Assembly: GCA_017560765.1 (NCBI GenBank)
Contig: JAFZEI010000005.1
Span: forward strand, 1 to 50,547
Direction of reading: 5' to 3'
From: Clostridia bacterium
GTDB lineage: Bacteria > Bacillota > Clostridia > UBA1212 > UBA1255
DNA: 50,547 nucleotides
This document shows, one piece after another, positions 1-50,547 of the stretch. The notes beneath the pieces are model-generated. The model was not told where the DNA came from. It ran no database searches and was given only the letters and a program-made list of their open reading frames with translations. Positions within the stretch are counted from its first letter, which is position 1. Every line of letters begins with the position of its first letter. A program made the translations under genes and the position numbers.

Positions 1-1
1 A

Positions 2-757
2 GAAGGCGTTGATGCAAACGCTTACGTTATGGTTGATGGTGAGAAAATCACAGGCGTAGCTGATGGCGACAAGTTTGTATATTCATTTGGTAACTTCGGA
101 CCTCAGCAGATGGGCGACGAGTTCACAGCAGAACTTTATGTTGACGGCGCTAAGGTTGATGAGAAAGTTTACAGCGTAAAAGCTTACTGCGATGCTAAGT
201 TGGCTGATGCTAGCTCAAGCACACAGCTTGTAAATCTCTTAAAGGATTTACTTAACTATGGTGCAGCAGCACAAGATTATAGAGATTATAATGTTGATGC
301 TCTCGTAAACAGTGATCTTTCTGATGCTGATAAGAATCGTGTAAACAGCTATGCAGCTGACGGAGCAGTTCCTACAATTTCAACAGATGTTTTCGATCCT
401 ACAGTATCTTGGAAAGCAGGAACAGTATACTTTGGAGATACAGTAAACCTTGCAGTTAGATTTGAAGGCGAAGCTGAGCTTGTTAAAGTAACTGTTGGTG
501 GAAAAACATACGACATCACAGAGTTTGAGACTCTTGACAATGGCTACAGAGTAGTTGTTGACGTTATTGGACCTCACCAATTTAGAGAGATAGTAAAATT
601 CACTGCATGCAACGCTAATGGCGTAGCAATCAGTGGTACACTTTCTTACAGCATAGGCGCTTATGCTGCTAATAAAGACACAGTAACAGATCCTATGTGC
701 AAATTGGTTAAGGCATTAATGGTATACGGCGATTCAGCAGCTGCATACGTAGCATAA
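2..757 (+). CDS. C-terminal part of a secreted protein with the YGAAAQ module (5' truncated)
   Basis: The reading frame is open from the window edge, so the start lies upstream and only about 251 C-terminal residues are visible. An ATG at 29 is internal. The visible part matches the last 300 or so residues of the protein at 1344-4430. Shared landmarks are a YSF...PQQMGDEF segment, LVNLLKDLLNYGAAAQDY followed by NVDALVNSDLSDAD, a beta-rich second half, and a closing LVKALMVYGDSAAAYVA. Each copy therefore holds two related 'L..L..YG..A..Y' motifs. I do not know the function. By analogy with the signal-peptide-bearing neighbour it is probably extracellular. A tiny peptide gene begins 21 bases after the stop and probably shares its transcript. 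Confidence 0.8.
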   Translation, partial: EGVDANAYVMVDGEKITGVADGDKFVYSFGNFGPQQMGDEFTAELYVDGAKVDEKVYSVKAYCDAKLADASSSTQLVNLLKDLLNYGAAAQDYRDYNVDALVNSDLSDADKNRVNSYAADGAVPTISTDVFDPTVSWKAGTVYFGDTVNLAVRFEGEAELVKVTVGGKTYDITEFETLDNGYRVVVDVIGPHQFREIVKFTACNANGVAISGTLSYSIGAYAANKDTVTDPMCKLVKALMVYGDSAAAYVA

Positions 758-778
758 TATAGGAAGGAGACGAATACT

Positions 779-949
779 ATGAAAAAGATTTTTGGTTTAC
801 CCGTTGTAGAAGTAGTTAACTTCCAAGTTGAGGATATTATCTGCACAAGTACTACTGGCGGTGCCGGTGGATTCTTCGGCGAAGAAGATGATATTTCAGG
901 CGCAGGCACAGGCGGCGGCGGAATTGAACTTCCTCCGGATTGGGTATAA
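779..949 (+). CDS. Small Gly-rich peptide A, 56 aa (ICTS / GGIELPPDWV family)
   Basis: The ATG follows an AAGGAG ribosome binding site by a good distance and the frame runs 56 codons to TAA. The N-terminal half reads PVVEVVNFQVEDIICTS. A Gly-rich acidic middle follows, and the peptide ends GGIELPPDWV. The peptide at 1112-1231 has the same N-terminal block and exactly the same last ten residues, but lacks about 17 residues of the middle. There is no signal peptide, membrane segment or recognisable domain, and one cysteine. The gene starts 21 bases after the secreted-protein gene and ends at its own terminator. The architecture (conserved front, variable glycine linker, invariant tail) recalls a precursor peptide, but no modifying enzyme or exporter is nearby. 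Function unknown. Confidence 0.75.
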   Translation: MKKIFGLPVVEVVNFQVEDIICTSTTGGAGGFFGEEDDISGAGTGGGGIELPPDWV

Positions 950-970
950 TATACTACTTTGATAAAAGAA

Positions 971-997
971 TGCAGCCTTTTAAGGCTGCATTTTTTT
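971..997 (+). terminator. Rho-independent terminator after peptide A
   Basis: A perfect 20-base inverted repeat (971-990, TGCAGCCTTT/TAAGGCTGCA) is followed by seven T. It closes the secreted-protein/peptide A transcript. Its sequence is almost the same as the terminator after peptide B. Confidence 0.9.
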
Positions 998-998
998 A

Positions 999-1027
999 TT
1001 GACAAAAAGATGCTTTGCATATAAAAT
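999..1027 (+). promoter_or_regulatory. Probable SigA promoter for peptide B
   Basis: TTGACA (999-1004) is followed by 17 bases and TAAAAT (1022-1027), right after the upstream terminator. This gives peptide B its own transcript with a leader of about 75 bases, for which I see no riboswitch-like fold. Confidence 0.6.
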
Positions 1028-1111
1028 GAAAATGAGTATATAGACTATCAAAACTAAGTTATTACTTAAATCGGTGGTTTGTGTAAATTAAATACGAGAG
1101 GGGTGTAACGT

Positions 1112-1231
1112 ATGGAGTTTATTAATCCTGTTGTTGAGGTTATTGCTTTCGCTTGTGAAGATGTTATCTGCACAAGTAATAATGGTGGTAACAACCAAGG
1201 CGGAATCGAGCTTCCTCCGGATTGGGTTTGA
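1112..1231 (+). CDS. Small peptide B, 39 aa (ICTS / GGIELPPDWV family)
   Basis: The ATG is preceded by GAGAGGGG and the frame runs 39 codons to TGA. It is a short paralogue of peptide A: NPVVEVIAFACEDVICTS, then an Asn/Gly linker, then GGIELPPDWV. The last 27 coding bases differ from peptide A at only two or three positions, both synonymous where I compared them, so the pair looks like a recent tandem duplication under protein-level selection. It has two cysteines and no export signal. It lies between its own promoter and terminator, so it is a stand-alone transcription unit. Function unknown. A precursor or signalling peptide is an inference only. Confidence 0.75.
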   Translation: MEFINPVVEVIAFACEDVICTSNNGGNNQGGIELPPDWV

Positions 1232-1254
1232 TTAATAATCAACTCGATAAAAAA

Positions 1255-1283
1255 TGCAGTCTTTTTAAGGCTGCATTTTTTTT
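1255..1283 (+). terminator. Rho-independent terminator after peptide B
   Basis: The stem TGCAGTCTT/AAGGCTGCA (1255-1275, one G-T pair) is followed by eight T. It is nearly identical to the terminator at 971-997, so the duplicated unit includes the terminator. Confidence 0.9.
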
Positions 1284-1285
1284 GT

Positions 1286-1314
1286 TTGACTTTATTGTTA
1301 TTATGATATAAACT
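1286..1314 (+). promoter_or_regulatory. Possible promoter for the large secreted protein
   Basis: TTGACT (1286-1291), 17 bases, TAAACT (1309-1314), directly after the peptide B terminator. The -35 is good and the -10 is weak. Confidence 0.4.
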
Positions 1315-1343
1315 AAAAAAAGATTCTTCTTAGGAGCGGTTTT

Positions 1344-4300
1344 ATGAAAAATACAAAGCATTTTATTGCATTTTTTATAGCATTAAGCTTATTTTTGCCT
1401 ATTGTAATGCCTATTAACGCTGCAGCTGCAAACTCCATTTACGAGTATTCCGGAGTTACAATTATGGCAGGAGAGACGGCCCCTTTTTCGCCGGATTTGT
1501 CAAACGGAGTGTCTTGTACAAAAGGTGAAGATTACAGTACATTCACTACAGTGGACGTTTCAGATCCGTATTTTACAATTGACATGACAGATGTGACTTG
1601 GAATGGTAAAACGCTGGCAATCAAATACAGAGCGCCGGCAGATTCTGCTATAGCTAATTCCTATATATATCCCGAGACTACAGCCGGAGGTTGGTCTTTG
1701 TCGGGAGCAGGTCTTTTGGAGAAAGATAAAATGCTTTGTGATGGTGAGTGGCGCCTTCTGACATACGATATTTACACAGAGCTTTTGGGGGAGAATGAGT
1801 CGGGACCTACAAAAGAACAGCTTTCCGCTACTATAAAATCTTTGAGAATTGGTGGCGTTACTACGGAGAACGGCACAGTCGATATAGCGTATGTTGGTAT
1901 TTTTGATAATTTGGCACAAGCAGAGAATTACGATGCAATGTTTTGTAAAGTATACACTACAGTAGAGACAAGTTATAAATTGGAGGTCGTGCCGGAGTGT
2001 CTTAATGCACTCACAAGAGAATTTTATAATCTCAATGACAGCCGCGTAACAAATAATTCATCTTTGGTAAACACAGCATATAAAAGCTCAGGACGTATAA
2101 GAAATCCAATAAGAGCTACGTGGACTCCTAAAGGTGGCAATAACGAATCTAAGTACATTGTATCAGGTAGCAGTAAGTATATTTATTTAATGAATGACAG
2201 CCTAGTAAATGACAATAGATACGCTAATAATGTACCATACATTTTTTCCTCGGATATTCAGCCCAAGGACAACGCCAATCATTTTGCAGGATTTATTTTT
2301 AATTTTGGATATGAGAATGATGGTAGCAGTAATACTTTTTTTGCATCAAATAAAATAAATGGTGATGCATCTGTAGCAAAGAGCGGTATAGGAGTCAGTA
2401 TTTATCCTACATATATGGAGATATATGTTATATGTCTTGACGAAGAAACAGGCATACTCTCGCAAATTACAGAGAGCTTTGAACTTGATAGTAGTATAAA
2501 TGATGGTTTTCATACATTTAAGGCTGTAGATAATGCCGGCGGTGTTATAAGGTTTTATTTGGATAGTAAATTGATTGCCTCTGTTGCATATTCAAAGGAC
2601 AAAGTACCTACCGGAAAGGCAACAGACTACTCAGAAAGATATTACAGACAGGCAAGTATTTATAACGGTGACGGAGTTTTAAAGAAATCCACATCAATTG
2701 CGTTAGTCTCTTATACAAAGGCCGTGGCCATGGGTACTTGCGGCAGAGCAATTTATATTGATAATGTTTGCCTTGAACCAACAGGCTCTGAGAAGTCCTT
2801 GCTTACTCTTGATGCTATAGAGTACGATACCGGCACAAAGATTAAAGCTACTGTAGATTATAACGATACAGCAGTGAAAAACGAACGAATAGAAATTTAC
2901 AGAGAGGGAAAAGTTCCCGGAACAGATGCACCTGTTGATGTAATTTATATGGGATGTGCTTTGACAGTGCAATTTAAGACACCATCTGCTGTGGGCAATT
3001 ATTTTGCAGTTTTAATGGGTACCTCCGGGACGGAAAGCAAACAATATAGTGATGCTGTGGTTTTTTCTGTATACACTACTGTAAAAAGTGCTGTCAGTAT
3101 TGACGATGCTTCTGTAATTGCAGGAGGGACGAAAAAAATAACATTATCCATACCGGATAATATGGGTATAAGCTATATTGCGGTAAAGGTCGCTTTTGAT
3201 ACAACATATCTATCATTAAAAGAAACGTGTAGCGGCAGTGCTTTTGAAAAGGCTGTATTTACAGCTAGTCCCACCATTGCGAAAAACCCTTATATAATGA
3301 CTTGGGCTAATGCAGAAAATATTACGAAATCAGGCGTTATGGGAGAGCTTACTTTTAACGTAAGCGAAGATGCTGTAGGTTCTACAGAACTCAAGCTTGA
3401 AATTGTAGAAATTTATTCCACAGAAGAAACGGGCGAAATAGTAGATGTAACAAGTCAGTATGCAGCAGAAAACGGTGTACTTACTTTTGTGAGTCAGGAT
3501 TCAGAGACAATTTCGCCACTTGCCATAAACGGAACAAATCTTTCTTTGCAAAATGACATAACGGTTAAATTCCTCGTTAAAAAAGCAGAATTTGATGCGG
3601 CAGGGTACAGTAAACCTTATATAACTGCTGTTTTTGCCGGAAAGACTGTAATTTTAGAAGCAAAGGAGGAAATTTTATACGGAACACAATGCTATTCGTT
3701 TGCATTTGAGGATATAGCTCCTCAAATGATGAATGACACTATTTCGGCTACTTTGCATGCAGAGATTGATGGAATTACATATACCGGAGAAGTGTTCGAA
3801 TATAAAGTAACCTCATATATTTACTCTATGTTAGACAGTTCCGCTAATACGGAATTTCGCACGCTGCTTGTTGATATGCTTCGTTACGGGGCTGCGGCAC
3901 AAGTTTATATGAAACATAATGTTGATAATCTTGCCGATAGTAAGCTCACAGATGAGCAAGCTTCTTGGGGAACTTCTGCACTGCGAGAGTTAAAAACCGT
4001 GAAGAGCATTCCGTCGAAGGCAGAAGAAGACAGTGCTAAATGGGTGGGAATGACATTGTTCCTTGAAAATAAGGTGGCAATACGCGGATATTTTGATGTA
4101 GACGAATCTGAAGGTGTTGTGGTAAAAGTAACAGATACAAACAACAATGTACTGGCAACGCTTACAGAAGATATTTTTGAAGAAGTTACAGGGCCTGAGG
4201 GAACGCCGGTTAAAACATTTTTGTTTGAAGCTTTGGATGTTTCTCAAATGAATAAAACAGTATGCTTTACTGTGTGTGACAGCGAAGGAAACGAACTTGG

Positions 4301-4430
4301 CGGTACGGCCGTTTACAGCATTGAATCATACGCATACAGTATGCAAAGCTCGACGAACACCGAACTTGTAGAATTGGTAAAAGCGATGATGATGTATGGC
4401 GATTCTGCTTATGCATATGTGACTTATTAA
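1344..4430 (+). CDS. Secreted multidomain protein with cohesin-like domain and C-terminal YGAAAQ module
   Basis: 1028 residues; the start has AGGAG seven bases upstream. Residues 1-29 form a signal peptide (charged start, hydrophobic core, AAAA cleavage region). Residues about 30-200 and 220-480 are beta-rich and may be carbohydrate-binding or lectin-like folds, but I cannot name them. Residues about 583-716 resemble a cohesin domain: a VIAGGTKKITLSI opening, a VKVAFDTTYLSL strand, a TWANAENITKSGVMGELTF segment and a closing NGVLTF. Residues about 724-1028 repeat the module of the protein at 2-757, with LVDMLRYGAAAQVY and a final LVKAMMMYGDSAYAY. No catalytic motif, sortase signal or S-layer repeat is visible. 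An extracellular binding or scaffold role is inferred. It probably has its own promoter. Confidence 0.75.
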   Translation: MKNTKHFIAFFIALSLFLPIVMPINAAAANSIYEYSGVTIMAGETAPFSPDLSNGVSCTKGEDYSTFTTVDVSDPYFTIDMTDVTWNGKTLAIKYRAPADSAIANSYIYPETTAGGWSLSGAGLLEKDKMLCDGEWRLLTYDIYTELLGENESGPTKEQLSATIKSLRIGGVTTENGTVDIAYVGIFDNLAQAENYDAMFCKVYTTVETSYKLEVVPECLNALTREFYNLNDSRVTNNSSLVNTAYKSSGRIRNPIRATWTPKGGNNESKYIVSGSSKYIYLMNDSLVNDNRYANNVPYIFSSDIQPKDNANHFAGFIFNFGYENDGSSNTFFASNKINGDASVAKSGIGVSIYPTYMEIYVICLDEETGILSQITESFELDSSINDGFHTFKAVDNAGGVIRFYLDSKLIASVAYSKDKVPTGKATDYSERYYRQASIYNGDGVLKKSTSIALVSYTKAVAMGTCGRAIYIDNVCLEPTGSEKSLLTLDAIEYDTGTKIKATVDYNDTAVKNERIEIYREGKVPGTDAPVDVIYMGCALTVQFKTPSAVGNYFAVLMGTSGTESKQYSDAVVFSVYTTVKSAVSIDDASVIAGGTKKITLSIPDNMGISYIAVKVAFDTTYLSLKETCSGSAFEKAVFTASPTIAKNPYIMTWANAENITKSGVMGELTFNVSEDAVGSTELKLEIVEIYSTEETGEIVDVTSQYAAENGVLTFVSQDSETISPLAINGTNLSLQNDITVKFLVKKAEFDAAGYSKPYITAVFAGKTVILEAKEEILYGTQCYSFAFEDIAPQMMNDTISATLHAEIDGITYTGEVFEYKVTSYIYSMLDSSANTEFRTLLVDMLRYGAAAQVYMKHNVDNLADSKLTDEQASWGTSALRELKTVKSIPSKAEEDSAKWVGMTLFLENKVAIRGYFDVDESEGVVVKVTDTNNNVLATLTEDIFEEVTGPEGTPVKTFLFEALDVSQMNKTVCFTVCDSEGNELGGTAVYSIESYAYSMQSSTNTELVELVKAMMMYGDSAYAYVTY

Positions 4431-4531
4431 GCACATACAGTATTTAAAAGACTATTTGTCATTGTAAAATCTTTTACTTTGTGATAATATATCCGAGTAA
4501 ATTATGTTTACATATTGGAGGTAGAAAGAAA

Positions 4532-5377
4532 ATGAGTAAATTTTGTAAGAATTGTGGTACTGAGTTAGCAGACGAAGCAGCTTTTTGTAAGAATTGCGGT
4601 ACAAGTACAGCAGCACCGGAAACAGCTCCGGTTGAGGCTTCTGCTTGTGATTGTACGGAGTGCAACGGTGATTGCGCACAGCAAGAGGCTCCCGCAGCAC
4701 AAGAAGCCGGATTTGCAGGTGCAGTTAACGGATTTATTGCAAAGCTTAAAAACAAAGATAAAAATGCACTTCTTATTACTTGCGGAGCAGCTTTGACACT
4801 TGTTATTATACTTGTTCTTGCTATAGTGCTTTCAGGTGGCGGTGCTGAGGATGCAGCTGATAATTTCTTTAAAGTTGCATACAAAGGTAAAGCAAGCAAA
4901 GTTGAGGATCTTGCTCCGGAGTCATATTGGGATTATGCAAAAGATGAGTTAAGCATAGATGTTGAAGACGTAGAAGAATGCATAGAAGATTATTATGATA
5001 TTTTTATTGAAATGAAAGAGGAAGTGGTTGGTAAAGATGTATCTTTCTCTTATGAAATTGTTGATACTGACGAGGTTGGAGAATCTGACTTAGATAAAAT
5101 TAAAGATTATCTTAAATCACATTATGACATTGCCAAGAAAGACGTAGACGAAGCTGTTGAGTTGGAGTTGGAGATTGTTTTTGAAGGCGAGGATGATGAA
5201 GACGAATTAGAAGAAACAATCTATGCAGTAAAAATTGACGGTGATTGGTATCCTTGCTCTAGAAACGGAGAATTAAAGATTCATGAACTGGTAGAGACAG
5301 CGCAAGCTTTTGAAGGTCTTGGCGATTTAAGTGATGCACTTGAAGGATTGGGAGATTTGAAGGACTTATTGGGCTGA
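4532..5377 (+). CDS. Zinc-ribbon membrane protein, 281 aa
   Basis: I start at ATG 4532 because GGAGG sits at 4517-4521; an in-frame upstream ATG at 4481 lacks a site. The protein opens with a double-CxxC zinc ribbon: FCKNCGTELADEAAFCKNCG. A Cys- and Ala-rich linker follows, then one membrane helix at about residues 87-107 (LLITCGAALTLVIILVLAIVL), then a strongly acidic region of about 170 residues outside the cytoplasm. Proteins of this layout are common in Clostridia and are usually called zinc-ribbon domain proteins of unknown role. It is a single gene closed by its own terminator. Confidence 0.8.
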   Translation: MSKFCKNCGTELADEAAFCKNCGTSTAAPETAPVEASACDCTECNGDCAQQEAPAAQEAGFAGAVNGFIAKLKNKDKNALLITCGAALTLVIILVLAIVLSGGGAEDAADNFFKVAYKGKASKVEDLAPESYWDYAKDELSIDVEDVEECIEDYYDIFIEMKEEVVGKDVSFSYEIVDTDEVGESDLDKIKDYLKSHYDIAKKDVDEAVELELEIVFEGEDDEDELEETIYAVKIDGDWYPCSRNGELKIHELVETAQAFEGLGDLSDALEGLGDLKDLLG

Positions 5378-5404
5378 TTCTTCAGTGATTCTAAGTTGAT
5401 TTTT

Positions 5405-5436
5405 AAAGGCATTTCCTCTGTGGAGATGCCTTTTTT
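5405..5436 (+). terminator. Rho-independent terminator
   Basis: AAAGGCAT pairs with ATGCCTTT across a 13-base loop and is followed by a T run. It ends the zinc-ribbon gene and separates it from the sbcD-like gene. Confidence 0.85.
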
Positions 5437-5468
5437 AGAATAATTCTAAAGAAAAAGAGGTGTGGAAA

Positions 5469-6506
5469 TTGAAAATTATTCACTCGGCAGACATACATTT
5501 GGGCTCAAAAATTGAGGCGAAACTACCTAAAGATAAGGCGGATATAAGAAAATCAGAAGTCAGACAGGCTTTTAATAAAATGGTAAGTTATGCTGCACTG
5601 CATGATATAAAAGTTGTTATGATATCAGGTGATTTGTTTGATTCCGTAGCACCTCTTAAGAAAGACAAGGATTATTTTTACAGCGTTGTAAGAAATAATC
5701 CTGATATTGATTTTATTTACTTACGTGGTAACCATGACAGCTCAGAATGCTATTCAGAAAATATCCCGGAGAATTTAAAGACTTTTTCTGATGAATGGAC
5801 AACGTATACTTATGGGCATGTAAGCATTTCAGGTATAGAGCTGACAGAGAATAATTGCAAAAATGCAGGATATCGGTTGAATTTGCCTTCAGATACTATA
5901 AATATTGTTATGCTTCACGGTCAACATGATAAGCTCCCGATTAATAATTTAAAAAATGCAGATTATGTGGCATTAGGCCATTTGCACACATTTGCAGAAA
6001 TCGAGTCAAATATTAGGGGTAAATGTGTTTATAGCGGTTGTCTGGAGGGCAGAGGATTTGATGAAGCGGGCACTAAGGGTTTTGTTGTAGTAGATACAGA
6101 CAAAATATCGTATAAATTTATCCCCAATTCAATAAGAGTTATAGAAAATTTCACAATAGATGTAAGTAAAGCACGAGACTCTTATGAAGCTTATAAAATA
6201 ATAAAAAATGAAATTAACACAGATTCTCGAAATTTGTGTCGCATAGAGATTTTTGGTGAGATTATTTTTGACGGGGAGTATTTGGCTTCGGATATAGAAG
6301 AATATTTGTCCGATGATTATTTTTTTGTGTATGTTAAAGACGAAACGACACAAAAAAGTGATTTTGAACAGCTTGCAAAAGAAAATTCCTTAAAAGGAGA
6401 GTTCGTGCGGACTGTCCTTGCAAGCGGACAGTATACACAAAAGCAAAAGGAGCGGATAATTTCCGTAGGCATAAAGGCTTTTCGCGGACAGGGGGTGCTT
6501 CGATGA
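5469..6506 (+). CDS. SbcD/Mre11/YhaO-like DNA repair exonuclease
   Basis: Metallophosphoesterase subunit of an SbcCD/YhaON-type nuclease, about 345 residues. The phosphoesterase signatures occur in order: SADIHLG, SGDLFD, RGNHDS, a later MLHGQHD and LGHLH. These are the metal-binding Asp, His and Asn residues of the Mre11/SbcD family. I choose the TTG at 5469 because AGAGGTG (5455-5461) is correctly spaced for it and the product then begins KIIHSADIH as in relatives. GTG 5460 would overlap the ribosome binding site. The gene overlaps the ATPase gene by four bases (ATGA), which implies translational coupling and a joint complex on DNA ends. Confidence 0.85.
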   Translation: MKIIHSADIHLGSKIEAKLPKDKADIRKSEVRQAFNKMVSYAALHDIKVVMISGDLFDSVAPLKKDKDYFYSVVRNNPDIDFIYLRGNHDSSECYSENIPENLKTFSDEWTTYTYGHVSISGIELTENNCKNAGYRLNLPSDTINIVMLHGQHDKLPINNLKNADYVALGHLHTFAEIESNIRGKCVYSGCLEGRGFDEAGTKGFVVVDTDKISYKFIPNSIRVIENFTIDVSKARDSYEAYKIIKNEINTDSRNLCRIEIFGEIIFDGEYLASDIEEYLSDDYFFVYVKDETTQKSDFEQLAKENSLKGEFVRTVLASGQYTQKQKERIISVGIKAFRGQGVLR

Positions 6507-8212
6507 AAATTAAATCGTGCTATATAGAAAATTACGGTGGCTTTAACAAAAAGCATTTTCAATTTAACAGCGGTATTACAGTATTTGAATGGGAAAACGG
6601 CACCGGCAAAACAACATTGGCTTCGTTTGTTAAGGCAATGTTCTATGGTCTGGCGTCAATAAAAAGTAACACAAGAGGCTTTGCAGACCGCTTGCACTTT
6701 TGCCCTTTTAACGACGGAAAGTTTGGCGGCTCCATTATATTTGAGCATAATGGGGCAGAATACAGAATAGAAAGATTTTTTGACAAAAAGAGTTCTGCAA
6801 AGGATGAAGTGAGGGTGTATAAAGACGGCGGTCTTACAGATATGCAGAGTGAGGATATAGAAAAATATTTTTTCGGAATGGATATTGAGGCTTTTGAGCA
6901 AACTGTCTTTTTTACGGCAGAGGACGCAGATATATATACACCTTCAAGTATTGAAGCAAAAATAAATAAAGCAGATGAAGCAGAAACGGCAAAAAAAATT
7001 CTGGAGGAGGAGAAGAAAAAACTTTTGCCTCAGCGCGGGAAGAACGGATTAATTCCCAATCAGCAAGAAAAGATAAGAATTTTGCAAGAAGAGACAGACA
7101 GTTTGCAAAGTGTCAGGGAGCATCTTAACGAGCTTTATGTAAAAAAAGAGAATATAAAAAAGGAATTAGCAGAAAAAGACATTTTGCTCAAAAAAGGAAT
7201 TGTTTTTGAAACAAAATTAAAGGAAAGCAGACTTTGTGATGAAGAGATACAAGAATATGCTTTTTTTAAGGAGAATATTGTAACAAGTAATCCTACAGAA
7301 GAAGATTTTGACAGAATAGACGGCTATTTTACAGAAATCAAAAAGTTAGAAGAAAAAGATAAAACCTTGAGTGAAGAAACGGGAAAAGCACTGAAAAGAG
7401 GTAAAAGAAAAAAACTTTTGTTGGCAGTAAATGCTTTTATGATTATAACTGCAGCAGTTCTTTTGATGGTTGAGCAGCTTTTGGCAGCAGTTATAACAGT
7501 AGGTGCTGCCGGATTTTTGTCTGTATATCTGTGCGTGTCTGCAAGAAAACTTAAAACGGCAGAAAACATACAAATTGAAAGAAGAAAGCTAAGTTTAAGG
7601 TATGAATTTTGCAGACAGGAAATAATAGAGTTTGCCGAAACGTATAAGAATGTATATGATGATTATGATTTGAAGAAAGAAACACTTATAAATTTAGACA
7701 AGCAGATTTTTCTGGAAGAATCCCAAACGGAAAGTTTAGAAGAGAAACTTAATGTGTTGTCAAAAGCGCGAGAGATTTTGACGGAATACAAGGAGAAACT
7801 TTTTGAGATTGAGGCGGCACAAGAGGCTTTGTTAAAAGCAGAAGAAAGCATAAAAAATAAATATTCCGTACCGATGCAAGAGAAGTTCAGCAAATATGCT
7901 GCAATAATTGAGGAAATAGTACGTGAAAAAATTATAATAGATAAAGAGGGAAATATATATTTCGAAACAGCGGGGGAGCTGAAAAATTACAAATACTTGA
8001 GTCAAGGACAAAAAAGCGCATTGGCTTTTTGCTTTAGAATGGCTCTTGTTGACAGCTTGTTTAGGGACGAAAAACCTTTTGTTATCCTTGATGATCCGTT
8101 TATGAGCTTAGATAGGGAAAATATGGAAAAAATGTCAAAAATAGTAAAAGCTGTATCGGCAGATAGGCAAATAATATATTTTTGCTGTCATGAAAGCCGC
8201 AATATGATATAA
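6503..8212 (+). CDS. SbcC/YhaN-like ATPase with a membrane hairpin
   Basis: ATPase partner of the preceding nuclease, 569 residues, about half the length of classical SbcC. Residues 30-38 are the P-loop WENGTGKTT, with tryptophan where the family normally has glycine. Coiled coil spans about 155-300 and 350-450. Two hydrophobic helices lie at about 305-346, in the place of the zinc-hook apex, as in YhaN-type proteins. The ABC signature (YLSQGQKSAL) is at about 498-507 and Walker B (FVILDDPF) at 526-533. A membrane-tethered, DNA-end-processing ATPase is inferred. The aminopeptidase gene follows after 28 bases. Confidence 0.8.
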   Translation: MKIKSCYIENYGGFNKKHFQFNSGITVFEWENGTGKTTLASFVKAMFYGLASIKSNTRGFADRLHFCPFNDGKFGGSIIFEHNGAEYRIERFFDKKSSAKDEVRVYKDGGLTDMQSEDIEKYFFGMDIEAFEQTVFFTAEDADIYTPSSIEAKINKADEAETAKKILEEEKKKLLPQRGKNGLIPNQQEKIRILQEETDSLQSVREHLNELYVKKENIKKELAEKDILLKKGIVFETKLKESRLCDEEIQEYAFFKENIVTSNPTEEDFDRIDGYFTEIKKLEEKDKTLSEETGKALKRGKRKKLLLAVNAFMIITAAVLLMVEQLLAAVITVGAAGFLSVYLCVSARKLKTAENIQIERRKLSLRYEFCRQEIIEFAETYKNVYDDYDLKKETLINLDKQIFLEESQTESLEEKLNVLSKAREILTEYKEKLFEIEAAQEALLKAEESIKNKYSVPMQEKFSKYAAIIEEIVREKIIIDKEGNIYFETAGELKNYKYLSQGQKSALAFCFRMALVDSLFRDEKPFVILDDPFMSLDRENMEKMSKIVKAVSADRQIIYFCCHESRNMI

Positions 8213-8240
8213 TTACAAAAATAGCGGAGGCGATATTGTT

Positions 8241-9524
8241 ATGAGAAATGAAGTTAAAAGAGAATGTGACGGTTTTATAGAATACATTGACAGGTGTCAC
8301 ACACCGTATCATAGTGTAACTTACTTTTCTGAGTTGTTAGAGCAGGCAGGCGCTCAAAGGCTATATGAGGATCAGGAGTGGGAAATTGAACCGGATCAAC
8401 TTTATTATACTGTACGAAATGGCACATTGCTGTCGGCTTTTCGTGTGAGTTCAGAGAATATGCCTTTAGAAAAAGGCTTTAGAATAGCGGCGGCGCACCA
8501 TGACGTGCCGGGATTCCGTATTAAACCTTCGGTTTCTACAGTTGACGGTGGATATGAGCGTTTGACTTTAGAGCCGTACGGCGGCTTGATTCACCACGGC
8601 TGGCTTGACAGACCGCTGTCTTGCGCCGGCAGAATTTATTATAACAGTGCTATCGGGACTGACTATGTTGATTTTGATTTACAAAAACCTGTAGCGATTA
8701 TTCCAAGTGCCGCCATTCATGTGGCAAGTGATGTAAATGAAGGCGCAAAATTTGATTTGCAGACGGAAATACGCCCCTTTGTAGGACAACCTGACGAGGG
8801 CTGCAGCGAATTTATGAGATATGTTGCAGATGATGCCGGCGTAGACGAGGCAGATATTTTAAGCTTTGATATGCTTTTGTACGATGCTGCTCCTGCAGAA
8901 TATATCGGCATCAATGAAGAGTTCATTTCTTCAAACGGTCTCGATGATTGCGAAATGGCTTATACTTTGATTTCTGCAATCACTTCCGGAGAAGTTGCAG
9001 ATAATTCTTTCGTTGTTTTTATATACGACCATGAAGAGTGCGGCTCTGCCAGCGACAGAGGCGCGCAAAGCAGTGTTTTCACTGATATAACAGAGAGAAT
9101 TTGCCGCAAATGCGGATATAATCGTGAAGATTTCTTTCGCATTATGTCAAAAAGCGTTGTTTTCTCCGCGGATATGGCTCATGCGGCGCATCCTTCGTAT
9201 ATGCAAAAAAGCGACCCGAATACGGTTGTTTATCTTAATAAGGGTCCGGTGCTGAAAATTAATTCAAATCAATCGTATGCTTCTTCGGCAGCAGGCAGTG
9301 CATTCTTTAAAAAGTTGTGTAAGGAAAGCGGCATTCCGTATCAGGAATTTGTAAACAGGAGCAATATGCGAGGCGGGCGCACAATCGGGCCTATGCTTTC
9401 GGCGCTGGGCGGTGTAATGACCGTGGATATCGGAAATCCTATGCTGGCAATGCACTCCGTGAGGGAATTTGGAGGCACGACAGATATTTATTATATGAAA
9501 AAACTTTTTGAGGCTTTTTTATAA
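8241..9524 (+). CDS. apeB: M18 family aminopeptidase
   Basis: Zinc-dependent cytoplasmic aminopeptidase of the aspartyl-aminopeptidase family, 427 residues, a normal length. Metal and catalytic motifs are in place: HHD (residues 86-88) in AAAHHDVPGFRIKP, the HHGWLDRPLS segment, YDHEECGS with the catalytic and metal Glu pair, FSADMAHAAHP, and the final MLAMHSVREFGGT with the last His ligand. GGAGG precedes the ATG by a normal gap. It is probably cotranscribed with the sbcD/sbcC-like pair. Its transcript seems to end at a hairpin inside the converging U32 gene. The symbol follows clostridial usage and is less certain than the family. Confidence 0.85.
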   Translation: MRNEVKRECDGFIEYIDRCHTPYHSVTYFSELLEQAGAQRLYEDQEWEIEPDQLYYTVRNGTLLSAFRVSSENMPLEKGFRIAAAHHDVPGFRIKPSVSTVDGGYERLTLEPYGGLIHHGWLDRPLSCAGRIYYNSAIGTDYVDFDLQKPVAIIPSAAIHVASDVNEGAKFDLQTEIRPFVGQPDEGCSEFMRYVADDAGVDEADILSFDMLLYDAAPAEYIGINEEFISSNGLDDCEMAYTLISAITSGEVADNSFVVFIYDHEECGSASDRGAQSSVFTDITERICRKCGYNREDFFRIMSKSVVFSADMAHAAHPSYMQKSDPNTVVYLNKGPVLKINSNQSYASSAAGSAFFKKLCKESGIPYQEFVNRSNMRGGRTIGPMLSALGGVMTVDIGNPMLAMHSVREFGGTTDIYYMKKLFEAFL

Positions 9525-9529
9525 GAATA

Positions 9530-11944
9530 TTACAAAATATTTACTCGCAGCGTGACGTTTGGGTTTGCGCTGCGTAATTTTTTTACTTGTGCATCTGTAT
9601 ACGAAACGGGCTTGTGACTGAGAAGTATACTGCAACAATCTTCCTTTTGAGGCAAAATACGAAATTCGCAACCGAAAGAATCCTTTAGAGAATAAGCGGC
9701 TTTTTCGCATTTTAGCAATTTGCCGCTACACTCGCCTTCGTCGATATAACAGTGACGGCTTCGCATTAAAACAATAGGGCCACCTACGACCGTTTCACAA
9801 TTTATGCTGCACTCAGGAGTTTTGACTGCTTCTACGGAAAGTGTAGCGCGGCTTATTCCTATTTGCGACAAAACATCAAGTGTGTGTTTGTTAGCAGTGT
9901 TAAAGCTATAGTCACAGCATATAATTGCGTCAGTGCCTTTAAGGAGTTCGATATCACCTAAATTTTCACATAAAAAACCATCAAGATATTTGCCTATATG
10001 ATTTTCGCAAATGAAATTTATGTTTTGTTTGGTTAGTTTGAGAGCTTGACCCAAAGAAATAAAAGGGAGATAAGCAATTATTTTATTTTTATGATTTTTA
10101 ATTTGGCGTATTTTTTCGGCTGTACGAGAAAATATTTCAGAGCTTTGCATGTTTTTGTAAAAAATATTTACGGGAATATAATATGTGCGCTCTTCTTTGC
10201 TGTACGGACGCAATATTTCCGGCATAGATTCTTCTTTAAAGCTTAAAAAGCTGTCTGCAGTATAGAAAAACAGAGAAATACCACCGGTCATATTTTTGGG
10301 TGTAAGGATTTTGTCTTGTGAGAATATACGGTTGTTATTCGTTACGGAAATGTCTCGTTGCTTTCTTAAATCAATTAAACCGGCAATGCAATTTCTTCGC
10401 ATTGAATTTAAAACAGAGACAGGAATAAAAACATTGTCATCAATGTCTGCCGATATTTCCGAAGCATAAAAAGGCGTGTCGCCCAATCTGGAAAGTTGTT
10501 TTTTGATTTCTTCGACTGAGGTGGGAGTGCTGTTTGCTTTTTGTAGCGTTTGTGGGCCTTTTGCAGAGTGCGAATGTCCTTGGGTGTCAAATATTTCCAA
10601 AACGGGAAACTCGCCCGTATTGCCTGTAAAACGCATAAATACGGGGCATTTTTTGTTTTCTGTTTTTGTGTTTACTGCTAAAGATTCTCTTAATTTTGCA
10701 TCGTCTGTCAAAGTTAATAAAAGTTGTTTGCTGTCAATGTTATTATTTTTTAAATTGCCGACTGTTGTTATTTCAACAATGTTAGCTTTTAACTTTTTTA
10801 CGGAATTTACTGTGCCGCCGCAGAGGATTTGTTGTTCGTTTTCTGCAAAGGTGTAAACTGTTATTCCGTCGCCTGCACTAAGCTCAACGCCTTCGTCCAA
10901 AACAGCAGTCAAACAAAATCTCGTGAGATTTTTTGGCAAGTTTTTAGGAGAGGAAAGCTTAATCGGAACATCTGTAAGTTTACCGATAGGCAGACCTGTT
11001 CTGCCGGCAGAGCGAAAAGTTATGTCTTTAAAGGGGAGTTTTCCTTTTAAATATCCTGACGTAAAATCTCCTCGCCCAAAGAGAACTTGCATATCGCGTA
11101 AATTTTTTGTGAGGGAATGTTTTTTGCCTGAAAAGGCATTGTCAATCGCTTCTCTGTAGCTGCGAGTAACAATAGCCACATACTCAGGAGATTTAAGTCT
11201 GCCTTCAATTTTTAGTGAGTGTACTCCTGCAGTAATCAGCTCTTCTATATAAGGAATTGATGCAAAATCTGCAGGGCTTAGTCTGTATGCAGGTGTATTT
11301 TCCTTGCCGTTTACTGATAAGGAATATTTTTTTCTGCAAGGTTGAGCGCATGTGCCTCGATTGCCGCTTCTGCCTCCGATAAAACTGCTCATAAGGCATT
11401 GCCCCGATAGTGACATACAAAGTGCGCCGTGACAGAAGGCTTCGATTTCTAAAATATTTTCGTTGCAAAGCTCAGAAAGCTCTTCTAAAGAAAGTTCTCT
11501 TGCTGTGATGCATCTGTCAAAACCGAGTTCTTTTAACTTTTTAACGCCGTCAATGTTATAAACACTCATTTGTGTGCTGGCATGTATTTCGCAACTGAAT
11601 TCTGCTTTGTTTTTTATAATTTCTGCGGCTAACCCCAAATCTTGTAAAATCAGGGCATCAATACCTAATGAGGCAGCTTTTTTTGCTGTCTCATAGTAAG
11701 TGTAAAATTCTTCATCAAAAATAAGTGTGTTGAGAGCAAGGTATACGCGTACCCCTCGTATATGAGCGTAAGAAACGGCTTCTGCTAACTCTTCGAATGT
11801 GAAATTCTCGGCACCCATACGGGCGCTTCCTGTTTTTAAACCGAGATAAACTGCATCGGCACCATTTTGCACAGCTGCTTTTAAGCATTCAAATGAACCG
11901 GCCGGAGCAAGAAGCTCCGGCTTAGTTTTAAAATTATTCTTCAT
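9530..11944 (-). CDS. U32 family peptidase / RlhA-like protein
   Basis: 804 residues. The start is ATG 11944 (MKNNFKTKPELLAPAGS), which overlaps the end of zapA by 11 bases; the open frame continues further upstream but inside zapA. The N-terminal 350 residues carry the U32 core: ELLAPAGSFE, GADAVYLG, AFCHGALCMSLSGQCLMS, and the cysteine cluster GNRGTCAQPCRKKY, which in this family holds a metal centre. The long C-terminal part matches the layout of the DUF3656-containing members, some of which hydroxylate 23S rRNA (RlhA in E. coli). RNA modification is therefore at least as likely as collagenase activity. Pairing with zapA is common in Firmicutes. Confidence 0.85.
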   Translation of the reverse strand: MKNNFKTKPELLAPAGSFECLKAAVQNGADAVYLGLKTGSARMGAENFTFEELAEAVSYAHIRGVRVYLALNTLIFDEEFYTYYETAKKAASLGIDALILQDLGLAAEIIKNKAEFSCEIHASTQMSVYNIDGVKKLKELGFDRCITARELSLEELSELCNENILEIEAFCHGALCMSLSGQCLMSSFIGGRSGNRGTCAQPCRKKYSLSVNGKENTPAYRLSPADFASIPYIEELITAGVHSLKIEGRLKSPEYVAIVTRSYREAIDNAFSGKKHSLTKNLRDMQVLFGRGDFTSGYLKGKLPFKDITFRSAGRTGLPIGKLTDVPIKLSSPKNLPKNLTRFCLTAVLDEGVELSAGDGITVYTFAENEQQILCGGTVNSVKKLKANIVEITTVGNLKNNNIDSKQLLLTLTDDAKLRESLAVNTKTENKKCPVFMRFTGNTGEFPVLEIFDTQGHSHSAKGPQTLQKANSTPTSVEEIKKQLSRLGDTPFYASEISADIDDNVFIPVSVLNSMRRNCIAGLIDLRKQRDISVTNNNRIFSQDKILTPKNMTGGISLFFYTADSFLSFKEESMPEILRPYSKEERTYYIPVNIFYKNMQSSEIFSRTAEKIRQIKNHKNKIIAYLPFISLGQALKLTKQNINFICENHIGKYLDGFLCENLGDIELLKGTDAIICCDYSFNTANKHTLDVLSQIGISRATLSVEAVKTPECSINCETVVGGPIVLMRSRHCYIDEGECSGKLLKCEKAAYSLKDSFGCEFRILPQKEDCCSILLSHKPVSYTDAQVKKLRSANPNVTLRVNIL
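9546..9584 (+). terminator. Terminator for the aminopeptidase, inside the converging U32 gene
   Basis: CGCAGCG (9546-9552) pairs with CGCTGCG (9568-9574), and AAT plus seven T follow. On the plus strand this is a good intrinsic terminator 22 bases after the aminopeptidase stop. It lies within the last codons of the U32 gene on the other strand. Confidence 0.7.
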
Positions 11945-12437
11945 CGTAAATATCGTCTCCGGCAGGGAAGAAAGCATCTCCGCCTATTCCGCTTGAAAAG
12001 CTGTCGCCTATGCCTGAAACTTCGTCGTTGTCGTGATAGGAGCTAATCGACGGAAATTCATTATCGTCAGGATTCACGCTATGTCTTGCCAGCAGTAATT
12101 GTTTTGAAAGTGAGTCTATTTGTTGTTCTGCTCTTGAGAGTTGTTCGTCCAAATCTTGTTTTTCTATTTTTAACCTGTCATACTCGTCCATCATACGTTT
12201 TATTTCGTTTTTAAGAGTATTAAAGTTTTTTTGTGTTTTAAACAGCTCGTCTGTAATTGAAATGGCCGCCATAACAATAGCAGTCTGCTGCTCAAGTCTG
12301 AGATCTGCTTTAGCTGCTGCAGCTACCTTTGTGTTAAGAAAGTGCTCGATTCTGTGCATGTATTCTTCGGGTTCGTCATGACGTAATGTGTATGCCTTAC
12401 CGTTTATCATAAATCTGATCTGTTTTTTTTCTGCCAT
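11934..12437 (-). CDS. zapA: Cell division protein ZapA
   Basis: FtsZ-ring-associated protein, 167 residues from ATG 12437. The ZapA core is clear: KKQIRFMINGKAYTLR, an EEYMHRIEHFLN segment, RLEQQTAIVMAAISITDELF, then a coiled coil from about residue 70 to 120. The C-terminal tail is acidic and low in complexity. The start is not fully certain. The nearest Shine-Dalgarno-like AAAGGA is about 14 bases upstream of this ATG, and the frame stays open to a TTG at 12485. ZapA normally begins just before this MxxxYxLR-type block, so ATG 12437 is preferred. Confidence 0.85.
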   Translation of the reverse strand: MAEKKQIRFMINGKAYTLRHDEPEEYMHRIEHFLNTKVAAAAKADLRLEQQTAIVMAAISITDELFKTQKNFNTLKNEIKRMMDEYDRLKIEKQDLDEQLSRAEQQIDSLSKQLLLARHSVNPDDNEFPSISSYHDNDEVSGIGDSFSSGIGGDAFFPAGDDIYDEE

Positions 12438-12538
12438 GGTGATGCTGCGCGTCCTTTCAAAAGTTTTATTCTTTAAGTTTACCAAAAAAAACAGAAAAAG
12501 TACATAGCAAAAAAGATAAAAAATTTTTTTAAAAGGTG

Positions 12539-12566
12539 TTGACAGATTAATTTTATATGTTATACT
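12539..12566 (+). promoter_or_regulatory. SigA promoter of rubrerythrin
   Basis: TTGACA (12539-12544), 16 bases, TATACT (12561-12566). This is a strong match and is followed at once by a dyad operator. Confidence 0.75.
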
Positions 12567-12571
12567 AAAAC

Positions 12572-12584
12572 AGTAATGATTACT
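12572..12584. promoter_or_regulatory. Fur/PerR-like operator in the rubrerythrin promoter
   Basis: AGTAATGATTACT is a perfect 6-1-6 palindrome centred on 12578, at about the +1 to +10 region of the promoter. The TAATGATTA core matches the centre of Fur-family boxes. Rubrerythrin is a classic PerR target in clostridia. The exact regulator is inferred. Confidence 0.55.
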
Positions 12585-12640
12585 ATTATTACTTTGACGA
12601 TATCAATTAGAAATTTTATTTATTTTGGAGGTAAATTATT

Positions 12641-13189
12641 ATGAAAAAATTTGTATGTTCAATTTGCGGTTATGTTCACGAGGGAGACAGTGCTCCTGAT
12701 TTTTGTCCTGTATGCAAGCAACCGGCTGATAAATTTAAAGAGCAGGCAAGTGACGAGGCTCTTGTATGGGCTGATGAGCACAGAGTAGGCGTTGCAAAAG
12801 GTGTAGATGAAGAGGTTATTGCAGGTCTCAGAGCTAATTTTGAGGGTGAGTGCACAGAAGTTGGTATGTATCTTGCTATGGCACGTGTTGCACATAGAGA
12901 AGGATATCCTGAGATTGGTTTGTATTGGGAAAAGGCAGCTTGGGAAGAGGCTGAACATGCAGCTAAATTTGCAGAGCTTTTGGGCGAGTGCGTAACAGAC
13001 AGTACAAAGAAAAATCTTGAGCTCCGTGTTGCTGCTGAGCATGGTGCAACACAAGGTAAAAAGGATCTTGCTGTTTTGGCAAAGAAACTTAATCTCGACG
13101 CAATCCATGATACAGTTCACGAGATGGCTAAAGATGAAGCTCGTCACGGTAAGGCATTTGAGGGCCTTTTGAAGAGATATTTTGGATAA
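12641..13189 (+). CDS. Rubrerythrin, rubredoxin-first ('reverse') type
   Basis: Peroxide-reducing diiron protein, 182 residues. The rubredoxin domain comes first, with Cys 6, 9, 22 and 25 (CSIC and CPVC) as the Fe ligands. The ferritin-like diiron domain follows from about residue 50, with Glu 68, 70 and 73 near [12 protein letters not shown] (103-106) and EARH (166-169). This order is the reverse of classical rubrerythrin and matches the clostridial oxygen- and peroxide-reducing form. A strong GGAGG precedes the ATG. Its promoter carries a Fur/PerR-type dyad, which fits peroxide induction. It is a single gene ended by a hairpin. Confidence 0.9.
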
Positions 13190-13213
13190 GAAAATAACCG
13201 AACAGATAAAGTT

Positions 13214-13250
13214 AAGGCACTCAACCGAAAGGTGAGTGCCTTGTATTTTT
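13214..13250 (+). terminator. Rho-independent terminator after rubrerythrin
   Basis: AAGGCACTCA (from 13214) pairs with TGAGTGCCTT (to 13242) around an ACCGAAAGG loop, then a T-rich tail. Confidence 0.85.
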
Positions 13251-13459
13251 TTAGTTAAAACTAGTACTGAGCAATGGCTTGCAATATTATTGATAACATT
13301 ATCAAGTTTTGTTTTGTCATTGGAAGATATTACCTCGTTTGCCTTTCTTAATATTTCAAGAAACACTTGAGTGGTCATACTTTTTGGGATTGTCAATAAT
13401 GGTAATCGGAACAATAATAGTTGTTGCCGATACTTTGGCAAAAGAAAACCAATGAGAAA
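13251..13459. other. Gene-free spacer, possibly holding a decayed fragment
   Basis: About 210 bases between the rubrerythrin terminator and the GNAT stop. On the minus strand short stretches read like protein (TTQVFLEILRKANEVISSND) but have no ribosome binding site, and the frame runs on through the terminator and antisense to rubrerythrin. I see no intact gene. It may be the remnant of one. Confidence 0.4.
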
Positions 13460-13987
13460 TTAAATAATCTGATATATCTTTTCCCAACGCTCATTAAAAC
13501 TAGGGTCCGAAACAGTATCGGGGGCAAAACCTGCCCTGAGATAACTCTTTATTGCGGGAATACGCCAATCGTCGGTTGTAAGATATGCACTTTCCATATG
13601 TTGATTTTTAAGAACATTAACCGCAATGCTGCTTAAAATATTCCCGAAGCCTTTTCCTCGAAATTCCGGTTTGCAAGCTACATTATGAATATACCCCTGA
13701 TTCTTTTTGTAATCGCAGATTACCGTAAGTGTGGCAGCCGGGCAGTTGTTTACCAACACAAAGAAGCAATTATTATCATTGTAATTAGAATTTTCTGCCA
13801 TAGAATGTTGATAATATTCTTCGGGCTTTTCCATATTACCATCCGCATTAAGATATGGGATAATATCTGCCCATATACTAAGTGCATTTTTAAGGTTAGG
13901 GAAATTTATAACCTCTACCCCTTCGGGAAGAGTGATTTCTTTAACTGGTGTTCCATCATTTTGCCAATTCATTATAAGCTGAGCCAT
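13460..13987 (-). CDS. GNAT family N-acetyltransferase
   Basis: 175 residues with the acetyl-CoA-binding GNAT core. Strand four, AATLTVICDY, leads into GYIHNVACKPEFRGKGFGNILSS, which contains the R/Q-x-x-G-x-G/A pyrophosphate loop (RGKGFG). The C-terminal LTTDDWRIPAIKSYLRAGF is the usual motif-B helix. The substrate cannot be told. AAGGAG sits just upstream of ATG 13987. It lies 52 bases after the glycerophosphodiesterase on the same strand and may share its transcript. Confidence 0.8.
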   Translation of the reverse strand: MAQLIMNWQNDGTPVKEITLPEGVEVINFPNLKNALSIWADIIPYLNADGNMEKPEEYYQHSMAENSNYNDNNCFFVLVNNCPAATLTVICDYKKNQGYIHNVACKPEFRGKGFGNILSSIAVNVLKNQHMESAYLTTDDWRIPAIKSYLRAGFAPDTVSDPSFNERWEKIYQII

Positions 13988-14039
13988 AGTTTACTCCTTG
14001 TTTTGTTTTTATAACCATTTCTCTGAGAAACAAAAATGT

Positions 14040-14843
14040 TTATGGTTTAAAATTCTCAAAAATTATAATAGAATTCTCACTCTGCGCAGCTTCGCAATCA
14101 GCCGGCGTGTTTATTGTCCAAGCCGCACTTTGAGTTTTCCAGAATTTCGTACATAGGCGGTAAGAAAAATCTTTCCTATCACTAAAGCGATATGCCACAA
14201 AATCAGGTCTTGTAGCAATATTAAGTACAAGCGCAGTTAAGAAGAAATCCACAACTCTGCCCAACCCTGAGGGGTTTTTCAGAAAATTCTGGGAGAGCTG
14301 TCCGCGCAAAATATCGGGACGATTGCGTTTAAGCCACAACAGGCAACGAGGATCAAAAGATTCTATACAATATTCGCCATTATAATTATCTAATACATCA
14401 CAAACAGCCTTGCACAAAGCCGGTGCATTGCTGCCCGCCGCCTTCAGCTCTATTATCAAAGGCGCACGATTTTCAAACAAAGCCAGAACAGATTCGAAAT
14501 CAGGGATAGTTTCTGTTGTACCTTCAAGAAAATAATTTGTTAATTCGTCATGTGTAATGTCTTCTATTGCGCCTTTTGCCCCTGTGGTACGAACGAGTAA
14601 TGAATCATGAATAACAGCAAGCCTACCGTCTTTTAAAAGATGTACGTCCAATTCAGCACCGTAGCCTGCATCAGCAGCAGCTTTAAAGGCTTTGAGACTA
14701 TTCTCAGGCAGACCCTTCTCCTTACAGTGAAGACCTCTGTGAGCATAGACAAATTTTGTTAATTTACGCATTTTGTCAGAAGTTTTTCTGCCCTTTACAG
14801 CAAATAAGTACAGTATAAAAAGCAAACACGACAATGTAATCAT
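14040..14843 (-). CDS. Glycerophosphodiester phosphodiesterase family protein
   Basis: 267 residues. An N-terminal hydrophobic segment (about residues 2-16) may anchor it to the membrane. The GDPD barrel starts with FVYAHRGLH...PENSLKAF, has ELDVHLLKDGRLAVIHD with the Glu/Asp metal ligands and catalytic His, and LIIELKA further on. This enzyme class releases glycerol-3-phosphate and an alcohol from glycerophosphodiesters. Its ATG overlaps the stop of the MFS gene by four bases, so the two are translated together and the transporter may supply its substrate (inference). Confidence 0.85.
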   Translation of the reverse strand: MITLSCLLFILYLFAVKGRKTSDKMRKLTKFVYAHRGLHCKEKGLPENSLKAFKAAADAGYGAELDVHLLKDGRLAVIHDSLLVRTTGAKGAIEDITHDELTNYFLEGTTETIPDFESVLALFENRAPLIIELKAAGSNAPALCKAVCDVLDNYNGEYCIESFDPRCLLWLKRNRPDILRGQLSQNFLKNPSGLGRVVDFFLTALVLNIATRPDFVAYRFSDRKDFSYRLCTKFWKTQSAAWTINTPADCEAAQSENSIIIFENFKP

Positions 14844-16147
14844 TTTGAATCACCATGCTTTACGAAACACATCGTCACAAAAGACAAAGCTACAAAAATT
14901 GCGGCATAAGGGAAGAGCGCATGGTAACTTATATTACTCAATAAATAACCGGCTACGATAGGAGTTATTGTTTGCGCGGCCATACTGAAAGTATAGTAAT
15001 AACCTGTAAATTTACCTACATCAGCACTGGAGCACATTTCCACAACCATAGGCAAACTATTTACATTTATGGAAGCCCAGGAAACACCCACCAACCAAAA
15101 AAGACCGTACAGTCCCACGTGGAAACTGTCAAAGAATAAGGTATAAACGTATGCCGCACCGAAACAAGCCGCCAGCATTCCGGCGCCAAAAAGAATTGTG
15201 ACCTTACGGCCTATTTTACCGGCAACAATTCCCACCGGAATATAACTAATTATAGCACCTACCATTGCAATTGTAAGACACATACTTGCATCGCCAATAG
15301 ACATATTCCAAACGGTAGTTGCATACGTTGTAAACCAAGTATTGATAGCATTATAGCCTACATACCATAAAGCTACGGACAAAAGCAGAAAAGCAAGACT
15401 TATTTTTACAGCTTTAGGCATTTTTGCCTTGGCTACGGAATTTTTGTCGGCAGCCGCCACTGTTTGAGTCAAATCCTGCTCCGGATGAGCTTTCTCATAT
15501 TCCGCTTGCTTTGCACGCAGTTTGGGCTCGTTAACAAATACCATCAAAATAATGAGTGCTAATATCATAATACCGCTTACTATACCGAAAATAGGTTGGT
15601 AATTTATATGTTCAAGCCCTGCAGTTTTACTTTTAGGGTATAGGAAGAATGTTGCAATTAGGTAAAGTATTCCACCGGCTGCACCCATAAGGTTTATGAT
15701 TGCATTACCTTTACTGCGCAAAGGCTTTGGTGTAACATCAGGCATAAGAGCGACGGCCGGACTTCTGTATGTGCCCATTGAAATCAACAAAAAACCTAAA
15801 AGAACAATGAATCCGATGGCTTTTGCACTTGTCGGTGCTGCATAGTAGCTGTTGTCTAAAACAGGAATAAATGTCATGAGGCAGACAGCAGCGATTGTTC
15901 CGAAAAGTATAAAAGGCTTTCTCTTGCCTAATTTGCTGTTAGAGCGGTCTGAAAGGCTGCCGAAAAAGGGCAACAAGAACAGAGCTAAAACATTATCTGC
16001 CGCCATAATGGCTCCTGATATGGTTTCATTCATTTTAAATGTGTTGGTAAGAATAAGTGGCGTCAGATTGTCATACATCTGCCAAAAGGCGCTTATGGAT
16101 AAAAAAGCGAATCCTATAAGTATTGTTTTCTTGTAGTCTAATTTCAT
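14840..16147 (-). CDS. MFS transporter
   Basis: 435 residues with about twelve hydrophobic helices and a long charged loop in the middle (about residues 215-245). The motif GSLSDRSNSKLGKRKPF between helices 2 and 3 is the major-facilitator signature, and its form is closest to the sugar/SLC45-like and GPH-like branches. GGAG precedes the ATG. Substrate unknown. Coupling to a glycerophosphodiesterase suggests a phosphodiester or polyol, but that is only context. Confidence 0.8.
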   Translation of the reverse strand: MKLDYKKTILIGFAFLSISAFWQMYDNLTPLILTNTFKMNETISGAIMAADNVLALFLLPFFGSLSDRSNSKLGKRKPFILFGTIAAVCLMTFIPVLDNSYYAAPTSAKAIGFIVLLGFLLISMGTYRSPAVALMPDVTPKPLRSKGNAIINLMGAAGGILYLIATFFLYPKSKTAGLEHINYQPIFGIVSGIMILALIILMVFVNEPKLRAKQAEYEKAHPEQDLTQTVAAADKNSVAKAKMPKAVKISLAFLLLSVALWYVGYNAINTWFTTYATTVWNMSIGDASMCLTIAMVGAIISYIPVGIVAGKIGRKVTILFGAGMLAACFGAAYVYTLFFDSFHVGLYGLFWLVGVSWASINVNSLPMVVEMCSSADVGKFTGYYYTFSMAAQTITPIVAGYLLSNISYHALFPYAAIFVALSFVTMCFVKHGDSK

Positions 16148-16170
16148 ATACGATACTCCGTTTTTTCTTT

Positions 16171-16199
16171 ATTATAATACCTCGGAAATGATATGTCTA
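16171..16199 (-). promoter_or_regulatory. Promoter of the MFS-GDPD operon
   Basis: On the minus strand TAGACA (16199-16194), 17 bases, TATAAT (16176-16171). The start point would leave a leader of about 20 bases. Confidence 0.65.
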
Positions 16200-16228
16200 T
16201 GCTGAAATTTTATAATATCGGTTTGCGG

Positions 16229-16257
16229 TTGACGTAGTTTTTTTTAATTCGTATAAT
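16229..16257 (+). promoter_or_regulatory. SigA promoter of rqcH
   Basis: TTGACG (16229-16234), 17 bases, TATAAT (16252-16257). Near-consensus and divergent from the MFS promoter. Confidence 0.75.
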
Positions 16258-16305
16258 ATTTCGGTAACAGAAATAACTTGACAGGCTTATAGGAGGGTGA
16301 CGGAA

Positions 16306-18069
16306 ATGCCGTTTGACGGAATAGTTCTCAGCGGAGCAGTATGGGAAATAAACGGTCTTCTTGAAGGAGGCAGAATTGAAAGGGTTTTTCAGACAGGACG
16401 ATATGAAATAACGCTTTTATGTCATTCTCATGGAGAAAAATACAGACTTTTAATAAGTGCAAATCCCGAAAATCCAAGAATACACCTTACAAAAAGCAAA
16501 AAAGAAAATCCGTTGGTAGCACCGCCTTTCGCAATGGTTTTGAGAAAACATATACAAAGCGGCAAAATACTGTCTCTGACACAAGAAGGTTATGACAGAA
16601 TAGTTACTCTTACAATAGAAACACATAATGAAATGGGAGATATTGTAAATAAAAAGCTTATAGCGGAAATAATGGGAAAGTACAGCAATATAATTCTCAC
16701 GTCAGAAAATGGCATAATATATGATTCTGTAAAGAGAGTAGACGAAGATATGAGCTCTGTAAGAGAGGTTATGCCGGGCAGACATTATGTATTTCCGCCG
16801 GAGCAAGAAAAAATAAAACCGGAAGAATTTAAAGAACTCAGCGCAGAATGCATTGAAGAAAATGAATTGCCTGTAAGCAAGTTGATATTAAAAAGAATTT
16901 TCGGCTTTAGTCCCATGCTATGCAAAGCGATATGCCAAAATGCGACTGTAGTTCAAAATAAAAAATTTAAAGATTTATCGGCAGAGGAAATTAATGCTCT
17001 TAATAAAGTAATACTTTTCTGCTGCAACAACATAAGCAATAGAAATTTTAAACCTTGCATTATTGCTGACGGGAAAGATTTTCACTGTACGGACGTTGTG
17101 CTGAAAAGTGCAGAACAAAATAACGAGAATATAAAAAAATATAACACAGTGAATTTAATGCTGGATGATTTTTACACTAAAAAAGACAGTGATGACAGGC
17201 TAAAACAAAAACAAAGCAGCATAATGAAGCACGTGAATTCCGCCATAGAAAAATGCAGAAGAAAAATGCAAATTCACAGCAGTACGGCAGAAGAAACGGG
17301 TGATTATGAAAAGTATAAACAATTTGGCGAGATATTGACTGCAAATATGTATCAATATTCAGAATACGAAGAAAAGGTTAAGGCGATAAATTATTACGAA
17401 GAAAGTATGCCTGAAATAACAATAGACTTGGATAAGAATAAAAGTGTGTCACAGAATGCACAGAATTTCTTTAAAAAATACAGGAAAAATAAGACTGCTC
17501 ATGAGAGCGCAGAAAAATATCTTGAAGAATGTTTTGGGGAACTGGAATATTTAGAAAGCGTATCAGTGATGATAGCAAACAATACTGATGTTACTGAAAT
17601 CGACGAAATTCGACGGGAACTTACAGACGAAGGATATATAAAACAGGAAAAAATGCGAAAGAATCCTAAAAAAAGGCAAGAAAGCAATCCTGTAAGTATG
17701 CCTCATGAGTACAGAACGAATGATGGCTACACAATTCTTATAGGAAAGAATAATTTGCAAAATGAAAAGCTTACTTGTAAAACGGCAAAGCCGGATGATG
17801 TATGGTTCCATTTAAAGAACGCCCCGGGTTCTCACGTTATATTGCGTACAGCAGAGCATTCGGGACAAGTTACAGCACATTCCGTAGAGTGTGCGGCTTC
17901 CTTGGCAGCTTGGTACAGCAGTGCAAGAAACACGAATAAGGCAGATGTAGATTATACCAGAGTAAAACATGTGAAGAAGCAACCGGGCGGCAGACCGGGA
18001 ATGGTAAATTATGTGAATTATAAAACCATAACGATTCATCCCAATGATGCCCCGGAGGGAAAGGCATGA
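16306..18069 (+). CDS. rqcH: Ribosome quality control factor RqcH (NFACT / Rqc2 family)
   Basis: 587 residues. It binds obstructed 50S subunits and adds C-terminal alanine tails to stalled chains. I start at ATG 16306, nine bases after AGGAGG; GTG 16297 touches the site. With this start the YDR motif puts Asp 97 and Arg 98 at the positions shown to be needed for Ala tailing in Bacillus subtilis RqcH. The NFACT-N domain covers about 1-180, followed by helical HhH and coiled-coil parts to about 450. The NFACT-R domain begins at GYTILIGKNNLQNE and contains DDVWFHLKNAPGSHVIL. Older annotations call this family fibronectin-binding protein. Confidence 0.9.
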   Translation: MPFDGIVLSGAVWEINGLLEGGRIERVFQTGRYEITLLCHSHGEKYRLLISANPENPRIHLTKSKKENPLVAPPFAMVLRKHIQSGKILSLTQEGYDRIVTLTIETHNEMGDIVNKKLIAEIMGKYSNIILTSENGIIYDSVKRVDEDMSSVREVMPGRHYVFPPEQEKIKPEEFKELSAECIEENELPVSKLILKRIFGFSPMLCKAICQNATVVQNKKFKDLSAEEINALNKVILFCCNNISNRNFKPCIIADGKDFHCTDVVLKSAEQNNENIKKYNTVNLMLDDFYTKKDSDDRLKQKQSSIMKHVNSAIEKCRRKMQIHSSTAEETGDYEKYKQFGEILTANMYQYSEYEEKVKAINYYEESMPEITIDLDKNKSVSQNAQNFFKKYRKNKTAHESAEKYLEECFGELEYLESVSVMIANNTDVTEIDEIRRELTDEGYIKQEKMRKNPKKRQESNPVSMPHEYRTNDGYTILIGKNNLQNEKLTCKTAKPDDVWFHLKNAPGSHVILRTAEHSGQVTAHSVECAASLAAWYSSARNTNKADVDYTRVKHVKKQPGGRPGMVNYVNYKTITIHPNDAPEGKA

Positions 18070-18074
18070 TTTAA

Positions 18075-19040
18075 ATGGAAAATATGGAGCGAACAGTGCA
18101 AACAGATAGACTTTTTTATACGGTGCAAGCAAAAGACGAAGGACGAGAAGTGCAATATCTTCTAAAAGAGCGTCTTGGGATTGCCTCAGGTATGATAAAA
18201 GTGCTTAAATATAATAGGGGCATACTGCTTGATAATGAAGTGGTAAGAGGGACTGCTTTAGTAAAAGAGGGACAAACGGTTACTGTTCTTCTTAATTGTC
18301 TTGAAAATGCATCAGATATAAAGCCCCCTGACATAACCCCTGAAGAAGGCTGCCTTGATATTTTGTATGAGGACGATGCTTTTATTGTGATAAATAAGCC
18401 GGCAAATACTGTTATTCACCCTACTTGCAGTCACCAAAGCGGCACATTGCTTAATTTTTTGATGAATTATTGGCAACAAAAGGGGATTTTCACAGATGCT
18501 CATTTGGTGGGGCGTCTTGATAAGGATACTACCGGCATAGTAATAATTGCCAGAAACGGGTACGTACAGGAAGCATTAAAAATACAAAGTCAGAACGGTA
18601 TAATGAAAAAGTATTATTTGGCGGCAGTATCGCCTGCACCTAAAGTTTTAGCGGGAACAATCGATGCTCCTATTTCAAGAGATTATGACAGCATAATTAA
18701 ACGCAAAATAGATGAGAGCGGAGCAAGAGCGGTTACTCATTATAAAACTGTATGCGTACAAAGCATAAAACAATCAAGTACTCCTTGCGCAGTTGTTGAG
18801 TATTTACTGGAAACAGGCAGAACACACCAAATAAGATTGCACAGCAGTTATTCGGGTTTTCCCATAATAGGTGACACTATGTATGATGGTTTGGTTTGCA
18901 ATGCACCTCACCAATTGTTGCATGCGTACAAAATAGAAATAATTCATCCTGTGACAGGAAAGAAAATGATATTTAAGGTATGTCCGCCATCTGAATGGGA
19001 GAAAAGCGTTTGTTGCGATTTTTTTGATGAAAAGCTTTGA
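18075..19040 (+). CDS. RluA family pseudouridine synthase
   Basis: 321 residues, five bases after rqcH and surely cotranscribed. The N-terminal 80 residues look like an S4-type RNA-binding domain (YLLKERLGIASGMIKVLKYNRGILLDNEVV). The catalytic domain has VINKPANTVIHP, HLVGRLDKDTTGIVIIA with the catalytic Asp of the RLD motif, and TGRTHQIRLH. This is the RluA/RluD branch, which makes pseudouridine in large-subunit rRNA or tRNA; the exact site cannot be read. A second ATG at 18084 is also possible. It converges on the small minus-strand gene with one base between them. Confidence 0.85.
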   Translation: MENMERTVQTDRLFYTVQAKDEGREVQYLLKERLGIASGMIKVLKYNRGILLDNEVVRGTALVKEGQTVTVLLNCLENASDIKPPDITPEEGCLDILYEDDAFIVINKPANTVIHPTCSHQSGTLLNFLMNYWQQKGIFTDAHLVGRLDKDTTGIVIIARNGYVQEALKIQSQNGIMKKYYLAAVSPAPKVLAGTIDAPISRDYDSIIKRKIDESGARAVTHYKTVCVQSIKQSSTPCAVVEYLLETGRTHQIRLHSSYSGFPIIGDTMYDGLVCNAPHQLLHAYKIEIIHPVTGKKMIFKVCPPSEWEKSVCCDFFDEKL

Positions 19041-19041
19041 T

Positions 19042-19245
19042 TTAAATAAGCAAAATTATAAAGTGCAGAACTGACAACACACAAAGCGCCCACATCACAC
19101 AGTAAGCCATGCCGTTGTCTAAAAATTTCATCAAAGGATTAAAATAATCTACAATTAATAAAACTATAAGTATTGCCGCTAAAATAAAAATTAAATGCGG
19201 CAGTATTTTTTTTATTATGATTAAAACTTTTTTGCCTGTTTTCAT
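19042..19245 (-). CDS. Small two-helix membrane protein, 67 aa
   Basis: MKTGKKVLIIIKKILPHLIF opens a positively charged start followed by two hydrophobic helices at about 15-30 and 45-66. GGGAG lies eight bases before ATG 19245. It starts 17 bases after the NAGPA-domain gene and is probably its operon partner. I do not recognise a family. Confidence 0.65.
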   Translation of the reverse strand: MKTGKKVLIIIKKILPHLIFILAAILIVLLIVDYFNPLMKFLDNGMAYCVMWALCVLSVLHFIILLI

Positions 19246-19262
19246 ATTTATTCTCCCAAATG

Positions 19263-20345
19263 TTAAATTTCACCAATATATATAATATCGCTTACGTTCC
19301 TTGTATTTGCAGGGTGAGAATATACGCTGTCATCAAAAGTCATAACAGCACTGATTCCTCCGTCAAGATTATATGCAGCGGAGCAACCCAAGTCCTCGTA
19401 AAGTTTTGCAAGTTCAGAAAGAGTCATGCCTGTTGAATAACCGGTTTGTCTGCCGTCTACCAATACAAAAACGTAATGTCCCGGCGCATAATAGCCTATA
19501 GAAGCACGCGGGTGGCTTTTTGTGATATATTTATCTGCATTAAAAATTGTCTTTGCACGACCGCTTTCATCAAGCAATCCGGGACCGAAATTCCACACCT
19601 GATAAGCTCCGCCGGCTACAAGACTTTCCTTTGTGTATTCTCCGGGGGAAAGAGTTTCCATTCTGCCGTCGTAATAAAGCACACATATATCGCTGCCTGT
19701 ATTGTCGAATTTATAAAGAATGCCGTTTCTAAGTACAACACCTGTGTCGGATAAACCATACGAGTCGCCCGAAATAGCTACTATGGCATTGTTTTCTTTA
19801 TCTTGATTTAAAACGCTTTGCGCATAATTCTCTCCATAAGTTTGCTCGGCAAACGCCGAACGTAAGCATTCCACATTCGTCACATATATATCAGCAATAT
19901 GATATGTTACGATTGATTTTCCCGAACCGGTTTGCTCCGTTCTCATATTAACAACCACATTGTTGCTCCTGTAGGAATTCTCTGTCTGTATAACAGAGGG
20001 TATCTGTACGACTGTCGGCTCCGGAGTTTCTGCGTAGGTTTGCCGTGCTGTTGGCGTGGCTGACGGTGTTGTTAAGTCAGACGTTTTTTCTGCGGTATAC
20101 GGAAAAGTAGCGGTAGCCTTTGGCGTTGTGCTGATTGTGGGAGTATGTACTTGCGGAGTGTTAATATCCGGCAAAGAAAAAGCAGGGATGCTTGCAGTAG
20201 GTTTTGGGATTGAAATAGCATTCTCCGTATTTCCTTTTTTGGGAATAACATGATGAAAAAGTGCAAAGGTACATAGTAAAACACCTGCGATTATTAAATC
20301 GCAAAAAACAGCAAGTATTTTGTGCAAAAGTATATTTTTCTTCAT
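19263..20345 (-). CDS. Membrane-anchored phosphodiester glycosidase (NAGPA domain) protein
   Basis: 360 residues. One N-terminal membrane helix (about 10-30) acts as anchor. Residues about 35-120 form a Pro/Thr/Ser-rich low-complexity stalk (PTASIP, TPTISTTPKATA, TPSATPTARQ), of the kind that spans a Gram-positive wall. The NAGPA domain follows from about 130, with VAISGDSYG, the GGAYQVWNFGPGLL segment, PRASIGYYAPGHYVFVLVDGRQ and LGCSAAYNLDGGISAVM. Relatives remove or process sugars linked through phosphodiesters or act on wall polymers. A cell-envelope glycan role is likely. No lipobox is present. Confidence 0.8.
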   Translation of the reverse strand: MKKNILLHKILAVFCDLIIAGVLLCTFALFHHVIPKKGNTENAISIPKPTASIPAFSLPDINTPQVHTPTISTTPKATATFPYTAEKTSDLTTPSATPTARQTYAETPEPTVVQIPSVIQTENSYRSNNVVVNMRTEQTGSGKSIVTYHIADIYVTNVECLRSAFAEQTYGENYAQSVLNQDKENNAIVAISGDSYGLSDTGVVLRNGILYKFDNTGSDICVLYYDGRMETLSPGEYTKESLVAGGAYQVWNFGPGLLDESGRAKTIFNADKYITKSHPRASIGYYAPGHYVFVLVDGRQTGYSTGMTLSELAKLYEDLGCSAAYNLDGGISAVMTFDDSVYSHPANTRNVSDIIYIGEI

Positions 20346-20547
20346 AATGCAATCCTAAATAACATAAATTAATTATAAAAAACTCATATATTAAAGTGTA
20401 TATAATTTTACAACAAATATAATGTTTTTTGTATGGCTAAAATGTAATTTTTATAATAAATTTTCAGTTTTTTTATTTTCTGACAAACACAGACAACTTG
20501 TAATGATTCATATATTGCTCATAGAAAAGCTTCTAAAGAGGTGGCAT

Positions 20548-21219
20548 ATGAATTTTTCAGGAAACAATAATCTTTTCCCGAAACCTTTGACGGCAGAGGA
20601 AGAATCAAAATATACAGACAAATATTTCAACGGCACTGATAGAGAAAAAGAACAGGCGAGAAATGCTCTTATAGAGCATAATTTGCGATTGGTTGCCCAT
20701 GTAGCCAAAAAATATGCATCTGCAGCACTGCCGGCGGAGGAGTTGATTTCCGTAGGTACAATAGGACTTATAAAAGCTGTCTCTACTTTTAACGCGGAGA
20801 AGGGCAACAAGCTTGGCACGTATGCTGTAAGGTGTATAGAGAATGAAATGCTGATGTACATACGTTCCGGTAAAAAGTATGGTAATGAAGTTTCAATGAA
20901 TGACCCTGTAGGCACAGATAAAGAGGGAAATGAAATTGTAATAATGGATTTGCTTTGCGATGACGATACAGAAATGATAGATGAAATTGACTCACATTTT
21001 CAAGCAACAAGGCTGTATTCCGTAATGTCTCGTGTTTTAACAGAAAGGGAAAAAGAAATTCTTACGCTGCGTTACGGATTGAATGAACCTGACTTTTCGT
21101 GTGCGGAGCTTACACAGAAAGAAGTGGGTACGCTTTTAAATTGTTCTCGTTCCTATATCTCAAGGTTAGAGAAAAGAGCTATGGAAAAGTTGAAGGAAGC
21201 TTTAAAAACACAATATTAA
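20548..21219 (+). CDS. sigK: SigK-like sporulation sigma factor
   Basis: 223 residues from ATG 20548, which follows AGAGGTGG. The opening NNLFPKPLTAEEE, the NLRLVAHVAKKY region 2.1, the EELISVGTIGLIKAVSTF region 2.2, TYAVRCIENEMLMYIRS (2.3-2.4) and VSMNDPVGTDKEGNEI follow the SigK/SigE pattern closely, with SigK the nearer. Region 4 has the helix-turn-helix TQKEVGTLLNCSRSYISRLEKRA. No hydrophobic pro-sequence precedes the core, so the protein would be active without cleavage, as in Clostridioides difficile SigK. An in-frame ATG at 20503 would add a short hydrophobic stretch but has no ribosome binding site. Confidence 0.8.
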   Translation: MNFSGNNNLFPKPLTAEEESKYTDKYFNGTDREKEQARNALIEHNLRLVAHVAKKYASAALPAEELISVGTIGLIKAVSTFNAEKGNKLGTYAVRCIENEMLMYIRSGKKYGNEVSMNDPVGTDKEGNEIVIMDLLCDDDTEMIDEIDSHFQATRLYSVMSRVLTEREKEILTLRYGLNEPDFSCAELTQKEVGTLLNCSRSYISRLEKRAMEKLKEALKTQY

Positions 21220-21234
21220 TAAAATATTATTTTC

Positions 21235-21263
21235 TTGCAATTTGTCCAAATTTTTATTATATT
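21235..21263 (+). promoter_or_regulatory. Possible promoter of the lipoprotein gene
   Basis: TTGCAA (21235-21240), 17 bases, TATATT (21258-21263), about 38 bases before the GTG start. Confidence 0.4.
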
Positions 21264-21300
21264 ATCACTATGATGTAATTTTATATCAGAGGCGATAAGT

Positions 21301-22674
21301 GTGAAGAAAAATATTAAATCCATATTCAAAAAAAGCTTGTTGATGTTGTGCATACTTCTTTTATGCGTTTCATGTTTTTCTGCTTGTAACGATAATGAAA
21401 CAGGCAAGAATTCAGGCGATGGAGTGCCTGCGGATTTTAAAACTTTTGAAACAATAGAAGATACAGACTATTCAATTACGTATTATTGGGGACCGGATGC
21501 AGATCATTTTGCACAAGATGATATAACTCTTATGAAAGAAGCCGGTTTTGATACAATCCCAATACAGCGTTTTCCGTCTGATTACGTTAAAATCAGAAAT
21601 GTGGTAAAGCTTCTTGATGCACAAGGACTGAATGCTGCCGTTTGCGATGACAGAATTACAGGTTTATATGAGGCTAAAGAGGAGCTGACACAGGAAACGG
21701 TAGATGCAAAGGTTCAAGAGGTTCTTGATTATTATGCAGAGTGCAAAAATGTTACGGAATGGATTGTTTGCGACGAACCTTCCGCTTATAATTTTGACAG
21801 GATTGCAAAAATTGCAGATGCTATTCATCGTCTTTCGCCGGAGGACAAGGTTTTCGTAAATCTTTTGCCAAGCTATGCCAAGCCGGCAATGTTAGGCACA
21901 GACACGTATAAAGAATACGTTGAATCTTTCTGTGAAAAAGTTAATCCGGATTATATATGCTTTGATTATTACGACCTTTTGGGTGAAGATTATACAGAGA
22001 CCCACAGAGGCGGTTTTGTGGCAAATCTGGCAACAGTAACAGATATTGCTAAAAAATACAATAAAGAAGCAAGGGTAATTGTTCTTCTTACAAAACATGG
22101 AGATTATGCCAATGTAACAGATGCGGAAATCCGCTGGCAATCAAATCTTTCAATTCTCTTCGGATTGAAATCCTTATCCTTCTTCTCCTACGCCATGCCG
22201 GCAGACTCCTCTGTTGCAGGTGAAAATGCAATGACAGATGGCGAGGGAAAGCCTACAGAGCATTATGTTTCGGTACAAAATGCAAATAACACAACGCGTG
22301 CATACGGAGATGCTTTGTACAATACATCCGTAGACAAAGTTTTTTCTATTGATAATACGTATACGTCAGAGTTTATCAATGGCGTAGAAAAATATACTTC
22401 TTACGGAGCTTTGGGTGAAGTAAAAGAAGGAATTGATATGATGGTAAGCTTCTATAACGATGGTTCCTTTATGATTATGAATGGTAATTCAGATGACGGT
22501 AATCCAAGAAAGCTTATTACAAAAGACCTTACTGAGAATTTACAATGGTTGAATCCCTATACTCGCAGATGGGAAACTTTCCATTCCTGCTTCTTTATTG
22601 AGCAAAACAGTGATGGTACATACGAAATAGTACTTGCTGAAGGTAATGCTGTTTTATTAAGAGTAGGTAAATAA
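21301..22674 (+). CDS. Lipoprotein with a glycoside-hydrolase-like barrel
   Basis: 457 residues from GTG 21301, after AGAGGCG. A lipoprotein signal ends in FSAC, with Cys 29 the probable lipid site, then an Asn/Gly/Asp linker. From about residue 45 the pattern looks like a (beta/alpha)8 barrel of glycoside-hydrolase type: SITYYWGPDADHF, MKEAGFDTIPIQRF, a WIVCDEPSAYNFDRI strand with a conserved-looking acidic residue, PDYICFDYYDLL, and a YGALGE segment near the end. A smaller beta domain closes the protein. The substrate is unknown and the family cannot be named from reading alone. Confidence 0.6.
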   Translation: MKKNIKSIFKKSLLMLCILLLCVSCFSACNDNETGKNSGDGVPADFKTFETIEDTDYSITYYWGPDADHFAQDDITLMKEAGFDTIPIQRFPSDYVKIRNVVKLLDAQGLNAAVCDDRITGLYEAKEELTQETVDAKVQEVLDYYAECKNVTEWIVCDEPSAYNFDRIAKIADAIHRLSPEDKVFVNLLPSYAKPAMLGTDTYKEYVESFCEKVNPDYICFDYYDLLGEDYTETHRGGFVANLATVTDIAKKYNKEARVIVLLTKHGDYANVTDAEIRWQSNLSILFGLKSLSFFSYAMPADSSVAGENAMTDGEGKPTEHYVSVQNANNTTRAYGDALYNTSVDKVFSIDNTYTSEFINGVEKYTSYGALGEVKEGIDMMVSFYNDGSFMIMNGNSDDGNPRKLITKDLTENLQWLNPYTRRWETFHSCFFIEQNSDGTYEIVLAEGNAVLLRVGK

Positions 22675-22690
22675 AAATTTAGAGTCAAAA

Positions 22691-22740
22691 AAAGCTCTGA
22701 GATTCGCATTGATTTGAATCTCAGAGCTTTTTGTTTTTTT
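22691..22740. terminator. Bidirectional terminator
   Basis: AAAGCTCTGAGATTC pairs with GAATCTCAGAGCTTT around a nine- or ten-base loop, with a T-rich run on the plus side and AAAA/TTTT on the other. It lies between converging genes and can serve both. Confidence 0.9.
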
Positions 22741-22746
22741 AATAAA

Positions 22747-23286
22747 TCAAAGACCTTTTTTATTCTCGTTTATCTCGGAATATGTTCTTGCGAGAACATC
22801 AGCAACATTGCTGAGTTTTTCATCTAAGTATTTCTTTGTGGCAATTTTAATCTCTGTAGCACGTTGCTCTGCCTTCATAACTATTTGCTGAGCTTCTTGA
22901 TTTGCAAGGCGAGTTACTTCGTGAGCAGCAACCAATTCGCTTTGCTTTTGAAGAGCTTCTTTTACAATAGCATCTGCCTCTGTGTTGGCATCGTCTCTTA
23001 TTGCTGCAGCATCTTCATGTGCGCGGGCGATTGTCTTGTCAGCTTCTTTGTCAGCATTTTCGATAATTTCATCAGCCTGAACATTAGCTGCGTCAAGTAC
23101 ATCGCGGCTGTCGTTATAAAAATCGTTGGCGTGCATCATTTCTCTGGGAAGAATATCTCTTAATTTGTCAATAATGGTAAGAAGGTCGTTCTTCTCAACG
23201 GAAACACGGCCTCCGATTAAGGACTTTTTGCCGTTCTCTATCATACTTTCCAATTCGTCTAATAATTCAATAGTGTGAAGCTCCAT
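22747..23286 (-). CDS. Coiled-coil protein (DivIVA / ATP-synthase-b-like), 179 aa
   Basis: Almost wholly helical. LDELESMIENGKKSLIGGRVSV and LLTIIDKLRDILPREM at the front recall DivIVA-like cell-envelope proteins. The rest is a heptad-rich rod with repeated A-x-x-E-A-D runs (ENADKEADKTIARAHEDAAA). No membrane segment is present. AAGGAG precedes the ATG. It follows coaD by 39 bases on the same strand, an order I recall from other Clostridia. Function unknown; a scaffolding role in envelope or division is possible. Confidence 0.7.
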   Translation of the reverse strand: MELHTIELLDELESMIENGKKSLIGGRVSVEKNDLLTIIDKLRDILPREMMHANDFYNDSRDVLDAANVQADEIIENADKEADKTIARAHEDAAAIRDDANTEADAIVKEALQKQSELVAAHEVTRLANQEAQQIVMKAEQRATEIKIATKKYLDEKLSNVADVLARTYSEINENKKGL

Positions 23287-23325
23287 ATTGTAAATCTCCT
23301 TCGCTTTTAATATGTCTTGTTTATT

Positions 23326-23817
23326 TTAATACATTTTTTTCATTATGTCATTAATTATTTTATCAGGTACAAGTCCCTTTATATTACCGCCGTTGCGAGC
23401 CAGCTCCTTTACAATGCTGGAACTCAAAAAAGAGTTTTGTATATCTGCCATAAGAAAAACTGTTTCTATTTCATGGTCTATGTGCTTGTTAAGAGCCGCC
23501 ATTTGAAGCTCGTATTCATAGTCAGAAACAGCGCGCAAGCCTTTAACAATAGCAACAGCATTATTTTCGCGCACAAAATCAACAAGCAGCCCGTCAAACA
23601 TTTTTACTTCAACATTTTTGTATTCGAGAGTGCACTTGCGTATAAGTTCCGCACGCTCTTCTTTTGTGAAAATGGGATTTTTGGCACTGTTTGTAAGAAC
23701 ACCCACAATGAGATGGTCAAAAAGTTTTGACGCTCTGTGAATTATATCAAGATGACCATTTGTAAGGGGGTCAAAACTTCCCGGATAAACAGCAATTTTT
23801 TTATTTGAATTTAACAA
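23326..23817 (-). CDS. coaD: Phosphopantetheine adenylyltransferase
   Basis: Fourth step of coenzyme A synthesis, joining ATP and 4'-phosphopantetheine. Motifs: [18 protein letters not shown] (the nucleotidyltransferase HxGH variant TNGH), [13 protein letters not shown], and SSSIVKELA near the end. I prefer the TTG at 23817, which gives 163 residues, the usual size, and lies one base after the rsmD stop. GAGG inside the rsmD tail is nine bases upstream. An ATG at 23832 is the alternative but has no good site. Either way it is translationally coupled to rsmD. Confidence 0.9.
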
Positions 23818-23818
23818 A

Positions 23819-24379
23819 TCAATCAACCTCATTTCTGAATAACGACACAGCAACAGTACCATATTTTTTAGACTTTATGTGGTAAAAGGCACCGATTTGC
23901 TCAGGTAATGTATCTTCGGCGCTATGCTCGCACAAAATTGTGCAATAGTCAGAAAAAATACCGCTTTTGCTTATCAGCCCAATAGCATCTTCATAAAAAT
24001 CACTGCTGTATGGAGGATCAAGCAGAATCAAATCAAATTTAACACCTTTGTTTCTGCAAGAAGCAATAATTTCTGAAAAATCAGAGCAGGAAACTTGTGC
24101 AAGATGGTCTAATTTTGTATGAAGGAGATTTTTGCGAATGATGTCGCAACACGATTTGCTCTTATCATTAAAAAAACACCTTTTCGCACCTCTGCTGAGA
24201 GTTTCTATGCCTAAAGCTCCGCTGCCGGCAAACAAATCAAGCACTGTTGCACCGTAAATATCGTCTCTTAGCATACTAAAAACAGCTTCTTTTACTCTAT
24301 CAAGTGTGGGCTTTGTGTTTTCTGAATCCAATGTCTGTAATTTTAGCCCACCGGCGGTGCCGGAGATGACTCTAACCAT
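23819..24379 (-). CDS. rsmD: 16S rRNA (guanine966-N2)-methyltransferase RsmD
   Basis: 186 residues from ATG 24379, after AGAGGTG. It begins [14 protein letters not shown] and has [14 protein letters not shown], the SAM-binding [20 protein letters not shown], and the catalytic DPPY in [12 protein letters not shown]. The order rsmD-coaD is conserved across Firmicutes. Its promoter shares a -35 region with that of recG on the other strand. Confidence 0.9.
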
Positions 24380-24401
24380 GTAATACACCTCTTTACGAGA
24401 C

Positions 24402-24430
24402 AGTATAAAACTACCTAAAAAATTTGTCAA
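24402..24430 (-). promoter_or_regulatory. Promoter of rsmD-coaD
   Basis: Minus strand TTGACA (24430-24425), exactly 17 bases, TATACT (24407-24402). Its -35 occupies the same base pairs as the -35 of the opposite recG promoter. Confidence 0.75.
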
Positions 24431-24452
24431 CGACCAAGCAATCAATTATAAT
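24424..24452 (+). promoter_or_regulatory. Promoter of recG
   Basis: TTGTCA (24424-24429), 17 bases, TATAAT (24447-24452). The start point would fall about ten bases before ATG 24470, giving a very short leader that barely holds the AGAGGTG site. Confidence 0.7.
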
Positions 24453-24469
24453 GTAGCAGAGGTGATACA

Positions 24470-26491
24470 ATGTCTGTTCCCATTACATTTTTAAAAGGGG
24501 TAAAAACAATACGAGCTGCACAACTGGCAAAGCTGGGTGTATATACAGTAGAGGACCTTTATGAGCTTTATCCGAAAAGTTACGAAGACCGCAGCATTGT
24601 GCTTAAAATTTGCCAATTGGAGGCAGAACAGAGTGTCACTGTACGAGGATACGTTAAGTCCGTCAACGTACACAGATTAAATAATAAAGTTTCTGTAACC
24701 AATTTGAGAATTTATGATGAGACGGGAAATATGCGCATTTCCGTATTTAACGGAAAGTACGGACAAATGCAATTTAACGTGGGTGGTTTGTATGCTTTTT
24801 ACGGCAAGGTAATACGTGACAGTTACGGTGTAAGCATGACAAATCCGGCCATAACGGAATGCTCTGACGGCTCAGACAACAGCTTTTTTACGATGCAGCC
24901 TGTTTATCCTTTGACAAAAGGTCTCACACAAAATATTTTGCGCAAAACAGTAGCGGAGGCTTTGAAAGTTGCACCGCCTTCCTACGAAACATTGCCTAAG
25001 GCAGTTTTAGACAAATACGGGTTGCTTCGGAGAGATGTGGCTCTGAAAAATCTGCATTTCCCCGCAAGTTCGGAGGCGGCAAAAGAAAGTATTCGCCGAT
25101 TTAAATTTGAAGAGCTTTTTACAATGCAGCTTATGCTCCTAATGCTTAAGGATGAAGAAGAAAAGGTTCAAAATGGAATTTCCTTTAAAAATGCTGAAGC
25201 AGAAAATAAAATTTCTGAATTTATTTCAGCTTTACCATTTGAGCTTACAGAAGGGCAAAAAAAGGTTTGGAGAGAGATTTCCGAAAATATGGATGATTGC
25301 CGAGCTATGAACAGGCTTGTGATTGGTGATGTAGGTTCGGGAAAAACTGTTTTGGCGGTGCTTGCAATGCTTAAGGCAGTATCGGCAGGTTATCAGGCGG
25401 TTTTTATGGCACCTACAGAAATTTTGGCAGAACAACATTATAATTCGGTGAGTAAAATGCTGTCTCCCTTTAATATAAAGGTATGGCTTGTGACAGGGGC
25501 TCTTAATGCAAAAGAAAAAAGGGAAACATTGTCAGCAATAGAAAGTGGGGAAGCAAAGTGTATAATAGGAACGCATGCGCTTATTCAACCGACTGTCAAA
25601 TACGGCAGATTGGGACTGGCTGTAACAGATGAGCAACATCGCTTCGGTGTTCGTCAAAGGGCAATGCTGGCAGAACAGGCAAATACACCTGATGTTCTTG
25701 TTATGACTGCCACACCCATTCCCAGAACTTTAGCCTTGATTTTGTATGGAGATATGGATATTTCCGCGTTGAAAACATTACCGCGAGGCAGACTTCCCAT
25801 AAAGACGTATGCTTTAGATTATTCCATGTATAAAAGAATTTGCAACTGGATTTTAAGATTGGTGGGAGAGGGCAGACAAGTTTATATGGTATATCCTATT
25901 ATAGAAGAAAATGAGGAGCTTCCTCTCCATTCTGCGTCAGATAGATACAATGAGCTTTCTAACGGAATATTTAAGGATGTAAGGTGCGGACTGCTTCACG
26001 GCAAAATGACATCGGCGCAAAAAGAAAGTGTTATGAGAGATTTTAAGGATGGAAAAATTCAAATTCTTTTTGCAACTACTGTTGTAGAGGTTGGCGTGGA
26101 TGTTCCGAATGCCGTTTTAATGGTTGTGGAAAATGCGGAACGCTTCGGCTTAGCACAGCTCCATCAGTTGCGCGGAAGAGTGGGAAGGGGTAATCTTCAA
26201 TCTTATTGCGCTTTGTTTTCAGAGAAAATAACTGAAAGAATGAAGATTATGGAGGAAACTACAGACGGATTTGAGCTTTCTGAGCAGGATTTGGTGTTAA
26301 GAGGCCCCGGTGACTTTTTTGGAGTAGAGCAGCACGGATTGCCTCCTTTTAAAATAGCGAATCTTTACAGGGATACGGAAATCTTGCAGCTTGCATCAAG
26401 GGCGGCAAAAGAAGTATTGGCAAACAGAGAACATTTTGGAGATTTTTTACAGTATATCAGAAAAAAATATCCTCAGAGAGTGCAACTGTGA
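24470..26491 (+). CDS. recG: ATP-dependent DNA helicase RecG
   Basis: 673 residues, normal length. It reverses stalled replication forks and branch-migrates Holliday junctions. The N-terminal wedge/OB domain covers about 1-225, with PVYPLTKGLTQNILR at its end. The helicase part has GDVGSGKTVLA (Walker A), MAPTEILAEQHY (Ia), TDEQHRFGVRQR (the DEQH-type Walker B usual for RecG), MTATPIPRTLAL, and later TTVVEVGVDVPNA and QLRGRVGRG. Monocistronic by position, with ftsK following from its own promoter. Confidence 0.95.
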   Translation: MSVPITFLKGVKTIRAAQLAKLGVYTVEDLYELYPKSYEDRSIVLKICQLEAEQSVTVRGYVKSVNVHRLNNKVSVTNLRIYDETGNMRISVFNGKYGQMQFNVGGLYAFYGKVIRDSYGVSMTNPAITECSDGSDNSFFTMQPVYPLTKGLTQNILRKTVAEALKVAPPSYETLPKAVLDKYGLLRRDVALKNLHFPASSEAAKESIRRFKFEELFTMQLMLLMLKDEEEKVQNGISFKNAEAENKISEFISALPFELTEGQKKVWREISENMDDCRAMNRLVIGDVGSGKTVLAVLAMLKAVSAGYQAVFMAPTEILAEQHYNSVSKMLSPFNIKVWLVTGALNAKEKRETLSAIESGEAKCIIGTHALIQPTVKYGRLGLAVTDEQHRFGVRQRAMLAEQANTPDVLVMTATPIPRTLALILYGDMDISALKTLPRGRLPIKTYALDYSMYKRICNWILRLVGEGRQVYMVYPIIEENEELPLHSASDRYNELSNGIFKDVRCGLLHGKMTSAQKESVMRDFKDGKIQILFATTVVEVGVDVPNAVLMVVENAERFGLAQLHQLRGRVGRGNLQSYCALFSEKITERMKIMEETTDGFELSEQDLVLRGPGDFFGVEQHGLPPFKIANLYRDTEILQLASRAAKEVLANREHFGDFLQYIRKKYPQRVQL

Positions 26492-26495
26492 AATA

Positions 26496-26524
26496 TTGCA
26501 CCTTGAATTTTTGTGTAGTATAAT
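26496..26524 (+). promoter_or_regulatory. Promoter of ftsK/spoIIIE
   Basis: TTGCAC (26496-26501), 17 bases, TATAAT (26519-26524), 30 bases before the GTG start. Confidence 0.65.
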
Positions 26525-26554
26525 CAAGAGATAAATACAAAGGAGGAAAACACC

Positions 26555-28990
26555 GTGAGCGATGGTAAACGAAAGATAAATAACAATAATAATAACAATA
26601 ACAATAGAACAAATAAAAAGAAAGGGCCTGTGACGGTAAAGGATGACAATAAAGGCAAGGAGATTGCGGCCGTTATTCTTTGCGGAATAGGCTTGTTTAT
26701 GCTTTTTTCGTTTTTTGATAAAACGGGTCCCATAGGCAGATTCTTAACTACAATATTCTTTGGCTTGTTCGGTCGTGCTGTTGCGGTTGTAGTGATGTTT
26801 GGCCTTTTTGTCATTGCCTGGAAGCTTATAAGAAGGGGAAAGGGTCCTGCTATTGATGTAAAAAACATGACTCTCTTTATATGCTTCGTACTTTTTCTTT
26901 CGGCTCTTTTGCATACACTTGGCAGTAATTATGCAAAGGAATATGCGAATCTCGGCTTTATTGATACGATAAGTACATTGTGGACTTCAAAGCTTGGCGG
27001 CATTATAGGTGGCGGAATAAGTTGCCTGTTGCAAAAGTATTTCGAAAAAGCCGGTGCTCTTGTGATTTTAATCCCTGCACTGATAATCGTTGCCATATTG
27101 CTTTTCTCTCTTTCCATTATGAAAATTGCGGAAAAATCTGCAACCGGTGCTAAAACAGTAAGCAGTTGGGTTAAGACTGTTAAAAAAAGATTTGAAGAAA
27201 CAGAAAGAGTAAAACAATCCACAGAGCATAAAGACATTAAATCTCATAAAACGAGAGTAGTGGATGGAGAAAATATTCCGAAGAATGATACAGAAGAAGT
27301 TATGGAGACAAGTCTTTCCGGAATGGACGAAGTTTACGGTATGGACTTTGAATTTGAAACATCATCAAATAAGAAAAAACGTAAAACAAAAGAAGAAAAA
27401 GATGATATTCACAGAGAAGATGACCCTGAAATAATAAAAACAGTATTGCCGGGAATGGACGAAACGGTAGAAACCGTTTCCCCCGAACAATTGCAGGGTG
27501 AAATCAAATTTACAACGAGTAAATTTGATACTATTTATGATGCACCGCCATTTTCATTATTAAATGCAAATGATGAACCTGAAGACCTTCACGAGGAGCA
27601 TAAAAAGCAGGCGGCAAGGATTGCAAGAAAACTGGAAGAGGTAATGAGAAGTTTCGGTATTGAGGCGAAGGTTATTCATATTTCCAGAGGCGCAGCTGTA
27701 ACACAATATGAATTGCAACCACATTCCGGAGTAAAAGTAAGTCGCATAAAAAACCTTTCGGAGGATATTGCTCTTAATTTGGCGGCGCCGGGAATAAGAA
27801 TAGAGGCCCCCATACCCGGTAAAGCTGCAATAGGAATCGAGATACCGAATGAATCTGTACAGACTGTATATTTGAGAGATTTGATAGAGACAGATATTTT
27901 TCTCAATCACAAATCAAGTCTTGCTTTTTGCTTGGGTGAACAGATTTCGGGCAAACCGATAATTGCCGATATAGCAAAAATGCCGCATCTTTTGATTGCA
28001 GGTTCTACAGGTTCAGGTAAAAGTGTGTGTGTAAACTGTATGATTATGAGTATTCTCTATAAAGCTTCGCCTGACGATGTAAGAATGATTATGATAGATC
28101 CCAAGGTAGTTGAGCTGGGAGTATATAACGGTGCTCCGCATTTGCTTATTCCCGTAGTTACTGAGCCTAAAAAGGCCGCGGCGGCTCTTGCTTGGGCAGT
28201 TCAGGAAATGGAGAACAGATATAAGCAATTTGCCAAATTCGGTTTAAGAGACATTAATTCATATAACAGCTATGCCTATGATAAGGGAATGGAAAAAATG
28301 CCGAGAATACTTATAATTATTGACGAGCTTGCCGATTTGATGTTGGTTGCAAAGGATTCGGTGGAGGATTCCATTAACCGTATTGCGGCAAAAGCTCGTG
28401 CGGCAGGACTTCACCTTGTTGTGGCAACCCAAAGGCCGTCCGTTGATGTTGTAACCGGTTTGATAAAGGCAAACATTCCGTCCAGAATCGCTTTTAAAGT
28501 TGCATCTCAAGTGGATTCAAGAACAATACTTGATTTTGCAGGCGCAGAGAAATTGAGAGGCCAGGGAGATATGTTGTATCATCCTGTTGGCGCATTGCAT
28601 TCTACACGTGCACAAGGCGGTTTCGTTTCTGACGAAGAAATAGAAAATGTTGTCAGATATTTACAGGCTACTTACGGAGATGCTAAATATGACAAAAAAA
28701 TCAGCGAAGAGGTGGAAAAGGCTAAGATTCCGGAAAAGGGCAAGAAAGGCAATGTCGGCACTGCATCTTCCGGAGCAGACGGTGATGTAGATGACCTTTT
28801 TTATGAGGCTTTGCAGATTGCGATTGACGTTAAACAGATATCGGCATCATTCCTTCAGAGAAAATTGGGACTTGGTTACAATCGTGCTTCCAGAATCATT
28901 GATCAAATGGAAGAAAAAGGCTATATAAGTGCTCGCGACGGCAATAATCCAAGGCATGTTTTGATTGATGAAATGCCCGATGAGGGATAA
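26555..28990 (+). CDS. DNA translocase FtsK/SpoIIIE
   Basis: 811 residues from GTG 26555, after AAAGGAGG. It moves chromosome ends through the closing septum, including the forespore septum in sporulating species. It starts with an unusual run of nine Asn coded by AAT/AAC. Four membrane helices lie at about 35-190. An acidic linker with two similar LSGMDE / LPGMDE motifs follows. The motor has the alpha/beta parts, Walker A GSTGSGKSV, Walker B IIDELADLM, and the RecA-like core to about 715. The C-terminal winged-helix gamma domain starts at DLFYEALQIAID. I cannot decide between FtsK and SpoIIIE by reading. Confidence 0.92.
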   Translation: MSDGKRKINNNNNNNNNRTNKKKGPVTVKDDNKGKEIAAVILCGIGLFMLFSFFDKTGPIGRFLTTIFFGLFGRAVAVVVMFGLFVIAWKLIRRGKGPAIDVKNMTLFICFVLFLSALLHTLGSNYAKEYANLGFIDTISTLWTSKLGGIIGGGISCLLQKYFEKAGALVILIPALIIVAILLFSLSIMKIAEKSATGAKTVSSWVKTVKKRFEETERVKQSTEHKDIKSHKTRVVDGENIPKNDTEEVMETSLSGMDEVYGMDFEFETSSNKKKRKTKEEKDDIHREDDPEIIKTVLPGMDETVETVSPEQLQGEIKFTTSKFDTIYDAPPFSLLNANDEPEDLHEEHKKQAARIARKLEEVMRSFGIEAKVIHISRGAAVTQYELQPHSGVKVSRIKNLSEDIALNLAAPGIRIEAPIPGKAAIGIEIPNESVQTVYLRDLIETDIFLNHKSSLAFCLGEQISGKPIIADIAKMPHLLIAGSTGSGKSVCVNCMIMSILYKASPDDVRMIMIDPKVVELGVYNGAPHLLIPVVTEPKKAAAALAWAVQEMENRYKQFAKFGLRDINSYNSYAYDKGMEKMPRILIIIDELADLMLVAKDSVEDSINRIAAKARAAGLHLVVATQRPSVDVVTGLIKANIPSRIAFKVASQVDSRTILDFAGAEKLRGQGDMLYHPVGALHSTRAQGGFVSDEEIENVVRYLQATYGDAKYDKKISEEVEKAKIPEKGKKGNVGTASSGADGDVDDLFYEALQIAIDVKQISASFLQRKLGLGYNRASRIIDQMEEKGYISARDGNNPRHVLIDEMPDEG

Positions 28991-28996
28991 AAAAAC

Positions 28997-29026
28997 TTGA
29001 CACATAAAGCACGGTTGTTGTAGAAT
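28997..29026 (+). promoter_or_regulatory. Promoter of rny
   Basis: TTGACA (28997-29002), 18 bases, TAGAAT (29021-29026). The leader would be about 95 bases; I see no clear fold in it. Confidence 0.55.
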
Positions 29027-29129
29027 AAGCTTTGAATTGAAAGTATACGCATTTTTGTCCTATATAAATGTTATATAAATAAATGTCGTACTTTGAAAAT
29101 TAAATCTATAGAAAGGGGAATTGTTCATT

Positions 29130-30722
29130 ATGGAAATAAGTATTGAACTATTTTTACTTGTAGTAATCCCCTTAATTTTGATAGCAGCAGGCGGTTGTGC
29201 TCTTTGCTGGCGTTTGGCGAGCAAAAAATCATATCTTAAAGGTTATGAGGCTCGCAAAGAAGAAGCAGAGGCAGTATTTGGAAGTGCAGAAGCAGAAGGT
29301 AAACGTATCGTTAGCGAAGCCGTTAAAGATGGCGAGAGAAAAAAACGTGAATGTTTACTCCAGGCTAAAGAAGAAATACACAAAAGCAGAATTGAGCTGG
29401 AACGGGAAATTAAGGAAAGGCGCAATGAAATTCAGCGCAATGAAAGAAGATTAATACAAAAGGAAGACACTCTTGATAAAAAGCAAGAAATGCTTGAACA
29501 AAAAGAAGAGCAGATTGCTGTTAGAATGACAGAAGTTGCCAAGAGTGAAGAAGCAGTTAAAGAGGCTTACGAGAAACAGACTGCCGAGCTTGAAAGAGTA
29601 GCAGGTATGTCAAAAGAAGAGGCAAAAGCATTACTCCTTGCAAATGTGGAGAGTGAGCTTCAAAGAGAAACAGTAGTTCTTATTAAAGACTACGAGGCTA
29701 AGTTAAAAGACGAGGCCAGAGACAAAGCCAGAGAAATTATTGCAGGTGCTATTCAAAAGTGCGCTGCAGATTACGTTTCAGAAGCTACGATTTCTGTTGT
29801 TGCTTTGCCCAACGATGACATGAAGGGCAGAATAATAGGTCGTGAGGGAAGAAACATCCGAACCTTGGAAACATTAACAGGCATAGATTTGATTATAGAC
29901 GATACTCCGGAGTCTGTTGTTTTGTCAGGTTATGACCCTGTAAGACGTGAAGTTGCGCGTATTGCATTGGAAAAACTGATAATTGACGGTCGAATTCATC
30001 CGGCGCGTATTGAAGAAATGGTTGAGAAGGCTAAAAAAGAGGTTGAGCACGTTATTAAACAAGAAGGCGAGAACGCTACTTACGAGACAGGCGTTTACGG
30101 CTTACATCCTGAGATTGTTAAGTTACTTGGCCGCTTAAAATACAGAACAAGTTATGGACAGAGTGTTCTTATTCACTCCATCGAAGTGTCCAGAATTGCC
30201 GGAATTATGGCGGCAGAGCTTGGTGTTGATGTAGCACTTGCTAAACGTGCGGGATTAGTGCACGATATAGGTAAGGCTGTAGACTTTGAGATGGAGGGCT
30301 CACATATAGAGATAGGAGCTGACATCGCAAGAAAGTACAAAGAATCACCTGTAGTTATCAACTCAATTATGGCGCATCACGGAGATGTTGAGCCTGAGTC
30401 TATAATTGCAGTACTGGTACAGGCAGCAGATTCTATTTCCGCAGCAAGACCGGGTGCAAGACGCGAGACACTTGAATCTTACATCAAGAGACTTGAAAAG
30501 TTAGAAGGAATTGCTAATTCTTTCGAGGGTGTAGAGAAAACATATGCCATCCAAGCAGGTCGAGAGGTTCGCATTATGGTTAAACCTGAGGCGATTTCCG
30601 ATGATGAAATGGTGCTTAAGTCACGTGAAATTGTTAAAAAGATTGAGGACGAGATGGAATATCCCGGACAGATAAAAGTAACAATGATACGTGAAACAAG
30701 AGCAGTGGATTATGCAAAATAA
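29130..30722 (+). CDS. rny: Ribonuclease Y
   Basis: 530 residues. I start at ATG 29130, eleven bases after GAAAGGGG; the in-frame TTG at 29121 is too close to the site. A membrane helix is at about 4-24, then a long charged coiled coil to about 200. The KH domain has [19 protein letters not shown]. The HD domain has [10 protein letters not shown], the HD pair in [11 protein letters not shown], and [11 protein letters not shown]. This membrane-bound endonuclease starts mRNA decay in many Firmicutes. ymdB and spoVS follow, as in Bacillus. Confidence 0.95.
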
Positions 30723-30736
30723 TTATTAAACAAGAT

Positions 30737-30769
30737 GACTCCGTGAAGATATCTTCTCGGAGTCTTTTT
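30737..30769 (+). terminator. Rho-independent terminator after rny
   Basis: GACTCCG (30737-30743) pairs with CGGAGTC (30758-30764), followed by five T. It lies 38 bases before ymdB, so ymdB is read by partial read-through or from its own promoter. Confidence 0.75.
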
Positions 30770-30807
30770 CTATGTATATGGTTCTGATAGAAAATCAGGA
30801 GGTTTTT

Positions 30808-31590
30808 ATGTCTAAAGTAAACATATTATTTGTTGGAGATGTATTTGGCAGAACGGGACGGGAAACTTTGAGTGAGTTGCTGCCTGAATTGTTGACAGAA
30901 TACGATATTGATTATTGCATCGTCAATGGTGAAAATGCGGCACATGGCAGAGGCCTTTCCATGCAGTGCGCAGATGAAATTTTCATGGCGGGCGCAGACT
31001 GTATTACAATGGGAAATCATACATGGGACAATAATGATATTTATCAATATATTGACGATTATTCTGTAATACGCCCCGTCAACTTTGCAGAGGGTTTGCC
31101 GGGAAGAGGATATATTGTTTTAGAAGACGGGCCGTGTCCCGTAGGTGTACTTAGTATACAAGGCAGAGTTTACATGGAACCGTGTGACAATCCTTTTGAA
31201 TCAGCCTACAAAGCAGTTTCTGAATTGCGCAGCAGAGCTTCTGTTATTATTGTTGATTTTCACGCAGAGGCAACCGCGGAAAAAGCAGCTATGGCATATT
31301 ATTTGGACGGGCTTGTAACAGCAGTTTTAGGGACGCATACACATGTACAAACGGCAGACGAACAAATTCTTCAAGGCGGTACGGCTTTTATTTCGGATGT
31401 AGGAATGACAGGACCGCACAACGGAGTGATAGGAATGGACAGGAACGCAGTTTTAAATAAATTTGTTCGCTGTGTACCGCAAAAGTTTAAACCTTCGGAG
31501 GGGGCGGGAAAACTGCATGCTGTTTTTATACAAGCTGATACAGAAACGGGCAGAGCTGAAATGATTAAAAGAATAAGCATTGAGGCTTGA
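30808..31590 (+). CDS. ymdB: YmdB-type metallophosphoesterase (TIGR00282-like)
   Basis: 260 residues. I start at ATG 30808 because AGGAGG lies directly upstream; the frame is open from 30772 but that start overlaps the rny terminator. Motifs: FVGDVFGRTGRE, NGENAAHGRG, MGNHTWDN, VDFHAEATAEK and GTHTHVQTAD, the metal and catalytic set of the YmdB family. In Bacillus subtilis YmdB is a cyclic-nucleotide phosphodiesterase needed for normal biofilm and late-adaptive gene expression, and it neighbours RNase Y there too. Confidence 0.9.
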   Translation: MSKVNILFVGDVFGRTGRETLSELLPELLTEYDIDYCIVNGENAAHGRGLSMQCADEIFMAGADCITMGNHTWDNNDIYQYIDDYSVIRPVNFAEGLPGRGYIVLEDGPCPVGVLSIQGRVYMEPCDNPFESAYKAVSELRSRASVIIVDFHAEATAEKAAMAYYLDGLVTAVLGTHTHVQTADEQILQGGTAFISDVGMTGPHNGVIGMDRNAVLNKFVRCVPQKFKPSEGAGKLHAVFIQADTETGRAEMIKRISIEA

Positions 31591-31731
31591 TTTGCGGGAA
31601 ATAAAATTGATTTTGTATAGTAGGCAAAAATTTTTTTTATTCAGAAAAAGTCTTACATACAGCACAAAATGATAACTTCCAACACTTGCCAGTATGGGAA
31701 ATAATAGATTTTTGCATATTTTAAAGATACA

Positions 31732-31779
31732 ATAGTCACTGTAAACAATGCATTTTTACAGTGACTATTACATTTTTTT
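31732..31779 (+). terminator. Perfect hairpin with T run in the spoVS leader
   Basis: AATAGTCACTGTAAA pairs perfectly with TTTACAGTGACTATT (15 base pairs, eight-base loop, 31732-31769), then ACA and seven T. The AGGAGG of spoVS begins right after the T run. It can end ymdB transcripts, but leaves almost no room for a spoVS promoter after it, so it may act as a leader attenuator. A TACAAT (31728-31733) just before the stem could be a -10. Confidence 0.7.
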
Positions 31780-31793
31780 AGGAGGACTTTTCT

Positions 31794-32072
31794 ATGGACG
31801 TATTAAAAGTATCATCAAAATCTAACCCATCTTCGGTGGCATCGGCACTTGCATCTGTTGTTAAAGAAGAGGGTGGAGCTGAGCTTCAGGCAATCGGAGC
31901 AGGAGCAGTAAATCAAACAATGAAAGCAATAGCGATTGCAAGAGGATATTTGGCAATTTCAGGCAAGGATATAGTATGCATTCCTGCTTTTTCAGATGTA
32001 TACATTAATGGAATGGAACGTACTGCGCTCAGGTTTGTGGTAGAAAGCACAGACTTAGGTTATGCTATCTGA
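31794..32072 (+). CDS. spoVS: Stage V sporulation protein S
   Basis: 92 residues. MDVLKVSSKSNPSSVASALASVV, AELQAIGAGAVNQTMKAIAIARGYLA and the C-terminal TALRFVVES are the SpoVS/Alba-like signature. In Bacillus it affects septation, spore coat assembly and late sporulation. AGGAGG is correctly placed. It is a few residues longer at the C-terminus than the Bacillus protein. The rny-ymdB-spoVS order is conserved in spore formers. Confidence 0.95.
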   Translation: MDVLKVSSKSNPSSVASALASVVKEEGGAELQAIGAGAVNQTMKAIAIARGYLAISGKDIVCIPAFSDVYINGMERTALRFVVESTDLGYAI

Positions 32073-32100
32073 CAAATTTCTGAAATAATCTGTAAGTATG

Positions 32101-32160
32101 TGCAGAATATGTTTGTTTTGTGTGTTTTTTATACAAAATGAATATATTCTGCAATTTTTA
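32101..32160 (+). terminator. Terminator after spoVS
   Basis: TGCAGAATAT (32101-32110) pairs with ATATTCTGCA (32144-32153); an inner TTTTGT/ACAAAA pairing shortens the loop. ATTTTTATT follows. A long, moderately stable hairpin. Confidence 0.55.
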
Positions 32161-32236
32161 TTAAATTACCTTGTAAAACACAGTAAAATCAATTAGAATT
32201 AGCAATGTGAATTTATTAAATATTAAGGAGAGCGTT

Positions 32237-33646
32237 TTGAAAAAAAGAAATCGTATTGTTTCGTTGATATTTTGCTTTATATTTGCATTCTGTTTATTAG
32301 TACAAACAGGGTGTAAGTCTGATGCGGATAATAAAATAGAAGTGATTCGATTTTGGCATACTTTTACGGGAAAGCAAAGAAGTATTTTTGATTTGCTTGT
32401 AGATACATATAATGCCACAGAGGGGAAAAAACGAAATGTAATTATTTCTCCGGAATACAAATCTGAGGATTTTGTTAAAAAGCACTTTAGTGAATCTTTT
32501 GGTTTGACAGAGGGTAAGTACGACTATCCTAACATGGCAGTTATTTCAAATGAATTGGCATATAAAGCAAAAAGTTTAAATTTACTTGTTTGTGCAGAAG
32601 ATTACCTCGCAAAACAAGAACTTTCCGAATATTTTGATGGATTTATACAAGAGGGCAGAATTGCAGGCACTGATGAAACATACGTTTTCCCGTTGTCAAA
32701 AAGCTCCGATGTAACAATAATAAATGATTCTATATGGAGAAGGTTCTATAACGATAATAATGTAGAGCTAAATCAATGGAAAACGTGGGATGGTATTTTG
32801 TCTTTGGCAGAACGATATTATGAGTGGACAGGCGGCAAAGCTCTTATTGCAATAGAATCATTAGAAGATTATATTTTTGCATATTCGGCACAGTGTTTAC
32901 CTGTTATGATTCAAACGGGAAATAAAGAAATAAAAATTAATACAAACAAAGAAACGCTTCGCAGAATATGGGATTTTTATTACAAAGGTGTGGTTAACGG
33001 ATATATACTGCAAACTGATAATGTAGTAGAAGCTTTGAAAAACGGAGAAATTGCAGCATATATAGGAACTCCCCATGATATGTCGCATTTTCCTGATACG
33101 TATATCAATATTAACGGAGAAGAAAATTCCTTGCTTATATCAGCCTCATCTTATCCGGTTGCTAACGAAACAAGAAATGTTGCACCGCACAGAGGCACAG
33201 GAGTCTGTGTGTTTGATTCCGGTGAAAAGATAAATAAAGAAAGTTATGCTTTTCTTCATTGGTTTTGCACAAGTGAGAATGCAATTCAATTTAGTACGGC
33301 CAATAATGAAATTTCTTCTTATCGCCCTTTATATAAGAAAAACTCTACCACAGACTATTTTAAACAGCTTTCTGTTCTTGATTATGAGAAATATTACATG
33401 ATGTCACAATCTGTTCGCCAAGTAATGGAGGGCAAAACGTATGCGCCTACAGGCTTTGTGGGATATGAATCTTTTTGTAATGATTTGACATCATCTTTGG
33501 TAAAAAAATCAGCTGATGGTATTGCTGAAATAAACATATTGGAAAAGAATGGTTTCTCAAGGGCAGAAGCACTGGAGAAAGTTTGTGACAACAGTAATTT
33601 TGAAGGCTGGTATTTTCGTGTTATAGAAATAGCAAACCAATATTAA
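32237..33646 (+). CDS. Extracellular solute-binding lipoprotein (ABC type, family 1-like)
   Basis: 469 residues. I start at TTG 32237, eight bases after AAGGAGAG; the open frame begins at 32207 but has no site. The signal sequence ends QTGC, with Cys 26 the lipid site. The mature protein opens with IEVIRFWHTFTGKQRSIFD, the classic start of sugar-binding solute receptors, followed by VFPLSKSSDVTIINDSIWRR and GEIAAYIGTP. No permease or ATPase gene is next to it in this window, so it is an orphan receptor or uses components coded elsewhere. Confidence 0.75.
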   Translation: MKKRNRIVSLIFCFIFAFCLLVQTGCKSDADNKIEVIRFWHTFTGKQRSIFDLLVDTYNATEGKKRNVIISPEYKSEDFVKKHFSESFGLTEGKYDYPNMAVISNELAYKAKSLNLLVCAEDYLAKQELSEYFDGFIQEGRIAGTDETYVFPLSKSSDVTIINDSIWRRFYNDNNVELNQWKTWDGILSLAERYYEWTGGKALIAIESLEDYIFAYSAQCLPVMIQTGNKEIKINTNKETLRRIWDFYYKGVVNGYILQTDNVVEALKNGEIAAYIGTPHDMSHFPDTYININGEENSLLISASSYPVANETRNVAPHRGTGVCVFDSGEKINKESYAFLHWFCTSENAIQFSTANNEISSYRPLYKKNSTTDYFKQLSVLDYEKYYMMSQSVRQVMEGKTYAPTGFVGYESFCNDLTSSLVKKSADGIAEINILEKNGFSRAEALEKVCDNSNFEGWYFRVIEIANQY

Positions 33647-33741
33647 ACAGTTGCAATTTATTTAAAAACATATTAGAATGTATGAGTTCATTAACGCAAA
33701 AATGTAGTGATTTGTAGGATAACAGTTTGGAGGACGGTAAC

Positions 33742-35238
33742 ATGGTAGCAAAAATTGCACTTTTGGCGGTATTTTTTATAGCCACTTTGGCTCTCGGTAT
33801 TATTTATAAGAAAAAAATACATAGTATGGATGACTTTGTATTAGGCGGACGTAGTGTAGGTCCGTGGCTTACGGCTTTTTCTTATGGCACATCTTATTTT
33901 TCTGCAGTTGTTTTTATAGGTTATTCCGGTCAGTTTGGCTGGAGTTTTGGTATTTCTGCATTTTGGATCGGTATTGCAAATGCTCTTTTGGGCAGTTTGG
34001 CTGCGTGGGTTGTTTTGGGAAAGAGAACCAGAACAATGACAAAGCATTTAGGTGCAGCTACAATGCCGGACTTTTTTTCAAAGAGATATAACAGTAAAGC
34101 GTTAAAATTAGTTTCTGCATTGATAATATTCGTTTTTCTTGTGCCATATTCTGCATCAGTTTATAAAGGCTTATCGGGAATTTTTTCCATGGCTTTTGGC
34201 ATTGATTTTAAGTATTGTATTATAGGCATGGCTGTACTTACTTGTATATACGTTGTACTTGGAGGATACATGGCAGCTGCGGCAAATAATTTTGTACAAG
34301 GTATTGTAATGTTGGGAGGAATAGTAGCAGTTGTATTTGCGGTGTTAAATGGTAAAGGAGGCTTTACAGAGGCGGTAAAAGCACTCTCGCAAGTAGAGGT
34401 TGCCGAAGGGGCGGTAGGTGAAGGAATGAAAGGTGCGTATACTTCTCTTTTCGGACCGGATCCGTTAAGTCTTTTGGGTGTAATGATACTTACAAGCTTA
34501 GGTACGTGGGGACTTCCTCAAATGATACATAAGTTCTACACAATTGATAGTGAAAAATCCATCACAAAAGGAGCTGTTATTTCAACTATATTTGCTTTTG
34601 TTGTGGCCGGAGGCTCTTATTTTATAGGAGGCTTTGGCAGACTTTACGTACAATCAGGTGAAGGTGGTATGCCTTCCGTAGCTTATGACGAAATAATGCC
34701 TAATATGCTTGAAGGAGTTTTGCCGGATATACTTATGGGGCTTGTTGTTGTGCTTGTGCTTTCTGCTTCGATGTCAACACTTTCCTCGCTGGTAATTTCA
34801 TCGGCTTCTACGCTTACGGTAGACTTTTTTAAGGGATTTATAAAAAAAGACATGAAGGATAATCAACAAATGATTTTCACAAGAGCGTTCTGTGTGTTAT
34901 TTATGGCTATATCCGTTGTGCTGGCACTTTTCCCCGGAACACTTATCACTAATTTGATGGCAATATCTTGGGGCGCGCTTTCGGGAGCTTTTCTTGCACC
35001 TTTCATGTACGGACTTTATTCAAAAAGGATTACAAACGCATCTGTTTGGGTGAGCTTTATTGCAGGTATAGGCTTTATAGTGCTTAATATGTTCATGAAA
35101 TTTATGTCCGGAACGAGTGCCGGAGCAGTTTCAATGCTTATTACTTTGGTGCTTGTGCCGGTAGTGAGCATGATAACGAAAAAGCCCGATAAGGAGCATA
35201 CGGAGAAGTGTTTTTCCTGCTATAACAAGGTTGACTAA
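33742..35238 (+). CDS. Sodium:solute symporter (SSS family)
   Basis: 498 residues from ATG 33742, after GGAGG; an earlier in-frame TTG precedes the site. About thirteen hydrophobic helices. SMDDFVLGGRSVGPWLTAFSYGTSYFSAVVFIG is the family's first core motif, and the SSASTLTVDFFKG region a later one. The tail FSCYNKVD is short. It resembles proline, acetate and pantothenate carriers; the substrate is not readable. It lies 56 bases before the CoA ligase gene on the same strand, so it may bring in an amino or organic acid used by the following enzymes. Confidence 0.8.
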   Translation: MVAKIALLAVFFIATLALGIIYKKKIHSMDDFVLGGRSVGPWLTAFSYGTSYFSAVVFIGYSGQFGWSFGISAFWIGIANALLGSLAAWVVLGKRTRTMTKHLGAATMPDFFSKRYNSKALKLVSALIIFVFLVPYSASVYKGLSGIFSMAFGIDFKYCIIGMAVLTCIYVVLGGYMAAAANNFVQGIVMLGGIVAVVFAVLNGKGGFTEAVKALSQVEVAEGAVGEGMKGAYTSLFGPDPLSLLGVMILTSLGTWGLPQMIHKFYTIDSEKSITKGAVISTIFAFVVAGGSYFIGGFGRLYVQSGEGGMPSVAYDEIMPNMLEGVLPDILMGLVVVLVLSASMSTLSSLVISSASTLTVDFFKGFIKKDMKDNQQMIFTRAFCVLFMAISVVLALFPGTLITNLMAISWGALSGAFLAPFMYGLYSKRITNASVWVSFIAGIGFIVLNMFMKFMSGTSAGAVSMLITLVLVPVVSMITKKPDKEHTEKCFSCYNKVD

Positions 35239-35294
35239 GAAATAATATGATATATAATTAAATTTCAAGGTTGTTGAAAAGGAGTTGTAACAAA

Positions 35295-36587
35295 ATGATT
35301 TGGAATCCCGGCAAGGAGTGTCTTTCGAGAAAAGAATACGATGAAATAAAATTAGAAAGATTAAAATGGACTGTAAAAAGAGCGTATGAGAATGTGAAGT
35401 TTTACAGAGATCGTTTTGACAAAATTGGATTAAAACCGGAACACATCCAAACACTTAAGGATATAGAAAAAATCCCGTATACATCAAAGTTGGATTTAAG
35501 AGAAAATTATCCATTTAAGTTATTTGCTGAGCCTATGAGCAAAATCGTGAGGCTGCATGCCAGCTCCGGTACTACAGGAAAACCTGTTGTATTCGGCTAC
35601 ACAAAAAACGATATGGACGTGTGGAAAGAAAATATCTCAAGAATCGCAGCCATGGCCGGAGTTACCAATGACGATATCGCTCAAATAGTTTTTGGCTTCG
35701 GAATGTTTACAGGCGGCTTCGGTTTGTACCAAGGTTTGGAAAATATGGGAGTAACAGTTGTACCGGCATCTTCAGGAAATTCAGAAAGACAACTTATGTT
35801 TATAGAGGATTTCGGCGTAACCGTACTCGTAGGTACTCCGTCGTACGTACTTCATCTTGGTGAGCTTGTTCATGAAAGAAAATTACAGCATAAAGTGAGA
35901 GTAGGCCTTTTTGGCGGAGAAGGACATACAGCAGAGATGCGTCAGCAGATAGAAAGATTGTGGGGCATTGAATGTACTGAGAATTATGGCTTGACAGAGG
36001 TGCAAGGACCCGGTGTTTCGGGAGAATGTCTTGAACATGATGGTATGCATATTAATGAGGATAGTTTCCTTTTTGAAATAATTGACAGCGATACACTTGA
36101 AGTTAAAAATCCGGAAGAAGAGGGAGAGCTTGTACTTACAACTCTTACAAAAGAGGGTGTACCTGTTTTAAGATACAGAACGAAGGATATTACTTCAATT
36201 AATTTCGCTCCGTGCAAATGCGGCAGAACTTCAGCCAGAATGGCAAAGGTTAAAGGACGTTCCGACGATATGCTTATCATAAAGGGAGTAAACGTATTCC
36301 CCAGCCAGATAGAAAGCTTGCTCTTAGGCATGCCGCATATCGGCCCGCATTATGAGCTGATTGTTACAAAAAAGGGTTATATGGATCAGCTTGAAGTAAA
36401 AGTAGAGCTTGCAGATGCAGCGCTTTTGGAGAAATACGCAGAATTGGAAGCTCTAACTAATAAAATAAGAGAGAAAGTAAGATCAAATCTCTTAATTGAT
36501 GCAAAGATAACATTGGCAGAGCCTAAGACTTTAGAGCGTTATGTTAATGGTAAAGCTAAAAGAGTACATGATTTAAGAAATCAATAA
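35295..36587 (+). CDS. Phenylacetate-CoA ligase family protein
   Basis: 430 residues from ATG 35295, after AAAGGAG. AMP-forming adenylating enzyme. Motifs: LHASSGTTGKPV (P-loop), GFGMFTGGFGLYQG, FGGEGHT, ENYGLTEVQGPG, RYRTKDIT, and KGRSDDMLIIKGVNVFPSQIE at the hinge. This is the PaaK branch, joining aryl-acetates and CoA. Gene order PaaK-like, iorA, iorB is common in anaerobes, where the ligase may handle arylacetyl-CoA made by the oxidoreductase. Direction in the cell (CoA loading or energy-yielding release) is inference. Confidence 0.88.
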   Translation: MIWNPGKECLSRKEYDEIKLERLKWTVKRAYENVKFYRDRFDKIGLKPEHIQTLKDIEKIPYTSKLDLRENYPFKLFAEPMSKIVRLHASSGTTGKPVVFGYTKNDMDVWKENISRIAAMAGVTNDDIAQIVFGFGMFTGGFGLYQGLENMGVTVVPASSGNSERQLMFIEDFGVTVLVGTPSYVLHLGELVHERKLQHKVRVGLFGGEGHTAEMRQQIERLWGIECTENYGLTEVQGPGVSGECLEHDGMHINEDSFLFEIIDSDTLEVKNPEEEGELVLTTLTKEGVPVLRYRTKDITSINFAPCKCGRTSARMAKVKGRSDDMLIIKGVNVFPSQIESLLLGMPHIGPHYELIVTKKGYMDQLEVKVELADAALLEKYAELEALTNKIREKVRSNLLIDAKITLAEPKTLERYVNGKAKRVHDLRNQ

Positions 36588-36619
36588 TATAGATACATAG
36601 AAATTTCGGAGGTAATACG

Positions 36620-38365
36620 ATGAAGAAATTGCTTTTAGGTAACGAGGCAGTTGCCAGAGGTGCTTGGGAAGCCGGAGTAAATGTGGTTTCCTCATACCCT
36701 GGAACACCAAGTACAGAAATTACAGAAAATATGGCAAAATATGACGAGGTGTTCTGCGAATGGGCACCTAACGAGAAAGTTGCGACAGAAGTAGCTATAG
36801 GTGCAGCAGTTGCGGGAGCGCGTGCTATGTGTTGCATGAAACACGTAGGACTTAATGTGGCTGCAGATCCATTGTTTACAGTGGCATATACCGGTGTAAA
36901 CGGAGGTCTTGTAATAGTCGTTGCAGATGACCCCGGAATGCATAGCTCGCAGAATGAGCAGGATTCAAGATATTATGCATTATCGGCTCATGTTCCGATG
37001 CTTGAACCTTCTGATGCACAAGAATGTAAAGATTTTACAAAAAAGGCATTTGAAATAAGTGAGAAATATGATACACCGGTGATATTGAGACTTACAACGC
37101 GTATTGCTCACGCAAGAAGTTTAGCTGAACTTTCAGAAAGAATTCCACAGGAGAAAAAGCCTTACAAGAAGGATACAATGAAGTATGTAATGATGCCCGG
37201 CATGGCAAAAAAACGTCACGTTTTTGTTGACGCACGTACAGCTTCTTTAAGAGAATTTTCTGAGGACTTGAATAGCGGAATTAACACAGTTGAATACAAC
37301 AGCAAGAAACTTGGTATTATCACATCCGGTATCAGCTACCAGTATACAAAAGAAGTTTTTCCGGAGGCTTCTGTTCTTAAAATAGGTATGGTTTATCCGT
37401 TGCCTGACAAATTAATTCGCGAATTTGCTGAAAACGTAGAGGAACTCCTTGTTATAGAAGAGCTTGAGCCTTTTATCGAAAATCACATATTGCAAATGGG
37501 AATTAATGTAGAAGGCAAGAAATATTTCCCAAATCAGGGTGAGCTGAATACGACAATTATACGTAAGGCATACAAAGGCGAAAAGCTTGACTGTGCAGTA
37601 GCTGCAGAAAATGTAGAAGCACCTGCCAGACCGCCGGTATTATGTCCCGGATGTCCTCACAGAGGTGTATTTTACGTGCTCTCAAATATGAAGGTAAGAG
37701 TTTCCGGCGATATAGGATGTTATACTTTAGGTGCAATGAAGCCTTATGAGGCAGTTGATACATGCGTGTGTATGGGTGCTTCTGTCAGTATGGCTCACGG
37801 TATGGACAAAGCTGATGCTCAGTTTGGTGAAAAAATGCCTACTGTTGCTGTTATAGGCGACTCAACATTTATGCACTCGGGAATCACAGGACTTATTGAT
37901 ATAGTTTATAACAAAGGTACTTCTACAGTTATTATTCTTGATAATTCAATTACAGGTATGACGGGACACCAACAGAATCCTACAACGGGACATACAATAA
38001 AAATGGAGGAAGCTCCTGCTGTAAACCTTGTTAAACTTGCTGAGGCTGTGGGTGTTAAGAGAGTAAGAGTTGAAGATCCTTTTGATATGAAAAAATTCAG
38101 AGCAGCAGTTAAAGAGGAATTAGAAGCTAATGAGCCCTCTGTAATTATTGCCCAAAGGCCATGCGCTCTTCTTAAGAACGTAAAATACGGCGCGCCTGTA
38201 AAGATTGATACAGAAAAGTGCAGAAAGTGCGGCGCTTGCATGAAACTTGGTTGCCCTGCAATTTATTGCGAAGACGGAGTATATAAGATAGATGAGTCAA
38301 TATGCCTCGGCTGTAAACTTTGCGAGCAAATGTGCGCATTCGGTGCTATTGGCAAAGAAGAATAA
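36620..38365 (+). CDS. iorA: Indolepyruvate:ferredoxin oxidoreductase, alpha subunit
   Basis: 581 residues, ATG with GGAGG upstream, 32 bases after the ligase gene. It oxidises aryl-pyruvates to aryl-acetyl-CoA, reducing ferredoxin. The N-terminal pyrimidine-binding domain starts LLLGNEAVARGAWEAGVNV and has SYPGTPSTEI. The TPP domain has the GDSTFMHSG motif and DNSITGMTGHQQNP. CPGCPHRG precedes it. The C-terminal ferredoxin domain has CRKCGACMKLGCPAI and CLGCKLCEQMCAFGAI, ligands for two 4Fe-4S clusters. Full length. Confidence 0.92.
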   Translation: MKKLLLGNEAVARGAWEAGVNVVSSYPGTPSTEITENMAKYDEVFCEWAPNEKVATEVAIGAAVAGARAMCCMKHVGLNVAADPLFTVAYTGVNGGLVIVVADDPGMHSSQNEQDSRYYALSAHVPMLEPSDAQECKDFTKKAFEISEKYDTPVILRLTTRIAHARSLAELSERIPQEKKPYKKDTMKYVMMPGMAKKRHVFVDARTASLREFSEDLNSGINTVEYNSKKLGIITSGISYQYTKEVFPEASVLKIGMVYPLPDKLIREFAENVEELLVIEELEPFIENHILQMGINVEGKKYFPNQGELNTTIIRKAYKGEKLDCAVAAENVEAPARPPVLCPGCPHRGVFYVLSNMKVRVSGDIGCYTLGAMKPYEAVDTCVCMGASVSMAHGMDKADAQFGEKMPTVAVIGDSTFMHSGITGLIDIVYNKGTSTVIILDNSITGMTGHQQNPTTGHTIKMEEAPAVNLVKLAEAVGVKRVRVEDPFDMKKFRAAVKEELEANEPSVIIAQRPCALLKNVKYGAPVKIDTEKCRKCGACMKLGCPAIYCEDGVYKIDESICLGCKLCEQMCAFGAIGKEE

Positions 38366-38377
38366 GGAGGAGTAAGC

Positions 38378-38983
38378 GTGAAAAATCTTGACTGTTTAAA
38401 TGTTTTAATAGTAGGTGTAGGTGGACAGGGAACATTGCTTGCTTCAAAATTTTTGGGTGCGGCAGCAGCACTTTGCGGTAAAGATGTTAAAGTTTCTGAG
38501 GTTCACGGAATGTCTCAAAGAGGCGGCAGTGTTATTACATGCGTTAAAATAGGAGACAAAATTGCATCTCCCATAATTGATGAAGGAGAGGCAGATGTTA
38601 TTTTGGCTTTTGAGCAATTGGAGGCAATAAGATGGCTGTCATATCTTAAAAAGGGCGGCACTGTTATCACAAATGTACAAAAAATCAACCCCATGCCCGT
38701 AGTATCAGGTGCGGCAAAATATCCTGACAACATTATTGAAGTTTTAGAGAAGTCAGAAATCGAGCTTGTTGCTTTGGACGCGTTGGGCTTGGCGGCAGAA
38801 AGCGGAAGTACAAAGGCTGTAAACGTAGTACTTTTGGGAGTTTTAGCTTCAAAACTTACTGAGGTACCTGAAAATATTTGGGAAGAGAGTTTAAAGAGTG
38901 TTATACCTGCGAAAATGTACGGAATAAACGAAAAAGCCTTTCAGCAAGGGTTGCGCTGTTATTCTGCAAACTCTTTGATGTAA
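38378..38983 (+). CDS. iorB: Indolepyruvate:ferredoxin oxidoreductase, beta subunit
   Basis: 201 residues from GTG 38378, after AAGGAGGAG, 12 bases behind iorA. The gamma-domain core has LIVGVGGQGTLLASKFLG and VSEVHGMSQRGGSVITCVKIG, the standard IorB pattern, and ends with a helical C-terminus. It forms the heterodimer with IorA. Confidence 0.92.
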   Translation: MKNLDCLNVLIVGVGGQGTLLASKFLGAAAALCGKDVKVSEVHGMSQRGGSVITCVKIGDKIASPIIDEGEADVILAFEQLEAIRWLSYLKKGGTVITNVQKINPMPVVSGAAKYPDNIIEVLEKSEIELVALDALGLAAESGSTKAVNVVLLGVLASKLTEVPENIWEESLKSVIPAKMYGINEKAFQQGLRCYSANSLM

Positions 38984-39000
38984 TTTGCGTTAATTGTTAA

Positions 39001-39035
39001 TTGATTAGAGGTCAGTTCTGTGATATACTGACCTC
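39001..39035 (+). promoter_or_regulatory. Promoter with an overlapping dyad operator before the ACT gene
   Basis: TTGATT (39001-39006), 17 bases, TATACT (39024-39029). A perfect nine-base inverted repeat GAGGTCAGT / ACTGACCTC (39008-39016 and 39027-39035, ten-base spacer) covers the spacer and the end of the -10. A T run does not follow, so it is not a terminator on this strand; a repressor site is the better reading. Confidence 0.55.
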
Positions 39036-39084
39036 ACCAAAAAAAGTGAATATATGAGAAATAAAAAGAAAGGGGTTCACGACC

Positions 39085-39516
39085 ATGAGTGTAAAACAAA
39101 TTTCTGTTTTTCTTGAGAATAAAGCCGGCAGACTTGCCGACGTTACAAAAGTACTCGGTTCAAATAAAATTGACATCAGCGCTTTATCTATTGCAGATAC
39201 TACGCATTTCGGTATTTTGAGACTTATAGTAAATGATCCCGATGCAGCAGAAGAAATTTTACGTAATGAGGGATTTACAGTAAGCAGTTCTCCCGTGTTG
39301 GCTATTGCGATTGAGGATACTGCCGGCTCTTTGTCTGTTGCTCTCGATGCTCTTAATGATAAGGAAATAGGAGTAGATTATATTTATGCTTTTGTGGGCA
39401 AGACACAAAGTAAGGCTCTCGTAATATTCCGTGTTGAGGATATTTCAGCGGCAACAGCAGTGCTGACAGATGCCGGTATAACAGTATTAAAAGATGAAGA
39501 GGTATACAGTCTGTAA
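39085..39516 (+). CDS. Tandem ACT domain protein
   Basis: 143 residues holding two ACT domains of about 70 residues. The first starts ISVFLENKAGRLADVTKVLGSNKIDISALSI and the second AIAIEDTAGSLSVALDALNDKEIGVDYIY. ACT domains sense amino acids. No catalytic domain is attached. Such free ACT proteins often neighbour PaaK-like and Ior genes, so a sensor of an aromatic or branched amino acid is inferred. Its stop shares one base with the next start. Confidence 0.85.
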   Translation: MSVKQISVFLENKAGRLADVTKVLGSNKIDISALSIADTTHFGILRLIVNDPDAAEEILRNEGFTVSSSPVLAIAIEDTAGSLSVALDALNDKEIGVDYIYAFVGKTQSKALVIFRVEDISAATAVLTDAGITVLKDEEVYSL

Positions 39517-41129
39517 TGGCAGAAGATAACAAAAGAAAAAGAACACTTGTTAAAGTTGGAGAAAAATCAAATGAACGGTATGACAGTTATGGGCATAAGA
39601 TAGAAAAAAGGTCTGTCTCGACCACACCTGTCACACCGCCTAAGAAAGAGTCGCCCAAAAGAGAACCTGAAAAGGAACGGGAAGCGACCGGAGAAACAAC
39701 AACAAAACAAGAACCGCAGAGAAAAAAGGAAAAAAGAACGCCGGCAAAGAAATTATATTCCGGAGCAACTCAAGAGGAGCTTCCTTCTCATGAGAGAAGA
39801 ATTCAAGAAAGAGCACCGCAACGCAGAAAAAATATTTTAAAAATTTTAAAGATTGCAATGGTATTGCTTTTAATTGCAGGAACGGTTTGCCTGTTTATTT
39901 TTGGCATAGGTGAAAAGAAAAGCGAAATAGAACAGGCCTTTTTGACAACAGGAACAATTGAAAATCTTTATAATGTTAAGGCACATATTATACGTGATGA
40001 ATATGGCATCACTGCAGGTTTTTCCGGCAAAATGCTTTCTGCTGTAAATGACGGAGACAGAGTAGCTGCAGGTGCTACAATCGGTTATATTGTGAAACCT
40101 GAATACGAACAGGAACTTGTAAAGTTAAGACAAGTGGATGACAAAATCGCGGCTGTACAAAATGCTGCTTCTTATGTAGAAAGTCAGCATACCGAATTGG
40201 GCTTTATGAATGAGCAAATCAACGGTCTTACAGATAGATTGGCAGGCATGTCAGCTGATTCTTCTAACCTTTCCCAATATTATTCTGTGATGAAGGAGCT
40301 TGATTCTTTATTTGGTACAAAGCATGAAATAATAATAAATGCAGACGTATCAGATGATTATTTACGAGAACTTCAAGCAGAAAGAAAACGTATTGAGTCA
40401 GGTTTAAGTAGCTTTATGGTGGAGGTCAAAACGTCACAAGCCGGTGTTGTGTCTTTTTATGCTGACAGTCAGACGCAAGATGCAACAGATAAGACAGCGC
40501 AGATTTCCGAATATTTAAGAAAAAAAGGCGAAACAGGCAACTATTTGTCTGAAGAAGCATTGCGATATACACAATCAGATTTATATTATTCTGTTGGCAC
40601 AGATGTTACGCAGGGACAAACAGTAGCAAGAGTGACACCTGATGTTACTTATTATATAGCAGCGGAAGTTTCCGGATTAGATTATTCCGTATTTCAAGCA
40701 GGAAAACAAATAACCGTAAGGTCAAAAAACAGAGATTTTTCTGTTGAAGCAGCAGTAGAGGAAGTACTGAAATTTGGTGATAAAGCTTATGTCTTGTTTG
40801 AATCTTCTACAGGTGTTGCAGGTGCGGCTGCAGAGAGAATTATAGATTCGGAGCTTATTATAGACCAAATGTCAGGGTTGAAAGTGCCTAAGAGAGCTTT
40901 GTCAGAGTGGGATTCTGCAGGGTTGACAGCAAGAATTGCTGTATTGAGGTCAAGCTATGTATCTTATGTGTATGTTAACATTCTTGCGGAGGATGGGGAA
41001 TATGCAATAATCAGCCCATCAAATGATTTTGTTACAGAGCAGGACGAGGGTGTTACAAGTGTACGTGTCAATGATATTTACGTTGTTAACCATGAAAAGG
41101 TAACAGAGGGACAGATTATCGGAGGATAA
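39516..41129 (+). CDS. HlyD-like membrane protein upstream of the SepF cluster
   Basis: 537 residues. About 105 residues of charged, low-complexity cytoplasmic sequence precede one membrane helix at about 107-131. The external part has a biotinyl-lipoyl/HlyD-like piece (AGFSGKMLSAVNDGDRVAAGATIGYIV), a helical hairpin, and further beta segments (TSQAGVVSFYADS, then VGTDVTQGQTVARVTPDVTYYI). This is the layout of membrane fusion proteins, but no ABC or RND partner is near. Its one-base overlap with the ACT gene and two-base gap to yggS place it in a division-associated operon, so a division or envelope role is as likely as export. Confidence 0.7.
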   Translation: MAEDNKRKRTLVKVGEKSNERYDSYGHKIEKRSVSTTPVTPPKKESPKREPEKEREATGETTTKQEPQRKKEKRTPAKKLYSGATQEELPSHERRIQERAPQRRKNILKILKIAMVLLLIAGTVCLFIFGIGEKKSEIEQAFLTTGTIENLYNVKAHIIRDEYGITAGFSGKMLSAVNDGDRVAAGATIGYIVKPEYEQELVKLRQVDDKIAAVQNAASYVESQHTELGFMNEQINGLTDRLAGMSADSSNLSQYYSVMKELDSLFGTKHEIIINADVSDDYLRELQAERKRIESGLSSFMVEVKTSQAGVVSFYADSQTQDATDKTAQISEYLRKKGETGNYLSEEALRYTQSDLYYSVGTDVTQGQTVARVTPDVTYYIAAEVSGLDYSVFQAGKQITVRSKNRDFSVEAAVEEVLKFGDKAYVLFESSTGVAGAAAERIIDSELIIDQMSGLKVPKRALSEWDSAGLTARIAVLRSSYVSYVYVNILAEDGEYAIISPSNDFVTEQDEGVTSVRVNDIYVVNHEKVTEGQIIGG

Positions 41130-41131
41130 AT

Positions 41132-41821
41132 ATGAAAATTTGTGAAAATCTTGCAGAGATTAATCAGAAAATAGAAGAGGCCGCATTGAAAAGCGGACGT
41201 AAAAGGGAAGATATAACGCTCGTTGCTGTAAGTAAAACTGTAGGCGCGGAACAAGTTTTTGAAGCCTACGGGGCAGGTCAGCGTGTTTTTGCTGAAAACA
41301 GAGTACAATGTCTTCTTGAAAAACTTGAAACAACAGCAGAATACAATTTAACAGATGTTGATTGGCATTTAATAGGCTCTTTGCAAACAAACAAGGTTAA
41401 ATATATTATAGATAAAGTATCATTGATACATTCTGTGGACAGTGTGCATCTTGCAAAAGAAATAGATAAATGTGCAAGAAAAAAAGATATAAAAATGAGT
41501 TGTCTTTTACAAGTTAATGTTTCGGGAGAAGAAAGTAAACATGGTGTAACAATTGAGTCTGTAGACAGTATTGTAGAGGAATTTACCAAGTTTGACAATT
41601 TATGTCTTAAGGGCCTTATGACAATGGCGCCTTTTGACGCAAGCGAATATGAGCTACGCAATATTTTTTCAAAACTACACAAAAAATATGTTGACATAGC
41701 TTCGCAAAAAGGGCATAATGTTGATATGTCTTATCTATCAATGGGAATGACAAATGATTTTTCTTACGCTATAGAAGAAGGATCAAATATGGTTCGCGTA
41801 GGTACAGGCATATTCCATTAA
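41132..41821 (+). CDS. YggS/PROSC-type PLP-binding protein
   Basis: 229 residues. Pyridoxal-phosphate homeostasis protein. The PLP lysine is Lys 35 in LVAVSKTVGAEQV. Further family marks are FAENRVQ, WHLIGSLQTNKVKY, LLQVNVSGEESKHGV and a final YLSMGMTNDFSYAIEEGSNMVRVGTGIF. The gene sits just before sepF, the usual order in Gram-positive dcw regions. Confidence 0.93.
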   Translation: MKICENLAEINQKIEEAALKSGRKREDITLVAVSKTVGAEQVFEAYGAGQRVFAENRVQCLLEKLETTAEYNLTDVDWHLIGSLQTNKVKYIIDKVSLIHSVDSVHLAKEIDKCARKKDIKMSCLLQVNVSGEESKHGVTIESVDSIVEEFTKFDNLCLKGLMTMAPFDASEYELRNIFSKLHKKYVDIASQKGHNVDMSYLSMGMTNDFSYAIEEGSNMVRVGTGIFH

Positions 41822-41869
41822 TTTTTACTAAAGATTTTTAAGTGCAAAAGATGAGGAGGAAACTTAATA

Positions 41870-42475
41870 ATGGCTGATTTTAAGACACGTTTCAAGGATC
41901 TTATTGGTTTTGGCAGCACAGAATCTGTTGCTCGCGATACAAGTTCGTACGTTGATGAGGATGTCAACGATTTCTACGACGAAGCTCAAGTTGATGAAAT
42001 TGAAAATTTTGATGACAGTGAATCTGAAGAGGATATTTTCGCTTCTTCGGACTATACTTCTTATGCTTCGGCAGGTACATCTTCAGGTGCAAAAGCCAGA
42101 GCAAGGTCCGGTCGTTCTTCAAGCTACGCAGGCGAGAGAGCATCAAGCAATTCTTCTGACAGAAGCCGCATTCTCAATATGGGAGCAGCTTCAAATTTAA
42201 GAGTTGTTCTTTCAAAGCCTTATGAGTATGACGATTGTCAAATCGTAGGTGAGCATCTCAAAGGTCACATGACAGTAGTTCTTAATCTTGAACTTGTTAG
42301 AAATGCTTCTGATAAACGCCGCATTTATGATTTTGTGTCAGGTTGTTGTTTCGCATTAGACTGCAATATTCAGCGTGTGTCTGAAATGATTTACATAATA
42401 GCTCCTCGCGAGGTTGATATATTCTCAGAAGCAGAAGAAGAGGAAGAAGACAGCATCGCATCATTTTTGTTCTAA
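41870..42475 (+). CDS. sepF: Cell division protein SepF
   Basis: 201 residues after GAGGAG. It links FtsZ to the membrane and organises septum formation. A short N-terminal amphipathic start (MADFKTRFKDLIGFG), a Ser/Asp-rich linker to about residue 105, then the SepF core: LRVVLSKPYEYDDCQIVGEHL, VVLNLELVRNASDKRRIYDFVSGCCFAL and MIYIIAPREV. The end is acidic. The linker is longer than in Bacillus. Confidence 0.93.
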   Translation: MADFKTRFKDLIGFGSTESVARDTSSYVDEDVNDFYDEAQVDEIENFDDSESEEDIFASSDYTSYASAGTSSGAKARARSGRSSSYAGERASSNSSDRSRILNMGAASNLRVVLSKPYEYDDCQIVGEHLKGHMTVVLNLELVRNASDKRRIYDFVSGCCFALDCNIQRVSEMIYIIAPREVDIFSEAEEEEEDSIASFLF

Positions 42476-42503
42476 TATATATTAAAAAGGAATTGCAGTT
42501 AAT

Positions 42504-42935
42504 ATGAGCTCTATTTACAGCAGTAACAGAAACAGGACAAATGAAACACAGAATATAAGTAAATCTCATAAAGAGAAAAGTCCTGTTAATAACAAAAAGA
42601 ATCCTAAAAAAATTCTGATTACATCTGTTATTGTAAACGTGATAGTTGCAGCTTTGTTTATTGCTTTCTTATTTATAGTAACTTCCCGTGATATTCAGAG
42701 GGAAGTATATGCTAAATTAGTACTATTGCCCATAGCAGCATTTGCAGGCGCATTTATTTCGGTTCTTTTAAATAAAGACCTGTTAATAAATCTTGCCGGC
42801 AGTGCTGCTGTCTTGTTATTAGCTTATTTGATTTTTATTGACTTTTCTTTCATGGTAATACCATGGTTGATTTTTTATTTGATAAGCGCCGTTTTAGGCA
42901 TTGCCATATCTTTTATAGCAGGAACTTTTCGTTAA
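42504..42935 (+). CDS. Small membrane protein after sepF, 143 aa
   Basis: A hydrophilic start of about 40 residues rich in Asn, Ser and Lys, then four hydrophobic helices between about 42 and 140. AAAGGAATTG lies before the ATG. The position after sepF recalls YggT, but the sequence does not match YggT in any way I can see. Unknown function; perhaps a division-site membrane protein. It converges on the fusion gene with four bases between the stops. Confidence 0.65.
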   Translation: MSSIYSSNRNRTNETQNISKSHKEKSPVNNKKNPKKILITSVIVNVIVAALFIAFLFIVTSRDIQREVYAKLVLLPIAAFAGAFISVLLNKDLLINLAGSAAVLLLAYLIFIDFSFMVIPWLIFYLISAVLGIAISFIAGTFR

Positions 42936-42939
42936 ATCG

Positions 42940-45900
42940 TTACGGCTCCACACTTTCTATATTTGCTTTTCTCAGCGCAACGAAATCTTCATCCGACGTC
43001 ATATCAGCAGGGTGGCGCAGACCGATATATAAATCTGCAGCCTCACTTAATCCAAATTGAACTTTAAAATTTTCAAAGGCACCGATTGATAAAATGTGTC
43101 GCTCGGCAATAATCTCGCCTGTTCGTATATTTTGCACAAATATAAAAGCACCTGTCTCTCCGGTCATCACATCAAAAGTACACTTATGTGTGCCTGTAGC
43201 TAAATGAAGCCCTTGGTACAGCGCAGTATCGCCCTCACGGAAAAACTGCATTACGCCGCAGAAAAGGCCGTCTACATTACGTACCTTAACGGAATTTTTG
43301 TTTTTATTGCGTTTATACGACCAGTTTGCAAGATTTGGAATCACACTTAGCCGGAAATCTCCATTTCTGAAATTATCTGTAGAATAAATACCGCAATCCG
43401 TAATAAAATCTGTAGCCTTAATTGGGCCGATTGTTGTAGTACCCTTGTAAAGATTATTAAAAATTCTGACAGCCTTAACAGGAGAATAGTCGTCTGTTTC
43501 TGTATTGTCAAAAGGCACCTTGCCGTTATAAGGATTATCATACCATGCGCCCACAGGATTTACACAAATAAGCTGGTTGTCATAAGCTGTAATGTTCGAA
43601 ATTTCCTGCATTTCTACATTAGGATCGCTTGTACCCCAGGGGATAAATGCAATAGCCTTTCCGCCGCCTGAATTAATATAACAATGTACAATCTTAACAT
43701 GGCGTGTACCACCATGTTTGCCGAGACGTGATTTCCACCAAACAAGACCTCTCGGATCAAAGTAACAACCGCTGAGAACTACACCATCGTCATTTGATTG
43801 AAAGAAATTTCTGTTAAGAACAACATGGTGTGTACCTCTTGAAAGACCGAATCCATCTCCGCTTACACAGCGCACCTCGTGCATTTTCATATTTGCAGCA
43901 TAAACATAGGAACAACCGTATATCGGCGCATGGTAATTATTGGTACGGACAAGCTCAAAATCTCTCAATTCAATATTATTTACCTGAAAGAAACTTATTG
44001 GGACTTGATGTATTCTGTCCGGACAGCCTGTTGAATACGAGGGCATTACAACGCCCTCCTCAGCACCTGTATCGCAAGAACGGATTTTGCCAAAACCGGT
44101 AATTTTAACGTATTCACTGTTAATACATTGCACGGTTGGCAAATTGGAAACATGCATTGCGTGTGACCAAGTTATATTTCCGATGTCAATATCGTGACCG
44201 TAGTCAGGGATGTATTTATAATCTCTGTAAATAGGCGATTGCCACAAAACAGCACCCTTTTCTATATGAAGCTCCACTCTGCTTCTTAATAATATATTTG
44301 TAATACGGTATCTTTTGCCATAAAAATGAGTTCTCTTATTATCATCTGCAGTAGGTCCCGGGATTATTACCTTGCCGCCGCCTTGCTTCCAAACGGTATC
44401 AATAGCCGCCTGGATAGCATCGGTATCGTCTGTGCAAGCATCACCTTTAGCTCCAAAAGGCGAATCAGTTACAATTGCCGTAAAGCTCGGCAAAGAAAAA
44501 GCATAAGGATTATTTTGGAAATCCTCATAATTATCTATATAAAAACGTTCTCCCAACGGAATACTTTTCTCACCGCAACTTATAAAGGCTGCGAACTGTG
44601 AAGAAAGCCTTGTTATCAGCCCATTTTTAAAAGGTATATCTGTTATTGCAAATTCTATACTGTTGTCGTTAGTTATGTTTTTTGCGGCCTTTCGCAAAGG
44701 TACGGAAACAAGCAATTCCTTTCCTATTGCAGAGGCCTTATCGTCTGACATTGAAGTGGCATAAACAGAAAGCATTCCGTCCTCATCAAGATAGGAGGGA
44801 GAAACTTTACCCACAACTGTAATTATGTCGTTTTGTGCAGTGCAGGAGATTATTTCGCCTGCGTTTTCACTAATGCATTTTTCTTCTTCGAAAGAATACT
44901 CACGCAAAGTAATTTCTCCGTAGCCTGTTGCCTCCAACATAAATTGCATGAGTCTGCCCTCAAGACCGGGTGTTGCAGACAAATTAAAGTAATACGCCTT
45001 GTATTCCGGAGAGCGAGTTAAAGATACTTCTACGGAATTTTCGCGGCAGTATTCAGTATGTACCGTGGTTTTGTAATAAAGTCGCATTTTTGAGGCTGTA
45101 GACATGTTCTTAAGCACAACAAAAATTGTATTTCTGATGGGCATTTTCATGTTGTAAGTATAGTTAGAACTGTCCGGGAAGACACAGCTTTCCAATTGCG
45201 CCTTGCCATTTAGAGAATATGTCAGCGTGAAGTCATTTTCTGTAAGTGTGCATCCGTATGGAGTATAAAACTCTGCCTGACCTTTGTATCTGAAATAATT
45301 ATCAAGTACATTAAGCTTTGAGAGTTTAAGATTGCGAAGCGGTTTGACAGAAAAAACAGTTATTTTATACACATTTTTAAAGTTCATGTTATTTATGTCA
45401 TAGTAAAGCTTATTTTCGCCGGGAGAGAGCACTGCTTTTGTAACAAAAGTCTCTGAAGCATTGTAGAAGGTAATTACAACTTCTTGCGTGAGAACATTGA
45501 CAGGCTCATATTCTGTCACCATAAAGGCATCTGCTTCTATAGTGAATCCGGAGCAACCGTCAAGGCAGAAGGCAATAGGAAATACGTGTGTTTTGTGAGC
45601 AGCCAAAACCTCACCTGGTTCTGTTTCGAAAAATGTATCACCGGTGTTATATATAAATCTGCCTGTGATTTTGTTTGTAGGCTGTTTGCCGCGTTTTTTT
45701 TGCACCTCGGCATAATTAAACTTTGTGTATACTTCAGGCTCTTTTTCTAAATCCAAAAGTGCTTTTTTAAGCTTAAGCCCGGCGGAAAAACCGGTCAGTG
45801 TACCGTCACTTCCTATAACTCTGTGACAAGGAATGCATACGAGCAATTTATTTTCGCCAACTGCTGCTGCTATTGCACGCACAGCCTGAGGCTTGTTGAG

Positions 45901-46200
45901 ACGTTCCGCCAACTCCTTGTAAGAAATTGTTTCGCCATAAGGTATTTTTGCAATTTCTGTCCAAACGCTGTTTTGGAATTCTGTGCCGCTTAATTTGTAA
46001 GGGAGGTTAAAATGGCGTCTGTCGCCGTTGAAATATTCTTTTAATTGCATAATACAAAGTTGTGTAAAAATATTTCCTTGAGCATTTTCATCAGGCATCT
46101 TGCCCGGTTGCAGAAAATTTATTGAAAGAATTGCTTCGTCATCGGCTTCTGCTGCAATTGTGCCGCATGGTGTTGTAAGATATTCTTTAAAAATACTCAT
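42940..46200 (-). CDS. Fusion of O6-alkylguanine-DNA alkyltransferase and beta-helix glycosidase-like protein
   Basis: 1086 residues in one uninterrupted frame, GGAGG before ATG 46200. Residues 1-155 are a complete alkyltransferase (Ogt/MGMT): SVWTEIAKIPYGETISYKELA, RAIAAAVGENKL, the PCHR active site with nucleophile Cys 125, and a GLKLKKALLDLE end. Residues about 175-570 are beta-sandwich-like and not recognised. Residues about 573-960 form a right-handed beta-helix starting DSPFGAKGDACTDDTDAIQAAI, the pectate-lyase/GH28 superfamily opening, with SNDDGVVLSG (802-810) as possible acidic catalytic residues. A small beta domain ends the protein. No signal peptide, so it is cytoplasmic. No ribosome binding site with a start codon is visible near the junction. 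Confidence 0.8.
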   Translation of the reverse strand: MSIFKEYLTTPCGTIAAEADDEAILSINFLQPGKMPDENAQGNIFTQLCIMQLKEYFNGDRRHFNLPYKLSGTEFQNSVWTEIAKIPYGETISYKELAERLNKPQAVRAIAAAVGENKLLVCIPCHRVIGSDGTLTGFSAGLKLKKALLDLEKEPEVYTKFNYAEVQKKRGKQPTNKITGRFIYNTGDTFFETEPGEVLAAHKTHVFPIAFCLDGCSGFTIEADAFMVTEYEPVNVLTQEVVITFYNASETFVTKAVLSPGENKLYYDINNMNFKNVYKITVFSVKPLRNLKLSKLNVLDNYFRYKGQAEFYTPYGCTLTENDFTLTYSLNGKAQLESCVFPDSSNYTYNMKMPIRNTIFVVLKNMSTASKMRLYYKTTVHTEYCRENSVEVSLTRSPEYKAYYFNLSATPGLEGRLMQFMLEATGYGEITLREYSFEEEKCISENAGEIISCTAQNDIITVVGKVSPSYLDEDGMLSVYATSMSDDKASAIGKELLVSVPLRKAAKNITNDNSIEFAITDIPFKNGLITRLSSQFAAFISCGEKSIPLGERFYIDNYEDFQNNPYAFSLPSFTAIVTDSPFGAKGDACTDDTDAIQAAIDTVWKQGGGKVIIPGPTADDNKRTHFYGKRYRITNILLRSRVELHIEKGAVLWQSPIYRDYKYIPDYGHDIDIGNITWSHAMHVSNLPTVQCINSEYVKITGFGKIRSCDTGAEEGVVMPSYSTGCPDRIHQVPISFFQVNNIELRDFELVRTNNYHAPIYGCSYVYAANMKMHEVRCVSGDGFGLSRGTHHVVLNRNFFQSNDDGVVLSGCYFDPRGLVWWKSRLGKHGGTRHVKIVHCYINSGGGKAIAFIPWGTSDPNVEMQEISNITAYDNQLICVNPVGAWYDNPYNGKVPFDNTETDDYSPVKAVRIFNNLYKGTTTIGPIKATDFITDCGIYSTDNFRNGDFRLSVIPNLANWSYKRNKNKNSVKVRNVDGLFCGVMQFFREGDTALYQGLHLATGTHKCTFDVMTGETGAFIFVQNIRTGEIIAERHILSIGAFENFKVQFGLSEAADLYIGLRHPADMTSDEDFVALRKANIESVEP

Positions 46201-46241
46201 GTTTATTCCTCCGCTGAGTTGATTTTGGATAGGATACTCTA

Positions 46242-46270
46242 ATTTTACTATATATCCTTTTTTATCGCAA
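46242..46270 (-). promoter_or_regulatory. Possible promoter of the fusion gene
   Basis: Minus strand TTGCGA (46270-46265), 17 bases, TAAAAT (46247-46242), about 42 bases before the ATG. Confidence 0.45.
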
Positions 46271-46372
46271 TAAAATTAATTGTGGGTGTTGAAATTTCAA
46301 GTAAAATATAATAAGATTACCAACAGGTGAAAATTTGCTTCATCAAAAAATCAGGAGGATTGGGTAAATTTC

Positions 46373-47518
46373 ATGACTGAGTTTTTAGGATTTTTATTTG
46401 ACAATGCCCTTAAGATTGAGTGGCAACAAGTTTTAATGTGGATTATCGGCGGTGTGCTGATATTTCTTGCTATAAAGAAAGAAATGGAGCCTACGCTCCT
46501 TTTGCCCATGGGCTTCGGTGCGATTATAGTTAATCTGCCTATGTCCAGTGCGATTACACAAGTTTTATCAAACGGTGTAGAGCAAGAAGGTATTTTAAAC
46601 TTGCTTTTTGACTCCGGTATTGCAAATGAGCTTTTCCCACTTTTGCTTTTTATCGGAATAGGTGCAATGATTGATTTTGGACCTCTCCTTTCTAATCCGA
46701 AACTCATGCTTTTCGGTGCGGCAGCTCAATTCGGTATCTTCTTTACGTTGGGACTTGCCTCACTTTTCGGGTTCCCTCTTAAAGATGCGGCGTCAATCTC
46801 AATTATAGGTGCTGCTGACGGCCCTACTTCAATTTTCGTTGCCAACATGCTCCATTCGGAATATTTGGGCGCTATCATGGTGGCGGCATATTCATATATG
46901 GCATTGGTGCCGATAATTCAGCCTCCCGTAATAAAGCTCATTACAACAAAGCAAGAACGTCTTATTCGTATGCCTTATGAGCAAAAAGACGTTTCTAAAG
47001 CAACGAAGATTATGTTCCCCATTGTAATTACTGCAATTACGGGAATTTTTGCTCCTACAAGTCTTGTATTGATTGCCTTCTTAATGTTCGGAAATCTTAT
47101 TCGTGAGTGCGGTGTGCTGGATAGCCTTTCAGAAACAGCACAAAAGGTACTTGCTAATCTTATAACCATACTTTTGGGAATTACAGTTGCTTCTCAGATG
47201 ACAGCGGACAAGTTTGTTAAGCCACAGACTCTTTTGATTTTAGGCATCGGTCTCGTCGCTTTTATTTTTGATACAGTTGGAGGCGTAATGTTTGCAAAGA
47301 TTTTAAATCTTTTCTTAAAGAAGAAAATTAATCCTATGATTGGTGCTGCAGGAATATCAGCTTTCCCGATGTCTGCAAGAGTTGTACACAAAATGGGCTT
47401 AAAGGAAGATCCTCAAAACTTCCTTCTTATGCACTCTATCGGTGTAAATGTTTCCGGTCAGATTGCTTCTGTTATTGCAGGAGGAATGATTCTTAACATT
47501 GTAATGCCTATGGTTTAA
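46373..47518 (+). CDS. Sodium-translocating decarboxylase beta subunit (OadB/GcdB-like)
   Basis: 381 residues with about ten hydrophobic helices. Core motifs of the family are present: FLAIKKEMEPTLLLPMGFGAIIVNLP, LFIGIGAMIDFGPLLSNP, IIGAADGPTSIFVAN (the Asp-containing sodium site), AAYSYMALVPIIQPPVI and a GAAGISAFPMSARVVHKMG segment. The beta subunit couples decarboxylation of oxaloacetate, methylmalonyl-CoA or glutaconyl-CoA to sodium export. No alpha (carboxyltransferase) or biotin carrier gene follows here. GGAGG is 14 bases before the ATG, a little far. Confidence 0.9.
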   Translation: MTEFLGFLFDNALKIEWQQVLMWIIGGVLIFLAIKKEMEPTLLLPMGFGAIIVNLPMSSAITQVLSNGVEQEGILNLLFDSGIANELFPLLLFIGIGAMIDFGPLLSNPKLMLFGAAAQFGIFFTLGLASLFGFPLKDAASISIIGAADGPTSIFVANMLHSEYLGAIMVAAYSYMALVPIIQPPVIKLITTKQERLIRMPYEQKDVSKATKIMFPIVITAITGIFAPTSLVLIAFLMFGNLIRECGVLDSLSETAQKVLANLITILLGITVASQMTADKFVKPQTLLILGIGLVAFIFDTVGGVMFAKILNLFLKKKINPMIGAAGISAFPMSARVVHKMGLKEDPQNFLLMHSIGVNVSGQIASVIAGGMILNIVMPMV

Positions 47519-47536
47519 TAAAGGGAGGTATATAAA

Positions 47537-47752
47537 ATGAAAATTAATGTAAAACAATTTATTGATTGCCTTCCTATTATGGGAAAAGGTTTTCTCGGAA
47601 TTTTTATAATATTGGGTATAATTATTATTGCAACAGTGTTCCTTAATGCAGTAACAAAAAAGGGTCAAAAAAGCGTCCCTGTAATAGTTGCTTGTCTTGC
47701 TGCGTTACTGGCTGTAGTCGGTGCGGCAGTGTTGTACGGATTTTTAAGATAG
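47537..47752 (+). CDS. Small membrane protein, possible decarboxylase partner, 71 aa
   Basis: Two hydrophobic helices: about 17-39 (KGFLGIFIILGIIIIATVFL) and 47-68. GGGAGG precedes the ATG. It follows the beta subunit by 18 bases. OadG-type gamma subunits are small, with one helix of the type seen here, and sit next to OadB, so a gamma-like or assembly role is plausible. The match is too weak to name it. Confidence 0.65.
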   Translation: MKINVKQFIDCLPIMGKGFLGIFIILGIIIIATVFLNAVTKKGQKSVPVIVACLAALLAVVGAAVLYGFLR

Positions 47753-47761
47753 TGGAAATAA

Positions 47762-49057
47762 ATGGTACTTGTAGAGCTGTATGATTCAGAACCCATAGAA
47801 AATCTTGTAGGCTTTATCGTTACAGAGCCGCGTAAAGTTGTTTTTTTAGGAGAAAAGAAAAAAACAGAACGATTTGAAAAGATTTTCAGTGGTGTTGCAA
47901 AGAACAGAAATATAAAAACAACATTTGAATCTCGCCCTGTAAACAGAAATTTTTTACAAGGCATGGTAGATGTGTTGGAAGATTTAGTACGCTCTGTCAA
48001 TGAAGAAAATCCTAAAGAAGAAATTGTATTTGACTTGTGCGGTGGTGACGACCTGATGTTGGTTGCTGCCGGTATTGTATACAAAGCGCATTCAGAGATT
48101 ATACAGCTCCAAAGATACAATGTATACACGAATAAATTAATAGATTGTGATGAAAATATCATTTCAGAGAGTCAATCAAAAGCGGAAATGTCTTTTGAGG
48201 AGTACACACGCATTCATGGCGGGTGCGTGATTGCTTCCGAATACAAAAGCGGAAGAAAATCAAGATGGGAAATTACACCCGAACTTAAAAAAGATGTTAC
48301 TGAAATGTGGGCTATTTGCGCACAAGATTACAGGAAATGGAATAAAAATACAGGTATAACTGCGAAAGCGGCATCAGACAGGAATTCTTCGCCTTTGAAT
48401 ATAGAGGTTAATTTAATCAATGAGCCGAGTAAAACAAAAGAAGATTATAAGAGCTTTACAAGAATGCTGTTAAAAGCAGGAATGATAAATAATCTTAAAC
48501 AAAAAGGCAATTTTTGTTCATTTAACTTTAAAAACAGAAGCGTGCAGCAATGCTTATTAAAATCGGGTGTGCTTCTTGAGCTTTATATAACCATTATTGC
48601 AGAGTCAATTGAGGAAAACGGGCAAAAAATATATAACGATGTTATGATGGGCGCGCAGATTGATTGGGATGGTATAAAGAGTCCGATGTCCGGAATTGAT
48701 GTTGCCAATGAAATTGATGTTGTTTTAATGCGCGGTTTGAGACCTATTTTCATTTCTTGCAAAAACGGTAGTTTTTTACCGGAGGAATTATACAAGCTTT
48801 CGGCTGTTGCAAAGCATTTTGGCGGTGAATATGCCAAAAAAGTTCTTGTGACAAATTACTTATCGGCAAACGATAATCCGGCAAGGAAAGATAACTGCTT
48901 GCAAAATAAGGATGAACCTAATGATAAATATATGAAACGATTAAAAAGGCAGCTTTTATGGAACAGAGCACAAGAAATGGACATAAAAATTTTGTGCAGA
49001 GAGGCCATAAAAGATGAAGCTTCGGCAGCAGAGGCATTAAAAAATTTATACAAATAA
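47762..49057 (+). CDS. Card1/DUF1887-like CARF-nuclease, outside any CRISPR locus
   Basis: 431 residues. Residues about 1-140 look like a CARF ligand-binding domain: [14 protein letters not shown] and [21 protein letters not shown], the last resembling the TGG-type loop that binds cyclic oligoadenylate in Card1/Can2. Residues about 160-260 would be the winged-helix linker. From about 265 comes a restriction-endonuclease fold: [27 protein letters not shown], with Asp 319 and Lys 334, then [20 protein letters not shown]. The usual Glu two places before the Lys is Ser 332. The start is nine bases after the small membrane gene, with only a weak binding site, and the two are likely cotranscribed. 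No cas gene lies in the window. Confidence 0.75.
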
Positions 49058-49495
49058 TTCTGAATCCAAAATTATAGTGAAAGGGCCGCTGTTTGTAAGC
49101 TGCACCATCATATCAGCTCCAAAACTGCCTGTCTGAACACATGATACTTGTTCCTTGCATTTGGCAATTATATATTCATAAAGATTTTCTGCTTGCGCAG
49201 GTGGTGCTGCGTTGATAAAAGAAGGTCTGTTTCCTTTGCGGCAATCAGCATAGAGAGTAAATTGAGAAATTAAGAGTAAAGAGCCCTCTACATCTGCAAG
49301 AGATAGATTTGTTTTACCGTCAGCATCATCGAAAATTCTAAGCTTGAGCATTTTATCTACAAGACGGTCAGCTTCTTTTGTTGTGTCATCTTTACCTATT
49401 CCGATAAGAACCATATAGCCCTTGTCGATTGCACCGATTACATTATTATCTACGCTAACGCTTGCGTTGCTTACTCGCTGAATTACAAATTTCAT
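49046..49495 (-). CDS. dtd: D-aminoacyl-tRNA deacylase
   Basis: 149 residues. It removes D-amino acids wrongly loaded on t[50 protein letters not shown] and the C-terminal [11 protein letters not shown] (the Gly-Pro motif, here GPF where GPV is usual) are diagnostic. GGAGG precedes the ATG. Its 3' end overlaps the CARF-nuclease gene by 12 bases, tail to tail. Confidence 0.95.
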
Positions 49496-49525
49496 GGGAA
49501 ACCTCCAAGTGTGTTATATTTGTTC

Positions 49526-49553
49526 ATTATATTAAAAAACAGTTTTATGTCAA
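49526..49553 (-). promoter_or_regulatory. Promoter of dtd
   Basis: Minus strand TTGACA (49553-49548), 16 bases, TATAAT (49531-49526). Its -35 is one arm of a nine-base inverted repeat. Confidence 0.65.
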
Positions 49554-49568
49554 GAATGTAAGGGCTTC

Positions 49569-49596
49569 TTGACAAGGGTGACTTTAATGTTATACT
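49569..49596 (+). promoter_or_regulatory. Promoter of the FTR-like/birA operon
   Basis: TTGACA (49569-49574), 16 bases, TATACT (49591-49596). Mirrors the dtd promoter across TGTCAAGAA/TTCTTGACA (49548-49556 and 49566-49574). Confidence 0.7.
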
Positions 49597-49624
49597 GACA
49601 TATATTGCAGAAAAGGAGCTTTCT

Positions 49625-49822
49625 ATGAAGATAAGATATAACGAAAATGAAGAAATCGTAAAAACCGTCAAAGAGGGATTAAAACAACGCGGCGGTTACT
49701 GTCCTTGTGTTCTTGAAAAGAGCGAAGACACTAAATGCATGTGCAAGGAATTCCGTCAACAAGTGCAAGATCCTGATTTTGAGGGTTATTGCCATTGTTT
49801 GCTCTATTATAAGGAAAAATAA
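49625..49822 (+). CDS. Ferredoxin-thioredoxin-reductase catalytic-domain-like protein, 65 aa
   Basis: AAAGGAG precedes the ATG. Six cysteines in three Cys-x-Cys pairs: CPC (26-28), CMC (38-40) and CHC (56-58). The plant enzyme has CPC, CPC and CHC with an extra Cys, ligating a 4Fe-4S cluster beside a redox disulphide. Here the distance from the first to the last pair is the same as I recall for the plant protein, but the middle pair lies nearer the front. Short clostridial relatives of this type are frequent. A ferredoxin-linked thiol reductase or Fe-S protein role is inferred. It is followed directly by the biotin ligase gene. Confidence 0.75.
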   Translation: MKIRYNENEEIVKTVKEGLKQRGGYCPCVLEKSEDTKCMCKEFRQQVQDPDFEGYCHCLLYYKEK

Positions 49823-50547
49823 ATGTTTAAATTGTATAAATACGAAACAATTGATTCTACAAATACCGAGGCTAAACGTCTTTTGCAAGGAGACGATATG
49901 TTTCTCGGCAATTTTTCCGTGCCGTGTGTTATAACAGCCAAGGGACAGACTGCAGGTCGCGGCAGGCAAGGGAAGTCTTTTTATTCACCGGACAGTACAG
50001 GTTTGTATATGAGTATTGTAGATGAGTTTCCTGCTGACGAAAAGGTGGCGGCGCTTATTACGATAAGAGCCAGTATGGCAGTAGCCGAGGCGATTTTTAA
50101 ATGTACAGGTGTACGTGTGGGTATAAAATGGGTAAATGACCTTTATATAAGTAAACGTAAAATTTGCGGTATTCTTGCAGAGTCAGTTATAGCTCATGGT
50201 AAACATTATGTCATTATTGGTGTAGGCATAAATATTTCTACGGAGAATTTTCCGACGGAAATTTCAGGCATCGCCGGTTCTTTAGGCGTAAAAGCTGCTT
50301 CGGCTCAGAAAATCATAGACGAGCTTTGTATGCAAATTGCTGAGAATATTCTTAGTATAAAAAAGGGTGCTTACAGTGATATGGAAATGTACAGGGAACA
50401 ATCCGTAGTATTGGGAAAAGAGGTAGAATATGAAAAAAACGGCAGCTTGTATTGCGGAACTGCCGTTGAAATTACCGAAATGGGTGGGCTCGCTGTAGAG
50501 TTGAGCGATGGCACCAAAGACATCCTCCAAAGCGGAGAAATAAGTCT
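49823..50547 (+). CDS. birA: Biotin--[acetyl-CoA carboxylase] ligase (3' end outside the window)
   Basis: ATG 49823 lies directly after the previous stop (TAAATG), with AAGGAAA as the binding site. At least 241 residues are visible and the frame is open at the edge. The ligase domain has TIDSTNTEAKRLL, the biotinyl-adenylate loop GRGRQG (45-50), KWVNDLYI (102-109), KICGILAES and VIIGVGINIS. The C-terminal SH3-like domain begins near residue 200. There is no N-terminal helix-turn-helix, so this is a monofunctional enzyme that does not act as the biotin repressor. It would biotinylate carboxylases and sodium-pump decarboxylases. Confidence 0.93.
   Translation, partial: MFKLYKYETIDSTNTEAKRLLQGDDMFLGNFSVPCVITAKGQTAGRGRQGKSFYSPDSTGLYMSIVDEFPADEKVAALITIRASMAVAEAIFKCTGVRVGIKWVNDLYISKRKICGILAESVIAHGKHYVIIGVGINISTENFPTEISGIAGSLGVKAASAQKIIDELCMQIAENILSIKKGAYSDMEMYREQSVVLGKEVEYEKNGSLYCGTAVEITEMGGLAVELSDGTKDILQSGEIS

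Follow-up and report, generated by a model that had tools for sequence, protein, structure and literature searches.

Near the start of a contig from a gut-type Clostridia bacterium, two very short open reading frames stand in tandem and end in the same ten residues, GGIELPPDWV. The question that they raise is what such a pair of peptides is made for, and which enzymes, if any, act on them. The window, that is the whole stretch of DNA analysed here, is the complete contig C42 (50,547 bases) of a draft genome of 2.19 Mb in 132 contigs. Because it spans the whole contig, the first gene in it is incomplete. The features at the locus are these:

2..757, + strand: 3' part (251 amino acids) of a gene whose large, presumably exported product ends LVKALMVYGDSAAAYVA; its 5' side is lost at the contig end
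779..949, + strand: putative precursor peptide 1, 56 amino acids; leader 1-23, candidate phosphoacceptor Ser24, Gly/acidic core, tail GGIELPPDWV
961..997, + strand: intrinsic terminator hairpin behind peptide 1
999..1027, + strand: promoter-like TTGACA-17-TAAAAT ahead of peptide 2, matching the consensus at 11/12 positions
1112..1231, + strand: putative precursor peptide 2, 39 amino acids, tandem duplicate; leader 1-21, candidate phosphoacceptor Ser22, short core, tail GGIELPPDWV
1246..1282, + strand: intrinsic terminator hairpin behind peptide 2, a near-copy of the first
1344..4430, + strand: gene for a 1028-residue exported protein whose C-terminus is paralogous (36%) to that of the upstream partner

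The gene at 2..757 ends 21 nt before the start of peptide 1, as an operon-like partner would, and good Shine-Dalgarno sequences precede both short reading frames (779-949 and 1112-1231). At the orthologous locus of genome G001 (L033) the upstream gene encodes a complete protein of 676 residues with a signal peptide-like N-terminus, the peptide follows 17 nt further on, and a counterpart of the gene at 1344..4430 again lies downstream of the peptide. Elsewhere in the window, positions 47762-49057 encode a 431-residue protein that may be a CARF-type nuclease (weak, below-cut-off match to the Card1-like endonuclease domain), and positions 26555-28990 an FtsK/SpoIIIE protein with a run of nine Asn close to its N-terminus.

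A duplicated locus and its peptide family

An earlier note on this DNA had described two genes of 56 and 39 codons with a common N-terminus, an identical end and nearly the same terminator. This is what we see: PVVEV-x-x-F-x-x-ED-[IV]-ICTS is common to both peptides, the last ten residues are identical, and the hairpins at 961-997 and 1246-1282 form a 37-nt direct repeat. Since direct repeats of 63 nt and 34 nt are present as well, peptides 1 and 2 arose by tandem duplication. The note had also stated that the tail codons differ at silent sites only, and the DNA of the two tails does differ at three sites, all of them silent; the stop codon differs too. The identity of the tail might be a mere trace of recent duplication, with no function of its own, as the leaders and flanking terminators were duplicated along with it and tails vary widely between lineages. 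We consider this somewhat unlikely: between the two copies the leaders differ at 8.5 nonsynonymous sites and the tail at none, and lipoproteins encoded near the enzyme cassette described below bear similar tails.

A profile seeded with the two window peptides found relatives in 17/58 genomes and, when iterated over the order, the class and named Clostridia, collected 104 distinct peptides. By profile, the order has the family in 17/31 genomes; among the 292 class genomes sampled (each at least 85% complete) it is present in 38, which belong to 19 families. It is confirmed as a real family, beyond chance similarity, and the homologues outside this locus to which the earlier note had looked exist. 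Pfam and NCBIfam held no relevant match to the peptides, in keeping with the absence of any domain or family that the note had recorded, and a text search of the literature for the motif strings returned no matches. A weak match on contig C11 of the same genome (L004) was ruled out as a family member. In Kandleria vitulina DSM 20405 (L266, position 4486) a family leader is fused to an unusually long core of about 95 residues.

In peptide 1 numbering the consensus reads [YF]5-x-x-[PA]8-x-[IVLM]10-E11-[VI]12-[IV]13-x-F15-x-x-E18-D19-[VI]20-I21-T22-x-S24, or in short [YF]xx[PA]x[IVLM]E[VI][IV]xFxxD[VI]ITxS followed by a short, acidic and variable core. Leaders carry [YFW]xxP in 54/104 peptides and [YF]xx[PALVI] in 96/104. 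Ser24 is near-invariant, at about 100/104 in a count anchored on Ser24 itself and at 90% or more in an independent MAFFT alignment. The core beyond it has a median length of 14 residues and a median net charge of -4. Across three congeneric species the leader codons show the excess of silent change that the note had proposed as a test (pN about 0.14-0.16 against pS about 0.58-0.86), and the leader is under purifying selection. A conserved leader of 24 residues, a variable core and the presence of a modification cassette agree with the leader-plus-core precursor that the note had suggested from shape; its alternative, a signalling peptide, is neither favoured nor opposed by these results. The weight that the note gave to the tail was in part misplaced: the tail is lineage-specific, whereas the N-terminal leader with its Ser is widely conserved, although the tail does recur on lipoproteins associated with the cassette.

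A probable maturation cassette and the leader

The two reading frames very probably encode RiPP precursors that act in trans with a cassette on contig C33 of the same genome, where docking, phosphorylation and leader removal would yield a surface peptide. The earlier note had seen no modification enzyme in the window, which holds for the window and fails for the genome. Kinase, PqqD, SpI-like and NTP_transf_5 genes lie beside the peptides at the loci of relatives, and a search with the kinase profile found on C33 a kinase orthologue, then a PqqD gene and then a 515-residue SpI-NTP_transf_5 fusion. The HprK-like kinase matches the family profile at E=2e-101, the discrete RRE matches PqqD (PF05402) at 5e-15 and the NTP_transf_5 part of the fusion matches PF14907 at 1.6e-42. 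The RRE profile matches LppB (PDB 9x8z, E=5e-7), and the Ser-His-Asp triad of the SpI-like protease is intact in 85/85 proteins, the one on C33 among them. Searched against the PDB, the kinase sequence gave only weak matches to ABC-transporter P-loops, so a fold search was run; the modelled kinase of a congener (L231, pLDDT 96) has a PEPCK/HprK fold.

Peptide and kinase occur together. A full-length kinase orthologue is present in 37/38 peptide genomes of the class against 9/254 others (p=4e-37) and in 17/17 against 3/14 in the order, in a comparison that is not fully phylogeny-corrected, related genomes not being independent, though 19 families are involved. One genome (G260) has peptides and no detected kinase, nine have the kinase and no detected peptide, and the congeners G003 and G004 have neither, nor a clear syntenic locus. 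A second, distant HprK-like/PqqD pair in the genome under study (C13:6327-7007) is unlikely to be cognate because its counterparts occur in G003 and G004, both of which are without peptides; it is probably another RiPP-type system.

The peptide adjoins kinase-RRE-SpI(-ABC transporter-NTP_transf_5) genes in G108, G229, G275, G276, G114, G043, G073 and G111 and at many loci of named Clostridia, and among named isolates the cassette is carried by, for example, Ruminococcus albus KH2T6 and K. vitulina DSM 20405. The order in G108 and G229 is exported protein, peptide, kinase, RRE, SpI, ABC transporter, NTP_transf_5. On C33 no transporter gene lies alongside the cassette; an MsbA-like transporter is present at L211 and L217. 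Genes for NTP_transf_5, MBOAT acyltransferase, DHHW/AlgX-like and FkbH-like proteins stand downstream of the cassette at L174 and L175 (in G006 and G009; the Pfam matches are those of L174) and suggest an additional acyl-type modification in that genus.

The leader itself points to the cassette. Crystallography has shown how the leader motif YxxPxV is bound by the RRE LppB: Asp70 makes a hydrogen bond to the Tyr, and Asn33 holds the kink at the Pro (PMC13381572). When the RRE profile is aligned with LppB, all the RREs listed have Asn33, and the Asp70 column is D/E in 33/39 genomes with Tyr-type leaders and non-acidic in 13/16 with Phe-type leaders (p=7e-6, in a test that is not fully phylogeny-corrected). 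Of the three Phe-type exceptions, two are ties and the third is a mis-scored peptide (L289, MKTFYETP). With the labels of three genomes reset or omitted by hand, the kinase tree implies at least 6 switches between Tyr and Phe, and the RRE residue is non-acidic in every Phe-type row; a formal sign test could not reach significance because only three pairs lie on strongly supported branches. The genome under study combines Phe in its leaders with Ser68 in its RRE, and where the published RRE-binding motif is [YW]xxPx[V/L] its peptide 1 has FxxPxV. This covariation is a link in trans between the cassette and the scattered peptides.

Exported partners and related RiPP systems

Some RiPP systems have precursors that are encoded away from the enzymes, several of them being modified in trans under the guidance of the leader. 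The present family differs from these in that each precursor mostly lies behind a different gene for an exported protein. The order yields 62 matches, of which about seven are near a kinase, and 23 is the most found in one class genome. A same-strand gene ends no more than 60 nt upstream of 62/104 peptides, and a crude predictor calls a signal-peptide-like N-terminus in 50/52 complete partners against 205/743 (28%) of other large ORFs. A model of the partner's C-terminal domain, built from a shallow alignment (pLDDT 64), gave no significant fold match. The constant partner for which the earlier note had asked thus exists twice, as the gene for a large exported protein immediately before the peptide and as the kinase/RRE/protease cassette in trans. 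The proximity of the peptides to their partners and the export signals of the latter would suit unmodified small accessory proteins, either export or folding helpers or translational regulators, to which the cassette is linked only indirectly. Such a role is highly improbable, for it leaves unexplained the near-perfect co-occurrence with kinase and RRE, the adjacency of peptide and cassette at other loci, the covariation of RRE and leader, and the near-invariant Ser.

As precursors of a RiPP, the peptides most resemble the Linear Polyphosphorylated Peptides (LPPs) described in Bacilli (Popov et al., Nat Commun 2026, PMC13381572). In LPPs the kinase places several phosphates on core Ser3 and the SpI-like protease, aided by the RRE, cuts after residue -1; their biological role is unknown according to the same paper. 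Both systems have a discrete PqqD-type RRE, an HprK-like kinase, an archaeal-type SpI-like leader peptidase, an NTP transferase and no cyclase, together with short precursors that have an aromatic-xxP motif for RRE binding, putative in the clostridial peptides, and a Ser conserved close to the junction of leader and core; several relatives share the MsbA-like transporter too. By analogy the clostridial system is taken to work like LPP, with phosphorylation of the Ser predicted. There are also differences. The leader is [YF]xx[PA]...FxxED[VI]ITxS, the published distal motif Px9Fx[T/A] fitting 0/104 peptides, and the spacing from Pro to Ser is 16 (47/50 here) and not 15. Precursors are many (up to about 23 matches per genome) and scattered far from the cassette, an exported-protein gene lies just upstream, and the tail is common to lipoproteins; in the genome under study SpI is fused to NTP_transf_5 and the cassette is without a transporter. 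We therefore set the system apart from LPP in the strict sense, as neither the distal leader motif nor a transporter in the C33 cassette was found when looked for and phosphorylation is a prediction.

The lasso peptide systems of the paeninodin/pseudomycoidin type (PMC9266682) likewise have an HprK-like kinase, a PqqD-type B1 (RRE) and NTP_transf_5. Their products have a (poly)phosphorylated Ser, and in pseudomycoidin the NTP_transf homologue PsmN adds hexoses to the phosphate (PMC9266682). They differ from the clostridial system in their B2 protease and lasso cyclase, neither of which was seen here, and in having the phosphoacceptor at the C-terminus, whereas the one predicted here is at the N-terminal end of the core.

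Another highly improbable reading is that the peptides are precursors of another RiPP chemistry, lasso or radical-SAM crosslinked: RRE and RRE-binding motif are lasso-like and a radical SAM/SPASM maturase-like gene (NCBIfam TIGR04463-like) lies directly downstream of a family peptide in G011 (L047, 1755-3128), but we rejected a lasso identity because the genome under study has no match to the B2 cysteine protease (PF13471) at E<=0.1, with no macrolactam (asparagine-synthetase-like) cyclase noticed beside the cassettes on inspection by eye, and a radical SAM identity because such a gene is found at one locus only, Cys being present in only 9/100 cores. The core of the family peptide at L047 does contain Cys (GCGGCANETEEDVLG). 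As the radical SAM maturase is the nearest enzyme gene at that locus, some members may receive other modifications.

Lipoprotein tails and a possible role at the cell surface

Small lipoproteins with Pro/Thr/Ser-rich stalks are encoded near the cassette or near a peptide, and their endings resemble the peptide tails. In the genome under study a Pro/Thr-rich protein whose start is lost at the contig end (L171, C33 2-136) stands directly before the kinase and ends SHIDLPVDWWN, nearly a copy of the peptide tail; a lipoprotein of G006 ends GGIMLPPDYL. At L278 the lipoprotein ends IELPFVPAF and the peptide GELPFVPAE, and at L305 the two endings are IELPVIPIG and IELPVIPID. In a post hoc test of 14 pairs the lipoprotein tails fit peptides of the same genome better than shuffled pairs (26.0 vs 18.6 +/- 1.7, p=5e-5), which counts further against the tail as a relic of duplication.

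These observations can be joined to the precursor reading in a single pathway, in which we infer binding, phosphorylation and cleavage by homology with the LPP and paeninodin/pseudomycoidin systems. The leader (FxxPxVEV) would dock as an extended strand into the groove of the RRE, and the HprK-like kinase would phosphorylate the near-invariant Ser (Ser24 or Ser22) where the leader meets the core; a sugar or a nucleotide may then be attached to the phosphate by NTP_transf_5, and the SpI-like protease would cut off the leader. Once exported, the short linear acidic core ending GGIELPPDWV would work at the cell surface. Its partners there would be the large exported product of the gene next upstream and the lipoprotein of the cassette, which bears a tail of the same kind at its tip. 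The cell surface is most likely where the peptide functions; its glycosylation, its export route and what it does at the surface are speculative. A more specific proposal, which we offer tentatively and think rather improbable, is a system for labelling or docking at the cell surface, with co-transcribed peptides, one central cassette and a tail epitope common to the stalk lipoprotein; modified peptides and stalks would engage the same partner and so attach, mark or release surface proteins.

The peptide genes are overlooked by standard annotation and, since the published precursor motif matches none of these peptides, this clostridial branch would have been missed with it. The operon-like position behind genes for exported proteins and the recurrence of the tail on cassette lipoproteins connect the peptides with the cell surface and make their role testable. 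If the labelling or docking proposal is true, exported proteins at many loci would each have a peptide of their own, matured by one central cassette.
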